From Bradyrhizobium erythrophlei (lineage in GTDB: Bacteria; Pseudomonadota; Alphaproteobacteria; Rhizobiales; Xanthobacteraceae), in the NCBI RefSeq assembly GCF_900129505.1, contig NZ_LT670818.1, forward strand, positions 3,629,001 to 3,693,000: a stretch of DNA of 64,000 nt, in the 5' to 3' direction. The first letter of the stretch is position 1, and every line of letters begins with the position of its first letter. A program made the translations under genes and the position numbers. A model generated the notes under the pieces. That model searched no databases and was not told the DNA's origin. It worked only from the letters and a program-made list of their open reading frames with translations. Shown here one piece after another: positions 1 through 64,000 of this stretch.

Positions 1-70
1 TAGCCTTGCGGCATCCTTGCCTGACCGCTTTGGAGCCGATATACGGACCCCACCCGTGAAGTCAGGTTAA

Positions 71-145
71 GGGCGCGTAGCTCAGCGGGAGAGCACCTCG
101 TTGACATCGAGGGGGTCACAGGTTCGATCCCTGTCGCGCCCACCA
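71..145 (+). tRNA. tRNA-Val (anticodon GAC), CCA encoded
   Basis: A complete cloverleaf can be read. The acceptor stem GGGCGCG pairs with CGCGCCC, the anticodon stem CCTCG/CGAGG encloses the loop TTGACAT (anticodon GAC), and the T arm contains GGTTCGATCCC. CCA is encoded at 143-145. The gene is the attachment target of the downstream islands: its 3' part is repeated perfectly at 13858 and imperfectly near 19119. Confidence 0.95.
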
Positions 146-162
146 TCTCCAGGCAGTTGATG
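87..162 (+). repeat. attL core, 76-bp direct repeat with 13858-13933
   Basis: Bases 87-162 are identical to 13858-13933 and include the tRNA-Val 3' part plus 17 bases beyond CCA. The flanks differ on both sides, so this is the left attachment core of an integrated element. The tRNA stays intact on this side. Confidence 0.92.
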
Positions 163-214
163 TCATTGGGTTTCCCGTCCGTCTAAGGCTTCATCGCTAA
201 ATCGAGAACTCAGC

Positions 215-239
215 TTGGTCCCACTCTGGTCCCAGTTGG
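215..239 (+). promoter_or_regulatory. Putative integrase arm-type sites, left end
   Basis: Two adjacent 11-bp units, TTGGTCCCACT and CTGGTCCCAGT, lie between the att core and the integrase start. Closely matching units in the same orientation occur just inside the right core (13735-13766). Paired arm sites inside both ends are the usual layout for lambda-type integrases. The assignment is inferred from sequence and position only. Confidence 0.5.
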
Positions 240-248
240 AGAAAATCG

Positions 249-1244
249 ATGGCGAGCATCCGCAAACATAGAGACAAATGGCAAGTCCGTATTAGACGGG
301 CAGGCCTCCAACCCTTGTCCAAGTCGTTCTCCCTTAGGAAAGACGGGGCAGAATGGGCAAGACAGATGGAGGTGAAAGCCGATCGAGCCGAGCTTCCAAC
401 CGACCTGAAGGCCCTGCAGCGGATCACCCTGGCTGACTTGGTTGTTCGCTACCGAGACACGGTGAGCGTGAAGAAACGAGGGTACGAGAATGAACGTATT
501 TCTCTCACCGCATTCCTCCATCACCCGATATGCTCCAAGCGACTCTCAGATCTTCGTACGGAAGACTTTGCAGCGTACCGGGACCAGATGCTGCAGACGG
601 TCAAACCCACCTCACTGAAGCGCTACCTCGACCCCATCCATAATCTATTCGAAGTCGCAAGACACGAGTGGGGAGTGCCACTCAGAGACAATCCCCTCGG
701 CAGGCTGAAACTGAAGGCTCCCTCTCAGCGGCGAGAACGACGACTGCTGAGTGGAGAATGGGAACGTATCCTTGAGGCGGCTCGCCTCTGCCGCAACCCT
801 TGGATCGAACCTATCATTCGGCTCGCGCTGGCAACGGGAATGAGGAGAGGGGAGGTCCTGGCTCTTGAAGACAACCAGATCGATCTAGAGCGACGATCAC
901 TCCTCATCAGAAAGACGAAGAACGGTCATGCACGGACTATTCCGCTGACCGTCGAAGCAGTGAGAATTCTGGGACAATTGCTGAGGGGACGGCTAGGACC
1001 TCTATTTCCTATCACGAGGAATGCCTTCCGCTTGGCGTGGGAGCGCCTCCGGGAGAGAGCGGATCTTGGGGACTTTCATTTTCACGACCTGCGCCACGAA
1101 GCTATCAGTCGATTCTTTGAACTCGGATTGAATCCGCCCGAGGTTGCTCTCATCAGCGGCCACCGGGATATGCGACAACTCTTTCGCTACACGCATCCTC
1201 TTCGAGAAGGCATCATCGACAAGATGGACAGGTCCACTTCATGA
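249..1244 (+). CDS. Tyrosine recombinase / island integrase
   Basis: This 331-residue site-specific recombinase integrates and probably excises the island at the tRNA-Val 3' end. An N-terminal arm-binding and SAM-like core-binding part covers roughly residues 1-150. The catalytic domain follows, with R199/R200 in TGMRRGE, a lysine near 222-224 in the beta-hairpin, H279-x-x-R282 in HDLRH, H305 in SGHRD and the nucleophile Y314 in FRYTHP, so the active site looks complete. The ATG at 249 is 104 bases beyond the tRNA and transcription runs into the island. The family is certain. Activity is inferred from intact residues and perfect att repeats. Confidence 0.93.
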   Translation: MASIRKHRDKWQVRIRRAGLQPLSKSFSLRKDGAEWARQMEVKADRAELPTDLKALQRITLADLVVRYRDTVSVKKRGYENERISLTAFLHHPICSKRLSDLRTEDFAAYRDQMLQTVKPTSLKRYLDPIHNLFEVARHEWGVPLRDNPLGRLKLKAPSQRRERRLLSGEWERILEAARLCRNPWIEPIIRLALATGMRRGEVLALEDNQIDLERRSLLIRKTKNGHARTIPLTVEAVRILGQLLRGRLGPLFPITRNAFRLAWERLRERADLGDFHFHDLRHEAISRFFELGLNPPEVALISGHRDMRQLFRYTHPLREGIIDKMDRSTS

Positions 1245-1281
1245 TCGACGCCAGATCGGCTTTACTGCAAGGTCTCCACTG

Positions 1282-2883
1282 ATGTCCGATACTTACATGT
1301 TCGAAGACAATCTCGACAAATCGATACCGATCGATTGGAGCGCCAGACTTCCTGACTTCCAAGACGTTGTGGCGGAGCTGACGACCAAGACTATCGCTTT
1401 CCACCGCCTTGAAGCAGTTAGGCCGGTCAAGCCAACGACACGAGAGAAGATAAGAAAGACGATCGATTGCCTGCTGGCTAATCTTGTCAAGGCAGCCGTA
1501 GCCAGCCCCGAGTGCTTCCTGGCAATTCCGCAGAGTTCCGGTGCCTTCACACAATCGCGGTACAACAATCATGGGATTGGGTACGACAATACGAAGAGAG
1601 TGGTCGACTACCTGAAGGGGTGCTCACCCCAACTCGTATCCTACAATATCGGCTTCAATGACCGAAGCAGGTCTGGTGCCAGAACATACGTGACCAGAAT
1701 AAGAGCCCTTCCGGCCCTGCTGGGTCGTCAGACGTCTCCTTCCCAGTCAGGAAATGACCAGAATGGACAGTCATTGGCTGAGCTTATCCTTAATATCCCC
1801 CTACCCATTACTAGTAGGAAACCTCTGACTGGGATGTCTGTGGTTCATACCCTTTCCGAGACCATTCGACTCAAGGACACTCAGAAGAAGCTTGTCTCGT
1901 ACCAGGGCGACGAAACCACGGAGGGAATGAGGGCCAGACTGAAACGATGGAATGACTACGCGGGTCATCAATGCATTGATCTATTTCTTACGGACGACCA
2001 ATTGCTACACATGTACGATCAGCCATCTGAGGAGGAAGAGGCCGAGGATGAACCGTTCAGGGAAGAAGAAGATCGTCCTCGCTTCGTCGACCTCACTAGG
2101 AATCGCCTTTACCGCGTCTTTAACAACGGCAGCTTCGACCAGGGTGGACGGTTCTACGGAGGCTGGTGGCAGAGGGTCCCGAGCAAATATCGCAGGTCCA
2201 TAGTCATCAATTGGACACCCACCAGAGAACTCGACTATTCGGGCCTACATGCCGCGATGCTGTATGCCTTGGGTGGGCTTCACCTTGAGCAATATCCCTA
2301 CTCACTCGACGGGGTCAATCCAGATTACAAAAAGCTAATCAAGTCGACCTTCTTCAAGCTAATCAATGCTCAGGAGGGACAAGCGATAAGAGCCCCGCGT
2401 CCGGGAAGGCTTCCGCCCAGGCTAACATGGCCCCAACTTCAGGAGGCAATCAAGGACAAGCACCATAGGATCGCTCAACACTTCAATTCTGGGGTAGGAC
2501 TAAAACTTCAGAAAAAAGACTCGGAGATCGCAGAAGACGTAATGTTTAGGATGGGCGAGCAAGATTGCCCCGCTCTACCAATACACGACAGTTTCATCAC
2601 CTATTGGGCCGCGTACAATAATCTGAAGCGGGCAATGATGGAGACCTATCACCGGCACATGAATTCAGAGATTTCAGTGACGATCGACGACTCCTTCTTT
2701 GATACGATTTTAGGACAGGACAACCCAACCGACCCAAATGACACTGACGTTGAGCAGGCCCACTGGGAAGATGTTGCACAAAATGCTCCGGGGTATGAAG
2801 GCTATCGTGCAAGGAAGGCTGATTTCCTCGCTCGGCAAACTCCCGAGCGAAGGGACTATCTCGAAGACAGGCGTATTGGGTAG
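1282..2883 (+). CDS. Single-subunit polymerase-like protein of unknown role
   Basis: The 533-residue product follows the integrase by 37 bases on the same strand. The ATG at 1282 is preferred because a start at 1144 would lie far inside the integrase gene. Three spaced motifs recall family A DNA polymerases and T7-type RNA polymerases. They are DYSGLHAAML (D318, motif A position), DYKKLIKSTFFKLINA (349-363, motif B position) and PIHDSF (H435, D436, like the HDSF of T7 RNA polymerase). An acidic run at 250-263 precedes GGRFYGGWW. I infer a palm-domain polymerase or a derivative, perhaps for element replication. No such product is established from the sequence alone. Confidence 0.6.
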   Translation: MSDTYMFEDNLDKSIPIDWSARLPDFQDVVAELTTKTIAFHRLEAVRPVKPTTREKIRKTIDCLLANLVKAAVASPECFLAIPQSSGAFTQSRYNNHGIGYDNTKRVVDYLKGCSPQLVSYNIGFNDRSRSGARTYVTRIRALPALLGRQTSPSQSGNDQNGQSLAELILNIPLPITSRKPLTGMSVVHTLSETIRLKDTQKKLVSYQGDETTEGMRARLKRWNDYAGHQCIDLFLTDDQLLHMYDQPSEEEEAEDEPFREEEDRPRFVDLTRNRLYRVFNNGSFDQGGRFYGGWWQRVPSKYRRSIVINWTPTRELDYSGLHAAMLYALGGLHLEQYPYSLDGVNPDYKKLIKSTFFKLINAQEGQAIRAPRPGRLPPRLTWPQLQEAIKDKHHRIAQHFNSGVGLKLQKKDSEIAEDVMFRMGEQDCPALPIHDSFITYWAAYNNLKRAMMETYHRHMNSEISVTIDDSFFDTILGQDNPTDPNDTDVEQAHWEDVAQNAPGYEGYRARKADFLARQTPERRDYLEDRRIG

Positions 2884-3114
2884 CAGCGCTTGCGTCGGGT
2901 CGGCGATCGCAGGACATTCTCGGCATCCCAGTCGACAGAGGGGCGTCCTGTGTTGAAGCGAGATCGCGAGACTGCGGGCCGAATAGGGAGAGGCTAGGCA
3001 GATGATTTTTAGGCAACAATGAGGTGGCCCAACACCTATGGCCAACCTTCATTGCGAAGGGCTTTGATATCACTAAGATTTTCAGATTTCGGATCTTAAA
3101 TTAAGATATTTTTC

Positions 3115-3140
3115 TGACCCCTAGTTATGGGTCATTTTAT
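3115..3140 (+). terminator. Putative terminator between convergent genes
   Basis: TGACCC (3115-3120) and GGGTCA (3129-3134) form a short hairpin followed by TTTTAT. An AT-rich palindrome, ATCTTAAATTAAGAT, lies just before it at 3093-3107. The site sits in the 281-base gap between the convergent polymerase-like gene and the GIY-YIG gene, where termination is expected. The stem is short. Confidence 0.4.
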
Positions 3141-3164
3141 CCCCCGACATTACCCCCAACCTTC

Positions 3165-4346
3165 CTATGATCTTAGGGACTCTACTAAGGAAGCCGACTT
3201 CGGATCGTACACAAAATTCGAAATAGTGCCGGCTCTGATCTTCTGAACTACCTCGTCGATTACGAAGAGCGGAACGAGAAACCATTCGCGCGGTACTATT
3301 GGTTGCCCGAAGCGGTCCTTAATCTCAATATCGAGACGCGCCGACTCAAATACCCGGTGGATCAGTTTTTCCAGTTTCGTGCGACTGATGTTGTAAAGCT
3401 CATAGTTAGCAACGACATCCACATCTGCCATGAGAAATGTCGGCTGGAGTCTCGCACCAGCGATACGCTGATCGACGCTCATACTTGTCACGCCGATTTT
3501 ATGGATCAGGTCACGATTCGCCGCGACCACCGGATGTTCGGACTTGCTTCGCAGCACGTAGATAGTGCCCGTTGCCTGATCATCCTCTGCGTACTGGTCA
3601 GAGAAGAGCGGACCCGCAACCGGATCGGTAATTCGTCGGCCCGCTTCGTCTTTGTGCAACGCCCGTTGAAGCGAGCGCATGAGCATGTTGCTTTCGGTCC
3701 TATTATCGAAGATCACGCGGAGACGCGCGTCCGTACGGCCTTGGGTGTTTGTAAATACCTTACCCATCTTGGCGACATACGCCTTCTGCCCTCCGACAAT
3801 AAACATTGTGCCGGGCGCAATCTCCGCCTTTAATTCAAATGGTCGAGTCCCTCTGATGCCGGATTCGATCTCTTTCTGAACCTGCTGAAAGATTGGCTTG
3901 AACCGATCAAAATCCTCGCATTTCTGACGGTTAGCAATTTCTTCAGCCGCGCGTTTCTCCGTGCTGGTACGGACATGGCGGAGTTGGGTGATATCAGACG
4001 AACCTGCTGCGCCCTCCAATTCGGCGAGCAACTCGTCCTCACTCATCAACCCTTCATACACGGCAGGGGCAGCTTCTGATTTGGTTAGTAGGCCCTGATG
4101 ATCAAGAGGCTTGAGAAGGAATCGACATTCCTCAAGCGCGCAAAGCCGGTCAAGACGGACGGCGTAAAGCCTTTCGAAGATGTCGCGGTCCTCGCCGTGT
4201 TGGGGCGCACGTCCATGCTCTTGGGCAAAACGCTGGATGTCCTCAAAGCCCGCGAGGATACGCTCGTGGCGCAGGGAGTGCCCACCCTTCTTATCCGGCT
4301 GTGCGAAATCATCAAGTTCGGAGCGCAGATCGTCGAGGTCAGTCAT
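3165..4346 (-). CDS. GIY-YIG (T5orf172-like) nuclease-domain protein
   Basis: This 393-residue protein is the last gene of the minus-strand defence-like operon. The first half is helical and charged. The C-terminal part from about residue 275 has GTIYVLRS, then HKIGVTS and a following arginine region, a glutamate-containing helix (KLEKLIHRVF) and REWF, the order expected of the GIY-YIG T5orf172/Mug113 type. I chose the ATG at 4346 because AGGAT/GAGGG lies just upstream. It overlaps the helicase stop by 8 bases, implying translational coupling. The likely role is the DNA-cleaving subunit of the methyltransferase-helicase system. Specificity is unknown. Confidence 0.75.
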   Translation of the reverse strand: MTDLDDLRSELDDFAQPDKKGGHSLRHERILAGFEDIQRFAQEHGRAPQHGEDRDIFERLYAVRLDRLCALEECRFLLKPLDHQGLLTKSEAAPAVYEGLMSEDELLAELEGAAGSSDITQLRHVRTSTEKRAAEEIANRQKCEDFDRFKPIFQQVQKEIESGIRGTRPFELKAEIAPGTMFIVGGQKAYVAKMGKVFTNTQGRTDARLRVIFDNRTESNMLMRSLQRALHKDEAGRRITDPVAGPLFSDQYAEDDQATGTIYVLRSKSEHPVVAANRDLIHKIGVTSMSVDQRIAGARLQPTFLMADVDVVANYELYNISRTKLEKLIHRVFESARLDIEIKDRFGQPIVPREWFLVPLFVIDEVVQKIRAGTISNFVYDPKSASLVESLRS

Positions 4347-6513
4347 AGCGACCCTCATCCTTGAACCGGACGAAAGCGGCAGCGCCCTCAGCCATCCGCT
4401 TCTCCCAGGCATCTGATGAGCTGATCGAGGGGAGACGACCCCGTTCCTTTTTGAATTTAACAGCCCGGAACGCTAGGTCTTTAGCCTCCTCCGGTGTCAG
4501 GCTTGTACGCTTAGCCGCAATTGCCGCCGCTACCTGCTTCAAGCTATCCTCGCTCATCGACTTAGCGAGGATCGCATAGGCTTCTCCGAACGGGTTGACA
4601 CGGTCGATTAAGTCAATGTCCAGTTCGCGCACATCCATCGCAAACTTGCGTACGCCGTCAATCAAGGCAGTATTGGAATTCTGTTCCGCGTCACGTTCTC
4701 CGATCGCAAGCTGCTTGGCTTGTTGCGTCAGGTTGAGGGCAGCGATGGCGTGCTGACGAACCGCCTCCTGATCCCCCTCATCGAGTCCGGGGTATTTGTC
4801 CTTGATTATCTTGCCCATCCGGACCCTGGTCAGTTCCTCGGGCACAAGCTCATCATCAAATATACCGCGTTCGATAGCGGTCTTGTCCTGAACGAAAGCA
4901 GCAATCACCTCGGTCAGGTCCTCCTGGCATATCCGCGCGGCTTCCTTGCTCTTGGGTTCGGTCAGACCTTTGATCTCGATCTGGAATTGACCGGTCTGGT
5001 GATTGAAGCCTACGTTACATTTCTTTGGATCGTATCCCTGATCGCCGTAGTCGAAACCGTCGATCGGCCCGCTAGTAGGATTCTTCGGCGTGAAGTTGAA
5101 ACGCGGTGCAAGGACCTGCTCCATAAGAAGGCTGGCCGCGATGGCTTTGAGTGTATCGTTAACCGCCTCTCTAACGGCCTCCTCGGTGGCGTCGGGTTCC
5201 GCGATCAGGTTGGTAAAGCGCGCACGGGTCTTGCCAGGCGCATCTCTGGTAGCGCGGCCGATGATCTGCACAATCTCTGTTAGACTCGATCGATAGCCAA
5301 CCGTCAGCGCATGCTCACACCAAATCCAGTCAAAACCTTCCTTCGCCATGCCAAGTGCGATGATGAAGTCTACATACTCGCGATTGTTCTTCTGTGCTGA
5401 GTCCTTCAGCGATGCTGAAACGCGGTCGCGCTTTGCGGTGTCGTCATCGACCAAGTCGGCGATCTTGAGCACACGGCCATCGGGCCTCTTGACCAACTGA
5501 AAGCCGGTGACCGGATCAGTTCCCTGCCATTCGCCCAACTCCTCGATGATATGCTCGACCTCCCTGATTTTGTCTTTCGTGCTTTCTCGCGAATTGACAC
5601 TCGGAATGTGGACGATCGTCTTCTCGGTCGGGTCGAGCACTTTTAGGATGTCGTCGGCATAGGAGCCCGAGTAGAAGAAATAGCCGATGTCGAGTTGTTT
5701 CAGATATTCGTAGCCATTCAGCTGCTCGTAGTAGGTGTACGTGACCGTATCGAACTTCTCCTCGTCCTCCGGTGAAAGCACCGCCACAGCATCGCCCCGG
5801 AAATAGGAGCCTGTCATTGCGACGATGTGCACCTTGTCGCGGGCAATGAACTGGCCGAGATGTAGGCCGAGCTTATTGTCGGGGCTGACCGAAACGTGGT
5901 GAAACTCGTCAACGGCAATCAACCGGTCGTCGAATTTCTCAACACCAAACTTGTCCACGGCGAAACGAAAGGTCGCATGGGTGCAGACGAGCACCTTGTC
6001 CTCGCTTTCGAGGAAGGCTCCAACTGAACTAACCTTGCCGCCTTCGGATCCTGGCGCGTTGCAGAGGTTCCATTTTGGCTGAACGGTCCAGTCGGCCCAA
6101 AAGCCTAACTTGGTTAGCGGCTCGTCGCTGAAGCTCGCGCCGATGGATCTTTCCGGCACAACGATGATCGCCTGCTTGAGACCCTGATTATAAAGTTTGT
6201 CGAGAGCAATGAACATGAGCGCGCGGCTCTTACCCGAAGCGGGGGGCGACTTGATTAGAAGGTATTGCTCACCGCGGCGTTCGTAGGCGCGCTCCTGCAT
6301 TGGTCGCATTCCAAACGCATTTGCGCGCGTTGATGCCCCAGTCCTGGCGTAGGTAACGGAAACAGAAGGCACGTGGCCTGAAGAAATCATCGTCGGCCGA
6401 CGAAGTTTGGCCGCTCGAAAGAACGCCTCGTCCGCCTCCGAAATGTCGGAAGTGTCGATCGCTCCATCTGGCAACGCAGCCAACTCAGATAAGCGCTTTT
6501 TTGAGATAGGCAT
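4339..6513 (-). CDS. SF2 DEAD/DEAH-type helicase with BrnA-like N-terminus
   Basis: This 724-residue ATPase has a Walker A PPASGKS (90-96), DEFHH (202-206) as motif II, TGS as motif III, and QIIGRATR as motif VI, all typical of SF2 translocases in restriction systems. Residues 1-40 (RLSELAALPDGAID, TSDISEADEAFFRAAK) match the conserved N-terminal segment of BrnA antitoxins. The gene starts inside the end of brnT (29-base overlap), where brnA normally starts. The ribbon-helix-helix part of BrnA is absent. ATG 6531 is an alternative start. The helicase family is secure. The BrnA fusion is a pattern match by eye. Confidence 0.85.
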   Translation of the reverse strand: MPISKKRLSELAALPDGAIDTSDISEADEAFFRAAKLRRPTMISSGHVPSVSVTYARTGASTRANAFGMRPMQERAYERRGEQYLLIKSPPASGKSRALMFIALDKLYNQGLKQAIIVVPERSIGASFSDEPLTKLGFWADWTVQPKWNLCNAPGSEGGKVSSVGAFLESEDKVLVCTHATFRFAVDKFGVEKFDDRLIAVDEFHHVSVSPDNKLGLHLGQFIARDKVHIVAMTGSYFRGDAVAVLSPEDEEKFDTVTYTYYEQLNGYEYLKQLDIGYFFYSGSYADDILKVLDPTEKTIVHIPSVNSRESTKDKIREVEHIIEELGEWQGTDPVTGFQLVKRPDGRVLKIADLVDDDTAKRDRVSASLKDSAQKNNREYVDFIIALGMAKEGFDWIWCEHALTVGYRSSLTEIVQIIGRATRDAPGKTRARFTNLIAEPDATEEAVREAVNDTLKAIAASLLMEQVLAPRFNFTPKNPTSGPIDGFDYGDQGYDPKKCNVGFNHQTGQFQIEIKGLTEPKSKEAARICQEDLTEVIAAFVQDKTAIERGIFDDELVPEELTRVRMGKIIKDKYPGLDEGDQEAVRQHAIAALNLTQQAKQLAIGERDAEQNSNTALIDGVRKFAMDVRELDIDLIDRVNPFGEAYAILAKSMSEDSLKQVAAAIAAKRTSLTPEEAKDLAFRAVKFKKERGRLPSISSSDAWEKRMAEGAAAFVRFKDEGRYD

Positions 6514-6769
6514 CGAAGTGCTTTCTTTCATTCGCTGTCGCCTTGCGGGCGCTAATGATGCGGATTTTTCCACACTGTTCGGTGTGAATCAGACAGACAA
6601 CGACAACGCCGCCCAAGAGGCCAAAGCTCTTTTCGCGGTACTCGCCATCGCTGTCATCCGGACCTGTCAGCACTGGCCCATTGAAAATAGAAGCAGCCTC
6701 CTCGAAAGACAGACCATGTTTATGCTTATTCGCAGCGTTCTTCGCTGGGTCCCAGTCAAACCCATCCAT
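6485..6769 (-). CDS. brnT: BrnT family toxin
   Basis: The 94-residue product has the BrnT layout: FDWDPAKNAANKHKHGLSF at the N-terminus, a central beta region, and the C-terminal KIRIISARKA.NERKHF block of this RelE-fold ribonuclease family. BrnT toxins cleave RNA and are normally neutralised by BrnA, encoded immediately downstream and overlapping. Here the overlapping downstream frame is a helicase that begins with a BrnA-like segment, and no free brnA gene is visible. The toxin sits between the methyltransferase and the helicase, 77 bases after the former. Confidence 0.88.
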   Translation of the reverse strand: MDGFDWDPAKNAANKHKHGLSFEEAASIFNGPVLTGPDDSDGEYREKSFGLLGGVVVVCLIHTEQCGKIRIISARKATANERKHFDAYLKKALI

Positions 6770-6846
6770 TCAAGCCCCCCGGCGATCCCAGTACCTTCAA
6801 TGTATGTTTCCATTCACACTCCGTCCAGAGCCACTAAGCCTCTCAC

Positions 6847-9600
6847 TTAAGGATTTGGTGCCACTTTAGCGTCCGCTCTTACCTTTACCGCCCGTAATTT
6901 GATGTAGAGGTCGAACAGCTTTTCGAGCCGCTCCGTATCGTTCTTGAAGCGACGGCCGATATATATGCGCTCGAGTATCTCGTCGTTGCGCTCGTGGGCC
7001 TCGCGCAGGTCGGCAGGCATATTGTCGGGATCGTAAAGATCGGCGAGCGTCGCGGGAAAATGCGCCTCGCGCGCCAACAAAATATCCTCGGCGCAGCGAG
7101 TCAGGTCGATCTTATTCTTTTCAGTCAGAGTTGGAACTGGGAAGGTGTTATAGCAAAGAGCTGAGGAATAGCGCAGACGCATTTCCAACCTACCTGCTAA
7201 GGTGCGAACCCACGACATGTGAACTAGGCTTAGCAAGATGGACAAGTGCCATAATGAAGCATCATAAATCACTTGAGCTGAATCACTGACGATGCAGTTT
7301 TCGGAAAGAACGCCGAAAGGAATGTATAGTCTCCGTTCTGAAGAGACTCGCGGAGCGATGATCAGATGAGAGCTCGCTTGGTGTGTGTAGCGAAACTGAT
7401 GCGGGCGTGAGACAAGACCGCTCGCGACCTGCCCACCGCCCGACCGAAATTGGCGTACTTTTTCGATCCTGTCTCGAATTTCGGGGATTGCGCTTGCCGC
7501 CGAAAGACTTTGATCGTCAATCCACAGGCAATACCGCTGCTCGTTGTTGAGGTATTCGTTTGATCCATACAGCCGCTTGATCAAGTTAGCGGCATCCGGA
7601 TGGTCGCTTAGCAGCTTGGACCGTTCGTTGGCCGAGAGAATTAGATTGCCGCCATCGTAAGGGCTGTTGCCGGTAATAATCGGCATTAACTTGGAAAGTG
7701 GAGCCAAGGACTGAGAAACGACTATTTCATTTCCAGGCACCAAGTATGGGCCAATGCAACCCACCTCCCTCGCAAGTCCATCTTCAAACAGCATCTTCTG
7801 CTTTCGCCCACGCCTTTCAAGCCCAATGATTGAGCAAGCGACCGCTGCATTGTTCGCGGCGTTGTTGGTCCATCGAAAATCCTTATGCGCGAAAGAAATC
7901 TCGATCCCAAGGTTGAAAATTCGAGGCCAGAGTTGATGGACTTGCGCTCCCTGATTTACTGAGTTTGTTGCCACAAAAGCTACTTTGGCTGCCTCACGGG
8001 CTACATACGCGGCGCCCTTTAGCAGCCAGGCCGAGACGTAGTCGAGTTCGCCAATCTTCTCACGCGTCCCGAAGACACTCGTTAGCTCAGCCTTTTGTTC
8101 TGCTGACTGGCCCTTCCCGCCTAAGTACGGGGGATTACCGCAGATATAGGTTTCGCCTTCTTCGCTCTCAAAATCGATCTGCGCCTGATCCAGCGGCGTA
8201 TTAAACAGATCGTCCGAAGTGTGCTTCACGCTCGTCCCTGTCGGCGGACAGATGCTTAGCCAATCTAGCCGCAGCGCGTTGCCGCAGGTGATCCAGCTTT
8301 GCGCATCGAGTGGCAGGAACTCGGCTAGGGCTTCCTTCTGGCCGAGATAGAGCACGTCGCACTGATATTCGGCGATTATGAGCGCCAAGCGCGCAATCTC
8401 GGCTGGAAAGTCGCGCAGCTCGATTCCTCGGAAGCTGGTGAGCGGAATTTCGGTGTGCCTGTCAGTCTCGCCGCGTAACCGGTTGATCTCGGCTTCGATC
8501 GCCCTCATCTCCTTGTATGCGATGACTAAGAAGTTGCCTGATCCGCAGGCTGGATCGAACACCCTGATCTTCGACAGCCGTTTGCGCAGATTTAACAGTG
8601 TGCGAGGATTTTCACGTGCTTCCTCAAGCCGTGCGCGCAGGTCGTCGAGAAAGAGCGGATTGAGTACCCTCAGAATGTTCGGCACGCTGGTGTAGTGCAT
8701 GCCGAGTGCACCGCGCTCTTCGTCTTCTGCGACCGCTTGGATCATCGATCCGAAGATGTCTGGGTTGATCTTCGTCCAGTCGAGATTGCCGATATGGAGC
8801 AGATAGGAGCGCGCAATTCGGCTGAAACGCGGCGCGTCCATATTGCCCGAGAACAAGCCACCGTTCACGTAGGGAAACGTTTCGGCCCATCGAGGTATAT
8901 TGGCACTCGCCCTATCCTCAATCCTCGTGTTCATCGCGCGGAACAGCTCGCCAATTACCTCATGGGTGTTGGACGAGTCCCTCGCGCTCATCCGCTCGGT
9001 GGTGGCCGTGAAAAGGATCGTGCCGTTGAAAATGCCTGTGTCCTCGGCGAAGAAGCAAAAGATCAATCGCGCCATGAAATGGTTCATATCGCGGCGGCGT
9101 TCGGTTGTTCCCCACTCGGGATTGTCCTTCAGAAGCTCGATGTAGAGCCGGTTCAGACGGCTGGTCGCCCTGATGTCGAAAGAGCTCTCGCGGACCTGCT
9201 TGACGGTCGCGATTCCTGCCAGCGGTAGGAAGAAACCAAAGTGGTCCGGGAAGTCCTGATAAGCGCAGGCGACCGTCTCGCCGATCGTCAAATCCTCGGC
9301 CTCAAAGTCCAACCCATCCGTCGCAAGAATAAACCTCGCCTTAGCTTTGGTCGTGGCCGAACTTGCCCTTAGCGCGACAAGGGTCTTCGTTACCTCACCG
9401 GTTGGACAGACGGCGAGATGGATGTTGTTTGTCTGAAGAACGCCGCCCAGGTCAGACTTGTTTGATGCGCCCGAGCGTAGCCGCTTGATTGTCGTCGGCT
9501 TGTTTCCGAAGGCTTCAAGGAAGGCAAACGGGAATTCTTGAGCGTCGAAGGCCTGCTCAGCCAACGCGGAAATCGCTTCTTCAATCTCAACGGCGTTCAA
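6847..9600 (-). CDS. MmeI-like class I SAM-dependent DNA methyltransferase
   Basis: This 917-residue adenine-N6 methyltransferase has an MmeI-type N-terminal region, a helical spacer with FMARLIFCFFAEDTGIF (175-191), motif I DPACGSGN (349-356), motif IV NPPY (489-492), then a target-recognition and C-terminal region. I see no D-EXK nuclease signature in the N-terminal part, unlike MmeI itself, so cutting is probably done by the GIY-YIG protein. The start is a TTG with a purine-rich stretch upstream. No in-frame ATG precedes the conserved region. It is the second gene of the defence-like operon. Confidence 0.88.
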   Translation of the reverse strand: MNAVEIEEAISALAEQAFDAQEFPFAFLEAFGNKPTTIKRLRSGASNKSDLGGVLQTNNIHLAVCPTGEVTKTLVALRASSATTKAKARFILATDGLDFEAEDLTIGETVACAYQDFPDHFGFFLPLAGIATVKQVRESSFDIRATSRLNRLYIELLKDNPEWGTTERRRDMNHFMARLIFCFFAEDTGIFNGTILFTATTERMSARDSSNTHEVIGELFRAMNTRIEDRASANIPRWAETFPYVNGGLFSGNMDAPRFSRIARSYLLHIGNLDWTKINPDIFGSMIQAVAEDEERGALGMHYTSVPNILRVLNPLFLDDLRARLEEARENPRTLLNLRKRLSKIRVFDPACGSGNFLVIAYKEMRAIEAEINRLRGETDRHTEIPLTSFRGIELRDFPAEIARLALIIAEYQCDVLYLGQKEALAEFLPLDAQSWITCGNALRLDWLSICPPTGTSVKHTSDDLFNTPLDQAQIDFESEEGETYICGNPPYLGGKGQSAEQKAELTSVFGTREKIGELDYVSAWLLKGAAYVAREAAKVAFVATNSVNQGAQVHQLWPRIFNLGIEISFAHKDFRWTNNAANNAAVACSIIGLERRGRKQKMLFEDGLAREVGCIGPYLVPGNEIVVSQSLAPLSKLMPIITGNSPYDGGNLILSANERSKLLSDHPDAANLIKRLYGSNEYLNNEQRYCLWIDDQSLSAASAIPEIRDRIEKVRQFRSGGGQVASGLVSRPHQFRYTHQASSHLIIAPRVSSERRLYIPFGVLSENCIVSDSAQVIYDASLWHLSILLSLVHMSWVRTLAGRLEMRLRYSSALCYNTFPVPTLTEKNKIDLTRCAEDILLAREAHFPATLADLYDPDNMPADLREAHERNDEILERIYIGRRFKNDTERLEKLFDLYIKLRAVKVRADAKVAPNP

Positions 9601-9748
9601 CTTCTTGCTCTTCTTTCTTAGGATGTTGCAGCATTTTCTTCGCGTCCCTTAGCAGGCTTTTTGTCCAACTCAGAGTATCTGGAATTTCTGCGCGAATTTG
9701 TCCAGGTTGGATTCGCAAAGCAAAGGACGCTGCGCCCCCCCGGTACCC

Positions 9749-9759
9749 CTACCTATCAC
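9749..9759 (+). repeat. 11-mer CTACCTATCAC, copy 1
   Basis: The exact 11-mer recurs at 11325-11335 and 12288-12298, always in intergenic DNA of the first island and in the same orientation. This copy lies in the 183-base gap between the methyltransferase and the upstream membrane protein gene. It could be an operator or part of a larger decayed repeat. Confidence 0.55.
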
Positions 9760-9783
9760 GAAGGCCTCTATCGTCACAAATGC

Positions 9784-10662
9784 CTAAAAGAGGGTCTGCT
9801 GCTTCGGACCCCTAGAATGCTTATGCACTTTTGTTATGTAGAACGTTTTAGTCTCATAGGCTCCGACAAAATCATTGATTTCTTGCTCTGCAACGAGATC
9901 GACCGTCAGGGTGTCGCCCTGCCCAAACTCATATTCATGGTTTGCCAGCTTCTCAAAGAAACTGTCGTCGCGTATGTCGGCTGAGATTTTTTGACCCCGC
10001 CAGAGGAACTGCCACTTCCGTTTTGATTTTTCCAATACTGCCGTCAAGACGACAACGGGTGCTCGACTGTGGTATTCTTCTCTCTTCTTTGGGAGTGCGG
10101 GTAATTCAACTTCGGGAAGATCGCGAAGAGTGGCGAATTGATTTTTTTCAATGGGCATGACCGGTTGGTTAGGTGCAATCGGCCGACGAAAATCAACAGC
10201 GGTCACGTTGGAGTCACTTTCGACAATGCTGAAGAACTTACGAACCGTGCGCCGGACGGCTGCATCATGGTCCACTCGTTCGACGGTCTTAGCCGCGTCC
10301 TTCGGCAAAATGATCTTTTCACTTCCGTATTCAACAACGTAAGAATTCTCATCAACGACAATTGTCACCGTATCAGACATGAGTTTTGTGACGACGACGG
10401 CAATCAAAATTGGAAGGATCAACAGCGTAACTGGAGCATGTAGTAGTGTTTGAGTATCCTTTTGGAAGATCCGAATTATCGTTCTGATGCTACCTTGGTC
10501 AGAACTTATAAATTCGACTTCAATCTCTCGCCCGGGATTTGCGGAGGCATTGATGGCGCGATAAAGCTCGTCGAACGCCAGCAACGCATTCGCGAATGTT
10601 TGTGCATCGATTCCCGGACCCGCTATCTTGAAATACAGAAGGATCTCTTCGTCAGGGGACAT
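9784..10662 (-). CDS. Hypothetical protein with one central membrane segment
   Basis: This 292-residue protein starts at ATG 10662 (MSPDEEILLYFKIAG) with AAGGG about 12 bases upstream. An N-terminal soluble part of about 95 residues is followed by one hydrophobic stretch near 103-121 (LLILPILIAVVVTKLM) and a long charged C-terminal part. I do not recognise the family. It is the promoter-proximal gene on the minus strand ahead of the methyltransferase, so it may belong to the defence operon as a membrane-anchored accessory or sensor. The 183-base gap makes that uncertain. Confidence 0.6.
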   Translation of the reverse strand: MSPDEEILLYFKIAGPGIDAQTFANALLAFDELYRAINASANPGREIEVEFISSDQGSIRTIIRIFQKDTQTLLHAPVTLLILPILIAVVVTKLMSDTVTIVVDENSYVVEYGSEKIILPKDAAKTVERVDHDAAVRRTVRKFFSIVESDSNVTAVDFRRPIAPNQPVMPIEKNQFATLRDLPEVELPALPKKREEYHSRAPVVVLTAVLEKSKRKWQFLWRGQKISADIRDDSFFEKLANHEYEFGQGDTLTVDLVAEQEINDFVGAYETKTFYITKVHKHSRGPKQQTLF

Positions 10663-10862
10663 TGTGTGGGACACCCTTAAATCGACGACCAAGCGGCAAA
10701 CCGCGACACCAAACTATGACATGCGCGCCTTGGTCGAGGGAACCAGGAATTTCAACCGGATCACAAGCTGCGCTCTCAGGGCTGGAGTTGAGTTTGCGGT
10801 GCGACAAAGAGCGCGGCCACGGCAACGGCTCTTTTCAAGGCCTCTGACCAGGGTCGATTCCT

Positions 10863-10945
10863 GGACTCTGGAGAACCGCTGAGAGGCCTCCTGGTAGGCA
10901 GGGAAAGAGGGACGACGGCCACGACAAAACGAATCTAGGACTCGC
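10863..10945 (+). repeat. Imperfect non-coding repeat A
   Basis: This block is similar to 11371-11440. The shared elements in order are GACTCT, CCGCTGAG, GGCCACRA and AACGAATC. Spacing is conserved and identity by eye is around 70 percent. Confidence 0.45.
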
Positions 10946-11324
10946 TTTGAATCATGAGGTCCGGTGTGATGTGCAGGAGCTACTCGTAGGCATCAGGTGC
11001 TCTGAAGGAGAGTCCTACCTATGCCGGGGCGCTTTGGCATTCCAAGACTAAGGTATGAGGAGATTTCTGACAAGTGTGTACCCTCTATCGAGTTACCCAA
11101 CCACTTCTTCCCAGGGGGCGAATCCACGACACACACTCTCTCTCGGTCATCTAGAGACAATGGGGTGAAAGATAATTTCTGTGAGAAAATGGGACGGTCA
11201 GATTCACCAAGAGAAGGCAAGGTCACCCCCCTCCTCCCCCCTTCAAGCACAGGTGGCCTGACCCTCCGACAAGCAAGCGGGGGGAGTAAGGTGGGAGTAC
11301 GCCTAGGGCGTACGGCGAGTCTCA

Positions 11325-11440
11325 CTACCTATCACAGCTCTAGCTGAAGACCCGTTGCTAGACTCTCGAAAGCCGCTGAGGGGGCTTGCGGGCAGATAGG
11401 GGAAGGGTAGCGGCCACAAGATAAACGAATCCACGAGTCT
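11325..11440 (+). repeat. Imperfect non-coding repeat B with 11-mer
   Basis: The block begins with CTACCTATCACA. It shares about 45 bases with repeat C (12288-12331), including CTACCTATCACA, GAAG, TTGCT and ACTCTCG, and its second half matches repeat A. It therefore bridges the two, which suggests one ancestral unit. Confidence 0.5.
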
Positions 11441-11480
11441 CCCTGAGTCTTAGAGGGCTATCCACGTCCTGAGCTGGCAA

Positions 11481-11690
11481 TCATCCTTCCAGCAACTTCG
11501 GCGGAGGTACGCCTAGCGCCTTGGCTATTCTAACGAGAACCATCAGGCTTGGGTTGCGACGACCACGCTCTATCCCGCCGACATAGGTAAGATCGATCTC
11601 TGCCTCAAATGCCAATTCTTCCTGCGTCATGCCCTTCTGAAGTCGAAGGCGACGAACGTTCTTGCCGACGAGGACGCACCAATTCTGCAT
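11481..11690 (-). CDS. XRE-family DNA-binding regulator
   Basis: The 69-residue protein is essentially one HTH_3 domain: VRRLRLQKGMTQEELAFEAEID, then LTYVGGIERGRRNPSLMVLVRIAKALGV. Such small Cro/CI-like proteins repress mobile-element genes. The start at ATG 11690 lies about 97 bases from the divergent small membrane gene at 11788, so the two share a promoter region. The nearby 11-mer and blocks B and C are candidate binding sites. Ribosome-site support is weak. Confidence 0.85.
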   Translation of the reverse strand: MQNWCVLVGKNVRRLRLQKGMTQEELAFEAEIDLTYVGGIERGRRNPSLMVLVRIAKALGVPPPKLLEG

Positions 11691-11787
11691 TGCAGGATCG
11701 GGCCTTGTCGGGCATATAGTCTCTAGGGATTATAGTCATTATTTGAGATTTATGTTTTGCCTCGCTCGAACGAAGGAGGAGAAGAAG

Positions 11788-11922
11788 ATGATCTCCACTA
11801 TCGGCGTTGCTTCTCTCTTCCTTGCAGCCATCTCTCATTTTCAAGAGTGGAAAGCCGCTAGCTGGTTCTTTGGAGGAGCCGGTGCTCTCGTCATGCTGCT
11901 CGAACTGATGGGTCGGAATTAA
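11788..11922 (+). CDS. Small membrane protein (44 aa)
   Basis: A strong AAGGAGG (11773-11779) precedes ATG 11788. The 44-residue product is mostly hydrophobic: STIGVASLFLAAISH, then a short WKAASWFFGGAGALVMLLELM segment, suggesting a hairpin or two short membrane helices. Its TAA shares bases with the next ATG (TAATG), so the two tiny genes are translationally coupled. The function is unknown. Toxin or phage-type membrane peptides would fit its size. Confidence 0.6.
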   Translation: MISTIGVASLFLAAISHFQEWKAASWFFGGAGALVMLLELMGRN

Positions 11923-12074
11923 TGAACAACCTCTCCCTGCGCTATGTCTGGATTATCCTGACAGTTTCAGTCCTTCTCTTCACCGCATGGATGTTCCGGT
12001 ACGATGTACAGACCAGTACGTACCGTCCCTGCATCCTTCATGATCGGTGGACTAATACCGTCCAGGATTGCTGA
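11922..12074 (+). CDS. Small membrane protein (50 aa), coupled to upstream gene
   Basis: The product begins MNNLSLRYVWIILTVSVL and has one hydrophobic helix (about residues 9-24) followed by a polar tail ending TVQDC with two cysteines. The start overlaps the preceding stop in a TAATG junction. The short frame is supported by that coupling and by the clean N-in, one-helix profile. I do not recognise it. Confidence 0.5.
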   Translation: MNNLSLRYVWIILTVSVLLFTAWMFRYDVQTSTYRPCILHDRWTNTVQDC

Positions 12075-12466
12075 TAACTAAGGCCGGTGATCGAAACTCT
12101 GTTCTCCGAGTCAGCCACAATGATTGACGCAGGCCGGCTCCCTTACAAACCTTCCCACACTTCGGCGTCATGCTCGTGGTCGCCATGCCAGGGGTATCCC
12201 TCATCGGATGCCCGACAAATTTGAAAGCGGAATTCATAGCCACCAATGGTCGGCACTGAGGGTGCCTCAGAAAGAATCCTGCTCCAACTACCTATCACAA
12301 TTCTAACGGAAGCCATTTGCTGAACTCTCGCCCTGCCAAGCCGAGAAAAGGGGCCTCCCTGAATCAACCCCGCTCAATCGGACGGCATGTTGCCAGATAG
12401 CGGACCGGTACTGGACGCGCTAAGATTCAGGGGATCATTCCAAAGAAGTGCACAAATGTTGATCAC
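12075..12466. other. 392-base gene-free stretch
   Basis: No convincing gene is visible. It contains repeat C (12288-12345, with the third CTACCTATCAC copy at 12288-12298) and the upstream region of the metallopeptidase-like gene. Confidence 0.5.
12288..12345 (+). repeat. Imperfect non-coding repeat C with 11-mer
   Basis: This block starts CTACCTATCACA and ends around AACTCTCG plus flanks. It aligns with 11325-11375 with a one- or two-base gap. It lies about 120 bases before the metallopeptidase-partner pair. Confidence 0.5.
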
Positions 12467-13048
12467 ATGAGCTTCTTAAACTGGCCTGCGGAGGAGGTGC
12501 TTCCCAGCCGACGCGCTCAGCAACAGCGGCGCCGCGTGGTGTTAGACTTGCTCAAAAAGTTTGGTATCGCATTTCCTGAGATCACCTACGAACTCTTTTG
12601 GGAGTCTCCAACGATCAATGCCCAAGCTTGGCGGCTAGGATCGGATCGGTATGTTCGAGTATACGGCGGTTTGGTGAGATATCGCGCGATCAGCAAATGC
12701 GGATTGGCCCTAATGCTAGCGCATGAGACGGGACATCATTTAGGTGGTCTGCCGCGTGACCCTCACATGACTTGGATGACTTGGCAGGGCCAGGCTGATT
12801 ATTGGGCTGCGCAAACGGCGATGCCGCTCGTCTTCGGTTCGAGAGCCAAGGAGATAACTCTGCGGGCAGCGAGAGAGCTTTTCATTCTGCAGCGAGACCT
12901 TAGCCGCATGATGGGTGGGGACGAACCTGACCTATCCGCCGCTTGTCGCGATCGCATTTTCCGCGCTGGAGTTTACAACCGTGAAATGCCATGCTGCGCA
13001 AAGCAGGAATTTCGAAAATGCTTTGGTTGCGACTTTCCAACCGCTTGA
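12467..13048 (+). CDS. Metallopeptidase-like protein (HExGHH), module copy 1
   Basis: This 193-residue protein carries LAHETGHHLGG (zinc-binding HExxH) and then QADYWA. It aligns over about 100 residues with the protein at 18281-18853: FPxxTYEL, INAQAxRL, YGGL, HExGHHL and ADYWA occur in the same order and spacing. In M48-type gluzincins the third zinc ligand is the glutamate of an ExxAD motif. Here that position reads QGQAD, whereas copy 2 has ECAAD. The next gene (13085) is a partner found in the same order in copy 2. No signal peptide is present, so it is probably cytosolic. The substrate is unknown. Confidence 0.7.
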   Translation: MSFLNWPAEEVLPSRRAQQQRRRVVLDLLKKFGIAFPEITYELFWESPTINAQAWRLGSDRYVRVYGGLVRYRAISKCGLALMLAHETGHHLGGLPRDPHMTWMTWQGQADYWAAQTAMPLVFGSRAKEITLRAARELFILQRDLSRMMGGDEPDLSAACRDRIFRAGVYNREMPCCAKQEFRKCFGCDFPTA

Positions 13049-13084
13049 TTTGCAAAAAAAAACTATCAATCAATGGAGGTTAGT

Positions 13085-13705
13085 ATGGGGAGTTTGGTCC
13101 TGACGAAAGGTACTCGACATTTGATTAAACACTTCCAAAAGGAGTTTAGCCCGCCTCGTTTAGCCGATCTCAGAAACGATAATATTCTCGGAACCGCAAC
13201 CGCAATTAAAACAGCGTTTGCTGACCCAAACAATGATCTTTTGGCGCTGACTCTCAACGTCAAACACAAACACTCGCCGAGAGGTGACAACAAGTGTTTG
13301 CTTCCAGACGACAGCTCCGGTGGGCAACCTCATCTGGAGGCAAGGTGGATCTATTTTTTGTCTAACAACTCGAACGTGCTCACCCCAAACAATCATCAGA
13401 TCATTAGGGGGCTCATTTCGACGGTCCTAAATGATACTTCCTATGGCTATATCGATTTCGATTGTATCGAAGGTCCTACTCAGACAGTGCTTCCTTCAGA
13501 TGAGTTCGACAACTCGGGCGCAAATCCGGTTAAGTATTTGCGGATTGTGTTGGTAACTCCTCCGATGAGTAAACTCTCCGGGACGAATTTAGAGTTGGAC
13601 CCCCAGGGCGGTTATACTTTCAATCTTGTCCCTATCGACGGTAACGATGGTGCGGCGGCACAGGGCCAAAATCCCGATGCTGCGCCTAAGCCGGCCCAAG
13701 ACTGA
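13085..13705 (+). CDS. Hypothetical partner of metallopeptidase-like protein, module copy 1
   Basis: This 206-residue protein starts at ATG 13085, preceded by GGAGGT seven bases upstream (the ATG at 13073 overlaps that site). It follows the metallopeptidase gene by 36 bases. I do not recognise the family. Like its counterpart at 17569-18261 it begins MGS, has a central helix containing an IR..L....L pattern after a proline, then beta-rich segments ending in a hydrophobic IVLV strand, and a flexible tail rich in D, A, P and Q. Homology with the counterpart is suggestive rather than proven. Confidence 0.6.
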   Translation: MGSLVLTKGTRHLIKHFQKEFSPPRLADLRNDNILGTATAIKTAFADPNNDLLALTLNVKHKHSPRGDNKCLLPDDSSGGQPHLEARWIYFLSNNSNVLTPNNHQIIRGLISTVLNDTSYGYIDFDCIEGPTQTVLPSDEFDNSGANPVKYLRIVLVTPPMSKLSGTNLELDPQGGYTFNLVPIDGNDGAAAQGQNPDAAPKPAQD

Positions 13706-13734
13706 CACTGTGGGGCACAATTTGGTTTACCTAA

Positions 13735-13766
13735 CTGGGCCCAATCTGGTCCCACTTGGCTCCAAT
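13735..13766 (+). promoter_or_regulatory. Putative integrase arm-type sites, right end
   Basis: Three consecutive units CTGGGCCCAAT, CTGGTCCCACT and TGGCTCCAAT match the left-end units at 215-236. GGTCCCACTT also occurs at a comparable distance from the third att-like copy (near 19000). The position just inside the right core fits integrase arm binding. Confidence 0.5.
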
Positions 13767-13808
13767 TTTCGGTCTATTGCGTAGCTCACGACAAAATCGT
13801 AAGCTGCG

Positions 13809-13844
13809 TAAGCAGCTGATCTTCTACGATTTTTCGGTCGAGCC
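13809..13844 (+). repeat. Conserved island right-end sequence, copy 1
   Basis: This 36-base segment (TAAGCAGCTGATCTTCTA..., ending GGTCGAGCC) differs at one base from 19066-19101. Both copies lie just before a tRNA-Val 3' copy, which marks them as homologous right ends of two related elements. Confidence 0.85.
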
Positions 13845-13857
13845 GTAGGCGAGACAA

Positions 13858-13933
13858 GGGAGAGCACCTCGTTGACATCGAGGGGGTCACAGGTTCGATC
13901 CCTGTCGCGCCCACCATCTCCAGGCAGTTGATG
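13858..13933 (+). repeat. attR core, 76-bp direct repeat with 87-162
   Basis: It is identical to the attL core and contains the tRNA-Val 3' part from the D-arm to CCA plus 17 bases. The 5' part of the tRNA is missing, so this is not a functional tRNA gene. Sequence after it (13934-14000) resembles the island left end (163-213), for example ATCGAGAACT, suggesting that a second related island begins here. Confidence 0.92.
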
Positions 13934-14103
13934 CCACTTGGATTTCCTGACCTTCCGAGACCTCATCGCAAGATCGAGAACTACTGCCGGCGGGGGAGAC
14001 AACTCACCGATCGGCGATGTTGATCGCACTACGTTTGATGCCTTGGCCAAGCCTTCCAACAGATTGCCTTCCAACAGATTGCCATCCAACAGATTGCCCG
14101 CGG

Positions 14104-17100
14104 TCAGTTTGCCTTGATGGAGGCCTGAGCGCCGGGGAGCTCATCCATCGAAGGCGCGATCATCGCCTTGAATATCATGGCGCCCGTTTCCTGCATCAGC
14201 GCCTGCGCGCGCTCCAGTTCCTGGCCTCCGGCAATCTTTTGATCGCTGGTTCCCGATAACAGAAGTTTTGCGTGTACAATTCGAGCCAGGCATTCCGGCA
14301 CGCGGGCGTTGCGATCGATGGCAACCTTTATTGCCTCGTTGACGACAGAGAAGCTGTTCTGGATGTCGCCGTTCAGTCTGTAGGCATTTGCCAGATCGGC
14401 CAGGATGCGCGGTTCGTTTTCCAGGCCGGCCTTTCGACATCGGGCGAAGCGCAGAGCTTCGGATAAATCCTCGATAGCCGAAGTAAGCCTTCCCGAAACG
14501 ATGTGGGAAAGACCCCGGCTGGCTTGGGCATAAACTCGCAGATAGGGGTTCCCGCTCTTGATCGCGATGGCGAATGCCCGGTCAGCATGTTCGCGAGCCA
14601 GCCCGAGGTTTTCCTGTGCCCAGGCTGTGTCCACATACGCCATGCTTGGCATGACATGATGAACGGGATCGACCTGACTGCTTTCCAGCTCGAGGATCCG
14701 GTCGAGAAACGGGCGGGCTTCTTCCTGCCGATCGAGCATCACCAGCGTTCGACCACGCAAGGCAATCAGCCAGATCTCGATATCAAAACCCAGCATTTGA
14801 CGGTCGAATTGCGCGATCTCGTGAGCACGGTCCATTGCCCCGATGTTCATCTGGAGCGCTTCTCTCAAAAGACCCGACAGCCACAGCGCGTGACACAGTA
14901 CCGCCTTGAGCGTTATTTGAACGCTGGGATCGTCACCTTCATCGGCGATCGCTTTGGCTTCGCGGATCTTTTCCACATACTCATCCGCCGAACCGCCATT
15001 CGCCAGAATTCGACCGTACGCCGCGTGGATCAGTGCATTGGCTCTCATGTCCCCCAAAGCCAGCGCCAGTTGTTTGGCTTCCTCGAAGTAGATCAGGGCG
15101 TCCTCCGCCGAAATCCCTTCTCGCCATCCAAAATTGACAATCTGCCCACAAGCCATCATTCGCAAATAGTCGATTGGTTTCGACGGAGGTTGGTCCGACA
15201 GCAGTTCACGGACCTTCATCCAGCTTCTCAAGGCCTGGCTGGGATCGTTCGCGCCAATCCAGACGGCGGCGCGCATATTCTGTTGAGCCGCTTTTAGATT
15301 TTCGCCAGCCTGCTCGAAATGATAGGCCAGGAGAGAAGCCCGTTCTTCGGCGCGATCCTTGAAGAGACTTTCGATCGCCTGAGCGACCATTGAATGAAGC
15401 TCCCGTCCACGGGCATGCAGCAATGACCGATAGGCCACCTCCTGAATTAGCGGGTGACGAAAAGCGAGGAGCCTCTGCTCGAAGGGTGGGACATCATAAA
15501 GCAGCTCGGAGCGCCGCAAATGTTGCACCGCCTGCGAAAGTTCTGATGGGTCGAAGCCACAAACGCGCTCCAGGATCGATATGGAAATCTCTCGGCCTAT
15601 CACCGAGGCAACCTCGAGTACTTGTTTCGCATCCTCTTCGAGGCGATCGATTCTGGCTGCTACGACCGCTTGCACGGTGGTGGGTAGCGGAATTGCATCA
15701 ATCCCGCCCTTGAGCCGATATGCCCCTTTCTCCCCTTCGAAGTCGCCGCGTTCGACCAGCGCGTTGATCAACTCCTCGATAAAGAAGGGATTGCCCTGGG
15801 CGCGCTCGACAATGTTTCTGGTCAACAACGCCAGCGAGGCATCGTTGCCAAGATGATCCTGCAACAGCGAGGTCGCTTGTACCGGCGCCAGGGGAGGCAT
15901 GGTGATCTGTCGATAGTGCGATCGCTGCATCAACGGGGCGACAAAGCCCGGCCTGAAGTTGACGACCAGGAGGGTCCCGGTGCCGACAACCGCATCGGCG
16001 AGTGCCTCGACGAACTCCACGCTCGCGGAATCGATCCAGTGCAGATCTTCTATGATTACAACCGTGCTCGTCTCCTGCGGGCCCGAACGAGGCAACGTCC
16101 TCACAAAATCGAGCAGTTGTGCTTTTCTGGCCTTTGGATCGAGCTTGGGGGCCAGGTGATGCGGATCCGCAAGTCCGAGGAATTCCAATAATACGAGCGC
16201 AAAATGCTCTTCGACCGGCAGCGTTGCTAACCTGTCGAGGACCCGGCTGCGGGAGATACCAATCGCTTCCTTGGTTCGAAGACCGAAATAGTCGCGTAAC
16301 AGTTCGAGCACCGGCTGAAATGGCGTGGCCTTGCCGTGCGCCAGGACACGGGCTTCGAAGACACGGATATCCCTCCCGCGACAATGTTCGGCAAACTCGA
16401 AGCAGAGCCGACTTTTCCCGATTCCGGCCTCGCCGACAACGCCTACGACACGACCGTCACGGTTGATCGTGCTTTCGAGTTCGAGCAAGAGAGCGGAGAA
16501 CTGGGCATCGCGACCGGTCAACGGACTGAGCCGTCTGCCGCTTCGAAAGACCCCGCTGGAGGGAGCGTTTTGAAGTCCCCTGAGCTTGAAGACGTCCAGC
16601 GGGGCCGCTATCCCTCGAATGGTTTGCGTGCCCAAAGGCTCGATTTCGATAAATTGCTTGGCGGCGGCATAGCTCTCGTTGGAGATTAGGATGCTGCCGG
16701 GGTCCGCCAGCTGCTCCATGCGGTTCGCGAGGTGCACATTTGCGCCGGCGGCATCATAGGTCTGATAAATCCCGTGCTCAATCGCTTGAACAACCACCTC
16801 TCCGGTATGAACGCCAACCCGGACTCGCAGATCGGGATCGCCAATGCGGATCATTCCATCCTGCATCGCAAGCGCCGCAAGACAGCCGCGGATAGCGTGA
16901 TCCTCATGAGGTTGTGGAGCGCCAAATAGCGCCATCACTCCATCGCCCTGGGATTTGTTGACGACCCCATCGTAGCGAACGACTGCTTCGTTCATCAAAT
17001 CCAGAATGGGCTGCAAGCGTCTCATCCCAAGTTCGGGGTCTCCCAACTTGTCGATAAGACTCGTCGAATTGCAGATGTCGGCAAATAGAATGGTAAGGCG

Positions 17101-17328
17101 CTTGCGCTCCCCACCCTTGGCATGAAGTGACCGGAGAACCTTTTGCCAAGCCTGATTGCTCGCCGCGACGGGGGTGTGCCTCAGTGCCGTACTGCATTGC
17201 CCACAAAACCGGGCTGCCGGTCCGTTGACGTGTCCACAAGCCGCACACTCGATACCGAGAGCAGACCCGCATCCCTCGCAATATTCATTGGTTGCCTTGT
17301 TCGGGCAACCGCAATGTAAACACTGCAT
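14104..17328 (-). CDS. Class III adenylate/guanylate cyclase with AAA ATPase and TPR regions
   Basis: This 1074-residue protein starts with two zinc-ribbon pairs (CLHCGCPN, CEGCG, CAACG, CGQC). A class III cyclase domain follows, with LFADICNSTSLID, GDGVMALFG, VGVHTGEVV and ANVHLANRM. A STAND-like AAA domain comes next (GEAGIGKSR Walker A; VVIIEDLHWID Walker B), and the C-terminal half is helical TPR-like. Proteins of this build are frequent in bradyrhizobia and are thought to be signal regulators. GAGGGA precedes ATG 17328. It occupies most of the second island and reads toward the attR core. The ligand and output are unknown. Confidence 0.88.
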   Translation of the reverse strand: MQCLHCGCPNKATNEYCEGCGSALGIECAACGHVNGPAARFCGQCSTALRHTPVAASNQAWQKVLRSLHAKGGERKRLTILFADICNSTSLIDKLGDPELGMRRLQPILDLMNEAVVRYDGVVNKSQGDGVMALFGAPQPHEDHAIRGCLAALAMQDGMIRIGDPDLRVRVGVHTGEVVVQAIEHGIYQTYDAAGANVHLANRMEQLADPGSILISNESYAAAKQFIEIEPLGTQTIRGIAAPLDVFKLRGLQNAPSSGVFRSGRRLSPLTGRDAQFSALLLELESTINRDGRVVGVVGEAGIGKSRLCFEFAEHCRGRDIRVFEARVLAHGKATPFQPVLELLRDYFGLRTKEAIGISRSRVLDRLATLPVEEHFALVLLEFLGLADPHHLAPKLDPKARKAQLLDFVRTLPRSGPQETSTVVIIEDLHWIDSASVEFVEALADAVVGTGTLLVVNFRPGFVAPLMQRSHYRQITMPPLAPVQATSLLQDHLGNDASLALLTRNIVERAQGNPFFIEELINALVERGDFEGEKGAYRLKGGIDAIPLPTTVQAVVAARIDRLEEDAKQVLEVASVIGREISISILERVCGFDPSELSQAVQHLRRSELLYDVPPFEQRLLAFRHPLIQEVAYRSLLHARGRELHSMVAQAIESLFKDRAEERASLLAYHFEQAGENLKAAQQNMRAAVWIGANDPSQALRSWMKVRELLSDQPPSKPIDYLRMMACGQIVNFGWREGISAEDALIYFEEAKQLALALGDMRANALIHAAYGRILANGGSADEYVEKIREAKAIADEGDDPSVQITLKAVLCHALWLSGLLREALQMNIGAMDRAHEIAQFDRQMLGFDIEIWLIALRGRTLVMLDRQEEARPFLDRILELESSQVDPVHHVMPSMAYVDTAWAQENLGLAREHADRAFAIAIKSGNPYLRVYAQASRGLSHIVSGRLTSAIEDLSEALRFARCRKAGLENEPRILADLANAYRLNGDIQNSFSVVNEAIKVAIDRNARVPECLARIVHAKLLLSGTSDQKIAGGQELERAQALMQETGAMIFKAMIAPSMDELPGAQASIKAN

Positions 17329-17568
17329 CCAACGTCCCTCAGGCCGTCGCGGCGCGCTGCTGCGTCTAAGCGAGAACTATAGCGCTTCACGCCGATCAAT
17401 TCTATGCGGCGTTGCAAAAACAGATTTCGTAGGTTCTCAAATTAGCCGAGCAAGCCCCGCTTTGCAGGCCCAAAGTATGAGCATACATCGCCGTTCTCAG
17501 TCTGAATCCTGGGGCTCAATCGAAACGATCTTGTCGCCGAGCCCTTCAGGCTCCAAAAATAAGCGCTT

Positions 17569-18261
17569 CTATTTTCGCTTTCCTGCCTTCTTCGCCTTGC
17601 CTTTCTTGGTGATTATCTTCTTTTTCTTTGCCGAGGATTTTTTTACCGACTTCCTTGCTTTCTTTCCGCCCTTTTGAGGGCGTCTTCGAACTGCAAAGGT
17701 CGTTTCGCCGGGATCCGCAGTGGGAGGATCAGTCTCGTTCGGGGCATCGGGGAGCGGGGCATCGACGTTGCATTGAAGCACCACTGAACAATAGGCTTTC
17801 TGGTTCGCATCCGTAAGGACCTGTGGCGCCGGGCTGTTTTGATCGAACAACTCAAAAGTGCCCGAGCGCGTCGGAACGTGTTGCGTCGAAAAGACGACGT
17901 AGTTGACAGATCCAGCCGGGTTAGCCGCGCTTGCCTGCGTCAATATGGCTGTCAGTTGGTTTCTTATTGCCTGCATCACCGCAGCCGGCAGGGTGCCGCG
18001 AAGAAGAGCGAGCCACCGATGTCGACTTTGTTTGTTCCTCGGAACACTCGCGCCGCCAGTGACGCTCTTGGCCAAGCGATGAAATACGCGGTTCAAGTGG
18101 TGGGCGCCGTCGAGAAAATTTTCTCGATTTTGAAAATGGTCGCGAAGCACCGTGATGTAGGTTCGATTTTGCGCGTCACTCGGGTCGACGTCGTCTGAAA
18201 ATCTCTTGTTAAGCGCTTCGCAAATTTCGTTGTCTGCCTGCGAATTGATGAAAGAGCCCAT
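17569..18261 (-). CDS. Hypothetical partner protein with lysine-rich tail, module copy 2
   Basis: This 230-residue product starts MGSFINSQ behind a GGAGGCG site and lies 19 bases after the metallopeptidase-like gene. The body is helical and then beta-rich (VNYVVFSTQHV, CSVVLQCNV). The last 38 or so residues are dominated by K, R, S, A and G, in the style of histone H1-like bacterial DNA-binding tails. Copy 1 at 13085 lacks this tail. I do not recognise the family. The paired arrangement with an HExGHH protein is the main clue to function. Confidence 0.65.
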   Translation of the reverse strand: MGSFINSQADNEICEALNKRFSDDVDPSDAQNRTYITVLRDHFQNRENFLDGAHHLNRVFHRLAKSVTGGASVPRNKQSRHRWLALLRGTLPAAVMQAIRNQLTAILTQASAANPAGSVNYVVFSTQHVPTRSGTFELFDQNSPAPQVLTDANQKAYCSVVLQCNVDAPLPDAPNETDPPTADPGETTFAVRRRPQKGGKKARKSVKKSSAKKKKIITKKGKAKKAGKRK

Positions 18262-18280
18262 ATTCGCCTCCGCTTCAAAA

Positions 18281-18853
18281 TTAAATATGACTGATGCAAC
18301 ATCCTGTCGTTTGTGGCGACCGATCCCTCGCCAGAAGAGCGCTTCTTCGGGATGGCCAACCTCCGGCCCAACAGCCGGAAGATTTATTTGTTTTAGTGTA
18401 CTTGCCTTTTGAGGGTTGTCTAGGACTCAGCACTGCATCCAATTCCTCAACCGCCACTTGCATCCGAAGTGACCGATCGGTTCTCAGCCGGAGATCTGCC
18501 ATACCGGTCGTTACCGCCCAATAATCGGCGGCACATTCGCACGCCAGCGAAGGGTCACGTTTCGACCGGCAGCCCTCAGCCAGATGGTGGCCGACTTCAT
18601 GGAGAACGATGAACGTCAGCCCATCTGGTCCGAGCCTGGGATGCAGTGCAAGGCCTCCGTAGATCGTCACCAGTTGCTGGTTTGCGAGCCTGAGGGCCTG
18701 GGCATTGATGATCGAGAAATCCAGCTGCAGTTCGAACGTCAAATCCGGGAATGTCTTGCGAAAATCAGCGACCAACCCCGCCAGTAGATCCTCGCGGTTG
18801 GTCTGCTTTGCTTCAAGCACTTCCTGAGGAGACAGATGGTCACAAAACAGCAT
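18281..18853 (-). CDS. Metallopeptidase-like protein (HEVGHHL, ECAAD), module copy 2
   Basis: The 190-residue product contains VLHEVGHHLAEGC and, about 20 residues on, ECAADYWA, the HExxH and ExxAD pair of M48-like gluzincins. FPDLTFEL, INAQALRL and YGGL precede it, as in the copy at 12467. No signal peptide or membrane helix is visible. It is the first gene of a two-gene minus-strand unit with 17569-18261 and lies inside the second, decayed island. An intact metal site suggests a working peptidase. The substrate is unknown and the partner protein is the first candidate. Confidence 0.72.
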   Translation of the reverse strand: MLFCDHLSPQEVLEAKQTNREDLLAGLVADFRKTFPDLTFELQLDFSIINAQALRLANQQLVTIYGGLALHPRLGPDGLTFIVLHEVGHHLAEGCRSKRDPSLACECAADYWAVTTGMADLRLRTDRSLRMQVAVEELDAVLSPRQPSKGKYTKTNKSSGCWAGGWPSRRSALLARDRSPQTTGCCISHI

Positions 18854-19065
18854 GACCGCTCCAAACTTTGCCCGCTTATCCGAAGCTCAGAGCCTTGCCG
18901 CCTAATGGGGCGGCATCTTGATACTGCGCAGCAATTAGCACATTTTCAATCAACAGTCCCCGGGCAGCCTGATCTTCTCCCTGGCCGGACACGGAGAACG
19001 GTCCCACTTCCGTCCACTCGCGGTGACTGCCGGACAGATTGCCGCTACGAAAATCTTGTGCCGTC

Positions 19066-19101
19066 TAAGCAGCTGATCTTCTAGGATTTTTCGGTCGAGC
19101 C
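19066..19101 (+). repeat. Conserved island right-end sequence, copy 2
   Basis: It matches 13809-13844 with one mismatch. Similarity extends about 70 bases further upstream in patches (GGTCCCACTT, ACGAAAATC), as expected for homologous element ends. Confidence 0.85.
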
Positions 19102-19118
19102 CGAAGGCAAGAAGGAAT

Positions 19119-19166
19119 CCTCGTTGACATCGAGGGGCACGGGTTCGATCCCTGTCGCGCCCCCAA
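19119..19166 (+). repeat. Degraded third copy of tRNA-Val 3' part (att-like)
   Basis: CCTCGTTGACATCGAGG is followed, after a shortened variable region, by GGTTCGATCCCTGTCGCGCC. Compared with the other two cores it has lost bases in the variable loop and the ACCA end reads CCCA, so it is a decayed att remnant, not a tRNA. Confidence 0.8.
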
Positions 19167-19252
19167 TTCCCAAAGCCACGGCTCAGCGCGCCCATCCTGT
19201 CCGGGACGATTTGCCGCGCCGTAAGTCCCCGACGCTCGTCAGCGTGACCGGA

Positions 19253-19480
19253 TCAATATGGGCCAATCGACGAAAGGTACATCATTTTTGGGCCTTCCAG
19301 CTCGGAGAGCCGATCAATGGCCGAGGATGACGGCCGCCAAAACCGCTTCACCGATAGACCTCCCGGGCGGCCTCGCACGTAGGGTCCATACAACACGTCC
19401 ATGCGACGTCGGTAGGTGACCGTTGCCGCGGCGATAGCCGCCGACGCAAAAACAAGAAGTCCGAGTATTTCGATGTTCAT
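19253..19480 (-). CDS. Hypothetical small membrane protein
   Basis: The 75-residue product has one N-terminal membrane helix (ILGLLVFASAAIAAATV) followed by a basic, polar tail. ATG 19480 is preceded by GGGGA at suitable distance. It lies just outside the second island. No family is recognised and the gene is supported only by its profile and ribosome site. Confidence 0.4.
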   Translation of the reverse strand: MNIEILGLLVFASAAIAAATVTYRRRMDVLYGPYVRGRPGGLSVKRFWRPSSSAIDRLSELEGPKMMYLSSIGPY

Positions 19481-19919
19481 GTGAAGTCCCCGCCCGCTTC
19501 TTCAACAGAGCCTCTAATACAGCTAAATTTTTAAAGTTCGGATTTCGCGCGTGCCTGCAATTAAGGGATCGCGTTAGCAATCCCTTAACTGTGACAAGTC
19601 GCTCGGTTGATCGGTTTCGAGCTAACCTTGCGGGCCCTAGGGGCAGACACGCGCGCCACGGGCCAGCGCGCCGCGGCGCTTGTGTTCACTAGTGCGCTGA
19701 CCGGCTGCCGCAATCTCGTTAAAGAACTGGTTTTTCAGGGCGGGAGGCGTCAGATGAAAAGTGGCTCAACGGTTGCGAACAGCGGGCGGCGAGATTTGCC
19801 TCGGCCGCGCTCCACATTTCAGAATGAGCTCAAGCACATCCGTCGACGGATCGAGGTTCTCGAACACCGATTATTGTTGTTACGGATTGGGCCGCAGCCT
19901 GAAGGCGGGAAGGATGTAT
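19481..19919. other. 439-base stretch without a supported gene
   Basis: A plus-strand frame from 19754 has a short coiled-coil-like stretch but runs antisense into the H-NS gene and is not supported. Nothing else is recognised. Confidence 0.4.
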
Positions 19920-20273
19920 CTAAGACCGCGCACCCGAGCGCCGCACGCGACTGGACGACGCGTGGATCAGGAAATCCTCGAGCTTTTTTTTACCGGACTT
20001 GAGCTGCGCGGTCAGCCAGCGTGGCTGCTTCCCGCGGCCCGCCCAGGTCTCCGCCGGTTTGGCGGGATTTCGATATTTTGGAAACACCTGAGGATAAGGG
20101 CGTCGTTTCCGTTCGAACGTCCTGCTTGATGCACCATTGGACCGGAGCTTCCGCAGCCGCTTTTCGAGCTCGGCCTTCTCCGCGGCTATCTTGCGCTCAA
20201 GAGCGGAATTTATTTCCAGGTGCAGAGCCCAAAGCTCGTCGACGGACATCAACTTGAGATCGGCTGGTTTCAT
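19920..20273 (-). CDS. H-NS family nucleoid protein
   Basis: The 117-residue protein starts MKPADLKLMSVDELW, the usual start of rhizobial H-NS-like proteins. It has a coiled-coil oligomerisation part (about 10-50) and a C-terminal DNA-binding motif with KYRNP, TWAGRGKQPRWL (about 72-95). H-NS proteins bind curved AT-rich DNA and silence foreign genes. Its place beside the islands makes a silencing role plausible but this is inference. An ATG 18 bases upstream is an alternative start. Confidence 0.88.
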   Translation of the reverse strand: MKPADLKLMSVDELWALHLEINSALERKIAAEKAELEKRLRKLRSNGASSRTFERKRRPYPQVFPKYRNPAKPAETWAGRGKQPRWLTAQLKSGKKKLEDFLIHASSSRVRRSGARS

Positions 20274-20786
20274 ATGAAATCTACGGTCCATAGAGGTGAT
20301 TTTCCAGCATTGGCCCTGCGTTGGGGGTCCAGGTTTCGACTATCGAAGCGGAAAGTTTATTCCTGACCGCTGGTGACGGCAGCTTCGATGGCTGCGACAC
20401 AAAAGCACGGTCAATGAGGCAACGATTGGGCGCACAGTCATCGGGCTGCGGCAATCTCGTCCTTGCACCGTGCCAAATTAAATAGGGTGATTTCCCGGCC
20501 CATTCAATAGGCAATGACGTAAAATCTGATTCGCTCAACCCAAGGCGGCGTCGAGCCGACATTTAATCCGCAACGCCGGCGTCGGGATTAATTCGCGGGT
20601 TTAACTCGGGCGCCATGCACGCACTGTCGTCATGGAACCAGACAATTTCTCCAAAAGTCCGCGCCCCGCCAGGCGATCATATTCCGCTACGGTTCGGTTT
20701 TCTGGGAATAGGGAGCGGACAAGCGTAGAAAAGCTGCAGTCGAGGCTTTTGAACAGATCGCGCCCATCAACCTCACTTCTCCGTGC
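20274..20786. other. 513-base stretch without a supported gene
   Basis: Short frames exist on both strands but none has a ribosome site with plausible composition. It includes the 3' flank of the dihydropyrimidinase gene. Nothing further is recognised. Confidence 0.4.
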
Positions 20787-22244
20787 TCACGGCGTTACAT
20801 CGGCCCGCCGCACCCCTTGCGGCGCGGTCTGCGCTTTCCAGGTCGAATTGGCGATGTGGCTGGGGGAGAAGGCGGGCCGCTCGATATAGTGCCCGTCACC
20901 CTTTTCGGCGCGCAGCTCGCCGTTGGCCCAGGCGATCTTGCCGCGCGAGAACGTGACGACCGGCGCGCCGAGGCACGCAAAACCCTCGAACACATTGTAG
21001 TCGATGCGGCTGAACTGGCTCTTGGCCGTGATGGTCTTGCTGGCGGCCGGATCCCACACCACGATGTCGGCGTCGGAGCCCGCGGCGAGCCGGCCTTTTC
21101 GCGGATAGATATTGAGGATGCGCGCGATATTGGCGGACGTCACCGCGACGAATTCCTCCTTTGTCAGCCGGCCGGTGTTGACGCCCGCGGTCCACAACAG
21201 CGGCATGCGGTCTTCCAATCCGCTGGTGCCGTTGGGGATCTTGCGGAAATCGCCGAGGCCGAGCCGCTTCTGCGTGGTCGTGAACGCGCAGTGGTCGGTC
21301 GCCACCACCTGCAGCGAGCCGGATTGCAGCCCGGCCCACAGACTGTCCTGATGCGCCTTGGCGCGGAACGGCGGCGACATCACGCGGCGCGCGGCGTGGT
21401 TCCAGTCGCGGCTTTCATATTCACTCGAGTCGAGCAACAGATGCTGGATCAGCGGCTCGCCATAGACGCGCTTGCCGGCGGCCCGGGCGCGGGCGATCGC
21501 CTCATGGGCCTCGCGGCAGCTGGTATGCACGACATAGAGCGGCGCGCCGGTCATGTCGGCGATCATGATGGCGCGGTTGGTGGCCTCGCCCTCGACTTCC
21601 GGCGGGCGCGAATAAGCGTGGCCCTCGGGGCCGCTGACGCCGCGATCGAGCAGGGCTTCCTGCATGCGCGCTACCACGTCGCCGTTCTCGGCGTGCACCA
21701 GCGGCAGCGCGCCGAGATGCGCGCAGCGCGCGAACGAGTTGTAGAGCTCGTCGTCGTTCACCATCAGCGCGCCCTTGTAGGCCATGAAATGCTTGAAGCT
21801 GTTGATGCCGTAGGTCTTGACCACGATCTCCATCTCGTCGAACACCTGCTTCGACCACGACGTCACCGCCATGTGGAAGCCATAGTCGGACGCCGCCTTC
21901 TCGGATTTGCGCCGCCAGTCCTGGTACGCCGCCAGCATCGACTGCCCGGGATCGGGAATGCAGAAATCGACCACCATGGTGGTGCCGCCGGTCAGCGCCG
22001 CCTTGGTGCCCGATTCGAAATCGTCCGCAGTGACCGTCCCCATGAACGGCATTTCGAGATGGGTGTGCGGATCGATGCCGCCCGGCATCACATAACAGCC
22101 GCCGGCGTCGATCACTTGCGTGCCGGCGGGCGCGTCGAGGCCGGCGCCGACCGCGGCGATCTTGCCGCCGTCAACAAGAATATCGGCGGGTTTCGAATAA
22201 TCATGGTTCACGACCGTGCCGCCGCGGATCAGGAGGGTCGTCAT
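20787..22244 (-). CDS. hydA: Dihydropyrimidinase (D-hydantoinase)
   Basis: This 485-residue cytosolic amidohydrolase opens the 5,6-dihydropyrimidine or hydantoin ring in reductive pyrimidine breakdown. The metal-site HxH lies in DPHTHLEMPF (H60, H62), the carboxylated lysine in SFKHFMAYKG (K151), then VHAENGD, VHTSC and TDHCAF carry further ligands. Length and motif order are those of the family. ATG 22244 has GGAG upstream. It is divergent from the acetolactate-synthase-like gene. No other pyrimidine catabolic gene lies beside it in this window. Confidence 0.92.
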   Translation of the reverse strand: MTTLLIRGGTVVNHDYSKPADILVDGGKIAAVGAGLDAPAGTQVIDAGGCYVMPGGIDPHTHLEMPFMGTVTADDFESGTKAALTGGTTMVVDFCIPDPGQSMLAAYQDWRRKSEKAASDYGFHMAVTSWSKQVFDEMEIVVKTYGINSFKHFMAYKGALMVNDDELYNSFARCAHLGALPLVHAENGDVVARMQEALLDRGVSGPEGHAYSRPPEVEGEATNRAIMIADMTGAPLYVVHTSCREAHEAIARARAAGKRVYGEPLIQHLLLDSSEYESRDWNHAARRVMSPPFRAKAHQDSLWAGLQSGSLQVVATDHCAFTTTQKRLGLGDFRKIPNGTSGLEDRMPLLWTAGVNTGRLTKEEFVAVTSANIARILNIYPRKGRLAAGSDADIVVWDPAASKTITAKSQFSRIDYNVFEGFACLGAPVVTFSRGKIAWANGELRAEKGDGHYIERPAFSPSHIANSTWKAQTAPQGVRRADVTP

Positions 22245-22420
22245 GGCAACTCCGTGCAATTTGGCAAGGATGGCATCGCGCGATGTCATCCTGCCCCACA
22301 GCCTAGCTTGCAATTTCCGTGCAAACAGCGAAAATTTCTCGGGCAACTTTCCTGGGCAAATTTGTTGGGCGGAAGATACGGAACTTCCCGGGGCTCTTGG
22401 ACCACAGCGAGGACCGAAAG

Positions 22421-24055
22421 ATGAAGGGATCGGATCTTCTTGTCGCGGCGCTCGAGAACGAGGGCGTCGATCGAATCTTCGGCGTGCCCGGGGAGGAGAA
22501 TCTCGACGTCGTCGAAAGCCTGCGGCGCTCGTCCATTGAGCTCGTGGTGACACGCCACGAGCAGCCGGCCGCTTTCCTCGCCGCCACCTATGGCCGGCTG
22601 ACGGGAAAACCGGGGGTCGCGCTCTCCACGCTCGGCCCCGGCGCGCTCAACCTCGTCACCGGTGCGGCCTACGGGCTGCTCGGCGGCATGCCGATGGTCT
22701 TGATCACGGGCCAGAAGGCCATTCGTCAAAGCCGGCAGGCGCATTTTCAGATCGTCGACGTGGTGGGCACGATGCGGCCACTGACAAAACAGTCGCAGCA
22801 GATCGTGAGCGCCTCAGCGATTCCAACCCTGGTCCGCAATGCCTTCCGCATCGCCGCCGAGGAGCGTCCGGGCCCGGTGCATCTCGAACTGCCCGAAGAC
22901 GTTGCCGCGGAAGAAGCCGGCGATGTGCCGCTGGTGCCGGCGCATGCCGCGGAGCTGCCGGTTCCGTCGCCGGAAGCGATCGCGCGCGCAGCCGAACTGA
23001 TCCTGGCCGCGAAATGTCCGCTTCTGATGTTCGGCGCCGGCGCCAGCCGCCCGCAGCTCGCGCCGGCGCTGTCCGATTTCGTGCGCCGCGTCCGCATCCC
23101 CTTCTTCAACACCCAGATGGGCAAGGGCGCCGTCGGCGGCGCGTCGGATTTTTATCTGGGTACCGCCGCCTTGAGCGAACGCGATTACGTTCACCAGGCG
23201 ATCGATCGCGCCGATCTCATCGTGACCATCGGCCACGAGACGGTCGAGAAGCCGCCGTTCCTGATGGCGCGCGGGCGGCACCAGGTCATTCATATCGGCT
23301 TCGTGCCGGCGACCGTCGAGGAGGTATATTTCCCCCAGGCCGAAGTCATCGGCGACATCGCCAGGGGACTGGATCTGCTCGGCGCCCGGCTCGAAGGCAA
23401 ACTGCAGATGAGCCCGGACTGGGTCGCCTTGCGCAAGGAGATCCTGGATCACATCACCGATCGCGCGGAAGAGGATCGCTTCCCCCTGACGCCGCAGCGC
23501 GTCGTGCACGACGTCCGGCAGGTGATGCCGCCCGACGGCATCGTCGCGCTCGACAACGGCATGTACAAGATCTGGTTCGCGCGCAACTACCGCACCGACG
23601 TCGCCAACACGCTGCTGCTCGACAACGCGCTGGCGACGATGGGCGCGGGCCTGCCCTCCGGAATGATGGCGGCGCTGCTCTACCCGAAGCGCCGGGTGCT
23701 GGTGGTGGCGGGCGACGGCGGCTTCATGATGAACAGCCAGGAGCTCGAAACCGCGCGGCGGCTGAAACTCAATCTCGTGGTGCTGATCATCGAGGATCAC
23801 GCCTACGGCATGATCCGCTGGAAGCAGGCCGTCGACGGTTTTGCCGATTTTGGTCTTACCTTCGGCAATCCCGATTTTGTCGCCTACGCCGCTTCCTACG
23901 GCGCCAGGGGCCGGCGGGTCACTGCGTCATCGGGGCTGGTGCCGGCGCTGGAGCAAGCGTTTTCCGAAGGCGGCGTGCAGCTGGTCGCCGTCCCCATCGA
24001 CTACAGCGAAAACGTGCGCGTGCTGGTCGACGAACTCCGGCACATGCAGGATTAG
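22421..24055 (+). CDS. Acetolactate synthase large subunit-like TPP enzyme
   Basis: This 544-residue thiamine-diphosphate enzyme has the cofactor-activating glutamate E47 in VTRHEQPAAFLA, a middle FAD/domain III region, and the ThDP motif GDGGFMMN ... N near the C-terminus. It resembles acetolactate synthase large subunits, which join two pyruvates or a pyruvate and an alpha-keto acid. No small regulatory subunit follows, so a catabolic or side role is as likely as branched-chain amino acid synthesis. ATG 22421 is preceded by GAGGA. A short fossil resembling this gene's 3' end occurs near 30564. Confidence 0.85.
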   Translation: MKGSDLLVAALENEGVDRIFGVPGEENLDVVESLRRSSIELVVTRHEQPAAFLAATYGRLTGKPGVALSTLGPGALNLVTGAAYGLLGGMPMVLITGQKAIRQSRQAHFQIVDVVGTMRPLTKQSQQIVSASAIPTLVRNAFRIAAEERPGPVHLELPEDVAAEEAGDVPLVPAHAAELPVPSPEAIARAAELILAAKCPLLMFGAGASRPQLAPALSDFVRRVRIPFFNTQMGKGAVGGASDFYLGTAALSERDYVHQAIDRADLIVTIGHETVEKPPFLMARGRHQVIHIGFVPATVEEVYFPQAEVIGDIARGLDLLGARLEGKLQMSPDWVALRKEILDHITDRAEEDRFPLTPQRVVHDVRQVMPPDGIVALDNGMYKIWFARNYRTDVANTLLLDNALATMGAGLPSGMMAALLYPKRRVLVVAGDGGFMMNSQELETARRLKLNLVVLIIEDHAYGMIRWKQAVDGFADFGLTFGNPDFVAYAASYGARGRRVTASSGLVPALEQAFSEGGVQLVAVPIDYSENVRVLVDELRHMQD

Positions 24056-24073
24056 GCGCGAGGCTGCGCTGCT

Positions 24074-24901
24074 TTACGATTTCACCGCGCCGGCGGTCAT
24101 GCCGTCGATGAACCGGCGCTGCAGGAACACGAAGACCAGTACCACGGGCAGCACGATGGTTATCGCGGCCGCGAGCATTTCACCCCAGTCGGTGGAATAC
24201 TGGCCCGTCAGATTATAGAATTTCACGATCGCGGTGATGTTGCTGTCGTTCTGCAGGAAGGTGACCGCGATCACGAATTCGTTCCAGGCGTTCAGTCCGA
24301 CGATGATGGCCACCGTCAGCAATCCCGGCCGCATCATCGGCAGGATGACATGGAAGAACATCTGCCAGGGCGTGGCGCCGTCGACCTGGGCGGCTTCCTC
24401 GAGCGCGAACGGAATCGAAAGCACGTAGGTCCGCAACAGGAAGATCGCGAACGGCGAGAACATCGCGGTATAGATCAGGGCCACGGCGGGAATCGAGTTC
24501 ACCATCCCGAGCTTCGCATACATGAAGTAGAGCGGGTACAGATAGAGCTGAACGGGCACCGTGATCGATGCCATGAAATAGAAGGTCAGGATGCGCCAGC
24601 CGCGGCCCTGCTGACGCGCCAGCACATAGGCGCAGGGCGCAGCCGTGGCGCAGACCATCAGGATCGTCAGCGATGCGACTTCGGCGCTGTGAAGAAGGCT
24701 TGGACCGAGGGCCGCGTTCTGCCACGCCGAGGTGAAATTCTCCCAGTGAGGCCGGGTGGGCGGTGCCAACGGATTGCCGCTGATCTCGGCGGTGGTCTTC
24801 AGCGCATTCATCACCGCAAGCACGATCGGCAGCAGCGAAGCGAACGATGCGACGCCGATCAGCGCGAGGCTGAACGTCTTGCTCCAGCGTTCCCCGGTCA
24901 T
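24074..24901 (-). CDS. CUT1 sugar ABC transporter permease (MalG-like)
   Basis: This 275-residue inner-membrane protein has six hydrophobic helices and the EAA loop EEAAQVDGATPWQMFFHVILPMMRPG, shared by MalG/UgpE-type permeases. ATG 24901 overlaps the upstream permease stop in an ATGA junction. It is the last gene of a three-gene transporter operon (binding protein, two permeases). No ATP-binding subunit gene accompanies the operon. Confidence 0.92.
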   Translation of the reverse strand: MTGERWSKTFSLALIGVASFASLLPIVLAVMNALKTTAEISGNPLAPPTRPHWENFTSAWQNAALGPSLLHSAEVASLTILMVCATAAPCAYVLARQQGRGWRILTFYFMASITVPVQLYLYPLYFMYAKLGMVNSIPAVALIYTAMFSPFAIFLLRTYVLSIPFALEEAAQVDGATPWQMFFHVILPMMRPGLLTVAIIVGLNAWNEFVIAVTFLQNDSNITAIVKFYNLTGQYSTDWGEMLAAAITIVLPVVLVFVFLQRRFIDGMTAGAVKS

Positions 24902-25746
24902 GTCGAGCGCGAGCTCTCGCTCGTCTGAAGCCGGAGGTAGGCGGCTGTTGCGCACAGGCCGAACAGGCTCATGACGCATGCAACCGCTGCGGCCTGCCCG
25001 ACATCACCTTCGAAGAAGGCGTGGCGATAGGCCAGCGTCGCGAGCACCTCTGAGCCATAGGCCGGGCCGCCGCGCGTGACGATGAAAATGAATTCGAACA
25101 CCTGAAACGACCAGATCACGGTCAGGATCAGCATCAGCGCCAGTGTCGGGCGAATACCCGGCAGCAGCACGTAGCGCAGCAGGGTGAAGAAGCCCGCGCC
25201 GTCCAGCCGCGCCGCCTCGATCTGATCGATGCTGATCTGGCGCATCGCGGCCAGGAACACCACCGCGAGAAAACCCCACCAGTGCCATATGTCGACGGCG
25301 GCGACCGCATACAGCGAGCGATCGGGGTCGGCCAGCGGATCGGAGATCGAAAATCCGCGCTCGTTCAGCCAGGCAACGACGCCGGTCGCCGGGCTGAAGA
25401 TCATGCCCTGAAAAATCCGCCCGGTCACCGCGACCGCGAGGATCCGCGGCAGAAAGATGATGATCTGCACGACGACGCGCGAGGCCGGCGCCATCAGCAG
25501 CGCCGCGGCCATCACCAGCGCGATGCAGACCGGCACCGTCAGGAAGATCGCGGTCCAGATGAAATTATTCGTCAGCGCCGACCAGAACACGGGATCGTCG
25601 ACCATGTGCTGGAAGTTCGCCAGCCCCGCCCACACCGGCGTGCCGACGCCGTCCCACACGACGAACGCCGCGGCGAAGGTCAGCGTGGCCGGGATCAGAA
25701 TGATGAAGACGTTGATCAGAAGCGCCGGAAGCGCGAACAGCCACAT
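24898..25746 (-). CDS. CUT1 sugar ABC transporter permease (MalF-like)
   Basis: This 282-residue inner-membrane protein starts at ATG 25746 with GAGAGGTGAG upstream, just after the binding-protein stop. Six hydrophobic segments are visible and the EAA motif reads DQIEAARLDGAGFFTLLRYVLLPGIRP. It pairs with the downstream MalG-like permease. Substrate class (sugar, sugar alcohol or glycoside) is inferred from family and neighbours only. Confidence 0.92.
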   Translation of the reverse strand: MWLFALPALLINVFIILIPATLTFAAAFVVWDGVGTPVWAGLANFQHMVDDPVFWSALTNNFIWTAIFLTVPVCIALVMAAALLMAPASRVVVQIIIFLPRILAVAVTGRIFQGMIFSPATGVVAWLNERGFSISDPLADPDRSLYAVAAVDIWHWWGFLAVVFLAAMRQISIDQIEAARLDGAGFFTLLRYVLLPGIRPTLALMLILTVIWSFQVFEFIFIVTRGGPAYGSEVLATLAYRHAFFEGDVGQAAAVACVMSLFGLCATAAYLRLQTSESSRST

Positions 25747-25754
25747 CTCACCTC

Positions 25755-27098
25755 TCAGGCGGTGCGCGGCGGAAGCGGCGGCACCTTGCCTTCCTTTGCT
25801 TCCTGGCTGAAGAGCGTCTGCATGCGGCCGAGATAGGCATCCGTCGTGATCTTGTTGAGCCAAACCTGCTCGATGCCCTCGATCAGGTAGCTGTTGGTGG
25901 CGCCGGGCCAGAACGTCCAGGTCGTGAAGCCGTATTGTCCCTTTCCGAATGCGTCATGCAGGCCCGCGATCGTTTTCTCGAACAGCGGATAGCCGATGCC
26001 CTTGAGCATGTCGGGCGGAAGATCCTTGACCGGCAAGGCCCACTTGCCCGGCCAGTCGCGATTCATGGTCTCATAGAATCTCCGCGACAGCATGAAGTCG
26101 AACACGGCGGCAGCCCCTTCCGGGTTCTGCGAGTTCTTTGCGATCGAGAGCGTTGCGCCGCAGGCGAGATGAACCAGTGGCCCGGTGACAGCCGCTCCGA
26201 GGGAGGGCACCGGCGCGACGTCCATCACCGTGTCGGGCTTCGACATCCCATAGGATTTGGTCCCAAACGACCACGTGCCGCTCAGCGCCATCGCGGCCTT
26301 GCCGTTCACGACCTGCAGAAAGCTCTGCTCGATCGTCAGCGAGAAATAATTCTTGCCGAAATATCCCTTGTTGAACCATGCCTTCGACAGATCGACGGCC
26401 TCGACGAAGGGCGGTGCGGTCCAGGGTAGCTCGCCCGCCAGCGCCTTGCGGACGTTGTCGGGGCCGGCAACGTTATTGATGAAGACCGTCATCAGCCATT
26501 CGTTGACGCCTTTCCAGTCGGCGTTGCCGGCGCCGAACGGAATGATGCCCTTCGCCAGTGCTGCGTCCGAGACCTGTTCGAATTCGGCGCGGTTGGTCGG
26601 CAGCTTCCAGCCGTTCTGGCTGAACAATTCCTTGTTGTAGAACAGGTGCATCGACTCGTAATCGCGCGGCAGCGCGTAGAGTTTTCCACCGTAGACGCTG
26701 GTGTTCAGCAGCGCCGGCAGGAAGCGCTCCCTCCATTTGTATTTTTCGGCAAAGTCGTCGAGCGCAAGCACTTGGCCGGCATTGGCGATCGCGGTGAGAT
26801 AGGCGGGGCCGGCGGTCTGCACGATGTCGGGACCATTGCCCGCCACCAGCGCGACCTTCAGGAGGTTGTTGACCGCGGCACCCTTGACCTCGAGCTGCAG
26901 CAGATACTTGTCCTGCGAGGCGTTGAAGGCCTCGACCAGATCGTTGCGCAGCGCGGCCTGACCGTCCGAATTCGCCTGTCCGAACCAGAACGTCACCACC
27001 TTGCGCCCGTCCTCGGCGATCGCGCGGTCGCGCGGCAGGCCGGCTGCGAGCGCGGCGGCGGGAATGGCGGCAACGATTTGGCGTCGGGACAATGACAT
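25755..27098 (-). CDS. CUT1 extracellular solute-binding protein
   Basis: This 447-residue periplasmic protein captures the substrate for the two permeases. It starts MSLSRRQIVAAIPAAALAAG, a twin-arginine-like signal (SRRQIV) with a hydrophobic core and cleavage near AIAED. The mature part has the fold pattern of MalE/UgpB-like binding proteins (GNGPDIVQT, YGGKLYALP, GKAAMALSGTW). GAGAGGA precedes ATG 27098. It is the first gene of the operon, divergent from the LacI regulator. Confidence 0.92.
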   Translation of the reverse strand: MSLSRRQIVAAIPAAALAAGLPRDRAIAEDGRKVVTFWFGQANSDGQAALRNDLVEAFNASQDKYLLQLEVKGAAVNNLLKVALVAGNGPDIVQTAGPAYLTAIANAGQVLALDDFAEKYKWRERFLPALLNTSVYGGKLYALPRDYESMHLFYNKELFSQNGWKLPTNRAEFEQVSDAALAKGIIPFGAGNADWKGVNEWLMTVFINNVAGPDNVRKALAGELPWTAPPFVEAVDLSKAWFNKGYFGKNYFSLTIEQSFLQVVNGKAAMALSGTWSFGTKSYGMSKPDTVMDVAPVPSLGAAVTGPLVHLACGATLSIAKNSQNPEGAAAVFDFMLSRRFYETMNRDWPGKWALPVKDLPPDMLKGIGYPLFEKTIAGLHDAFGKGQYGFTTWTFWPGATNSYLIEGIEQVWLNKITTDAYLGRMQTLFSQEAKEGKVPPLPPRTA

Positions 27099-27156
27099 GA
27101 CGGCGTCCTCTCTGCCCGGCAACTGACGATCCGGGGATGTTGATTTTCCTTTAATA

Positions 27157-27164
27157 ATACGTAT
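27157..27164. promoter_or_regulatory. Putative LacI-type operator
   Basis: ATACGTAT is a perfect palindrome with the central CG typical of LacI-family operators. It is embedded in AT-rich TTAATAATACGTATAACT in the 77-base gap between the divergent binding-protein gene and the LacI gene, which fits control of both directions. Confidence 0.5.
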
Positions 27165-27175
27165 AACTAAGCCAA

Positions 27176-28231
27176 ATGAAGGCGTCAACAACAAGGAGAC
27201 CGCGGGGAGGCGGGCGCGGCAAGCGCGCGCCGGTACGCCCAACGCAGAAGGACATCGCCGCCGCCGCCGGCGTTTCGCAGGCAGCAGTTTCGCTGGTGCT
27301 CAACAAGGCGGAAACGCCGTCCGTTCCAGCGGCGACACGCGAGCGAATTCTCAAACTGGCGGGAGAACTCGGCTATCAGCCGAACCATCCGGCCAGGATG
27401 TTTCGCAGCGCCCGCACCATGGCGCTGGCCTGCGTCATCCCCGATATCACCAACCCGTTTTATCCCGGCCTCGTCCGGGGCCTGCAGTCGGTCGCCGCGC
27501 CCGCGGGCTACGACGTGCTGATCTTCGATACCGACGGCACGCCCGAAGGCGAGGCACGGGCGGTCAACTGGCTGCTTCAGGGCCGTGCCGACGGCGTCGT
27601 CGCCACCTTCTTTCATCTGCGCATTCCGGAATTGACGATGCTGGCGCGCACGGGGATTCCGCTCGTCCGCCTGGAGAGCCAGCACAAAGCGGAAGGGCCG
27701 CTGCCGATCGACAGCGTCTACATCGACAATATGGAAGCCGCCGCATCGATGACGCGATTTCTGATCGCGCGCGGCCATCGGCGCATTGCGATGATCCTGG
27801 CCGAGTTCGGCCCCGGCAAGCGGCGCGCGCTGGGCTACACGACCGTGATGCGTGAGGCAGGGCTGGCGCCGGAATTCGTCACCGACCGTGCCTATTCGGA
27901 GGAATCCGGCGCCCGCGCCATGCAGAGCCTGCTTGCGACGAAGCGTGACCGCCCCACCGCCGTATTCGGCGCCAGCGATGTGCTGGCGCTGGGAGCGATG
28001 GAAGCCGCACGGAGCGCCGGGCTTGCCGTCCCGGACGATATCGCCATCGTGGGGTTCGACGACATCCCGGCCGCGAGGCTGCTCGGCCTGACCACCGTGC
28101 GTCAGCCGGAATTCGATCTGGGGGCGCTCGCCGCCAAGACGCTCGTCAAGCGGCTGCAGCCGGGCGGGCTGGAAGCCCCCGGCAAAAGCCACGAACTCAA
28201 ATTTGAAATCATCAAGCGGATGTCGGCCTGA
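27176..28231 (+). CDS. LacI family transcriptional regulator
   Basis: This 351-residue repressor has a basic N-terminal extension, then the HTH (TQKDIAAAAGVSQAAVSLVLN) with hinge region NHPARMFRSART, and a periplasmic-binding-protein-like sensor domain (VIPDITNPFYPGL through GFDDIPAARLLGLTTVRQPEFDLG). It is divergent from the CUT1 transporter and 24 bases ahead of the ADP-ribosylglycohydrolase-family gene, so it probably controls both. The inducer is presumably the transported compound or its product. Confidence 0.93.
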   Translation: MKASTTRRPRGGGRGKRAPVRPTQKDIAAAAGVSQAAVSLVLNKAETPSVPAATRERILKLAGELGYQPNHPARMFRSARTMALACVIPDITNPFYPGLVRGLQSVAAPAGYDVLIFDTDGTPEGEARAVNWLLQGRADGVVATFFHLRIPELTMLARTGIPLVRLESQHKAEGPLPIDSVYIDNMEAAASMTRFLIARGHRRIAMILAEFGPGKRRALGYTTVMREAGLAPEFVTDRAYSEESGARAMQSLLATKRDRPTAVFGASDVLALGAMEAARSAGLAVPDDIAIVGFDDIPAARLLGLTTVRQPEFDLGALAAKTLVKRLQPGGLEAPGKSHELKFEIIKRMSA

Positions 28232-28255
28232 ACGACGCGCCAAAGGAACAATCAA

Positions 28256-30418
28256 GTGCCAGCGATTCCCAACGACTATTCCGAACGTGTCTACGCCGGT
28301 GTGCTCGGCAAACTGATCGGCGTCTATCTGGGGCGGCCTTTCGAAGGCTGGACCTATGAACGCATCATGGAAGAACTGGGGCCCATTAATTTTTACGTCA
28401 ATGAGCGCCATGACGTGGCCCTTCGCTCCCACCATCTCGTCGTGACCGACGACGACGTTTCCGGCACCTTCGCCTTTCCGCGCGCGCTGGCCGATCACGG
28501 TTTCCCGAAGCGCCTGACCTCGGAGCAGGTCGGAAATACCTGGCTGAATTATCTCGTCGAGGACCGCTCGATCCTGTGGTGGGGCGGGATCGGCAATTCC
28601 ACCGAACACACCGCCTATCTGCGGCTGAAGTCCGGGGTGCCGGCGCCGCGCAGCGGGTCGAGCGAATTGAACGGCAAGACCGTCGCCGAGCAGATCGGCG
28701 CGCAGATTTTCATCGATGGATGGGCGATGGTCAGCCCGGGAAATCCCGACCAGGCAGTCTGGCTTGCCGAGCAGGCCGCGCGCGTCAGCCATGACGGTGA
28801 GGCCGTCCATGCGGCGAAGCTGCTGGCGGCGATGGAAGCGCAGGCCTTTGTCGAGCGTGACGTTCAGAAGCTGCTGGATGTCGGGCTGGGATTTGTGCCC
28901 AGGGATGCCCTGATCAGGCGCGTCGTCGAGGACGTGCGCGAATGGCACGCCGGCGACAACGGCCACGATTGGGAGCGCACGCGAGCTTTGATCGCGCAGC
29001 GATACGGCTACGACAAATTCCCGGGCAATTGCCACGTCATTCCCAACCACGCGCTGGTCATTCTCGCCACGCTTTACGGCGAGGGGAGTTTTCAGGAAGC
29101 GATGCGCATCGCCAACACCGCGGGCTGGGACACCGACTGCAACGCCGGCAATGTCGGATGCCTGTTCGGCATCAGGACCGGGCTCGCCGGCCTCGACGCC
29201 GGACCGGATTTCCGCGCCCCCATCGCCGACCGCATGTACATCTCCTCGGCGGATGGCGGCGGATCGATCACCGACGCCGTGATCGAGGCGCAGTCATTGA
29301 TCGGCTCGGGCTACACGCTGGCGGAAGCGCCGCCGCCCGCGCCTGCCAAGAACGGCGCGCGTTTCAATTTCAATTTTCCCGGCAGCCTGCAGGGATTTTG
29401 TTCGAAGGCTGGATCGCCAGCGGAGCTTCATCAGGTCGAGATCAGGAATGTCCCTGGTCACAGCCGGACCGGGGAACGCAGCCTGGCGATCGGCTACCGG
29501 CGGCTGGCGCCGGGCCGGGTCGCGCGCGTCGCGACGCCGACGTTCTTCGACAAGGACGTCTTCACGATGCCGATCTATCAGCTCCTGGCATGCCCAACGC
29601 TGTATTCGGGCCAGACCGTCGAATGCCGGCTGGAAGCCGATGGCAGCAGTGGCACTGTCGCGGTGCGGCTCTACGCCAGCGTCTACGACGAACGCGACGA
29701 ACTGAAGCAGATCTACGGCGAAACTCGCGAGATCGTACCCGGAGGTCAAGCCGTTCTGACCTGGCGCGTGCCCGATACCGGCGGATATCCGGTTTTCGGG
29801 ATCGGACTCCAGATCGAGGCGCGCGACCCGCTGGGTGTCGATGGCACCATCTATCTGGATTATCTGACATGGCACGGCGCGCCCGAGATGGTTCTCAAGC
29901 GGCCCGACAACAATCTCAGCACGATGTGGAAGCACGCCTGGGTCAATAATGTCAGCCAGTTTCAAACCCGTTGGGAAGGGCTTCGTATCACCAGCGGCGA
30001 GAGCACGGGCTTCATCGCGCAAGGCACGCGCGACTGGAAAGACTATCGCGCGACGTCGGAAATCGTGCCCTTGCTCGCGGATCAATGGGGCCTTGCGGCG
30101 CGCCTGCAGGGCTGCGAGCGCTACTATGCGCTGATGTTCGACCGGACCGACGGCGGCCGCGTCAGGCTGATCAAGAAGATCCACGACGAGACCATTCTGG
30201 CCACCGATCGCTTCGCCTGGCAATTCGACCAGAAATATGAAGTCGCATTGCAGGTCGACGGCGACAAGATCGAAGCCTATGTCGCGGGCAAGAAACTATT
30301 CGCTGTCCGGGACACGGGCGAACTTTTGCTGTCGGGTGGCGGCGTCGGGCTGATCGTGGACACAGGATCCATCTCGACGCAGGCCGTTCACGTCACCGCG
30401 CCGATATCGGCCTCATGA
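28256..30418 (+). CDS. ADP-ribosylglycohydrolase-family protein with C-terminal beta-sandwich domains
   Basis: This 720-residue protein uses GTG 28256 (AAAGGAACA upstream). Residues 1-360 form the all-helical ADP-ribosylglycohydrolase fold, with metal-site signatures VTDDDVSG and AGWDTDCNAGNVG. The rest holds beta-rich regions like carbohydrate-binding or LamG/3-keto-glycoside-hydrolase-type domains (YGETREIVPGG, YALMFDRTDGGRVRLIKK). No signal peptide is visible. It is co-directional with the LacI gene and near a sugar transporter, so it more likely cleaves an imported glycoside than ADP-ribosylated protein. That is inference. Confidence 0.82.
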   Translation: MPAIPNDYSERVYAGVLGKLIGVYLGRPFEGWTYERIMEELGPINFYVNERHDVALRSHHLVVTDDDVSGTFAFPRALADHGFPKRLTSEQVGNTWLNYLVEDRSILWWGGIGNSTEHTAYLRLKSGVPAPRSGSSELNGKTVAEQIGAQIFIDGWAMVSPGNPDQAVWLAEQAARVSHDGEAVHAAKLLAAMEAQAFVERDVQKLLDVGLGFVPRDALIRRVVEDVREWHAGDNGHDWERTRALIAQRYGYDKFPGNCHVIPNHALVILATLYGEGSFQEAMRIANTAGWDTDCNAGNVGCLFGIRTGLAGLDAGPDFRAPIADRMYISSADGGGSITDAVIEAQSLIGSGYTLAEAPPPAPAKNGARFNFNFPGSLQGFCSKAGSPAELHQVEIRNVPGHSRTGERSLAIGYRRLAPGRVARVATPTFFDKDVFTMPIYQLLACPTLYSGQTVECRLEADGSSGTVAVRLYASVYDERDELKQIYGETREIVPGGQAVLTWRVPDTGGYPVFGIGLQIEARDPLGVDGTIYLDYLTWHGAPEMVLKRPDNNLSTMWKHAWVNNVSQFQTRWEGLRITSGESTGFIAQGTRDWKDYRATSEIVPLLADQWGLAARLQGCERYYALMFDRTDGGRVRLIKKIHDETILATDRFAWQFDQKYEVALQVDGDKIEAYVAGKKLFAVRDTGELLLSGGGVGLIVDTGSISTQAVHVTAPISAS

Positions 30419-30429
30419 TATCTTGCTGC

Positions 30430-30573
30430 GCGCGCCACATCGTCCTTGAGCCCGTCACGATCAGGCAGATCAACGCGTAGGACACCGGCGAGGCGCATAC
30501 CATGGCGGCAAGCGCGGTCATGCCGCCGCCGAAATAGCTGGCCGCAAGCCAGCCGCCAGCAGCCTGCACCTGA
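30430..30573 (-). pseudogene. Fragment of a MATE transporter 3' end
   Basis: The translation GGWLAASYFGGGMTALAAMVC (split here), VSYALICLIV and MWRAQQ closely matches the C-terminus of the MATE protein at 31807. DNA identity to 31820-31960 is obvious. Only the last 45 or so codons are present, so it is a remnant of a duplication or rearrangement. Confidence 0.8.
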
Positions 30574-30612
30574 TCGCCGTTCCCATCGACTAATGCGAAA
30601 GCGTTCGCGTTA
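30564..30612 (+). pseudogene. Fossil resembling the acetolactate-synthase-like 3' end
   Basis: Bases in this stretch (TCGCCGTTCCCATCGACTA, then GCGAAA, CGT and CGCGT) line up with 23986-24033, which encode LVAVPIDYSENVRV. A stop codon now follows VPID. The fragment abuts the MATE remnant, in opposite sense. Confidence 0.5.
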
Positions 30613-30624
30613 GAGCGAGGAAAT

Positions 30625-31152
30625 TCAGCCGGCGGCCTTCGGAAATCCCGACAAATTGTTCCACCCGGGTGGCAGCGCGCCGCCGGGCCTCGCCGGAGGC
30701 ACATCCGGTTCGGGCATACGAATTAGACCGAGCTGAAGCATGGCGCTCAACGCATCTTCTTGCCCCAACTCCTCGGCAATCCGCCCTTGTTCCAGGCGAA
30801 GCACTGTTGTCCCCGCGAACTTCATCTTCCGACCCGAAGCAGCGGGGAGCGAGCCCATGCGGAAGTCACTGAAGGCCGGGCCCGTGTGGGTGCCACCGCC
30901 TTCCCACCGCCCTACGACGTAGTCGCGTTCTGCGATGAGATCGCCAACACCCCGGAAGTTCAGATCGGGAAAGGCGTTGCGAAATTCCGTCATGAAATTC
31001 GTGACGGCTGCGCGTCCTTTCTTTGGCTCATGCATCGGGTAGTGCACGAATATGTCGGATGTGGCGAGTTCGTTTACGATTCTCGAATTCCAGGGATTTC
31101 CCCAAAATTCCTTGAACCACCGGGTTACGACATTCTTGTTATCCTGTGACAT
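30625..31152 (-). CDS. SnoaL-like ester cyclase family protein
   Basis: This 175-residue small cytosolic protein of the NTF2-like fold has NKNVVTRWFKEFWG at the start, then FVHYPM, FRNAFPDLNF, and WEGGGTHTG with GTTVLRLEQGRIAEE, the usual SnoaL/polyketide-cyclase-like pattern. A proline- and glycine-rich tail follows. CGGAGA precedes ATG 31152. No pathway can be assigned. It stands alone between a gene fossil and a hypothetical plus-strand gene. Confidence 0.8.
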   Translation of the reverse strand: MSQDNKNVVTRWFKEFWGNPWNSRIVNELATSDIFVHYPMHEPKKGRAAVTNFMTEFRNAFPDLNFRGVGDLIAERDYVVGRWEGGGTHTGPAFSDFRMGSLPAASGRKMKFAGTTVLRLEQGRIAEELGQEDALSAMLQLGLIRMPEPDVPPARPGGALPPGWNNLSGFPKAAG

Positions 31153-31365
31153 CGCGCCGTCTCCGTTCGCTTGTTGCCGGTTTTGCACGAAGCAAAACCA
31201 GCCGCGCCTCGATGCGCGAAGTAAGCAGCCGCGACATACTCAGCGCCACCCGATTTCCGTGTCGGTTGGCCCAGTTTCAGATTCTGCTGGAGATCGTCGC
31301 TCGGTAATCGGGTGGTTCGCCGGGCCAAAACTCCTATCGTGCCCGCAAACACACAGGAGCACACC

Positions 31366-31695
31366 ATGCGAAAATTCCACTCGATCGCCGCCTTGTGCGG
31401 CGATGGACTTCGGCCGGAGTTGCAAGCGCTGTTCGATCGCCTTGCCATCGACCCACACTCCGAACTCTTCGTAAGAGGTGATGGCACGGTCCAGGCCGGT
31501 CCGAACCCCGCTACCGAGACAACACCCGCAACGCTGTACCCCTTGCGGAAAGAGCCCAATTCGAAAAGAGGCCGCCAACTGAGACGGCCGAACGGAACAA
31601 CACCGCCAGAGCGGAGTATGATCGCTCGGCGGTGTCGGTATTTTCCGTGGTCGGCTCCCTCAAATGCCGGCGGGGCTAAAACTGCCATAGATTGA
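31366..31695 (+). CDS. Hypothetical protein
   Basis: CAGGAG lies nine bases before ATG 31366. The 109-residue product begins MRKFHSIAALCGDGLRPELQ and becomes basic and low in structure after residue 60. I do not recognise it. The second half may be non-coding in origin, since composition resembles the surrounding intergenic DNA. Confidence 0.35.
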   Translation: MRKFHSIAALCGDGLRPELQALFDRLAIDPHSELFVRGDGTVQAGPNPATETTPATLYPLRKEPNSKRGRQLRRPNGTTPPERSMIARRCRYFPWSAPSNAGGAKTAID

Positions 31696-31806
31696 TGAAC
31701 CTTCGATTACATGCGCGGCTCTGCTGCGTCTCCCGTCGAGTGCGCGTCGGGCTTGGCGTGTTTCAGCAATTCGGCGATCATGGATCAATGGCGCTCGCAC
31801 CCGGCG

Positions 31807-33291
31807 CTATGCTTTTTGACTACGCCAGACGGTTTTGGAACCCATCACGATCAGGCAGATCAGCGCGTAGGACACCAGCGAGGCGCATACCATGGCCGCC
31901 AGCGCCGTCATGCCGCCGCCGAAATAGCTGACCGCGAGCCAGCCGCCGCCGGCGGCGAATACGAGCCGCGAAGCCGCGCCGACGAACGGCCACAGCACGT
32001 GGCCCGCGCCTTGCGCCGCGAACGCGATCACGAAGCCAAAGCCCAGCGCGGCATAGGACGGCGCCACGATCCGAAGATAGACGGCGCCGGGACCGAGCAC
32101 GTGCGGATCGTGGCTGAACAGATGCAGCCACAGCATCGGAAAGATCGCGACGATCACGCCGATGGTGCCGGCGACGCCGGCGCCCACCAAACTCGAGGCC
32201 CATGCGATATGCTTGGCGCGGGCGGTCTGGCCGGCGCCCATGTTGACGCCGACCATGGTCAGCACCGCGGTGCAGAGCCCGAACAGGATCGGGATCATGA
32301 TGTAGTCGAGCCGCGAGGCGATGCCGTAGGCGGCGAGCGCATTGGTGCCGAACAGCCCGACCGCGCCGGTCACCAGGATCACCGTCAGATTGGTCAGCGT
32401 CGTTGAGATCGCCGTCGGCAGGCCGACCTTCAGGATGTCCTTGAACAGCCGCCCCTGCAGCGGGGCGAGCTTCAGAGTGAGGCCGGCGCGCCCGGTCATC
32501 ATGTAGCGCAAGAGCACCAGCATGGCGGCGACATAATAGAGCGCGAACGCGATGCCGGCGCCGGCGATGCCGAGTTTTGGGACCGGTCCAAAGCCGAAAA
32601 TCAGCAGCGGCGAAAAGGGGATCAGCACCATGGCGCCGATCAGCGTCACCATCGCCGGCACCCGGACATTGCCCGAGCCGCGCAGCGCCGCCGCCTGAAA
32701 ATTGACGATCCACACCGGGATCGCGCCGGCAAACAGATAATTGGAATATTTTACGGCGGCGTCGAGGGCGCCTTCGCGGCCGCCGAGGGTCCGGTACAGC
32801 GCCGGGCCGCCCCAATGGGTGCCGATGGTGAAGATCGCGCCGACGATGACCGCCAGCACCATCGCATGCAGCAGCAGCGCATTCGCGTCGTCCTTGCGGC
32901 CGGCGCCGGTCGCCCGCGCCACCGCCGAAGCGACGCCGCTGCCCAGTCCGCCATTCGACATCATCGTCATCAGCATGAACACCGGAAACACCAGCGCGAC
33001 GCCGGCGAGCGCATCGGTGCCGAGAAAGCCGACATAATAGGCCTCGGCAATGTTCACCGCGGTCTGCGCGATCAGCACCGTCATGGTCGGCAGCGCCAGC
33101 CGGAGCAGGGTCGGCAGCACCGGTCCGGTCAAAATGCTGGAGCGCGTCTCGATCGCCTTGGCCGGCGCCGTCGGGGCGGTGGGCCTTGCGACCGCTGCCG
33201 GCCTGTCGGCGGCAGTTTCGGAAGCCGCCGGGATCAGCTCTAGATCGTCCGCATAGGCTTCGCCTGTTGGCGTGGGGGTTTGCAGGCTCAT
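31807..33291 (-). CDS. MATE family efflux transporter
   Basis: This 494-residue inner-membrane exporter has about 55 polar N-terminal residues and then twelve hydrophobic helices in two homologous halves (PTLLRLALPTMTVLIAQTAVN; TTLTNLTVILVTGAVG). MATE proteins use ion gradients to expel drugs or metabolites. It is divergent from the TetR regulator, with two operator-like palindromes between. The 3' end is duplicated as a fragment at 30430. Confidence 0.92.
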   Translation of the reverse strand: MSLQTPTPTGEAYADDLELIPAASETAADRPAAVARPTAPTAPAKAIETRSSILTGPVLPTLLRLALPTMTVLIAQTAVNIAEAYYVGFLGTDALAGVALVFPVFMLMTMMSNGGLGSGVASAVARATGAGRKDDANALLLHAMVLAVIVGAIFTIGTHWGGPALYRTLGGREGALDAAVKYSNYLFAGAIPVWIVNFQAAALRGSGNVRVPAMVTLIGAMVLIPFSPLLIFGFGPVPKLGIAGAGIAFALYYVAAMLVLLRYMMTGRAGLTLKLAPLQGRLFKDILKVGLPTAISTTLTNLTVILVTGAVGLFGTNALAAYGIASRLDYIMIPILFGLCTAVLTMVGVNMGAGQTARAKHIAWASSLVGAGVAGTIGVIVAIFPMLWLHLFSHDPHVLGPGAVYLRIVAPSYAALGFGFVIAFAAQGAGHVLWPFVGAASRLVFAAGGGWLAVSYFGGGMTALAAMVCASLVSYALICLIVMGSKTVWRSQKA

Positions 33292-33345
33292 CGGTCTGAT
33301 TTCCTGGCCGTTTGCGGGCTCTTGCGAGCGCTGCCGTGATGTGAG

Positions 33346-33378
33346 ATTATGATCATAATATAGAATTACAATCGTAAT
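33346..33378. promoter_or_regulatory. Paired TetR-type operators
   Basis: ATTATGATCATAAT (33346-33359) is a perfect 14-bp palindrome. ATTACAATCGTAAT (33365-33378) is a near-match, 19 bases further on (centre to centre). Both lie between the divergent MATE and TetR genes, about 55 to 90 bases from each start, so one regulator may control both. Confidence 0.65.
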
Positions 33379-33434
33379 GCAATGGGGCGGCGCCGGGGAA
33401 CTCCCGGCCGCCGCGCCCTCCTGAGGAACGGCCG

Positions 33435-34016
33435 ATGCGGTACGAAAAGGGACACAAGGATCTGACCCGCCGGCGCATCATCGAGGTGGCGTCGAAGCAG
33501 TTTCGCGAGCAGGGCGTTGCCGCCGTCGGGCTGGCCGGCATCATGTCGGATGCGGGCCTGACCAACGGCGCATTTTATGCGCATTTCGATTCCAAGGAGG
33601 ATCTGGTTCGCGAGGTGCTTTCCCATGCCGGCTTCCGCAACAAATTGTCGCGGGCGGCGGAAAAAGGCACCGGCCTTTCAGGGGCGATCCGCGATTACCT
33701 CTCGCCAAACCATCGCGACAATCCCGGGCAGGGCTGTCCGACGTCGGCGCTGGTCGCCGAAATCGCCCGCCACCCGAAGGCGACCCGCGATGCCTTCACC
33801 GGCAAGGTCGGCGATGTCATCGCACTGATCGCGGCCGGGCTGGAGCAGGGCAACGACGCCGAACGTCGGCGAAAGGCGGTCGCGATCTACGCCGTGATGG
33901 TGGGCGCGCTGCAGCTGGCCCGAGCCGTCAACGACAAGTGGCTGTCCCAGGAGATTTTGCAGAGCGGCGCCGACGAGGCTATCGCGCTTGCCAGTCAGAT
34001 CGGGAAAAAGGAATAG
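33435..34016 (+). CDS. TetR family transcriptional regulator
   Basis: The 193-residue protein has an N-terminal HTH (RRRIIEVASKQFREQGVAAVGLAGIMSDAGLTNGAFYAHFDSKEDLV, read in parts) and a helical ligand domain with CPTSALVAEIARHP, typical of the AcrR/TetR_C_16-like group. It is divergent from the MATE pump and very likely represses it until a substrate binds. ATG 33435 follows AGGAACGGCCG. Confidence 0.92.
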   Translation: MRYEKGHKDLTRRRIIEVASKQFREQGVAAVGLAGIMSDAGLTNGAFYAHFDSKEDLVREVLSHAGFRNKLSRAAEKGTGLSGAIRDYLSPNHRDNPGQGCPTSALVAEIARHPKATRDAFTGKVGDVIALIAAGLEQGNDAERRRKAVAIYAVMVGALQLARAVNDKWLSQEILQSGADEAIALASQIGKKE

Positions 34017-34040
34017 CGCCCGCGGACGTACCAGCCCGCG

Positions 34041-35006
34041 TCAGGGCAGGCCCCGCGACTCGATCTCGCGGACCAGTTCGAGCGTCGGTTGACCAAGGCC
34101 TCCGCCGGACGGATCGGGCCCGAACACGGATGCGACATTCGCCCGATCCCTCAGCACTGTCGTGTGCGGACAGTGGGTCGCGGAGTTGCACAGCATCTCC
34201 TTGAGCTTTTCGCCCTCGATGACCAGCCGTGGGGGATCGAGCGCCGACCAGGCCAATAGCAGCGGCGTCTCGATGTTCAATATGCCGGGAAATGCCGAGC
34301 GCGCATTGTATTGGCTGGCGTCGCTGCCGAAATAGGATTTTTCCGCAGCACTGCCATCGGTGCTCGGGCGGTAGATACCGGACACCAGGACGGCGCCGGC
34401 GACATTGGAATCGCTGTCCTGGAATTCCGGATGGGCCAACAGGCTCGCGACATGAAAGGCGCCGACGGAATAGCCGATGGCGACGATCTCGTCGCGGCTG
34501 CCCCCGAACAGGTCGATGTTCTGGTGGATCCACGAGGCCGCCGCCGCGACGTCCCTGGCGCCCGATGGCCACGGGTGCGCCGGCGCCAGCCGGTAGTTCA
34601 CCTTCACGCCGACCATGCCGTTGCGCGCGGCAAAGCACATCGCGGCATCCTGCAGCGGGTCGGTGGCGGCGGGTGCGGCGGCATTGTCGCCGGAAAAACT
34701 TTCGCCGGCGACCAGCAACAGCACCGGACGCGGCGATGCCGGTGCCGTGTCGGAGCCGCCGGTCGCCACGTCGAGCACATTCTGCTCGCTCTCGCCGTAT
34801 CTCAGGCTTCGCGTGAAAGACACCTGCTCGCACGCTTTTGTAAGCTCCGGCGCGGGGTCGGCAGACGACGGGTTGGAGTCTTCGCTGGCAAGCCCGACCT
34901 TGACCAAATAGCCGGCGAACTCCGGCGCGAGCCCGGCGCCGCTAACCGGTGCGCCCGGGATCGCCATGAGCAGAAGACAAAGGACGAGGTATCGATATCT
35001 TGTCAT
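34041..35006 (-). CDS. Exported alpha/beta hydrolase (esterase-like)
   Basis: The 321-residue protein starts MTRYRYLVLCLLLMAIPGAP with a clear signal peptide (cleavage near VSGAG). The hydrolase core has VLLLVAGESFSGDN, NYRLAPAHPWPSG (oxyanion region), the nucleophile elbow GYSVGA, and a late aspartate (LDPPRL) and histidine (HCPHTT) as triad candidates. It resembles the BD-FAE/Aes esterase group. It ends 24 bases after the convergent TetR stop. The substrate is unknown. Confidence 0.82.
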   Translation of the reverse strand: MTRYRYLVLCLLLMAIPGAPVSGAGLAPEFAGYLVKVGLASEDSNPSSADPAPELTKACEQVSFTRSLRYGESEQNVLDVATGGSDTAPASPRPVLLLVAGESFSGDNAAAPAATDPLQDAAMCFAARNGMVGVKVNYRLAPAHPWPSGARDVAAAASWIHQNIDLFGGSRDEIVAIGYSVGAFHVASLLAHPEFQDSDSNVAGAVLVSGIYRPSTDGSAAEKSYFGSDASQYNARSAFPGILNIETPLLLAWSALDPPRLVIEGEKLKEMLCNSATHCPHTTVLRDRANVASVFGPDPSGGGLGQPTLELVREIESRGLP

Positions 35007-35343
35007 AAAGGACCACCCACACACTGGCCGGAACCCTCATGCCTATCAAAGCCCAGCGACCAACCAAGCATCGACCCGCGATTTGGCGATTTAACGGCAT
35101 GTTGGCCCTCGCGATCTTGCGAAAATGCACGGCCGGGAGGTGGTATCGTTGGTCGCCCGGTGGCTTCATCCTTCGAGACGGCGCGGAACCTGTCATCGGG
35201 CGCGCATTCGCGCGACCCGTTGGCGCTTCCTCGGGCTAAGGCCTTAAACCACGATTGTTCGGACGAAATGTCCGATCCTTATGGTGAGGAGCGCGGCAGC
35301 GCCGCGCGTCTCGAACCTGCGCGCCGCCATCATTCGGCGTCCC
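35007..35343. other. 337-base intergenic stretch with split REP-like arms
   Basis: No gene is visible. TTCGAGACG (35172-35180) and CGTCTCGAA (35307-35315) are inverted partners of a REP-like element of the kind frequent in bradyrhizobia, here separated by unrelated sequence. Confidence 0.45.
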
Positions 35344-36839
<1,496 letters not shown>

Positions 36840-36843
<4 letters not shown>

Positions 36844-37937
36844 GCGCGCAGCTCCTGCTCGATGCCGGCAAGCGGCATCCGCAACAGTCGGCCCGGTCCC
36901 TTGGCGATGGCGAACAGCGCGCCGTCCAGTTCCACCGCCGCCGCCACGCCATGGTTGACGCCGTCGACCCTGGAATGCACCGCGTAGAGCGGCACGCCAT
37001 CGGCATCGAGCCGGATGACGAGGCCGTAGGAGCGCGGCGGCGCCCACGGCTTGACCACGCCCATGGTCTTGATGTGTGCGCCCTGCATCGGCTCGAGAAA
37101 GGACTGGCCGGATTTCAGTTTCGGCGCGATCCAGTATTCCGGATCGATCTCCGTCATCATGCGGCGACGGTAGGCATTTTCGCGCAGCACGAATTCGACC
37201 AATTGGGTGCGTGCCGCGAATGCGGTCAGCCAGAACCCGCCGGAAGCGGCCGGCGACAGCCGCGACGGATAGACCGGCAGATGCTCCAGCACGGTGCGCT
37301 GGATTCCGTCGGCGCCGAGCGCGATCACCCGGTGCCGCCAGCTTTCGCTGACGAAGAGGTCGCTGCCGCCGGCGCAGACGCCGAACGCATAACGCAGCCC
37401 GGAGGCCAGCGTGCGGATGCTGCGGCTTTCGAGATCGAGCACAAGCACGCGTCCGCTGCGGCCGCGTTCCATCAGATCGTGCACCCATTGGCTGTAAGGA
37501 CGCGCCGTCGAGCCATCGGTCGCGACCAGCGTTTTGCCCGGCCCCGGCGCCAGCGCGTTGACTGCATGCATCGACGGATCGTTGAATGTCACGGCGGCGG
37601 ACGGCGCGGACGGCGACGCGAACACCTGCACCTCGCGCCCGTCGAGCGCGACCGCGATGCCGCCATCCGGCAGGCAGCACAGCGCGGTGATGGGGCGATC
37701 GAAACGCCGGACCTCGGTGCGGGCGGCGCCGTCGAGGCGCAGGATCGCCGTGCCGTCGGCGATATAGAGCGCCTTGCCGTCGGTGGCGAGGTCTTCGGGC
37801 GCGTCGAACTGCCCGACGATCTCGGCCTTTTCCAGCATCTGGTTCGGCTTCAGCGCGCCGTCGAAGGACGGCACGGTGATGGTCGCGTCGCCCCGCCCCA
37901 GCAGGCGGTCGGTGAAATTTTTCAGGGCCGCGATCAC
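36840..37937 (-). CDS. SMP-30/strictosidine-synthase-like beta-propeller protein
   Basis: The 365-residue product starts at GTG 37937, overlapping the stop of the permease-propeller gene (GTGA). Repeated beta-blade patterns are seen: APEDLATDGKALYIADGTAILRL, RSIRTLASGLRYAFGVC and DLFVSESWRHRVIALG (each read in parts), ending in HGVAAAVELDGALFAIAKG. It has no signal peptide. Such propellers are lactonases or related hydrolases. It follows a gene that already carries a similar domain, so the operon encodes two propellers, perhaps acting in sequence on the imported compound. Confidence 0.78.
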
Positions 37938-40054
37938 TTGCTCTTCCCCCAGCGCCGGTCGTACTGGACGAAACCGGGGTCGGCGCCTTCGAGCTTGTAG
38001 CGGCCGATCCGGTTGTTGGCGATGCCGCCGAGATAGAGATAGCCGCGGTGCTCGCGCATCGAGGTGATCATCGGATGGTTGACGCCGCGCAGGTCCCAGT
38101 AGGATTCGAGCACTTCGCCGCGTTCGTTGAACTTGATCACGCATCCGGTGTTGATGTTCGGGAACAGCCATTCGTCGATCGGAACCCGCTTGCCCATGCG
38201 CAGGCGGAAGCCCGGCATCTTCCAGGCGAGATCGAGCGCGGGGCTGCGCATGCCGACCATGGCCAGCCAGTAATTGCCGTCGGAGGCGAGATTGATGTTG
38301 TCGGGATAGCCCGGCAGATTGTCGATGACGGTCTCGACCGTTCCGCTCTTCGGGCCGTCGAACCAGTAGCGCTTGATGCAGCAGCCGAAGGTTTCCGCGA
38401 ACAGGATCGACTGGCCGTCGCTGGCAATGCAGATGCCGTTGGGGAATTTCAGGCCGCGCAGCACGGTGCGCGTGGTGTTGGTGTTCGGGTCGTAGCAGAT
38501 GATGCGGCCGTTGCCGCGCGCTTCCAGCCCGTCGACCGGCCATTCGTCCATCTCATAGCGGACGGTGGCCTCGGAAAAGAAGATCCGGCCGTCGTCGGCG
38601 ATATCGAGATCGTCCGCCAGCCGCAGCCGGCTGTCGTCGTTGACCGAATAGAGGCTGCGGTTGGTCTCGTCGGTGACCTTCTCGACCTTGCGGTCGGGCG
38701 TGATGCGATAGAGCCCCATGCCGCCGATGCAGACATAGAGATTGTCCTTGCGATCGAAGGCCATGCCGAGCGGCTGGCCGCCAATATGCGCCCACACCTC
38801 CATCTCCTGATAGTCGGGGGCCTTGAAGCGCATGATGTCGCCATGGCGCGAACCTGCGAACAGATTGTCGTGGCGGTCGAGGATGACGTCTTCCGGCGCC
38901 TCGATGCGGCCGAGCCCGATCAGCGTGACGCCGCGCAGCTTGTCGTTCTGCGCGAACGGCCCGCTGCCGGGCGCGGTGGAGGCCGCCGGCGCCAGCGCGT
39001 GATAGGTCGGGCTGACATAGACCTTCGAAATGATGCGGTTGCGGTTCTTCAGCCAGCGGATGTCGATGGTGGCCGCAACCAGCAGCACGCCGGCCAGCAC
39101 CATGCGGTTGACGCCGCCCGAGACCGACAGCGTGGTCAGGCCGTTGATCACGAACAGCACGATCAGCGTGCCGACCAGGGCCTTGGCGACCGAGCCCTTG
39201 CCGCCGCCGAGGCTGATGCCGCCGAGCACGGTTGCGGTCAGGACCGTGACCTCGAGGCCGACGCCGACGTCGCCGCCGACGGTGCCGAGACGCGCCGCGA
39301 AAAACAGCGCGCCGATCGAGGTCATGACGCCGCTCGCGGTGTAGCACAGCGCGATCGTGCGGCGCACCGGAATGCCGGAATTGTAGGCCGAGCGGCGCGA
39401 GCCGCCGATCGCGGTGACATGCCATCCCGGCCGCAGACGCGTCAGGAAGACATGGCCGAATATCGCGACCACGATATAGACCAGCACGACGCTGGGGACG
39501 CCCGCGACCACCCCGCCGCCGAGAAAATCCCAGGACGGAAAGTCGGGAAAGGCGGCGGCGATCTTGTTCGAATAGTCGAACAGCAGGAGGTCATAGGCGG
39601 AGCGATAGATAATGAGCGTGATCAGCGTGGTGATGAAGGCACGCAGCCGCAAATAACCGATCAACAGGCCGTTGACCGCGCCGAGCGCCGCACCGCACAC
39701 CAGGGTTGCAACGATCACCGCCGGCACCGGCCAGCCCAAAACGTTGAGGCAGAACAGCGCGCAGAAATCGCACAGCGCGAACATCGATCCGACCGACAGG
39801 TCGATGCCGCCGACGATGACGACCAGCGCCATCCCGAGCACGATGAAGCCGATCTCGCCGGCCTGCCGTCCGGTATCGGCGAGGCCGCCGACCGACAGGA
39901 AGCCGGGGATCGCCCGGCTAAGCAAGACAGTGATGATCAAGAGCACGATCACCGGGATCGCGGTTTCGGTCCAGCGCTTGGAGAGAATTTCGCCGAGCAG
40001 ATGATCCGGCCAGTAGCGGTATCGCAAACGAAGCAGCGCATCTTGCATTGGCAT
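37934..40054 (-). CDS. Fusion of RbsC-like ABC permease and SMP-30-like beta-propeller
   Basis: Residues 1 to about 340 of this 706-residue protein are a BPD_transp_2 permease: about eight to ten membrane helices with GGIDLSVGSMFAL and LGGISLGGGKGS, standard for RbsC. A linker near 345-370 leads to a beta-propeller with EAPEDVILDRHDNLFAGSRHG, LADDLDIADDGRIFFSE and FPNGICIASDG, characteristic of SMP-30/strictosidine-synthase-like proteins. The frame is continuous with no sign of an artefact. The propeller would face one side of the membrane next to the transport path, which suggests coupling of uptake and hydrolysis. Confidence 0.9.
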   Translation of the reverse strand: MPMQDALLRLRYRYWPDHLLGEILSKRWTETAIPVIVLLIITVLLSRAIPGFLSVGGLADTGRQAGEIGFIVLGMALVVIVGGIDLSVGSMFALCDFCALFCLNVLGWPVPAVIVATLVCGAALGAVNGLLIGYLRLRAFITTLITLIIYRSAYDLLLFDYSNKIAAAFPDFPSWDFLGGGVVAGVPSVVLVYIVVAIFGHVFLTRLRPGWHVTAIGGSRRSAYNSGIPVRRTIALCYTASGVMTSIGALFFAARLGTVGGDVGVGLEVTVLTATVLGGISLGGGKGSVAKALVGTLIVLFVINGLTTLSVSGGVNRMVLAGVLLVAATIDIRWLKNRNRIISKVYVSPTYHALAPAASTAPGSGPFAQNDKLRGVTLIGLGRIEAPEDVILDRHDNLFAGSRHGDIMRFKAPDYQEMEVWAHIGGQPLGMAFDRKDNLYVCIGGMGLYRITPDRKVEKVTDETNRSLYSVNDDSRLRLADDLDIADDGRIFFSEATVRYEMDEWPVDGLEARGNGRIICYDPNTNTTRTVLRGLKFPNGICIASDGQSILFAETFGCCIKRYWFDGPKSGTVETVIDNLPGYPDNINLASDGNYWLAMVGMRSPALDLAWKMPGFRLRMGKRVPIDEWLFPNINTGCVIKFNERGEVLESYWDLRGVNHPMITSMREHRGYLYLGGIANNRIGRYKLEGADPGFVQYDRRWGKSK

Positions 40055-40161
40055 TCCGGATCGAAGGAGGAAATTTTGTCAGTCTGGCCGGCGGATATTT
40101 GGAAAACTTGTGACGAGCGGCCATGCGCAACGCATGGCCGCCCGGCAGGGTGTGCGGTGGT

Positions 40162-41199
40162 CTACTTCTTCAGGTCGCTGAGATTCCAGCAGGCGGTATC
40201 GCTGCCGGCGTTCTCCTTGGTGATCGGGATCAGGGTCGTGTACATCGATCCCTTCACCGATCCCGGCTTGACGCCGGAGGAGACCAGCCACTTGATCATG
40301 CCGGCCATCTGCTCGGCCTGGGTCGGCACGTCGTAGCTGAGGTCGAGGTCGAAGGCGCCCGATTTGACGAGTTCGCAGGCGCCCCGGCGCTCGCCGCCGC
40401 CGGAGGTCGAGACCCAGACCTTTCCGGTGAGGCCGGCTTCCTTCACCGCCGCGGCGGTGCCGATATCCATGCCGTCCCAGAAGCCGACGATGCCGCAGAG
40501 ATCGGGATTCTGCTTCAGCACGGTCTGGGTGATCGCCTTGGCCTTCGCCGCATCCCAATCGGCGGCCTGGCTGGAGACCACCTTGATATCGGGATTTTTC
40601 GCCAGCACGTTTTCAACGCCTTTGAGCGTGTAGGCGCTCGCCGCCGCCGACAGCGCGCCCTGGACCACTGCGATCTTGTTGGACTTGCCCTTGCAGAAAT
40701 TGACCACGGCCTCGGTGTCACGTTCGCCGATCTCGATCCAGTTGGCGCCGACAAAGGCCGAGCTGCGATAGTTCGAGCCCATGTTGATCTGGATGATGTA
40801 GATGCCCTCGTTCTCGGCGCGCTGCAGCAGCTTGGCGTAGGTCTGCACGTCGGGATTGTGGATGATGATCGCCGCCGGCTTTTCGGAGATCAGCGTCGTC
40901 ACCGCCTGCGCGCCGGCATTGGTGCTCCAGTTCGGGTCGCGCACGATCACCTTCATGCCATAGGGCTCGAGCTCCTTCTTGACGCCGGCGAACCAGCCCT
41001 CGGTGAGATCGAAGTTCATCGCCACCGGCACGTAGGCCACGGTCTTGCCGGCCAGCGCCTCCTTGAACGCGCCCTGGAACGGCTCGTCGAGGCCCTTCTG
41101 CGCCAGCGCGGGCGAAGCCACGGCCGCGGTCAGGCCAAGCCCGAACAGCATGGTCTTGAGTGTTGTCTTGCCGGATTTTATCTTGCCAGAAAGTGTCAT
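40162..41199 (-). CDS. Ribose-type periplasmic sugar-binding protein
   Basis: The 345-residue protein has a basic start and hydrophobic signal (TMLFGLGLTAAVASPALA, cleaved before QKGLDE). The mature part is a type I periplasmic binding fold (VAYVPVAMNFDLTEGWFAGV; PAAIIIHNPDVQTYAKLLQRA). It delivers substrate to the permeases at 37934 and 41266. It lies between them, 66 bases after the upstream permease gene. Confidence 0.92.
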   Translation of the reverse strand: MTLSGKIKSGKTTLKTMLFGLGLTAAVASPALAQKGLDEPFQGAFKEALAGKTVAYVPVAMNFDLTEGWFAGVKKELEPYGMKVIVRDPNWSTNAGAQAVTTLISEKPAAIIIHNPDVQTYAKLLQRAENEGIYIIQINMGSNYRSSAFVGANWIEIGERDTEAVVNFCKGKSNKIAVVQGALSAAASAYTLKGVENVLAKNPDIKVVSSQAADWDAAKAKAITQTVLKQNPDLCGIVGFWDGMDIGTAAAVKEAGLTGKVWVSTSGGGERRGACELVKSGAFDLDLSYDVPTQAEQMAGMIKWLVSSGVKPGSVKGSMYTTLIPITKENAGSDTACWNLSDLKK

Positions 41200-41265
41200 G
41201 TCGTCCTCCCTCTGATTGATTGATCGATCTTTTGTTCGAGCATGATCGCTTTGCCGGATCCTGCC

Positions 41266-42237
41266 CTATATATCGCCTTGTTGCGCCGTCTCCTCGTTGC
41301 GCGGGTTCAGGAAGGAATCCGCGATCACGGCGGCAAGCAGCACCACGCCCTTGACGAGGTTCTGGCCGGAATAGGAGACGTCCATGATGGTCATGCCGTT
41401 GAGCATGGTACCGATCAGGAGTGTGCCGATGATGACATTGAGCACGCCGCCGCGCCCGCCCGACAATCCGATGCCGCCGAGCACGACCACTAGGATCACA
41501 TCGTAGATCAGCGTCGAATTGAAGATGCGCGTCGGCATGCTGTTGACCGAGGCGGCCATGATCAGGCCGGCGCCGAAGCCGATCAGCGCCGCCAGCACAT
41601 ATTGCAGCACGATGATGGGCCGGGTCGGGATCCCCGTGACCCGCGCGCCGTTGGGATTGTCGCCGATGGCGTAGATATAGGCGCCGAGCCGCGTCCGCCG
41701 CAGGAAGAAGGCGACGGCGATACAAAACAGCGCGAACATCACGATCGGCATCGGGATGCCCAACAGATTGCCCTGTCCGAGCTTTTCGAATCCGTCGAGC
41801 CCCGGGCTCCACTGCACCACGTCGAGCTTGAACAAGGCCGCCTGGCCGAGCCCGGCGAGAAACAATCCCGACGCCAGCGTGGTGAACAGCGAGGGCACCT
41901 CGGCATAGGCGATCAGCCAGCCGTTCACGAGCCCGAACAACGCGGTCAGGACGAAGGCCGCGGCCAATGCGGTCGGCAGCGAGTGGCCGTCCTGCACCAT
42001 CTGCAGCACGAGCCCCGGCGGCACCGCCAGCGCCGCGATCAATGAAATGTCGATGCCGCGCCCGATTACGACGATCGCCATCGCGAGGCCGAGAATGCCG
42101 AGCACCGCCACGTTCTGCAGCAAGGTCAGCATATTCGCGGTTGATAAAAAGCCGGGGAGGGCGATCGCGAACACGGCAAACAGCGCCGCAAAAACCGCAA
42201 ATACGATGCCTTGCTGGCCGATACTCCTGATTCCCAT
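41266..42237 (-). CDS. RbsC-like ABC transporter permease
   Basis: The 323-residue membrane protein has the family signatures IVVIGRGIDISLIAALAV and VLGGIGLSGGRGGVLNVIIG. AAGAAGAGACG precedes ATG 42237, which I chose as the start of the first hydrophobic segment. It is the first gene of the minus-strand transporter operon (permease, binding protein, permease-propeller, propeller, ATPase). Confidence 0.92.
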   Translation of the reverse strand: MGIRSIGQQGIVFAVFAALFAVFAIALPGFLSTANMLTLLQNVAVLGILGLAMAIVVIGRGIDISLIAALAVPPGLVLQMVQDGHSLPTALAAAFVLTALFGLVNGWLIAYAEVPSLFTTLASGLFLAGLGQAALFKLDVVQWSPGLDGFEKLGQGNLLGIPMPIVMFALFCIAVAFFLRRTRLGAYIYAIGDNPNGARVTGIPTRPIIVLQYVLAALIGFGAGLIMAASVNSMPTRIFNSTLIYDVILVVVLGGIGLSGGRGGVLNVIIGTLLIGTMLNGMTIMDVSYSGQNLVKGVVLLAAVIADSFLNPRNEETAQQGDI

Positions 42238-42588
42238 CCCGACGTCTCTTCTTGGTTTGTTGCCGCAGATGTTGGCGCGCTTTGGGAACCAATGCAAGCG
42301 ATCACAGGTTATCCCGGCGGGCCGTTGCATTGCTGTCGATGCGCAAGCGATCGCTGCAAATATTCCGTGCAGAGAAACACGCAAATCTGCAGACGCCTGT
42401 GTCAAATGGCCCGCGCCGCGAGCCGGGTTGTACGAATTTGATCCCAGGTTGCGCCGGAAACGCGCTTCGCTTTTTTGACCGGTCCGGCCGCCGCACTCTT
42501 GCGTTGACGCGCTGTCGGCTGCACATTCGCCGTTGCGGCCGCAAAGAGCCGCCAAAAGATATCAAGAACGCTGCCTCAGGAAACGCGC
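42238..42588. other. 351-base divergent promoter region
   Basis: This gap separates the transporter operon from the amidohydrolase operon and should hold both promoters. I see no strong palindrome or gene. No regulator gene lies next to it. Confidence 0.45.
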
Positions 42589-43650
42589 ATGGCCGCCACG
42601 CGGATCGACTGCGATATCCATCCCGCCGTGGGCGGAACGCGCACGACGCTATTGCCCTATCTCGACGATCACTGGAAGGAACAGGTGGTGAGCCGGGCCA
42701 TCGACGGGCTCGATCTGACCAGCTATCCGCCCGACATGCCGCTATCCGGCCGTGCCGACTGGCGGCCGGCCAAGGGCAAGCCCGGCAGCGATCTTGAGAT
42801 GGTCCGGCGCGGGGCGTTTGACCAGCTCGGCGCGAGCCACGCGATCTGCAACGTGCTGTACGGGGCGCAGGCGGTCTACGATCCCTATATGGCCGCCGCC
42901 TTCTGCAAAGCGATCAACGACTGGATCGCGGCCGAATGGCTTTCGCGGGACAAGCGCCTGCGGGCCTCGATCGTGGTGCCCCTGCAGGCGCCGGATCTGG
43001 CGATCGAGGAAATCGAGCGCCGCGCCGGCGACGACAGGTTCGTCTCGGTGCTGGTGCTGGCGCAGGGCGAGACGCTGCTGGGGCGCCGCCATTTCTGGCC
43101 GGTGTGGCAGGCCGCCGAGAAACACCAACTGCCGATCGCGATCCACGCCGGCAGCGAATATCGCGCCGCGCCGAGTTCGGTCGGCTGGCCGTCCTATCGC
43201 TACGAATATTATCTGGCCGAGGCGCAGGCGTTTCAGGCCCAGGTGCTCAGCCTGATCTACGAGGGCGTGTTCGTGAAGTTTCCCGGCCTCAAGGTGGTGC
43301 TGATGGAATCCGGCGTGAGCTGGCTGCCGGCCTTCATGTGGCGCGCCAACAAGACCTGGCGCGGCGTCCGCGTCGAGGTGCCGTGGGTCGACCGCGAGCC
43401 GGCCGCCATCATGCGCGACCACATCCGCCTGACCACGCAGCCCTTCGACAGTCCGCCGGACGCCAAGGGCGTCGCCGACATCATCGATATGATCGGCTCC
43501 GACAAGATGTTCCTCTTTTCGTCGGATTACCCGCACTGGCAATTCGACGGCGACGACGCGATCCCGCCGCATCTGCCCGCCAGTCTCGTGGCGCGCATGT
43601 GTGAAGACAATCCGCTCGAAACCTTTCCGCGGCTGAAGCTCGCCGCTTGA
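42589..43650 (+). CDS. Amidohydrolase family protein (ACMSD-like)
   Basis: This 353-residue cytosolic metal hydrolase or decarboxylase begins RIDCDIHPAVG, the family's N-terminal metal motif. Later it has IHAGSEYR, VLMESGVSWLPAFMWR and FSSDYPHWQFDGDD with the conserved C-terminal aspartate. These features match the Amidohydro_2 group that includes gamma-resorcylate and ACMS decarboxylases. The first gene of a three-gene operon with a second amidohydrolase and a Rieske protein, it probably acts on an aromatic or lactone compound. Confidence 0.85.
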   Translation: MAATRIDCDIHPAVGGTRTTLLPYLDDHWKEQVVSRAIDGLDLTSYPPDMPLSGRADWRPAKGKPGSDLEMVRRGAFDQLGASHAICNVLYGAQAVYDPYMAAAFCKAINDWIAAEWLSRDKRLRASIVVPLQAPDLAIEEIERRAGDDRFVSVLVLAQGETLLGRRHFWPVWQAAEKHQLPIAIHAGSEYRAAPSSVGWPSYRYEYYLAEAQAFQAQVLSLIYEGVFVKFPGLKVVLMESGVSWLPAFMWRANKTWRGVRVEVPWVDREPAAIMRDHIRLTTQPFDSPPDAKGVADIIDMIGSDKMFLFSSDYPHWQFDGDDAIPPHLPASLVARMCEDNPLETFPRLKLAA

Positions 43651-43667
43651 TCTCCAAGGAGGTTCGC

Positions 43668-44774
43668 ATGAGTGATGTCATCGACCGCCCCGTGTTCGAA
43701 CAGGAGGCGAAAAGCCGGCTGCGCATCATCGACTGCGACGTGCATCCGAGCCTGCATTCGCGCGCCGACCTCAATCCGTTCCTGTCGAAGCGCTGGCAGG
43801 AACACTTGAAGACCTACGGCGATCATTTGCGCACGCCCTATATCGGCACCACGCCCTATCCGCGCTCCTCGCCGCTGATCGCGCGGCGCGATGCCTGGCC
43901 GCCGACCGGCGGGCCGCCCGGATCCGATCTCGCCTTCATGCGCAAGCAGCACCTCGATCCGCTCGACATCGAGTTCGGCCTGCTGCAGGTGCTCGACCTC
44001 TTCATCTTCTCGCAACAGAATCTCGATTTCGGCGCCGCGATCCAGCGCGCCGTCAATGAGTGGCAGCTCGCCAACTGGTGCAGCCGCGAGCCGCGGCTGA
44101 AGGCCTCCATTCTGGTCGGCCAGGACGACACCGAAGCGGCGATCGCCGAGATCGAGCGCTGCGCCAAGATCGGCCAATATGTCCAGATCAATGTCTCGCC
44201 GCGCGCCAACGAGCCGCTCGGCCGCCACCGCTACTGGCCGATCTATGCGCGCTGCGAGGAGCTCGGCCTGCCGCTCGGCATTCACGTCGGCGGTTATGGC
44301 GGCCACGCGCCGACAGCGAGCGGCTGGCCGTCTTATTACGCCGAGGAGCACCAGTCGAATGCGCATTCGATGGCGGCGACGCTGACGAGCTTTGTCATCG
44401 AAGGCGTGCCCGAGCGGTTTCCGAAACTCAAGATCGTGTTCATCGAGGGCGGCTTCGGCTGGATCTCCTCGACGATGTGGCGGATGGACCAGCATTTTGA
44501 AAAATTCCGCAGCGAGGTGCCGCATCTCAAGCGCCGCCCGTCGGAATATGTCCGCGAGCATTTCTGGTTCACGACGCAACCGATCGACGAGCCGGACGAA
44601 GCGCGGCATCTGCGCTCGCTGATCGAATGGGTCGGCGTCGACCGCCTGCTGTTCTCCTCGGATTATCCGCATTGGGATTTCGACGATCCGCGTTTTGCCT
44701 TCAAGACGCCGTTGACGGAGGCCGAACGGCAAAAGATCTTCAACGGCAACGCCCGCGCGCTGTACAAGCTTTGA
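43668..44774 (+). CDS. Amidohydrolase family protein (ACMSD-like), second copy
   Basis: The 368-residue product starts at ATG 43668 with AAGGAGG upstream, 17 bases after the first amidohydrolase. It shows the same layout: RIIDCDVHPS, IHVGGYGGHAPTASGWP, VFIEGGFGWISSTMWRMD and FSSDYPHWDFDDP. The two proteins are paralogues and may form a heteromer or carry out successive steps. The reaction (hydrolysis or decarboxylation) cannot be decided from sequence. Confidence 0.85.
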   Translation: MSDVIDRPVFEQEAKSRLRIIDCDVHPSLHSRADLNPFLSKRWQEHLKTYGDHLRTPYIGTTPYPRSSPLIARRDAWPPTGGPPGSDLAFMRKQHLDPLDIEFGLLQVLDLFIFSQQNLDFGAAIQRAVNEWQLANWCSREPRLKASILVGQDDTEAAIAEIERCAKIGQYVQINVSPRANEPLGRHRYWPIYARCEELGLPLGIHVGGYGGHAPTASGWPSYYAEEHQSNAHSMAATLTSFVIEGVPERFPKLKIVFIEGGFGWISSTMWRMDQHFEKFRSEVPHLKRRPSEYVREHFWFTTQPIDEPDEARHLRSLIEWVGVDRLLFSSDYPHWDFDDPRFAFKTPLTEAERQKIFNGNARALYKL

Positions 44775-44778
44775 TCGC

Positions 44779-45201
44779 ATGACCCGTCACATCGTTGCCC
44801 GCACCACGGAGATCCCGCCCGGCGGCAACAAGGTGGTCGGCGTGGACGGTCGCGACATCGTGGTGTTCCACGTCAACGGCGAATATTTCGCGCTGCTCAA
44901 CCGCTGCCCGCACGCCGGCGCGCCGCTCGACAAGGCCGCCTGCGTGGCGCGGCTGACCTCGCCGGAGCCCGGGGTTTATCAGCGCTCGCGTGTCGGCGAA
45001 CTGCTGCGCTGCGCCTGGCACGGCTGGGAATTCGACATGCGCACTGGCCAGTCCTGGTTCGATCCGAAACGCGTCAAGGTGCGGACCTATCCGGTCGTGA
45101 TCGAGGACGGCGAGACGCTCGCCAAGGGGCCCTATGTGGCGGAGACGTTTCCGGTGCATATCGAAGACAGTTACGTCGTGATCGAGATCAACAGCCAATA
45201 A
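44779..45201 (+). CDS. Rieske [2Fe-2S] ferredoxin-like protein
   Basis: The 140-residue protein has both Rieske motifs: C43-P-H45 in NRCPHAGAP and C78-AW-H81 in CAWHGWEF. An insertion of about 32 residues lies between them. It is of stand-alone size, so it likely serves as electron carrier for an oxygenase or is a subunit of one. No oxygenase large subunit is adjacent. It is coupled tightly (4 bases) to the second amidohydrolase. Confidence 0.9.
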   Translation: MTRHIVARTTEIPPGGNKVVGVDGRDIVVFHVNGEYFALLNRCPHAGAPLDKAACVARLTSPEPGVYQRSRVGELLRCAWHGWEFDMRTGQSWFDPKRVKVRTYPVVIEDGETLAKGPYVAETFPVHIEDSYVVIEINSQ

Positions 45202-45205
45202 GGGA

Positions 45206-45281
45206 CGTCATTGCGAGCGCAGCGAAGCAATCCAACTTCCTTTGCTGCCCAATGGATTGCTTCGCTGCGCTCGCAATGACG
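45206..45281. repeat. REP-like palindrome, 29-bp perfect arms
   Basis: The arms 45206-45234 and 45253-45281 are perfect reverse complements starting CGTCATTGCGAGCG, with an 18-base loop. It directly follows the Rieske stop and could also end transcription. The sequence type is a known abundant intergenic palindrome in bradyrhizobia and relatives. Confidence 0.9.
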
Positions 45282-45454
45282 AAAATCTTAGCGCGCAGTT
45301 TTCCTTCGGCGACCTGTCACAGCCGCAGGTCCCGCGAGCACGTCGCCCGGGCGGTTTGAAGGCGGGGATAAGGTAACGATTTTCCGCCCCCCGTCGCAAA
45401 ACCATGATCCCGGTGCTATAAGGCTGCCTGATTTTCCACGGCGGTGAGAAGAGA

Positions 45455-45661
45455 ATGTCGAAGCAGTCGATGCGCGAGGAGGCCGAGCGCCTGATTCGCG
45501 AAACCATGGAACGCAAGACCATCGTCGTGAAGCAGGGCAATACCCGCATCGAGACGCTCTGCGGCAAATGCGGCGCGCCCAACCGGATCTCGGCGGAAAA
45601 AGGCGCCACGCGGGTGAAATTCGCCTGCAAGCAGTGCGGGCACCAGCAAGAGACGCTGTGA
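45455..45661 (+). CDS. Small zinc-ribbon protein
   Basis: The 68-residue product has a helical N-terminal half (SMREEAERLIRETMERK) and a C-terminal zinc ribbon CGKCGAPNRI ... FACKQCGHQQ. GGTGAGAAGAG precedes ATG 45455. It may bind RNA, DNA or a protein. I do not recognise a named family. It stands alone after the REP element. Confidence 0.7.
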   Translation: MSKQSMREEAERLIRETMERKTIVVKQGNTRIETLCGKCGAPNRISAEKGATRVKFACKQCGHQQETL

Positions 45662-45734
45662 CCGGCGACGCTGTGATGGCGACCGTGTGATAGCGACACC
45701 GTGATACCGAGGGTGTGAAGCCGGCCCCCGGCCG

Positions 45735-46301
45735 CTACTTCAGCACCTCGCAGACGGTCTGGTGATCGCGCCCGAGCATGCCGGCGTTGCGTGCTGACAC
45801 CGCACTCCACCAGGCCTCCAGCGCCGTGCGGTCGCAGCGCAGCCTGACGCTCATGCCGTCGGCAAATCTGATCCAGGCCGCGAAGCGATGGCTCGGCACC
45901 GCGATCACGACCGGAATATCCGCGCTCAGCGCGCGCTCGACCAGATAGGACAGGCCCTTGCCCTCGCATTCCTGCCGTCCGAACCGGTTGACGATCACGA
46001 GGTCGGCGCCCTCATCGATCGCGTTGGCGATCTGGGCGCCGGCGTCGAGCAGCTTGCCGACATCCAGCCTGCAGCCGGTCGCGCCGGCCCCGAGGTTTTG
46101 AAATAGCTGCCGTTCCTCGCCGGTATGGACCAGCATCGCGGATAGTTTTGGCGCATCGACACAATGATGGCCTGTCTGCACAAGCCCGACCGCGCGATAG
46201 CCGCGAATGTTCAGGTCCGAGGCAAAATCATGCAGCACTCGATCAGGATCCTGATCCCGTTCGTAGACCAGTGCGGCAAGGTCGCATTGGGAATCGAACA
46301 C
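45735..46301 (-). CDS. DUF2478 family protein (molybdenum-associated NTPase-like)
   Basis: The 188-residue protein starts at GTG 46301 (GGAG nine bases upstream), giving VFDSQCDLAALVYE, the family start. Later motifs are GYRAVGLVQTG, GATGCRLDVGKLLDAG and GADLVIVNRFGRQE. DUF2478 genes are often found beside molybdate transport and molybdenum-cofactor genes, which agrees with modD and mop a few kilobases away. Its exact role is not known. Confidence 0.75.
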   Translation of the reverse strand: MFDSQCDLAALVYERDQDPDRVLHDFASDLNIRGYRAVGLVQTGHHCVDAPKLSAMLVHTGEERQLFQNLGAGATGCRLDVGKLLDAGAQIANAIDEGADLVIVNRFGRQECEGKGLSYLVERALSADIPVVIAVPSHRFAAWIRFADGMSVRLRCDRTALEAWWSAVSARNAGMLGRDHQTVCEVLK

Positions 46302-46526
46302 GTCGGCATCTCCGCAAATTATGTGACCGGGGAGTGACCGCGGCGGCTTGGCTCTCCCTGCCGCGCGGGCCATTCGGAAACTTCGGTGTGTTTCGGCATA
46401 TACCACTAAATCGCCCGCCAGACTACGGCCTGCCGGGCGGGTCCGATCAACAAACCGGGGCTAGACGCCGCCGACTGTAACGATATATTCGCAAGAATAT
46501 AACGAAAAATTGTCCGGAGCGCGCCG

Positions 46527-46907
46527 ATGAAGATCGACACCCAGGCCCTTACCACCTGCGAGGTCGCGGCCGATGGCGGCGCCGTTTCGCTCGGGTTCGT
46601 GGATGCCACCGGCGCGCCCGCGACCATCCGGCTGACGCTGAACCAGGTCGGCGCGCTGGCGATGACGCTGCCGGGTCTGATCGACAAGGCGCTGCAGGCC
46701 CGCTTCGGCGACCAGAGCCTGCGCTACGCCTACCCGCTGGCGTCGTGGCGCGTCGAGCAATCATCCGATCCCACCCAGACCATGGTGACGCTGCGCTCCG
46801 TCGACGGCTTCAGCGTCTGCTTTTCGATCCCGCGGCAGCAGCAGAGCGAACTCGGCGCGGCGCTGGTTGCGCATAGCCCGCCTGATGCTACGCTGCGGCC
46901 GCATTGA
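46527..46907 (+). CDS. Hypothetical protein
   Basis: This 126-residue protein, with a CCGGAG upstream of ATG 46527, has a mixed alpha/beta profile: MKIDTQALTTCEVAADGG..., an RLTLNQVGALAMTLPGLIDKAL helix and a strand-rich centre. No domain is recognised. It is divergent from the DUF2478 gene with a 225-base gap and may share its regulation. Confidence 0.6.
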   Translation: MKIDTQALTTCEVAADGGAVSLGFVDATGAPATIRLTLNQVGALAMTLPGLIDKALQARFGDQSLRYAYPLASWRVEQSSDPTQTMVTLRSVDGFSVCFSIPRQQQSELGAALVAHSPPDATLRPH

Positions 46908-47175
46908 CATCGGCATCCCGGGTTCGCGACTTCGTTGTGTGCCTGATGACGGGCGCCGCAAAGCAAGCAATCATGCGTTGCGGTGGACAGTAGACGGATC
47001 CTCCGACGCTCTGCGAACCCTGACACCGGTGCGCGCAGCCAGCATGGCCGGCGAAAGGCGCAAATATCGCAATCGATGTGTGGGCTATTTCACACCCTCA
47101 GATAGAGGATTGGACTAGATACGAGTTGATTGAGAGCAAGTGCCGTTCCGGTTTGGTATGATCAGGAGAGAGGCC

Positions 47176-47301
47176 ATGCGTGCGATCAGGATTCTCGGAG
47201 TACTCGCAACGATCCTGGCGGCGACGTGCGTCGCCACGTCGGTGTCTGCTTGTCCCGCAGGGTACAAGGTGTGCGGGGGTGCCTGCTGCCCCGGCCGGTG
47301 A
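47176..47301 (+). CDS. Small secreted cysteine-rich peptide
   Basis: The 41-residue frame has CAGGAGAG upstream of ATG 47176. It starts MRAIRILGVLATILAAT with a signal peptide probably cleaved before CPAGYKVCGGACCPGR, a 16-residue mature part with five cysteines in the order CPxGYxxCGxxCC. It precedes the gene at 47335 by 33 bases and may be co-transcribed. Its role is unknown. Metal binding or a disulfide-linked exported peptide would fit. Confidence 0.5.
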   Translation: MRAIRILGVLATILAATCVATSVSACPAGYKVCGGACCPGR

Positions 47302-47334
47302 GCGTTGTCGATCGGTACCCGAGAGGAGGCAATC

Positions 47335-48210
47335 ATGCGAAAAATGACCATGCTTGCGTTGGCCGCGGCCGTGTTGGCCGTTCCGTCGGCGGCGTACTAC
47401 ATGACGACGCCCACCAATGATCCTCTGGGCGACACGCTGCGAGGATATGGATTCGTACCGATCAATCCGCCGTCCAATCTGATGACCGTTGGATCGCTTT
47501 ACTACGTCGATTCCAAGGTGAGGGACTTCACGACGATCTGTCCCGCCGAGAAATCGGATATCGAGGAAGCCGTGGTCTCGTCTCGCAGCCTGGAGATGCA
47601 GGAAAGTCTCGAACGCAACGGACAACTCGCCACCGGCGTCAAGATCGATGTGGGATGGCTGCTCAAAGGCAGTGTCGACAAGAATTATGTCGTGAAGGTG
47701 CATTCGTCGCTGACCGACGTCGTGCTGGACGAAATCCCGCTTGGCACCAACTGGTTGATTTTCGCCAAGCTGATGGAAAAGCCCCAGTGCAACCAAATTG
47801 CCATGCAATACCTTCGGGCAGGCGGTTACGTATGCCAGGGCCAAAAAATTCTGCGGGCCACCGCCGAGTTCAAGCTGGACCGCGACGCGCAGAGCAAACT
47901 CGGAGCCAATGCGACGGCAACTCCCGGCGATGTCAAGGACATCGTGAAACTTGCTGTCGAAACGCAGAGCGACCAGGCCGTGGTCGACAAGGAGGGCCGG
48001 CTGCTCGCCGGGAAGGCGTTGGAATACGGCGTCTCGATGACCCCTATCTGCCTCGCGCCACCGAATTCGCGCTTCGAACGTGTTCTTCCGCGCACGGCGC
48101 TGGGTCAGTTCACCAATTTCGTCCTGTTCAACATCCTCGAGCCAATCTTGCCGGCCAGACCCGACCATCTTGAGGTGGCGCAGGCTGCCAACGTCGAGGG
48201 ACCGAAGTAA
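47335..48210 (+). CDS. Hypothetical exported protein
   Basis: GAGGAGG precedes ATG 47335. The 291-residue product has a signal peptide (MRKMTMLALAAAVLAVPSAA) and then a domain with GSLYYVD, TTICPAE, a repeated alternation of helices and strands, and four cysteines. No family is recognised. It follows the cysteine-rich peptide gene and precedes convergent modD, so it is probably a periplasmic or surface protein. Some phage-like or lipoprotein families show similar composition. Confidence 0.6.
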   Translation: MRKMTMLALAAAVLAVPSAAYYMTTPTNDPLGDTLRGYGFVPINPPSNLMTVGSLYYVDSKVRDFTTICPAEKSDIEEAVVSSRSLEMQESLERNGQLATGVKIDVGWLLKGSVDKNYVVKVHSSLTDVVLDEIPLGTNWLIFAKLMEKPQCNQIAMQYLRAGGYVCQGQKILRATAEFKLDRDAQSKLGANATATPGDVKDIVKLAVETQSDQAVVDKEGRLLAGKALEYGVSMTPICLAPPNSRFERVLPRTALGQFTNFVLFNILEPILPARPDHLEVAQAANVEGPK

Positions 48211-48394
48211 ACGACCGCTCGCAACTCGAAAAAGCGGACCACAACGCGGCGTCGGATTCCCCGGACTCTTCGACGCCGAAGGTGCAAGCCGGCGGGGCAT
48301 AGCGCAAGGCGTGGTCTCGGATCAAGGTACCCGGCCGCTCCTTCCGGTTTTGACGGCCCGAGAGATCGCAGGTCGGCGTCAGCCGGATGCCGCG

Positions 48395-49243
48395 CTAGGC
48401 GTTCGGGCGAATTCTCACCTGCACGTCGCGCGGTTTTGCCAGATAAGGCGACGAGGTGACCAGGACATCGGCACCCGCTTGCGCATAGGCGGCGGCATTG
48501 CCCGAATTGACCCCGCCGGCGACGGCGACCACGGGCCGGGGTCGCGCGCTTCGCAGCCGTTCAACCAGCGTGGCGACGTCAGGCGGTGCAAATTTCTCCA
48601 GCTGAACCACATCGAAACCCGCCTCCGCCGCGGCAATCGCCGCCGCGACGCTCGTCACCTCGATCACCAGCTTCTTTTCCGGACCAACCCGTCTCAGCCG
48701 CTCGACGGTCGCCGCAAGCTTCTCCTCGCCCAGGAAGCCACGGTGTTCGGGAAACACGAGCACCGTCTCGGACAGGCCCAGCCGGTGCATCACGGCGCCG
48801 CCTGCCTTCACCGCCGCGACCGCATAGCGCTTGGTGCCGGGTGTATTCTTGCGCGTGCAGGCCACGACGATGCCGGGAGAGACCGCAGTGGCGGCCTCGA
48901 CGATCTCGCGGGCCGCGGTGGCGACGCCCGACCAGATCTCGATCAGGGTTTGCGCGACCTTCCAGCTTCGCAGCAATCCGCCGGCCGAACCTCGCGCCGT
49001 CAGAATGGGGGTGCCGGGCCGAAGCGTCGTGCCGCTGGTCGCCGAAAGGTCTACGCTGCACCCGGACATTTCGATGATGGCGGCGGCGTCCTCGGCAAGC
49101 GCGAGCACCATCGAATCGCGTGCGGCAAATTCCATCGTGCCCGCGGCGCCGCAGATGCCCAGCGCCTCGGTCGTGAGGTCGCCATACGGCACGTCGTCGG
49201 CCAGCAGGCATTCGAGTTCCGCGCGGGTTGCAACTGTCGGCAT
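48395..49243 (-). CDS. modD: ModD, nicotinate-nucleotide pyrophosphorylase-like protein
   Basis: This 282-residue protein has the quinolinate phosphoribosyltransferase fold: ADDVPYGDLTTEALG, RSWKVAQTLIEIWSGVATAA, ACTRKNTPGTKRYAVAAVKAGG and FDVVQLEKFAPPD, with VAVAGGVNSGNAAAYAQ. The ModD variant accompanies molybdate transport genes, and its role there is unclear. A mop gene and a DUF2478 gene lie nearby, but no modABC genes are in this window. Confidence 0.88.
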   Translation of the reverse strand: MPTVATRAELECLLADDVPYGDLTTEALGICGAAGTMEFAARDSMVLALAEDAAAIIEMSGCSVDLSATSGTTLRPGTPILTARGSAGGLLRSWKVAQTLIEIWSGVATAAREIVEAATAVSPGIVVACTRKNTPGTKRYAVAAVKAGGAVMHRLGLSETVLVFPEHRGFLGEEKLAATVERLRRVGPEKKLVIEVTSVAAAIAAAEAGFDVVQLEKFAPPDVATLVERLRSARPRPVVAVAGGVNSGNAAAYAQAGADVLVTSSPYLAKPRDVQVRIRPNA

Positions 49244-49275
49244 GGCAAGGCTCGCTTGACGCTATGTCCGCATGA

Positions 49276-49539
49276 ATACATCGATGCCCGGACGATGTCA
49301 GCCTGATCGTAGCCCACAAAATCTCGAAACAGGAGCCTTGCGGCGGGGGACTGCGCAGCGAACTCGCCGACGCGGTCCTTGCCGGCCGCGCGGCGCTGAT
49401 CGCGGTGTCGGAGAAATGCGTCGATGCCTCGAAGGATTTCACCGGCGAACGCGGTACCACGTTGCCCTATGCGCGCCGCGTCGTCGATGAATGGTGGCGG
49501 GTTTGCCGTCGCGATGCCATCATGCGCGGCATCCGCTGA
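49276..49539 (+). pseudogene. Possible gene remnant, frame open without start
   Basis: A plus-strand frame (SLIVAHKISKQEPC, LADAVLAGRAALIAVSEKC, VVDEWWRVCRR, stop at 49539) has convincing protein-like composition but no ATG/GTG/TTG near its 5' end, and a stop at 49273. It lies between modD and mop. It may be the 3' part of a lost gene. The family is unrecognised. Confidence 0.3.
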
Positions 49540-49565
49540 TGGCGCGTCCGGCGCCCGCCCTGAAA

Positions 49566-49772
49566 CTACTTTCCGATCACGACGTCCGAAGACTTGATCA
49601 CAGCCGACACGCTGTCGCCGACCTTAAGCGCGAGGTCGTCGACGGCCTCGTTGGTGATCGAGGAAAACACCGTCAGGCCGGAAGCGAGTTCGACCTTCAC
49701 ATGGGCCGTCGTCGTTCCCTTGGTGACGGCAACAACCTTGCCGGGAAGTATATTGCGTGCGCTCAATTTCAT
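49566..49772 (-). CDS. mop: Molybdopterin/molybdate-binding protein Mop (TOBE, molbindin)
   Basis: The 68-residue protein is a single TOBE domain: KLSARNILPGKVVAVTKG, HVKVELASG, VFSSITNEAVDDLALKVGDSV and AVIKSSDVVIGK. Such molbindins bind molybdate as oligomers and buffer it in the cytoplasm. It completes a small molybdenum group with modD and DUF2478. Confidence 0.92.
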   Translation of the reverse strand: MKLSARNILPGKVVAVTKGTTTAHVKVELASGLTVFSSITNEAVDDLALKVGDSVSAVIKSSDVVIGK

Positions 49773-49928
49773 TTGTTCGTTCCTTGTTGACCCGGACAGC
49801 TTGATGGATTTCAGAATTCCCCAAGCGACGCGGGTTGCTCTGTCGGATTCTGCAAAACCGCTTTCGGCAGCCGTGCAGCAGTAGCCCACAATTCACGCGT
49901 TTCGTACTGCAACGATCCGGAGGTCATC

Positions 49929-50279
49929 ATGACCGATTCTGCTCTGCCATCTGTCCCCCGGCATCGTCAACTGCCAATCGCCGTGATTTTGGGTGCCCAC
50001 GAGATCGCCCCGGCCGGCCAGCCGGTCCTGGCGGTCTTTTCGTTGTCTGAAGCCGTGCGATCGCCGGTTTATGTCTCCGCGGGGGGAACGAACCGACCCG
50101 ACGGGCAAATCAGCAAAAACCTGTCCAGCCCCGCCGCGAAAAATATTCTGGTTTTCCGAAGACCCAAATCAGCTTTATATCCGCCCCCGTCCCGTCCCAC
50201 AGAGGGGCGGCTCGCGATCGTCACGAACGCGGGACGGGATGCGGTGGACGCTGATGTGCCTTTGACGAACGGCACCTGA
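49929..50279 (+). pseudogene. Truncated gene start fused to dispersed repeat
   Basis: A strong GGAGGT lies six bases before ATG 49929. The first 30 or so residues (RQLPIAVILGAHEIA) resemble the start of molybdenum-hydroxylase accessory proteins (XdhC/YqeB-like). From about residue 65 on, the translation follows a repeat that continues to about 50600. The gene appears cut off by that repeat. The XdhC/YqeB comparison is from memory and weak. Confidence 0.4.
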
Positions 50280-50600
50280 GGCGGACGGCAAAATCGTGTG
50301 GTCCTGACGCCTCGACGCTGGCGTCAAGTTTGCGGGAAGCAATTTCCGCAAGCGACGGTGACAAGAAAGCCCGATCGCCGGGGAGAGTACGACATAAGCC
50401 GTAAAACCATTGCGCGGGGAATGCCGGGTGTTTCCCGGTGTGACCTGACAACGCGTGTGCGTTCTACCACACTCATTGCACACGCGGCTATCGGGCGCAT
50501 CGGACGCCCGGCATTCCCTGCGCCCTCTGAACGGAGAGGGCGGAACGAGCAGGCAAGACTCGCGCGAATTGCGCGGCGAGATCGCGAAGGTGTGGCCATG
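50140..50600. repeat. Dispersed bradyrhizobial intergenic repeat with nested hairpins
   Basis: The segment resembles a long intergenic repeat that I know from bradyrhizobial genomes. It contains GGGAATGCCGGG (50417-50428) pairing with CCCGGCATTCCC (50507-50518), and inside it CGCGTGTGC (50452-50460) pairing with GCACACGCG (50478-50486). The nested perfect stems show it can fold. No gene is supported. Confidence 0.6.
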
Positions 50601-50656
50601 GCTGTTTGAAATTTAACCTATGCCAACGCGTGCGTGCGAACGCGCTGCACTCTCAC

Positions 50657-50850
50657 ATCGTCCCTGCGAAAGCACTACTGCATGCACACATCTTTTGGTT
50701 CGCGCGACGGCTTCGACAAAATAGCGAGTCTTTTCAATGATCGCTGAATGAGCGACCGGAAAGCCGCTCCAAAGTCGGGGGTCATCTAAGTATCTGTATT
50801 TGAGTCGATTTTGGAGGTGTGGCATGCAGTAGTGCTTTCGCGGGGACGAC
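50657..50850. mobile_element. 194-bp element with ~33-bp terminal inverted repeats (MITE-like)
   Basis: Bases 50657-50689 and 50817-50850 are inverted copies with three differences, sharing GCATGCAGTAGTGCTTTCGC. The internal 127 bases encode nothing recognisable. Size and ends fit a small non-autonomous element, or a hairpin-forming intergenic repeat. Confidence 0.5.
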
Positions 50851-50899
50851 GTTCAGGGATTTTCGCCCCAAAGGCCCCGATGCTTTCCTCACGCCCCTT

Positions 50900-51262
50900 C
50901 TACTGCCCCGGCAACTTCCCGACGCTGATCTCGATCGCCGCGTAATACGCCGCGAGATCCTCGATGTCCTTGTCGGACAAAGTCGGCGCGACCACGCTCA
51001 TCGCGTCGTTCTTCCGCAGCCCCGATTTGAACGCCTGCAATTGCGCGACGAGATAGGGCTCGATCTGGCTCGCGATGTTCGGCGAGTCGGGGGTTTTCGA
51101 GAGGCCGTCGAGGCCGTGACAGGCCTGGCACATCATCGCCTTGGCGCGGCCGGCCTTGACGTCGCCGGCCTGGCTCATGCCGGAGGTCGCCGCGAGAACA
51201 CAAATCGGTACAATCAGCTGGACGGCCAGCACGGCCGTCCTTGAAAACGCAATCATGACCAT
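50900..51262 (-). CDS. Class I cytochrome c
   Basis: The 120-residue protein has a signal peptide (TAVLAVQLIVPICVLAA...) and one haem-binding CQACH with downstream methionines as axial-ligand candidates. It is periplasmic. It follows the sorbosone-dehydrogenase-like gene on the same strand and is the likely electron acceptor of that enzyme. ATG 51256 is an alternative start. Confidence 0.88.
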   Translation of the reverse strand: MVMIAFSRTAVLAVQLIVPICVLAATSGMSQAGDVKAGRAKAMMCQACHGLDGLSKTPDSPNIASQIEPYLVAQLQAFKSGLRKNDAMSVVAPTLSDKDIEDLAAYYAAIEISVGKLPGQ

Positions 51263-51300
51263 GGACCCTCGGGGAATTCGGACAGACGATGGAAGAAAAT

Positions 51301-51330
51301 GGGATGGCCCCCATCCGTGGGGGCCATCCC
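51301..51330. terminator. Strong hairpin between dehydrogenase and cytochrome c genes
   Basis: GGGATGGCCCCCA (51301-51313) pairs perfectly with TGGGGGCCATCCC (51318-51330) around a 4-base loop. No U-tract follows on either strand, so it may be an attenuator or RNA-stabilising hairpin setting unequal expression rather than a full terminator. Confidence 0.65.
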
Positions 51331-51344
51331 GGAGATCGCGGACG

Positions 51345-52616
51345 TTACTTGCCGTCGTACCAGATCCGGTAGAGCGCGCCGACGAGGTCGTCGGACACCA
51401 GCAGCGAGCCGTCGGGCAGTTGCGCCACATCGACCGGGCGGCCGAGGTAATAGCCGTTGTCGTTCCAGCCTTCGGCGAACGGCTCGGATTTCCCGGCGGC
51501 GTGGCCGTCATCCTTGAGATACGTCACCAGCACCCGGGCGCCGACCGGCACGGTCCGGTTCCACGAACCGTGCTGTGTCGAGAAGATCGCGCCCTGATAC
51601 TTCTTGGGGAACATGTTGCCGGTGTAGACGATCAGGCCGAGGTCGGCGGCGTGGGCGGCCTGCTCGACTTCCGGGAAGATCACGTTGGCCGGCGGCGTAT
51701 CGTTCTTGTACTCGTTGGTGCGGGTGTGACCGCCGCCATACCAGGGAAAGCCGAATTCCTGGCCGATCGCGGTGATGCGATTCATCTCGCCGGGGGGAAT
51801 ATCGTCGCCCATGCCGTCGACCTGGTTGTCGTTGGTCCAGAGCGACTTGTCCTTCGGATTGAAGTCCATGCCGACGGGATTGCGCAGTCCGATCGCAAAG
51901 ACCTCGCGGTTCTTGCCGTCGCGGTCCATACGGATGATGCCGCCGATGCCGAGCTTGCGGTAGGTGTCGACCTTCTCCTTGGCCGGCACGTTGTAGGGCT
52001 GTCCGAGCTGGATATAGAGCTTGTTGTCCGGCCCCACCCGGCAAACCCGGGCGGTGTGATTGTAGCTCTCATCCCCTTTCGGAATCAGCTCTCCTTCGGG
52101 AACCACGGCGCCGGCGACGACATCCGGGCTTTCATAGAAGAACTCGGCCGCGGCATATTCCAGCACCCGGTTTTGTTCGGCGATGTAGAGGAAGCCGTCC
52201 TTCGAGAAGCAGACGCCGTTGGGGATCTTCTTCGGCAGGGTCGGCGCGAATTCCTTGACCTCGTCGCCGACGCCGCCACGGGAGCGGTCGGTCACCACCC
52301 AGACCTTGGATTTGCGCGTGCCGACAAAGGTCGCGACGCCCTGCGGGCCGACCGCGATGTGGCGGGCATCGGGAACCAGCGCGTACAGCGAAATGTGGAA
52401 GCCCGGCGGCAGTTTGACCTTGGCCAGATTCTGTTTGACGGTATCGGCCTTCTGGCCGGTTTGCGGCACTTCGGGCCAGTCGATCGGGGTGCCCGTCTGG
52501 TGCATGGCACCCAGCGTATCGAGCGCACTCGGTGGGGTGGGCTGAGCAGGCTGCGCCGCCGCGGGAAAAGCGGCCAGCGACAAGATCGCAGCCGTCGTCT
52601 TCAAACTAAGCTTCAT
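51345..52616 (-). CDS. Sorbosone-dehydrogenase-like (PQQ-type) sugar dehydrogenase
   Basis: This 423-residue periplasmic protein has a signal peptide (KTTAAILSLAAFPAAA) and a beta-propeller with PPGFHISLYA, IPNGVCFSKDGFLYIAEQNRV, GIGGIIRMDRDGKN, GLRNPVGMDFNP, and HGSWNRTVPVGARV. These match the soluble glucose/L-sorbosone dehydrogenase family, members of which use PQQ. A cytochrome c gene follows and a pqqA gene lies upstream, so a PQQ-dependent respiratory oxidation of an alcohol or aldehyde sugar is plausible. Confidence 0.88.
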   Translation of the reverse strand: MKLSLKTTAAILSLAAFPAAAQPAQPTPPSALDTLGAMHQTGTPIDWPEVPQTGQKADTVKQNLAKVKLPPGFHISLYALVPDARHIAVGPQGVATFVGTRKSKVWVVTDRSRGGVGDEVKEFAPTLPKKIPNGVCFSKDGFLYIAEQNRVLEYAAAEFFYESPDVVAGAVVPEGELIPKGDESYNHTARVCRVGPDNKLYIQLGQPYNVPAKEKVDTYRKLGIGGIIRMDRDGKNREVFAIGLRNPVGMDFNPKDKSLWTNDNQVDGMGDDIPPGEMNRITAIGQEFGFPWYGGGHTRTNEYKNDTPPANVIFPEVEQAAHAADLGLIVYTGNMFPKKYQGAIFSTQHGSWNRTVPVGARVLVTYLKDDGHAAGKSEPFAEGWNDNGYYLGRPVDVAQLPDGSLLVSDDLVGALYRIWYDGK

Positions 52617-52909
52617 GGATTGCCTCCCTGTGTGATGCCCCCAATTCTAACGGGTGAACACCCGCCGCCGGGGAGTGCCGGTATCAATGCGCCGGCGCGC
52701 GCGATTGTCAAATGGCAACCGCTGTATTCCGCGACGAACAACGGCGGCCGTGCGGCGCGCGTGCGCCGGATTTGTGGAATGCTGCCCACACTCGCTCGCC
52801 TTCGCGCTTCAATGTTTTTAAATGGGAAACGCGCCAGCTTGCGCCGTTCGAACGGCGGACGTAACTATAGCGTCGTTCGGCACTCGCGCCGCAACATTGG
52901 AGAAGTGAA

Positions 52910-52990
52910 ATGGCCTGGAAAGCACCGAAGATCCTTGAAGTCCCGGTTGGCATGGAAATCAACATGTACGCCTGCGCAGCGCGCAAGTAA
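52910..52990 (+). CDS. pqqA: PqqA, PQQ precursor peptide (26 aa)
   Basis: The tiny product MAWKAPKILEVPVGMEINMY, then ACAARK, has the conserved precursor core with the cross-linked pair E16 and Y20 in ExNMY. PQQ is built from these two residues by PqqE and later enzymes. GGAGAAG precedes ATG 52910. No pqqB, C, D or E gene follows: the next gene is a minus-strand SDR at 53106, so this pqqA is separate from its biosynthetic operon. Confidence 0.92.
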   Translation: MAWKAPKILEVPVGMEINMYACAARK

Positions 52991-53105
52991 GCCACGTTGC
53001 GACGACCTGCCCGGCTCCGGAGCGTCAGCCCTTAGTGTGGTGCCGTTTCCGGAGCCGCGGCGAGGCCGGCATCTCTCACTGATGCTCGCCTCACTGATCC
53101 CTCTT

Positions 53106-53957
53106 TCATTTATCCTTCACAAACGCAGCAAACGCCTCGGCGTAATCCGGATGCCAGCGCGACAGCGCGGGCCGGTTTTCGACGATGTCGCCGGCCGCCC
53201 AGAGAATCCGCCGCTCATCGAGCTGTCGCGGCACGTCGTTGTCCGGACAGAGAATATAGAAATCTCCGGCCCCGACCCGCTCGATCATGAAGTCGACGGT
53301 TTGCTCCGGCGTCCAGGCCCCGGCCGGCTTCTCGATGCGGCCTTTCGCGGTGAGACCGGTAAAGACGAAGCCGGGGATGAAAAGATGCGCGCTGATGCGG
53401 CCCTCGGCCGCGTTGCGCAGTTCGTGCTGCAGCGCTTCGGTAAACGCCTTCACGCCGGCCTTCGAGACATTGTAGGCGGGATCGCCGGGCGGGGTGGTGA
53501 TGCCCTGCTTGGAGCCGGTGTTGATGATCAGCCCGGGCCGGCCGCGCTCGATCATGCCGGGCGCGAACACCTGCGCGCCGTGGATCACGCTCCAGAGATT
53601 GACGCCGAGAATGCGCTGCCAGTTCGCCAAGGGGCCGAAGATCTGGCTGCCCGGCTGAATGCCGGCATTGTTCATCAGGATATCGGCGCCGCCGAACCGT
53701 TTTCGTACCGCGGCCTCCAGCGCCGCGACGTCCTCGATCCGGCTGACGTCGACGGCGCTCGCCAGGATGTCGGCGGCCCCGCCAGGGGCCAAAGATGACA
53801 GTTTTGTTTCGGCCGCCGCGAGCCGGTCGCCGCCGAGATCGGCGATGCACACTTTCATGCCGAGCCGCGCGAACCGCATCGCCGCGGCAAAGCCGATGCC
53901 GGAGGCGCCTCCGGTGACGACGGCAACATTGTTCGGCGATATGGCTGGATGGGGCAC
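53106..53957 (-). CDS. Short-chain dehydrogenase/reductase (SDR)
   Basis: This 283-residue NAD(P)-dependent oxidoreductase uses GTG 53957, with GGGAGGAA seven bases upstream. The classical motifs are all there: TGGASGIG for cofactor binding, NNAG, the catalytic serine in NTGSKQG, and YNVSK (Y and K of the active site). It is divergent from the aldehyde dehydrogenase gene with a 209-base gap and may oxidise an alcohol for it. Confidence 0.92.
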   Translation of the reverse strand: MPHPAISPNNVAVVTGGASGIGFAAAMRFARLGMKVCIADLGGDRLAAAETKLSSLAPGGAADILASAVDVSRIEDVAALEAAVRKRFGGADILMNNAGIQPGSQIFGPLANWQRILGVNLWSVIHGAQVFAPGMIERGRPGLIINTGSKQGITTPPGDPAYNVSKAGVKAFTEALQHELRNAAEGRISAHLFIPGFVFTGLTAKGRIEKPAGAWTPEQTVDFMIERVGAGDFYILCPDNDVPRQLDERRILWAAGDIVENRPALSRWHPDYAEAFAAFVKDK

Positions 53958-54166
53958 GGTGGTTCCTCCCGATCGGGTGGGGTTGCGAAGGTCAACGATC
54001 GAACTATGCCGATGTGATGGCCACACCATGCACGAAACGGCATGGGAGGTCTTCGTCCGAAGCGAGCGCGGCGGCGGGAAGCACGCTTTACGGTTTTGCC
54101 TGGCCGCTGTAGGTTTTGAGATATAACGATCCCCACAACATCGATCGAGATCAAGGGAGTGCGAAC

Positions 54167-55663
54167 ATGGCTGTGACGCAGGCAATTCCGATCACACGTC
54201 ATCCCTATGCGGATGGTTCCTACAAGAAAATGCTGATCGACGGTAACTGGGTCGACGCCGCCTCTGGGAAGCGCTTTGACACCCACAACCCCGCGACCGG
54301 CGAATTGCTCGCCACCGTCGCCGAGGGCGATGCCGAGGATATCAATCGCGCGGTTGCCGCGGCGCGCCGCGCCTTCGAAGGGCCGTGGAGCAAGGTCAAG
54401 CCGTTCGAGCGGCAGGCTTTGCTGCTAAAGCTCGCCGATCTCGTCGAGAAGAATTTTGAGGAGCTTTCGCAGCTCGATACGCTCGACATGGGCGCGCCGA
54501 TCAGCCGCACCCGCGGCAACAAACTGCGCGTGCTCGGCATGCTCCGCTATTACGCCGGACAGGCCACCGCGCTGCATGGCGAGACCATCGAGAACTCGCT
54601 GCCGGGCGAAATCTTCTCCTACACCCTGAAGGAGCCTGTCGGCGTCGTCGGCGCGATCATTCCGTGGAACGGTCCGCTCGCCGCCAGTGTCTGGAAAATC
54701 GGCCCCGCCATCGCCACCGGCTGCACTGTGATCCTCAAGCCTGCGGAAGAAGCGCCGCTGACCTCGCTGCGGCTCGGCGAACTCGCGATGGAAGCCGGCA
54801 TTCCGCCCGGCGTCGTCAACGTGGTGCCGGGCTTTGGCGAGACCGCGGGCGCGGCACTGGCTTCGCATCACGGCGTCGACAAGGTCGCCTTCACCGGCTC
54901 GCACGTGACCGGACAGTCGATCGTCAAGGCGTCGGCGGGCAATCTCAAGCGCGTGTCGCTGGAGCTCGGCGGCAAGTCGCCCGACATCGTGTTCGCCGAC
55001 GCCGATCTCGACGCGGCGGTGCCGGGTGCGGCGATGGCGGTGTTCGCCAATTCCGGCCAGATCTGCAGCGCCGGAACGCGGCTGTTCGTCGAGAACAAGG
55101 TGTATGACGAGTTCGTCGGCCGCGTCGCCGAATTCGGCAAGAAGCTTCAGGTCGGCAACGGCCTCGACCCTAATACGCAGATCGGCCCATTGGTGTCGGC
55201 GCAGCAGATGGAGCGCGTCTCCGGCTATCTCGCCATCGGCCAGAAGGAAGGCGCTCACGCGCTGACCGGCGGGGCTCCGCTGACCGAGGGCGCGCTGTCG
55301 AAGGGTTACTTCGTGCCGCCGACGGTCTTCGCCAATGTTCACGACAATATGCGGATCGCGCAGGAAGAGATCTTCGGCCCGGTGATTTCAGCGATCTCCT
55401 TCAAGGATACCGACGAGCTGATCAACCGCGCCAATGCCACGACCTTCGGTTTGGGCAGTGGCGTCTGGACCAGGGACGTCAGCAAGGCGCATCGGGTGGC
55501 AAGAGCGCTGCGCGCCGGCTCGGTCTGGGTCAATTGCTATCAGGCGATGGACCCGGCGGTGCCGTTCGGCGGCTACAAGATGAGCGGTTACGGCCGCGAG
55601 TCAGGCAAGCAGCACCTGGAGGAATATCTCAACGTCAAGGCGGTCTGGATCAAGACCGCGTAG
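54167..55663 (+). CDS. Aldehyde dehydrogenase family protein
   Basis: This 498-residue NAD(P)-dependent enzyme oxidises aldehydes to acids. The start at ATG 54167 has AAGGGAG upstream. Signatures are IIPWNGPLAASVWKI, the glutamate motif LELGGKSPDIVF, and NSGQICSAGTRLF with the catalytic cysteine, followed by EEIFGPVISAI. Length is normal for the family. Its position near the PQQ-linked genes and SDR suggests alcohol/aldehyde oxidation. Confidence 0.93.
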   Translation: MAVTQAIPITRHPYADGSYKKMLIDGNWVDAASGKRFDTHNPATGELLATVAEGDAEDINRAVAAARRAFEGPWSKVKPFERQALLLKLADLVEKNFEELSQLDTLDMGAPISRTRGNKLRVLGMLRYYAGQATALHGETIENSLPGEIFSYTLKEPVGVVGAIIPWNGPLAASVWKIGPAIATGCTVILKPAEEAPLTSLRLGELAMEAGIPPGVVNVVPGFGETAGAALASHHGVDKVAFTGSHVTGQSIVKASAGNLKRVSLELGGKSPDIVFADADLDAAVPGAAMAVFANSGQICSAGTRLFVENKVYDEFVGRVAEFGKKLQVGNGLDPNTQIGPLVSAQQMERVSGYLAIGQKEGAHALTGGAPLTEGALSKGYFVPPTVFANVHDNMRIAQEEIFGPVISAISFKDTDELINRANATTFGLGSGVWTRDVSKAHRVARALRAGSVWVNCYQAMDPAVPFGGYKMSGYGRESGKQHLEEYLNVKAVWIKTA

Positions 55664-55721
55664 GCGGGCTTTGCGGGAAAGTGGGAGTGGCAGCGCTCGG
55701 CTGCCGCTCCCTTTGCGTATT

Positions 55722-56105
55722 TCAGCGGCTCAAGGCTTTTTTGGAGGGACTAATTTCTGCCCGCAACGCCACCAGCTCCTTGCGAACTGCGCTTGCGGCG
55801 GCGCGTTCGATTCGGCGGTACCGCGCGACGAGCGACGTGCCGAACGGCGTCAGCACCGCGCCGCCGCCATTCTTGCCGCCGGTCTGGCGTTCGACCGCGG
55901 CGTGTTTGCAGATGCGGTTGATCTCGTCCACCAGGTCCCATGCCCGCTTGTACGACATGTCCATCGCGCGGCCAGCGGCCGAGATCGAGCCGCAGGCCCG
56001 GATATTCTCCAGGAGCTGGATCTTGCCGGGCCCGATGCGCCCCTCGGTATCGAGGTCGATACGAACACTGAGGGAAGGAAGCGGTTTCGCGCTGGATTTT
56101 GCCAT
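55722..56105 (-). CDS. ModE-like winged-helix regulator (DNA-binding domain only)
   Basis: The 127-residue protein contains the LysR/ModE-type winged helix: GPGKIQLLENIRACGSISAAGRAMDMSYKRAWDLVDEIN followed by the wing region (GGAVLTPFG). Full-length ModE has C-terminal TOBE molybdate-binding domains, but they are absent here. It may respond to molybdate only with a partner such as Mop. ATG 56105 was preferred. It is convergent with the aldehyde dehydrogenase and divergent from OYE. Confidence 0.82.
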   Translation of the reverse strand: MAKSSAKPLPSLSVRIDLDTEGRIGPGKIQLLENIRACGSISAAGRAMDMSYKRAWDLVDEINRICKHAAVERQTGGKNGGGAVLTPFGTSLVARYRRIERAAASAVRKELVALRAEISPSKKALSR

Positions 56106-56211
56106 GGACAATTTGCTCTGATGGGCGAGGACGCCAGATTGCCATTGAAGCCTTTTGCGAACAAGGCGAACCGGTTACACATAAATATCGACAGAGATTG
56201 ACGGGGCCCAG

Positions 56212-57339
56212 ATGAATTTTCCCTCGCTGTTTTCACCATTGCAGGTCGGTCCCTACCGGCTCACTCACCGGGTCGTGATGGCGCCGTTGACGCGGATGCG
56301 AGCCGAACGGCCGAGCCTCGCGCCGCGGCCCCTGAACGCGGAATATTACGCGCAACGCGCGACGCCGGGTGGCTTGATCATCGCGGAGGCTTCGCCTGTC
56401 ATGGCAGGCGGGTTCGGCAATCCCGGTGTGCCTGGCATCCACTCGGAAGCACAGGTCAAGGGCTGGCGCGCGGTCGTCGACGCGGTTCACGCCAGGGGCG
56501 GCTTGATTTTCCTCCAGCTCTGGCATGTCGGACGCGTCTCGCATTCCTCGTTCCAGCCCGGCGGCGCGCTGCCGGTCGCGCCCTCGGCCGTGCCGATTTC
56601 CGCCGAGCTGAAGACCATGACGGCTGATGGAAAGCCCGCTTCCTACGAGACCCCGCGCGCGCTCGAGACCAGCGAGATCGCCGGCATCGTTGAGGCCTTC
56701 CGGCAGGGGGCAAGCAATGCGATGAAAGCCGGCTTCGACGGCGTTGAGATCCATGGTGCCAACGGCTATCTGATCGAGCAATTCCTGCAATCGCGCAGCA
56801 ATCTGCGCACCGACCGGTACGGCGGCGGAATCGAAAGCCGCGCGCGCTTCCTGATGGAGATCACGGAAGCCGTGATCGGGGTGTGGGGCGCGAGCCGCGT
56901 CGGCGTGCGGCTGTCGCCCTATGGCATCGCCAATGATTCCGGCGAAGCCGATCCGATGCCGCTTTACAGCCACGTGGTCCAGACGCTCAACCCGCTCGGG
57001 TTGGCGTACTTGCATTTCATCGAGCCGCGCTCGAGCGGCGCAGGGCGCGCCGAGGTCAACCATCAGAACGTGCCGTCGGCGATGGTACTGTTCCGCCCGA
57101 TCTGGAAAGGGATCCTGATCACGGCAGGCGGTTTTACGGGCGAGACGGCGAACGCCGCGATCGCCGACGGTCACGCCGACGCCATCGCGTTCGGCCGCAT
57201 CTTCATTTCCAATCCGGACCTGCCGCGCCGGTTGAGCCAAGGCCTCCCGTTGACGCCCTACAACCGCGCGACCTTCTACGGTGGCGAGGAGAAGGGCTAT
57301 ACGGATTACCCGGTCTATGGCGAACTGGAGCCGGCGTGA
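56212..57339 (+). CDS. Old yellow enzyme family NADH:flavin oxidoreductase (alkene reductase)
   Basis: This 375-residue FMN protein has the conserved elements MAPLTRMRA (FMN), LQLWHVGRVSH, GVEIHGANGYLIEQFLQ with the active-site H and N, and RYGGGIESRARFLMEI, and late ITAGGF and AIAFGRIFISNPDLPRRL. These reduce C=C bonds next to carbonyl or nitro groups with NAD(P)H. It is divergent from the ModE-like regulator. Confidence 0.92.
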   Translation: MNFPSLFSPLQVGPYRLTHRVVMAPLTRMRAERPSLAPRPLNAEYYAQRATPGGLIIAEASPVMAGGFGNPGVPGIHSEAQVKGWRAVVDAVHARGGLIFLQLWHVGRVSHSSFQPGGALPVAPSAVPISAELKTMTADGKPASYETPRALETSEIAGIVEAFRQGASNAMKAGFDGVEIHGANGYLIEQFLQSRSNLRTDRYGGGIESRARFLMEITEAVIGVWGASRVGVRLSPYGIANDSGEADPMPLYSHVVQTLNPLGLAYLHFIEPRSSGAGRAEVNHQNVPSAMVLFRPIWKGILITAGGFTGETANAAIADGHADAIAFGRIFISNPDLPRRLSQGLPLTPYNRATFYGGEEKGYTDYPVYGELEPA

Positions 57340-57347
57340 GATCTGAT

Positions 57348-57472
57348 GTCATTCCGGGGCGATGCAAAGCATCGAACTACGATGTGCAATTGCACATCGG
57401 AGAATCTCGAGATTCCCCGATGCGCAATTGCGCATCTGAGGTCTGGTGCTTGACGCACCATCCCGGAATGAC
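57348..57472. repeat. Composite palindromic repeat with nested perfect palindromes
   Basis: The outer arms GTCATTCCGGG (57348-57358) and CCCGGAATGAC (57462-57472) enclose GATGTGCAATTGCACATC (57381-57398), GAATCTCGAGATTC (57402-57415) and GATGCGCAATTGCGCATC (57419-57436). The type is a REP-like intergenic element. It lies between OYE and the GFA gene and explains the longer open frame seen before 57492. Confidence 0.85.
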
Positions 57473-57491
57473 GGAGCCCGAGAGAGTTGAG

Positions 57492-58004
57492 ATGTTCCCA
57501 GAGGATGACGCGCCGATAAAAAAGCCAAAAGCGGTTGCGCCGGGTAGGCCGGCTCAGGGCCAATGCCTGTGCGGCAGCGTCCGCTTCGAGATTGACGTAC
57601 CGGCGCGCTGGGCCTGGCACGATCATTCCGCGGCGAGCCGGCGCGCGCATGGCGCGGCCTACGCCACCTATGTCGGAAGCTGGCGCAAGCGTTTCCGCAT
57701 CACCAAGGGGGAGGCCGACATCCTCCGCTACGAGGACAAGGCCACAAAGACCGTGCGCAGCTTCTGCGCGCGCTGCGGCACGCAACTCGTCTACGAACGC
57801 GCGCGGTCGCCGCATATGGTGAACATCCCGCGCGCACTGTTCTCGGGCCGCACCGGCCGCCAGCCGCTCTATCACATCGCAATCGAGGAACTGCAGGAAT
57901 GGGCCTATACCGGCGAGCCGCTCGTGCCGCTGAAGGGCTTTCCCGGCGTGGTCTGGCAGCGCTCGAAAAAGAAGAAGCGCACCGATCGTGAAGGGATGTT
58001 TTGA
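57492..58004 (+). CDS. GFA family protein (glutathione-dependent formaldehyde-activating enzyme-like)
   Basis: The 170-residue protein has the GFA zinc cysteines: QCLCGSVRFE near the N-terminus and FCARCGTQLVYE later, with RITKGEADILRYEDKATKTVRSF between. The ATG at 57492 was chosen because everything upstream belongs to the palindromic repeat. These small zinc proteins may bind glutathione adducts. The exact substrate is not known. Confidence 0.85.
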   Translation: MFPEDDAPIKKPKAVAPGRPAQGQCLCGSVRFEIDVPARWAWHDHSAASRRAHGAAYATYVGSWRKRFRITKGEADILRYEDKATKTVRSFCARCGTQLVYERARSPHMVNIPRALFSGRTGRQPLYHIAIEELQEWAYTGEPLVPLKGFPGVVWQRSKKKKRTDREGMF

Positions 58005-58151
58005 GCAGGAGCAATGGATTCGCGATGTCGAAACTCGCCCGGCTTCGTCCGCGCAGGGCAGCCATGACCGCGCTTCCTTGATCTCACCGTCTCCGATCGG
58101 CCATGATGCCAACGTCCCGTCGGTAACGGCCGCGGGAAGGGGAGGACTTTC

Positions 58152-59810
58152 ATGAATCGCATCAGCGGGCGTTCCGCGTTCCTCGCATTGCTCAAGGACG
58201 AGGGCATCACGCATCTGTTCGGCAATCCCGGCACCACCGAACTGCCGATCATGCATGCTTTGAAGGAGCATCCCGACCTTACCTATGTGATGGCGATGCA
58301 GGAAAGCCTGGTGGTCGCCATCGCCGATGGTTTCAGCCGGGCTTCCGGCCGGCTGGTTGCCTGCAATGTCCATGTCGCGCCCGGGCTCGGCAATGCCATG
58401 GGCTCGCTTTTCAATGCGAGTTTCACCGGCACGCCGATGATTCTGACGGCGGGACAACAGGAGCAGGGCCACGGGCTGATGGAGCCGGTGTTGTACGGCC
58501 CGCTGGTGCAGATGGCGGAGCCGCTGGTGAAATGGGCGGTCGAGGTGACGCGGCTGGAAGACCTGCCGCGGATCGTGCGCCGCGCCGCCAAGATCGCGAC
58601 CACGCCGCCGACCGGACCGGTGTTCATTTCGCTGCCCGGCGACATCCTCAATGCGGAGGCTGGGATCGATCTCGGCCGCTCCACCCGCGTCGATACCCGC
58701 GTCAGACCGTCCGATGAATCACTGCAGGCCCTCGCCGCGCGCATCCTCAAGGCCGAGCGTCCCGTCATCATCACCGGCGACGAGATCGTCAAGAGCGATG
58801 CGTTGAAGGAAGCAGCCCTGCTGGCGGAAACGCTCGGCTGCGCTGCTTACCAGTCGTCGACGCCCTACGGCGCAAGTTTCCTGTCGGAAAGCCCGTGCTT
58901 CATGGGTGCGCTGTCGCGCCTGCAGGCGCAGGTTCGCGAGGTGCTGTCGCCCTATGACCTGATGATCGTGCTCGGCGCCGATCCGTTGCGGATGTCGGTT
59001 TACAGCGAGGTCGACCCTTTGCCGGAGGGCACGCCGATCGTGCAGGTTGGCCTGGTCGAATGGGACCTCGCCAAGAACTACGGCGCCGAGATCGCGCTGA
59101 AGGCCGATGTCAGGGAAACCCTGCGCGTACTGGTTGCGGCGCTGAAGGCCGCCGGCGGCGCCGCACTCGAGGCCCGCGCCAAGCAAGGCATCGCGGCGCT
59201 GAAGCCGAAGAACTGGACGGCGCGGCGCGCTACCGTGATCGAGCAGATATCCAGGCACAAGGATCGCTCGCCGATCGATCCGGATTACCTGGCGCTGCAG
59301 GTGGTCGAGTCGATGCCTGATAACGCCATCCTGGTGGACGAGGGGCTGACCTCGTCACGGCAGATGCTGGCGCTGCGGCCGCATCGCGATCGCTACGGCT
59401 ATCACGCGCTGGCGTCGGGCGGCATCGGCTGGGGACTGCCGGCGTCCGTCGGCGTCAGCATGGCGAACCCGCACCGGCCGGTGGTGTGCTATTCCGGCGA
59501 CGGCAGCGCGATGTACTCGATCCAGGCGCTGTGGACCGCGGCGCATCAGAAGCTGCCCCTGACGGTGGTGATCGTCAACAATGGCGGCTACCGCATCATC
59601 AAGCAAAGGCTGCTGGCCTTTCACGGCGACGATCATTTCGTCGGCATGGATTTTGCCGATCCGCCGGTCGATTTTGTCGGCATGGCCAGGGCGCTTGGGC
59701 TGGAGGCGATGCGGATCACCGAGGCAAAGGATTTGAAGCCGGCGCTGTCGTCGGCGTTCAAGCGGCCCGGTGCGAAGCTGATCGAGGTGGTGGTGGATGG
59801 GACGGTGTGA
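58152..59810 (+). CDS. Benzoylformate-decarboxylase-like TPP enzyme
   Basis: The 552-residue enzyme has ThDP glutamate E51 in AMQESLVVAIADGFSR, the GNPGTTELP start, NVHVAPGLGNAMG, and the cofactor motif GDGSAMYSIQALW ... NNGGYRIIK. It is closest by eye to benzoylformate decarboxylase and related 2-keto acid decarboxylases. The serine (S26) of typical BFD reads T in GTTE, so the substrate may differ. It stands alone on the plus strand, ahead of a REP-like element. Confidence 0.82.
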   Translation: MNRISGRSAFLALLKDEGITHLFGNPGTTELPIMHALKEHPDLTYVMAMQESLVVAIADGFSRASGRLVACNVHVAPGLGNAMGSLFNASFTGTPMILTAGQQEQGHGLMEPVLYGPLVQMAEPLVKWAVEVTRLEDLPRIVRRAAKIATTPPTGPVFISLPGDILNAEAGIDLGRSTRVDTRVRPSDESLQALAARILKAERPVIITGDEIVKSDALKEAALLAETLGCAAYQSSTPYGASFLSESPCFMGALSRLQAQVREVLSPYDLMIVLGADPLRMSVYSEVDPLPEGTPIVQVGLVEWDLAKNYGAEIALKADVRETLRVLVAALKAAGGAALEARAKQGIAALKPKNWTARRATVIEQISRHKDRSPIDPDYLALQVVESMPDNAILVDEGLTSSRQMLALRPHRDRYGYHALASGGIGWGLPASVGVSMANPHRPVVCYSGDGSAMYSIQALWTAAHQKLPLTVVIVNNGGYRIIKQRLLAFHGDDHFVGMDFADPPVDFVGMARALGLEAMRITEAKDLKPALSSAFKRPGAKLIEVVVDGTV

Positions 59811-59813
59811 GGC

Positions 59814-59928
59814 CGTCATTGCAAGGAGCGAAGCGACGAAGCAAACCAGCTTTTCTTCCGGGAAATGGATTGCTTCGCGGAGCCAGTCATCGGGGGCGCT
59901 TTGCGCCGACCCGTTGGCTCGCATGACG
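59814..59928. repeat. Degenerate REP-like element
   Basis: It begins CGTCATTGCAAGGAGCGAAG and ends CTCGCATGACG, with internal TGGATTGCTTCGC as at 45253. It is a diverged copy of the same palindrome family with extra sequence inside. It separates the TPP enzyme gene from the convergent LLM gene. Confidence 0.75.
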
Positions 59929-59944
59929 CTGAAAGAGCGGAGAA

Positions 59945-61333
59945 CTACTCCGCCGCCTTCGCCGCGATGTGCGGACGATATCGCACGGCCGGATGCGGCG
60001 CGGCGAGGCGCGCGCGGCCGGCGCCGAACAGTTTTTCGCGCAGCGTTCCCGGCTGGTAGGCGGCCTTGTACCGCCCGCGCCGCACCAATTCCGGCACCAG
60101 CATATCGGCGATATCCTCGAAATCGCCGGGCGAGACCGCGAAGGGAACGTTGAGGCCGTCGACATCGGTCTGGTCGAACCAGGTTTCGATCGCGTCGGCG
60201 ACCTTTTCCGGCGTGCCGACCGCAACCGGCCCGGCGCCGCCGATGCCGACATGCTGGGCGACCTCGCGCACGGTCCAGACCCGGTCCGGATCGGCGCGGG
60301 TGACGTTGTCCATCGCGCTGCGGCCGGCATCGTTCTCGATGTGGCGAACCTGCTGGTCGAGATCGTAGGTCGAGAAATCGACGCCGGTCCAACCCGACAT
60401 CAGCGCGAGCGCGCCCTCCGGGCTGATGTGGCTGCGATAGTCGTCATATTTGGCTTTGGCTTCGGCTTCGGTGCGGCCGAGAATGACGGTGAACATGCTG
60501 AACATCAGGATCTCGGCCGGGTTGCGGCCGCCCTTGGCGGCGAGTTCGCGAATGGCGGAAACGCGCGGCGCGATCACCTTCGCCGAGGGTCCCGACATGA
60601 ACACGCATTCGGCATGCCCGGCGGCGAACTGCCGTCCGCGCGGCGAGGTGCCGGCCTGGTACAGCACCGGCGTGCGTTGCGGCGATGGCTCGCAGAGATG
60701 AATGGCGTCGACGCGGTAGTTGCTGCCCTCGTGGCACACCCGATGCACTTTCGCAGGATCGGTGAAGATGCCGCGCGCCCGATCGCGCAGCACGGCGTCG
60801 TCTTCCCAGCTTCCCTCCCAGAGCTTGTAGACCACCTCCATATATTCGTCGGCGACATCGTATCGGTCGTCATGCGCGGTCTGCTTGTCCTTGCCGGCGC
60901 CCTTGGCGGCGCTGTCGAGATAGCCGGTCACCACGTTCCAGCCGATACGTCCCTCCGTGAGATGGTCGAGCGTCGACATCCGCCGCGCGAACGTGTAGGG
61001 CGGCTCATAGGAGAGGTTCGAGGTCACGCCAAAACCGAGATCCTTCGTGACTGCGGCCATCGCCGAGATCAGCAGCAGCGGATCGTTGCAGGGCGTCTGC
61101 GCGGCGTTGCGCAAGGCTGCGTCGGGACTGCCGCCGAACACGTCGTAGACGCCGAGCACGTCGGCAAGAAACAATCCGTCGAACCGCCCGCGCTCCAGCG
61201 TTTTGGCCAGATCGGTCCAGTAGGGCAGCCGGTTATAGTCCGCGGTGCGGTCGCGCGGATGGGTCCACAGCCCCGGCGATTGATGCGCGACGCAGTTCAT
61301 GGCGAAGGCGTTGAGCCGGATTTCTTTCTTCAT
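59945..61333 (-). CDS. LLM class flavin-dependent monooxygenase (NtaA/SnaA/DszA group)
   Basis: The 462-residue protein has group signatures NRLPYWTDLAKTLERGRFDGLFLADV, DPLLLISAMAAVTKDLGFGVTSNLSYEPPYTFARR, LTEGRIGWNVVTGYLDSAAK, and PVLYQAGTSPRGRQFAA (read in parts). These two-component monooxygenases use FMNH2 from a separate reductase to oxidise chelators, sulfur or related compounds. No reductase gene is next to it in the window. GAAAG-rich sequence precedes ATG 61333. Confidence 0.9.
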   Translation of the reverse strand: MKKEIRLNAFAMNCVAHQSPGLWTHPRDRTADYNRLPYWTDLAKTLERGRFDGLFLADVLGVYDVFGGSPDAALRNAAQTPCNDPLLLISAMAAVTKDLGFGVTSNLSYEPPYTFARRMSTLDHLTEGRIGWNVVTGYLDSAAKGAGKDKQTAHDDRYDVADEYMEVVYKLWEGSWEDDAVLRDRARGIFTDPAKVHRVCHEGSNYRVDAIHLCEPSPQRTPVLYQAGTSPRGRQFAAGHAECVFMSGPSAKVIAPRVSAIRELAAKGGRNPAEILMFSMFTVILGRTEAEAKAKYDDYRSHISPEGALALMSGWTGVDFSTYDLDQQVRHIENDAGRSAMDNVTRADPDRVWTVREVAQHVGIGGAGPVAVGTPEKVADAIETWFDQTDVDGLNVPFAVSPGDFEDIADMLVPELVRRGRYKAAYQPGTLREKLFGAGRARLAAPHPAVRYRPHIAAKAAE

Positions 61334-61536
61334 GTATCGATGGCCTCATTGGGAAGCTTTGGGCGCGTTGGCTTCCCCTCGAATTTGCCCAGTAGAACGC
61401 CGGGCTCTCGGCGGAAATTGTTGCACCCCGCTTTGTCCTAGCAAAGCAAATTGTCGGTGTCTTGCCACTTTCGGCCGGCATCGGTTCTCGATAGGTTGGC
61501 CGGCGCGAAGCCTCGCGACAGAGGAAAAAGGAAAAC

Positions 61537-62919
61537 ATGACCAGAATTGATGCGATCGAACGGGCGCGTCAAACGCTTCATTCCGGAGAATTCCTCGCCG
61601 ATCTCGACCGCAGGGTTGGCTATCCCACGGAAAGCCAGAACCCCGGGCGGAGCGACGCGTTGCGGGCCTATCTCGTGGAGGAACTTTCCCCGGCTTTTGT
61701 GCGACTGGAGTTCTCCACCAAACTGATCGAATCGCCAACCGGCAAGAGTCCTTATCTGCTTGCGGACTATCGCGAGAGCGCCTCGGCGCCGACGGTTCTG
61801 ATGTACGGACATGGAGATGTCGTCGACGGCATGGTCGGCGAATGGCGCGACAATCTCGATCCGTGGCGGACGACCGTGGTCGGCAATCGCGTCTATGGCC
61901 GCGGCACCGCCGACAATAAGGGCCAGCACAGCATCAATATGTCGGCGCTTGGCGCCGTGCGCGAGGCGCGTGGCGGCCGGCTTGGCTTCAATGTCAAATT
62001 CATCGTCGAGACCGGCGAGGAGATCGGGTCGCCGGATTTGCGCGAGGTATGCGAATCCTTGCGCGAGGAACTCAAGGCCGATCTGTTTCTGGCATCGGAC
62101 GGACCACGGCTTGCCGCTGACCGCCCCACCATCTTCCTCGGCTGCCGCGGCGGGCTACGCATTCATCTCGATGTGAACTTACGCGACGGCTCGCATCATT
62201 CCGGCAATTGGGGCGGCGTGCTCGCGAATCCTGCGACCATCCTGGCGAACGCCATCGCAACCCTGGTCGACGGCCACGGCCGCCTGTTGCTCGATGCCTT
62301 GAAGCCGCCGCGGCTCACCAACCAGATCCGCGCCACCCTTGCCGACGTGAAGATCGAGCCCACGCAAGACGAGCCGGCGCTGGCGGAGAATTGGGGCGAG
62401 GAAGGCCTGTCGGCCGCCGAACGGCTTTTTGCCTGGAACACGCTCGAAGTGCTGGCGATGTCATCGGGCAATATCGACAAGCCGGCCAACGCCATTCCGG
62501 GCCGCGCGCAGGCCATGCTGCAACTCCGCTTTGTCGTCGGCACCAAAGTCGACGAGGTCGTTGACGCCGTCCGGGCGCATCTGCACGCCAGGGGTTTTCC
62601 GATGGTCGAGGTGCGCGCCACGCAAAGCTTTGCAGCCTCGCGAACCGATTTCGACAGTCCCTGGATCAACTGGGCGGCCGCCTCGATCCGGCAGACCACG
62701 GGAACGGCGCCGGCGGTGCTGCCGAATTTTGGCGGCTCGCTGCCGAACGACGTGTTTTCCGATGGCCTGGGACTACCGACGATTTGGGTGCCGCACTCCT
62801 ATCCCGGGTGCTCCCAGCATGCGCCCAATGAGCACATTCTGCTCCCGGTAACCGAGGAAGCGCTCGGCATCATGGCGGGTCTGTTCTGGGATCTGGGCGA
62901 GATGCCGCACCCGTTCTAG
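61537..62919 (+). CDS. M20 family metallopeptidase
   Basis: This 460-residue zinc peptidase or amidase has the family motifs YGHGDVVDG (metal H and catalytic D), YGRGTADNKGQ (bridging D), ETGEEIGS (general base E and metal E) and a C-terminal HAPNEH. A dimerisation lid lies at about 200-330. GAGGAAAAAGGAA precedes ATG 61537. Together with the amino-acid transporter that follows it suggests peptide or N-acyl amino acid use. Confidence 0.9.
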   Translation: MTRIDAIERARQTLHSGEFLADLDRRVGYPTESQNPGRSDALRAYLVEELSPAFVRLEFSTKLIESPTGKSPYLLADYRESASAPTVLMYGHGDVVDGMVGEWRDNLDPWRTTVVGNRVYGRGTADNKGQHSINMSALGAVREARGGRLGFNVKFIVETGEEIGSPDLREVCESLREELKADLFLASDGPRLAADRPTIFLGCRGGLRIHLDVNLRDGSHHSGNWGGVLANPATILANAIATLVDGHGRLLLDALKPPRLTNQIRATLADVKIEPTQDEPALAENWGEEGLSAAERLFAWNTLEVLAMSSGNIDKPANAIPGRAQAMLQLRFVVGTKVDEVVDAVRAHLHARGFPMVEVRATQSFAASRTDFDSPWINWAAASIRQTTGTAPAVLPNFGGSLPNDVFSDGLGLPTIWVPHSYPGCSQHAPNEHILLPVTEEALGIMAGLFWDLGEMPHPF

Positions 62920-63095
62920 CCGCTGGTTGGAATGCCGCCCGCGGCATCTCATTTGTCGCGTTTGACCAGGCGTTGGACGGCAAAATCGGCTTGTCGCCGG
63001 TGCGGTCCGGGGCCGGTTAACGGCCGAAAGTCACATTCTATTCCGGCCCGAATTATGCAAGCATCACGGAAGCTATCCAACGAGGAGAGGACGAA

Positions 63096-64000
63096 ATGAA
63101 GCATTTGCCTATGATTGGCCTGGCGCTCGCCGCCGCGCTCTGCGGGAGCCAAGCCAGCGCCGAGGAGCTCACCGGGACCTTGAAGAACATCAAGGAAACC
63201 GGCGCGATCACCCTTGGTTTCCGCGACTCGTCGATCCCGTTTTCCTATCTGGACGACAGCCAGAAGCCGATCGGTTTTGCGATGGACATCTGCTACAAGA
63301 TCGTCGACGCCGTGAAGAAGGAGCTCAGGCTCGACAAGCTGGAGGTCAAGCTCAATCCGGTGACGTCATCGACCCGCATTCCCTTGCTGGCCAACGGCAC
63401 CATCGACCTCGAATGTGGTTCGACCACCAACAATGCCGACCGGCAGAAGCAGATTGCCTTCACCAACACCCATTTTCTGACCGCGAGCCGCTTCGTTTCG
63501 AAGATAGCCAACAAGCTCGACAAGATCGACGATCTCAAGGGCAAGTCCGTGGTCTCGACCTCCGGCACCACCAACATCAAGCAGCTCACCGAAGCCAACG
63601 CCGCCCGCAACCTCGGCATCAACATTATCCCGGCCAAGGATCACGCCGAGGCGTTCCTGATGGTAGAGACCGACCGCGCGGTCGCGTTCGTGATGGACGA
63701 CATCCTGCTCGCGAGTCTGGTCGCCGGTTCGAAGGAACCGGGGGCCTATGTCATTTCCAGCGATGCATTCTCGAAGCCCGAGCCTTATGGCATCATGCTG
63801 CGCAAGGACGACCCGGCCTTCAAGAAGGTTGTCGATGGTGCCACCGCCGCGCTCTATACCAGTGGCGAGGGCACTAAGCTTTACGAGAAATGGTTCATGC
63901 AGAAGATTCCGCCCAAGGGATTGAATCTCAACGCGCCGATCAGCGCGGAGCTGAAGAACGAGTTCGCCAAGCCGTCGGATTCTCCCGATCCTGATTCCTA
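63096..64000 (+). CDS. Amino-acid ABC transporter substrate-binding protein (3' end at window edge)
   Basis: GAGGAGAGG precedes ATG 63096. The product starts MKHLPMIGLALAAALCGSQ with a signal peptide cleaved near ASAEEL. It has the GltI-type pattern TGAITLGFRDSSIPFSYLDD, IPLLANGTIDLECGSTTNN, LKGKSVVSTSGTTN and YGIMLRKDDPAFKK. The visible 301 codons are nearly the full family length. The last two bases of the window (TA) may be part of a stop or a further codon, so the end is not seen. Confidence 0.9.
   Translation, partial: MKHLPMIGLALAAALCGSQASAEELTGTLKNIKETGAITLGFRDSSIPFSYLDDSQKPIGFAMDICYKIVDAVKKELRLDKLEVKLNPVTSSTRIPLLANGTIDLECGSTTNNADRQKQIAFTNTHFLTASRFVSKIANKLDKIDDLKGKSVVSTSGTTNIKQLTEANAARNLGINIIPAKDHAEAFLMVETDRAVAFVMDDILLASLVAGSKEPGAYVISSDAFSKPEPYGIMLRKDDPAFKKVVDGATAALYTSGEGTKLYEKWFMQKIPPKGLNLNAPISAELKNEFAKPSDSPDPDS

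Follow-up and report, generated by a model that had tools for sequence, protein, structure and literature searches.

Closest described systems

In type II BrnT-BrnA modules, for which the original paper is reportedly that of Heaton in 2012, brnT comes first, a second gene overlaps it, and the product of that gene begins with the BrnA N-terminal segment. The locus described here has the same three features. The modules have a small free antitoxin, whereas here an SF2 motor of ~650 residues replaces the DNA-binding part of BrnA. Natural BrnT-BrnA fusions have also been described (PMC11980606, accessible text).

The second close relative is the DnmA(YeeA)-YeeB-YeeC cluster, described with three genes in the accessible portions of PMC7261158 and PMC9973331. 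The present locus adds a fourth gene, brnT, at the junction between methyltransferase and helicase, and an N-terminal arm on the helicase. For the Bacillus subtilis cluster, the accessible portion of PMC9973331 reports that no anti-phage effect was seen, so active restriction by the present cassette cannot be assumed.

Restriction guards form a third group. PrrC on EcoprrI, PARIS, and Ronin act upon inhibition of restriction (PMC12707154 and PMC12409349, accessible text of each), and the original prediction, which presented a guard arrangement as unfamiliar, did not hold on this point. As far as these accounts go, PrrC and Ronin tie a toxin to a restriction-type locus, and PARIS is a separate sensor. 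The brnT toxin gene likewise lies inside a restriction-type operon, a feature of PrrC- or Ronin-like guards. What differs from all three is that the motor subunit itself contains a recognizable antitoxin segment, one that belongs to a known toxin family. BrnT-like RNase genes also occur directly upstream of CoCoNuT defense operons, an arrangement similar to the present one, and the accessible parts of that account (PMC11090510) and of one on BREX backup effectors (PMC12839542) describe no BrnA segment on a defense motor. No report of an antitoxin segment within a restriction motor or helicase was found in the openly licensed literature searched.

The locus and its genes

The window, a 64,000-nucleotide stretch of Bradyrhizobium erythrophlei DNA, contains the cassette on a small mobile DNA-defense island of this soil bacterium. 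Two exact, att-like 76-base direct repeats (87..162 and 13858..13933, forward strand) bound an island of 13.8 kb, with a tRNA-Val gene as the presumed integration site (71..145, forward) and a tyrosine integrase (249..1244, forward; Pfam Phage_integrase). The G+C content of the island is 0.534, against 0.628 in the remainder of the window to the right.

The cassette is encoded on the reverse strand in the order MmeI-like methyltransferase, SF2 helicase, and T5orf172 nuclease, as in DnmA-YeeB-YeeC. The methyltransferase (DnmA/YeeA-like; 6847..9600, 917 aa) matches the Pfam families MmeI_N, MmeI_hel, MmeI_Mtase, MmeI_TRD, and MmeI_C, is classed by PADLOC as type IIG with 944.5 bits, and has 5hr4 as its PDB match. 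Its alignment with MmeI in 5hr4 begins at residue 87, leaving the N-terminal nuclease part outside the aligned region. A gap of 77 bases (6770..6846, reverse) separates its stop codon from the start of brnT (6485..6769, reverse), which lies between methyltransferase and helicase. The 94-aa product, a BrnT-family ribonuclease toxin, scores 78.5 bits against Pfam BrnT_toxin (PF04365, cut-off 34.5), and its nearest solved relative is PDB 7vd7_A (53 bits).

The YeeB-like helicase (4339..6513, reverse; 724 aa) has DEAD, ResIII, and Helicase_C matches that each fall below the Pfam cut-off. PADLOC and NCBIfam give it weak matches alone (PbeA, 17.8 bits; dnd_restrict_1, 16.1 bits against a cut-off of 600), and its AlphaFold model (pLDDT 52) is too poor for use. 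The last gene (3165..4412, reverse; 415 aa) encodes a YeeC-like nuclease of GIY-YIG type with a T5orf172/MUG113 domain in Pfam and no match in PADLOC or NCBIfam.

The helicase N-terminus as a BrnA segment

As the original prediction had it, the helicase frame starts at the place expected of brnA, overlapping brnT by 29 bases (6485-6513). Of the eight distinct loci, seven have an overlap of 29 bases and one has an overlap of 26. Helicase residues 1-40 form the BrnA-like arm (6394..6513, reverse), which corresponds to the BrnA N-terminal segment without the ribbon-helix-helix. Residues 41-67 form a linker (6313..6393, reverse) at the position of BrnA's ribbon-helix-helix, and this linker differs in length and sequence among relatives.

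Because the Pfam BrnA model (PF14384) gave no match at E<=1 to helicase residues 1-69 alone, profiles were built from the arms and from free BrnAs. In a search of 5.8 billion sequences, a profile of 12 helicase N-termini retrieved free BrnAs (PF14384) at E values of 1e-15 to 1e-13, with 47-73% identity over the aligned part among the matches listed. In the reverse search, a profile of 34 free BrnAs gave the window arm 69.5 bits, against 8.2 for the best of 1000 arm shuffles and 0.9 for the best arm-less helicase (194 arm-less rows). The closest free BrnA is identical to the arm at 28 of 40 residues. Similarity between the N-terminus and BrnA, the absence of which had been set in advance as grounds for abandoning the idea, was therefore found both ways, and the assignment of the first 40 residues to the BrnA segment stands. 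Judged by these profiles, the match is beyond chance and the helicase N-terminus is derived from BrnA.

The ribbon-helix-helix had been proposed to be replaced by the SF2 motor, and indeed PF14384 matches nothing in the 724-aa helicase, and a genome scan with it gave no match at this locus. The absence of a free brnA was borne out as well: none lies within the window, and the three BrnA matches above the Pfam cut-off in this genome are located elsewhere.

Structural data are consistent with a role in toxin binding. In the solved BrnT complex 7VD7, chain B comprises 44 aa of BrnA and stops short of the ribbon-helix-helix. It is the top match of the arm profile in the PDB, although a weak one (18.5 bits, E 0.014), and a distant free BrnA matches this 44-aa chain at 3e-6. 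Neither the window arm alone, which found unrelated chains instead (best E 0.007), nor a close free BrnA recovered 7vd7_B as a PDB query. Through this indirect link, the comparison suggests that the arm corresponds to the part of BrnA bound to BrnT in 7VD7. A modeled natural BrnT-BrnA fusion has a pLDDT of 72-82 across the BrnA N-terminal part and a pTM of 0.63.

Half-BrnAs (62-73 aa, lacking the ribbon-helix-helix) were considered as support for a toxin-binding part and were dropped. One of them, P0167, had no plasmid-record match, and the sole half-BrnA in a surveyed genome, L222, has no brnT in its 3.1-kb locus.

Start codons and selection

Several observations concern where translation of the helicase begins. 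A stretch that contains the SD-like motif GAAAG (6514..6533, reverse) lies within brnT ahead of the helicase start, and a short SD-like motif accompanies M1 in all eight distinct loci (GAAAG in seven, AGGA in one). The internal M42 is not common to relatives and has no SD-like motif. The brnT frame is open in 8/8 loci. Two of them lack an ATG, for which GTG (L179) and TTG (L017) would serve instead, and in L017 a stronger SD-like motif lies ahead of an internal TTG at residue 51.

Both brnT and the arm are under purifying selection, with brnT dN/dS values of 0.10-0.20 in 10 pairs of five close loci. Divergence of BrnT follows that of the arm (r 0.91, Mantel p 0.0004), and the partial correlation given the helicase core is 0.89 (8 loci). 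BrnT family residues such as R-I/V-I-S-A/V-R are retained in 8/8 loci.

A brnTA pair inserted ahead of the helicase could in principle have lost the 3' half of brnA by a chance in-frame fusion, leaving a helicase that really starts at M42, and the database entry for the window's own helicase (P0003) does place the start there. However, the arm is present in 26 of the 120 helicase homologues listed, and purifying selection, co-divergence with BrnT, the motif at M1, and the restricted occurrence of M42 all speak against a relic, which is exceedingly improbable.

Linkage of arm and brnT

A survey of 202 helicase rows contained 8 with both arm and brnT, none with one alone, 188 with neither, and 6 with too little upstream DNA. 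Accordingly, brnT is directly upstream in 8/8 distinct arm loci and absent in 188/188 assessable arm-less rows. The original prediction would have been weakened by homologues carrying the same N-terminus and no neighboring brnT; such an arm occurred in 0 of 196 assessable rows. After correction for kinship, the association is seen in 4/4 supported independent pairs (p 0.125), a small effective sample.

The arm state changed repeatedly, with at least 4 changes on supported branches of a 141-locus helicase tree and, in a tree of 130 rows, at least 9. Clustering of the arm in the 141-locus tree does not exceed chance (7 changes, a count as low in 57 of 500 shuffles). These tree counts left out P0003, with its M42 start, and P0119, whose start is probably inside the linker. 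The arm was not seen in the 60 plasmid records listed of 184, where matches begin at residue 23 or later. Phage records held two partial helicase matches only, and the arm was found in 0/35 viral-contig helicases.

A cargo slot at the methyltransferase-helicase junction

The methyltransferase is upstream and the nuclease downstream in 10/10 arm rows. In 153/194 arm-less rows, methyltransferase, helicase, and nuclease are all present and brnT is not. Methyltransferase and helicase are spaced by <150 bases in 90/180 rows; in the other 90 the junction is occupied, by brnT in 9 and by ORFs of 26 clusters in 81. Some of these ORFs bear nuclease or toxin domains, and PADLOC gave no match for 7 cargo-slot representatives. 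By its gene content, the junction is a cargo slot, with brnT as one occupant among many.

Two database proteins, P0260 and P0263 (226 and 256 aa), join the MmeI C-terminal domain in-frame to BrnT. They would fit a BrnT that is no longer a toxin and that, by binding the arm, assembles a complex of methyltransferase and helicase. Such a clamp is very unlikely: brnT is a separate gene in the window, P0260 and P0263 lack most of the methyltransferase, the many arm-less rows with the full three-gene set do without brnT, and the BrnT family residues are kept.

Alternatively, the antitoxin may have moved onto the helicase so that the pair kills cells that lose the island, with no sensing of an invader. 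Location on an integrative island with repeats at tRNA-Val agrees with such addiction, and the repeated changes of arm state fit a moving module. However, a free brnTA pair would suffice for this purpose without fusion to a motor, and the presence of many unrelated genes at the junction, of which some encode nuclease or toxin domains, would be left unexplained. Addiction as the main use is somewhat unlikely.

Proposed mechanism

The best reading, given a probability of roughly 0.4, is that the helicase is the antitoxin of BrnT and that the two together act as a guard. The two parts differ in strength. That the helicase binds and neutralizes BrnT is quite probable from the sequence relationships; given neutralization, the odds of a guard are slightly short of even. 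Helicase residues 1-40 would be the toxin-binding part of BrnA, keeping BrnT inactive, with the motor standing in place of the DNA-binding ribbon-helix-helix. Loss of that domain implies that the usual BrnA autoregulation is missing, which counts against this reading. The BrnT RNase would stay silent as long as intact helicase is produced; a helicase that is lost, broken down, or put out of action would free BrnT, and the cell would be arrested. If the helicase holds BrnT via its arm, the toxin, encoded by the adjacent, overlapping gene, would be slaved to the motor. The main use would be a built-in backup behind restriction, and stabilization of the island would be a by-product.

A different trigger would be engagement of foreign, unmethylated DNA by the helicase, upon which the arm releases BrnT and recognition of the target itself leads to abortive infection. 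The variable-length linker joining arm and motor is compatible with release of this kind. Operon-encoded backup effectors are moreover known in BREX, including a HEPN effector fused to the core ATPase (PMC12839542, accessible text), the fused part here being an antitoxin segment instead. No sequence feature, however, links ATP or DNA to a release of BrnT by the arm, and this trigger is distinctly unlikely.

Implications

With the arm on the motor and the toxin gene directly before it, the safety of the cell from BrnT may depend on the motor. Tentatively, the cassette can be seen as a hard-wired guard, in which any phage product able to eliminate the motor or put it out of action would free an RNase toxin, and brnT would be one of many interchangeable genes in the slot. 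If brnT is one such cargo gene, a whole range of second-line killers may be found in this common cassette family, each linked to the cassette in a different way.

If correct, the antitoxin reading would mean that a toxin has been tied physically to a restriction system, by shifting the binding part of its antitoxin onto the motor rather than by co-regulation. The guard idea would be directly testable through one short deletion, that of helicase residues 1-40. A cassette family represented in B. subtilis by a seemingly inactive member would gain a testable function, and attention would be drawn to a cargo slot with several predicted nuclease or toxin occupants.

Architecture of the cassette

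The cassette resembles DnmA-YeeB-YeeC and is read from the minus strand in the order methyltransferase, brnT, helicase, nuclease. Its members are a MmeI-like methyltransferase of 917 aa (6847-9600), brnT (6485-6769), an SF2 helicase of 724 aa (4339-6513) and a T5orf172/MUG113 nuclease of 415 aa (3165-4412). The original prediction had brnT and the helicase overlapping by 29 bases, and they do.

The helicase arm is a BrnA segment

Judged by its sequence, the helicase arm (residues 1-40) is BrnA. Twelve helicase N-termini, combined into a profile and compared with 5.8 billion proteins, gave 1002 matches; beside helicase fragments, the best 120 include free BrnA antitoxins (PF14384; 1e-15 to 1e-13) with 47-73% identity in the aligned part. 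In reverse, a profile built from 34 free BrnAs alone scored the 10 collected helicase loci (rows) with an arm at 33.8 to 74.7 bits (window, 69.5); the top of 1000 window-arm shuffles reached 8.2 bits and the top arm-less helicase 0.9. Pfam's own BrnA model did not match the arm. The nearest free BrnA has 22 to 29 of 40 residues in common with each of eight distinct arms. As predicted, the ribbon-helix-helix is absent: likeness ends at its expected start and gives way to a linker of variable length.

The arm is present in 26 of the best 120 of 7999 homologues. In the 60 of 184 plasmid records listed, no match starts before residue 23. In annotated genomes, the choice of start codon may conceal this architecture. 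The database entry for the window helicase (P0003) starts at M42 and that of P0119 probably starts inside the linker, so both lack the arm.

Free proteins of 62-73 aa (e.g. P0167, P0208 and P0214) also keep the N-terminal 40 residues of BrnA and lack the ribbon-helix-helix. A BrnA-like motif (IDTSDIPEAT onward) also occurs in three viral contigs (L218:3001-3078, L220:3001-3066 and L221:3001-3075), in ORFs of 226, 112 and 444 codons, respectively (stop to stop), with no visible ribbon-helix-helix; their products could mimic BrnA and bind BrnT.

The helicase is proposed to be the antitoxin of BrnT, which would be silent solely while the helicase is present. Without the ribbon-helix-helix, the operon would escape the repression that BrnA usually exerts. 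BrnT might be freed when the motor is inhibited (guard), when the island is lost (addiction) or when the helicase engages its target (effector).

Coupling of arm and brnT

The 204 helicase rows comprise 80 named-genome loci (best 80 of 551), 35 viral contigs, four genome surveys (30 of 40 matches taken in one) and the window, counted again as L010. The arm occurs in ten rows, and brnT lies upstream in exactly these ten; no row has either alone. With two duplicates removed there are 202 rows: arm and brnT are both present in 8, just one of them in 0, and neither in 188 (rows with at least 450 upstream bases, some near-copies still among them); 6 have too little upstream sequence to judge. L091, a locus from a genome labelled as of the same genus, is identical in BrnT and arm to L012 (Bradyrhizobium manausense), so the host is probably Bradyrhizobium. 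A further survey yielded four more rows: three have neither, and L231 has both, its BrnT and arm being those of L011. The original prediction had named close homologues with this N-terminus and no brnT neighbor as a case that would refute it; the assessable loci include none. Corrected for kinship, support is modest: four of four supported independent pairs are concordant (p 0.125).

The brnT frame is open in all eight distinct loci; L179 and L017 lack an ATG, with in-frame GTG and TTG present. The helicase has an ATG and a short SD-like motif in all eight, and internal starts in L155 and L017 are likewise preceded by SD-like motifs. brnT and helicase overlap by 29 bases in seven loci and by 26 in one. 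Across ten pairs of five close loci, dN/dS is 0.10-0.20 for brnT, 0.06-0.38 for the arm (noisy, with about 29 synonymous sites) and 0.04-0.17 for the core beyond it; dS comes close to saturation in part, and 29 bases are constrained by the overlap as such.

BrnT and arm distances are correlated over the eight loci (r 0.91, Mantel p 0.0004; partial 0.89 given the core). In two Burkholderiales loci the core is 81-82% identical to that of the window and BrnT just 34-36%. Helicase trees place at least 4 (141 loci) or at least 9 (130 rows) arm changes on supported branches, whereas the BrnTs of arm loci form two groups, one a long branch of uncertain place. From this comparison, brnT and arm seem to have moved or been lost as one unit.

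A mobile island

The host genome is a single 9.18-Mb contig. The whole cassette lies in a compact tRNA-Val island of 13.8 kb, bounded by exact repeats of 76 bases (87-162 and 13858-13933) that take in most of the tRNA-Val. The island encodes an integrase and has a G+C of 0.534, versus 0.628 for the window remainder to its right. Its mobile look places addiction, in which island loss would free BrnT, second among the explanations. Beside the methyltransferase, a minus-strand gene (9784-10692) has matches to LAPAL in NCBIfam (147.6 bits) and to the PADLOC candidate PDC-S42.

A cargo slot in a known cassette family

In this family, the junction between methyltransferase and helicase serves as a cargo slot; in the window its methyltransferase-brnT part spans 6770-6846. 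The methyltransferase end could be placed in 180 rows, and 90 of these have an occupied slot (at least 150 bases before the helicase), nine being brnT rows. Longest ORFs of the other 81 form 26 clusters, two of whose representatives lie on the opposite strand and may be spurious. Pfam matched 12 of 20 representatives scanned (RhuM, DUF1016/YhcG nuclease, PDDEXK_4, Schlafen AlbA_2, Mrr, zeta toxin, two PIN domains, GmrSD N, FRG, DUF559 and CoiA N), several being predicted nucleases or toxins; eight had no Pfam match, and PADLOC named none of seven representatives. In Nitrobacter plasmid NC_007960 the slot is empty, the helicase gene sharing 4 bases with that of the methyltransferase. With many unrelated clusters filling the junction, brnT is one occupant among others. 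Two database proteins, P0260 and P0263, join a MmeI-like methyltransferase C-terminal domain and BrnT in a single frame.

DnmA-YeeB-YeeC clusters are already described (PMC7261158 and PMC9973331). According to these papers, the Bacillus subtilis system restricted neither plasmid uptake nor three phages tested; deletion of dnmA or yeeB in Vibrio crassostreae reportedly raised sensitivity to some phages. Other papers describe BrnT-like genes upstream of RtcR-associated CoCoNuT systems (PMC11090510) and backup effectors in BREX operons (PMC12839542). The guard arrangement had been put forward as unfamiliar. Guards of restriction systems are in fact known (PMC12707154 and PMC12409349). Searches of open-licence literature yielded no report of an antitoxin segment on a restriction motor. 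A guard function, in which inhibition of the motor would free BrnT, is ranked above the other explanations: it is the motor that carries the antitoxin part, and nucleases or toxins are predicted for several slot occupants.
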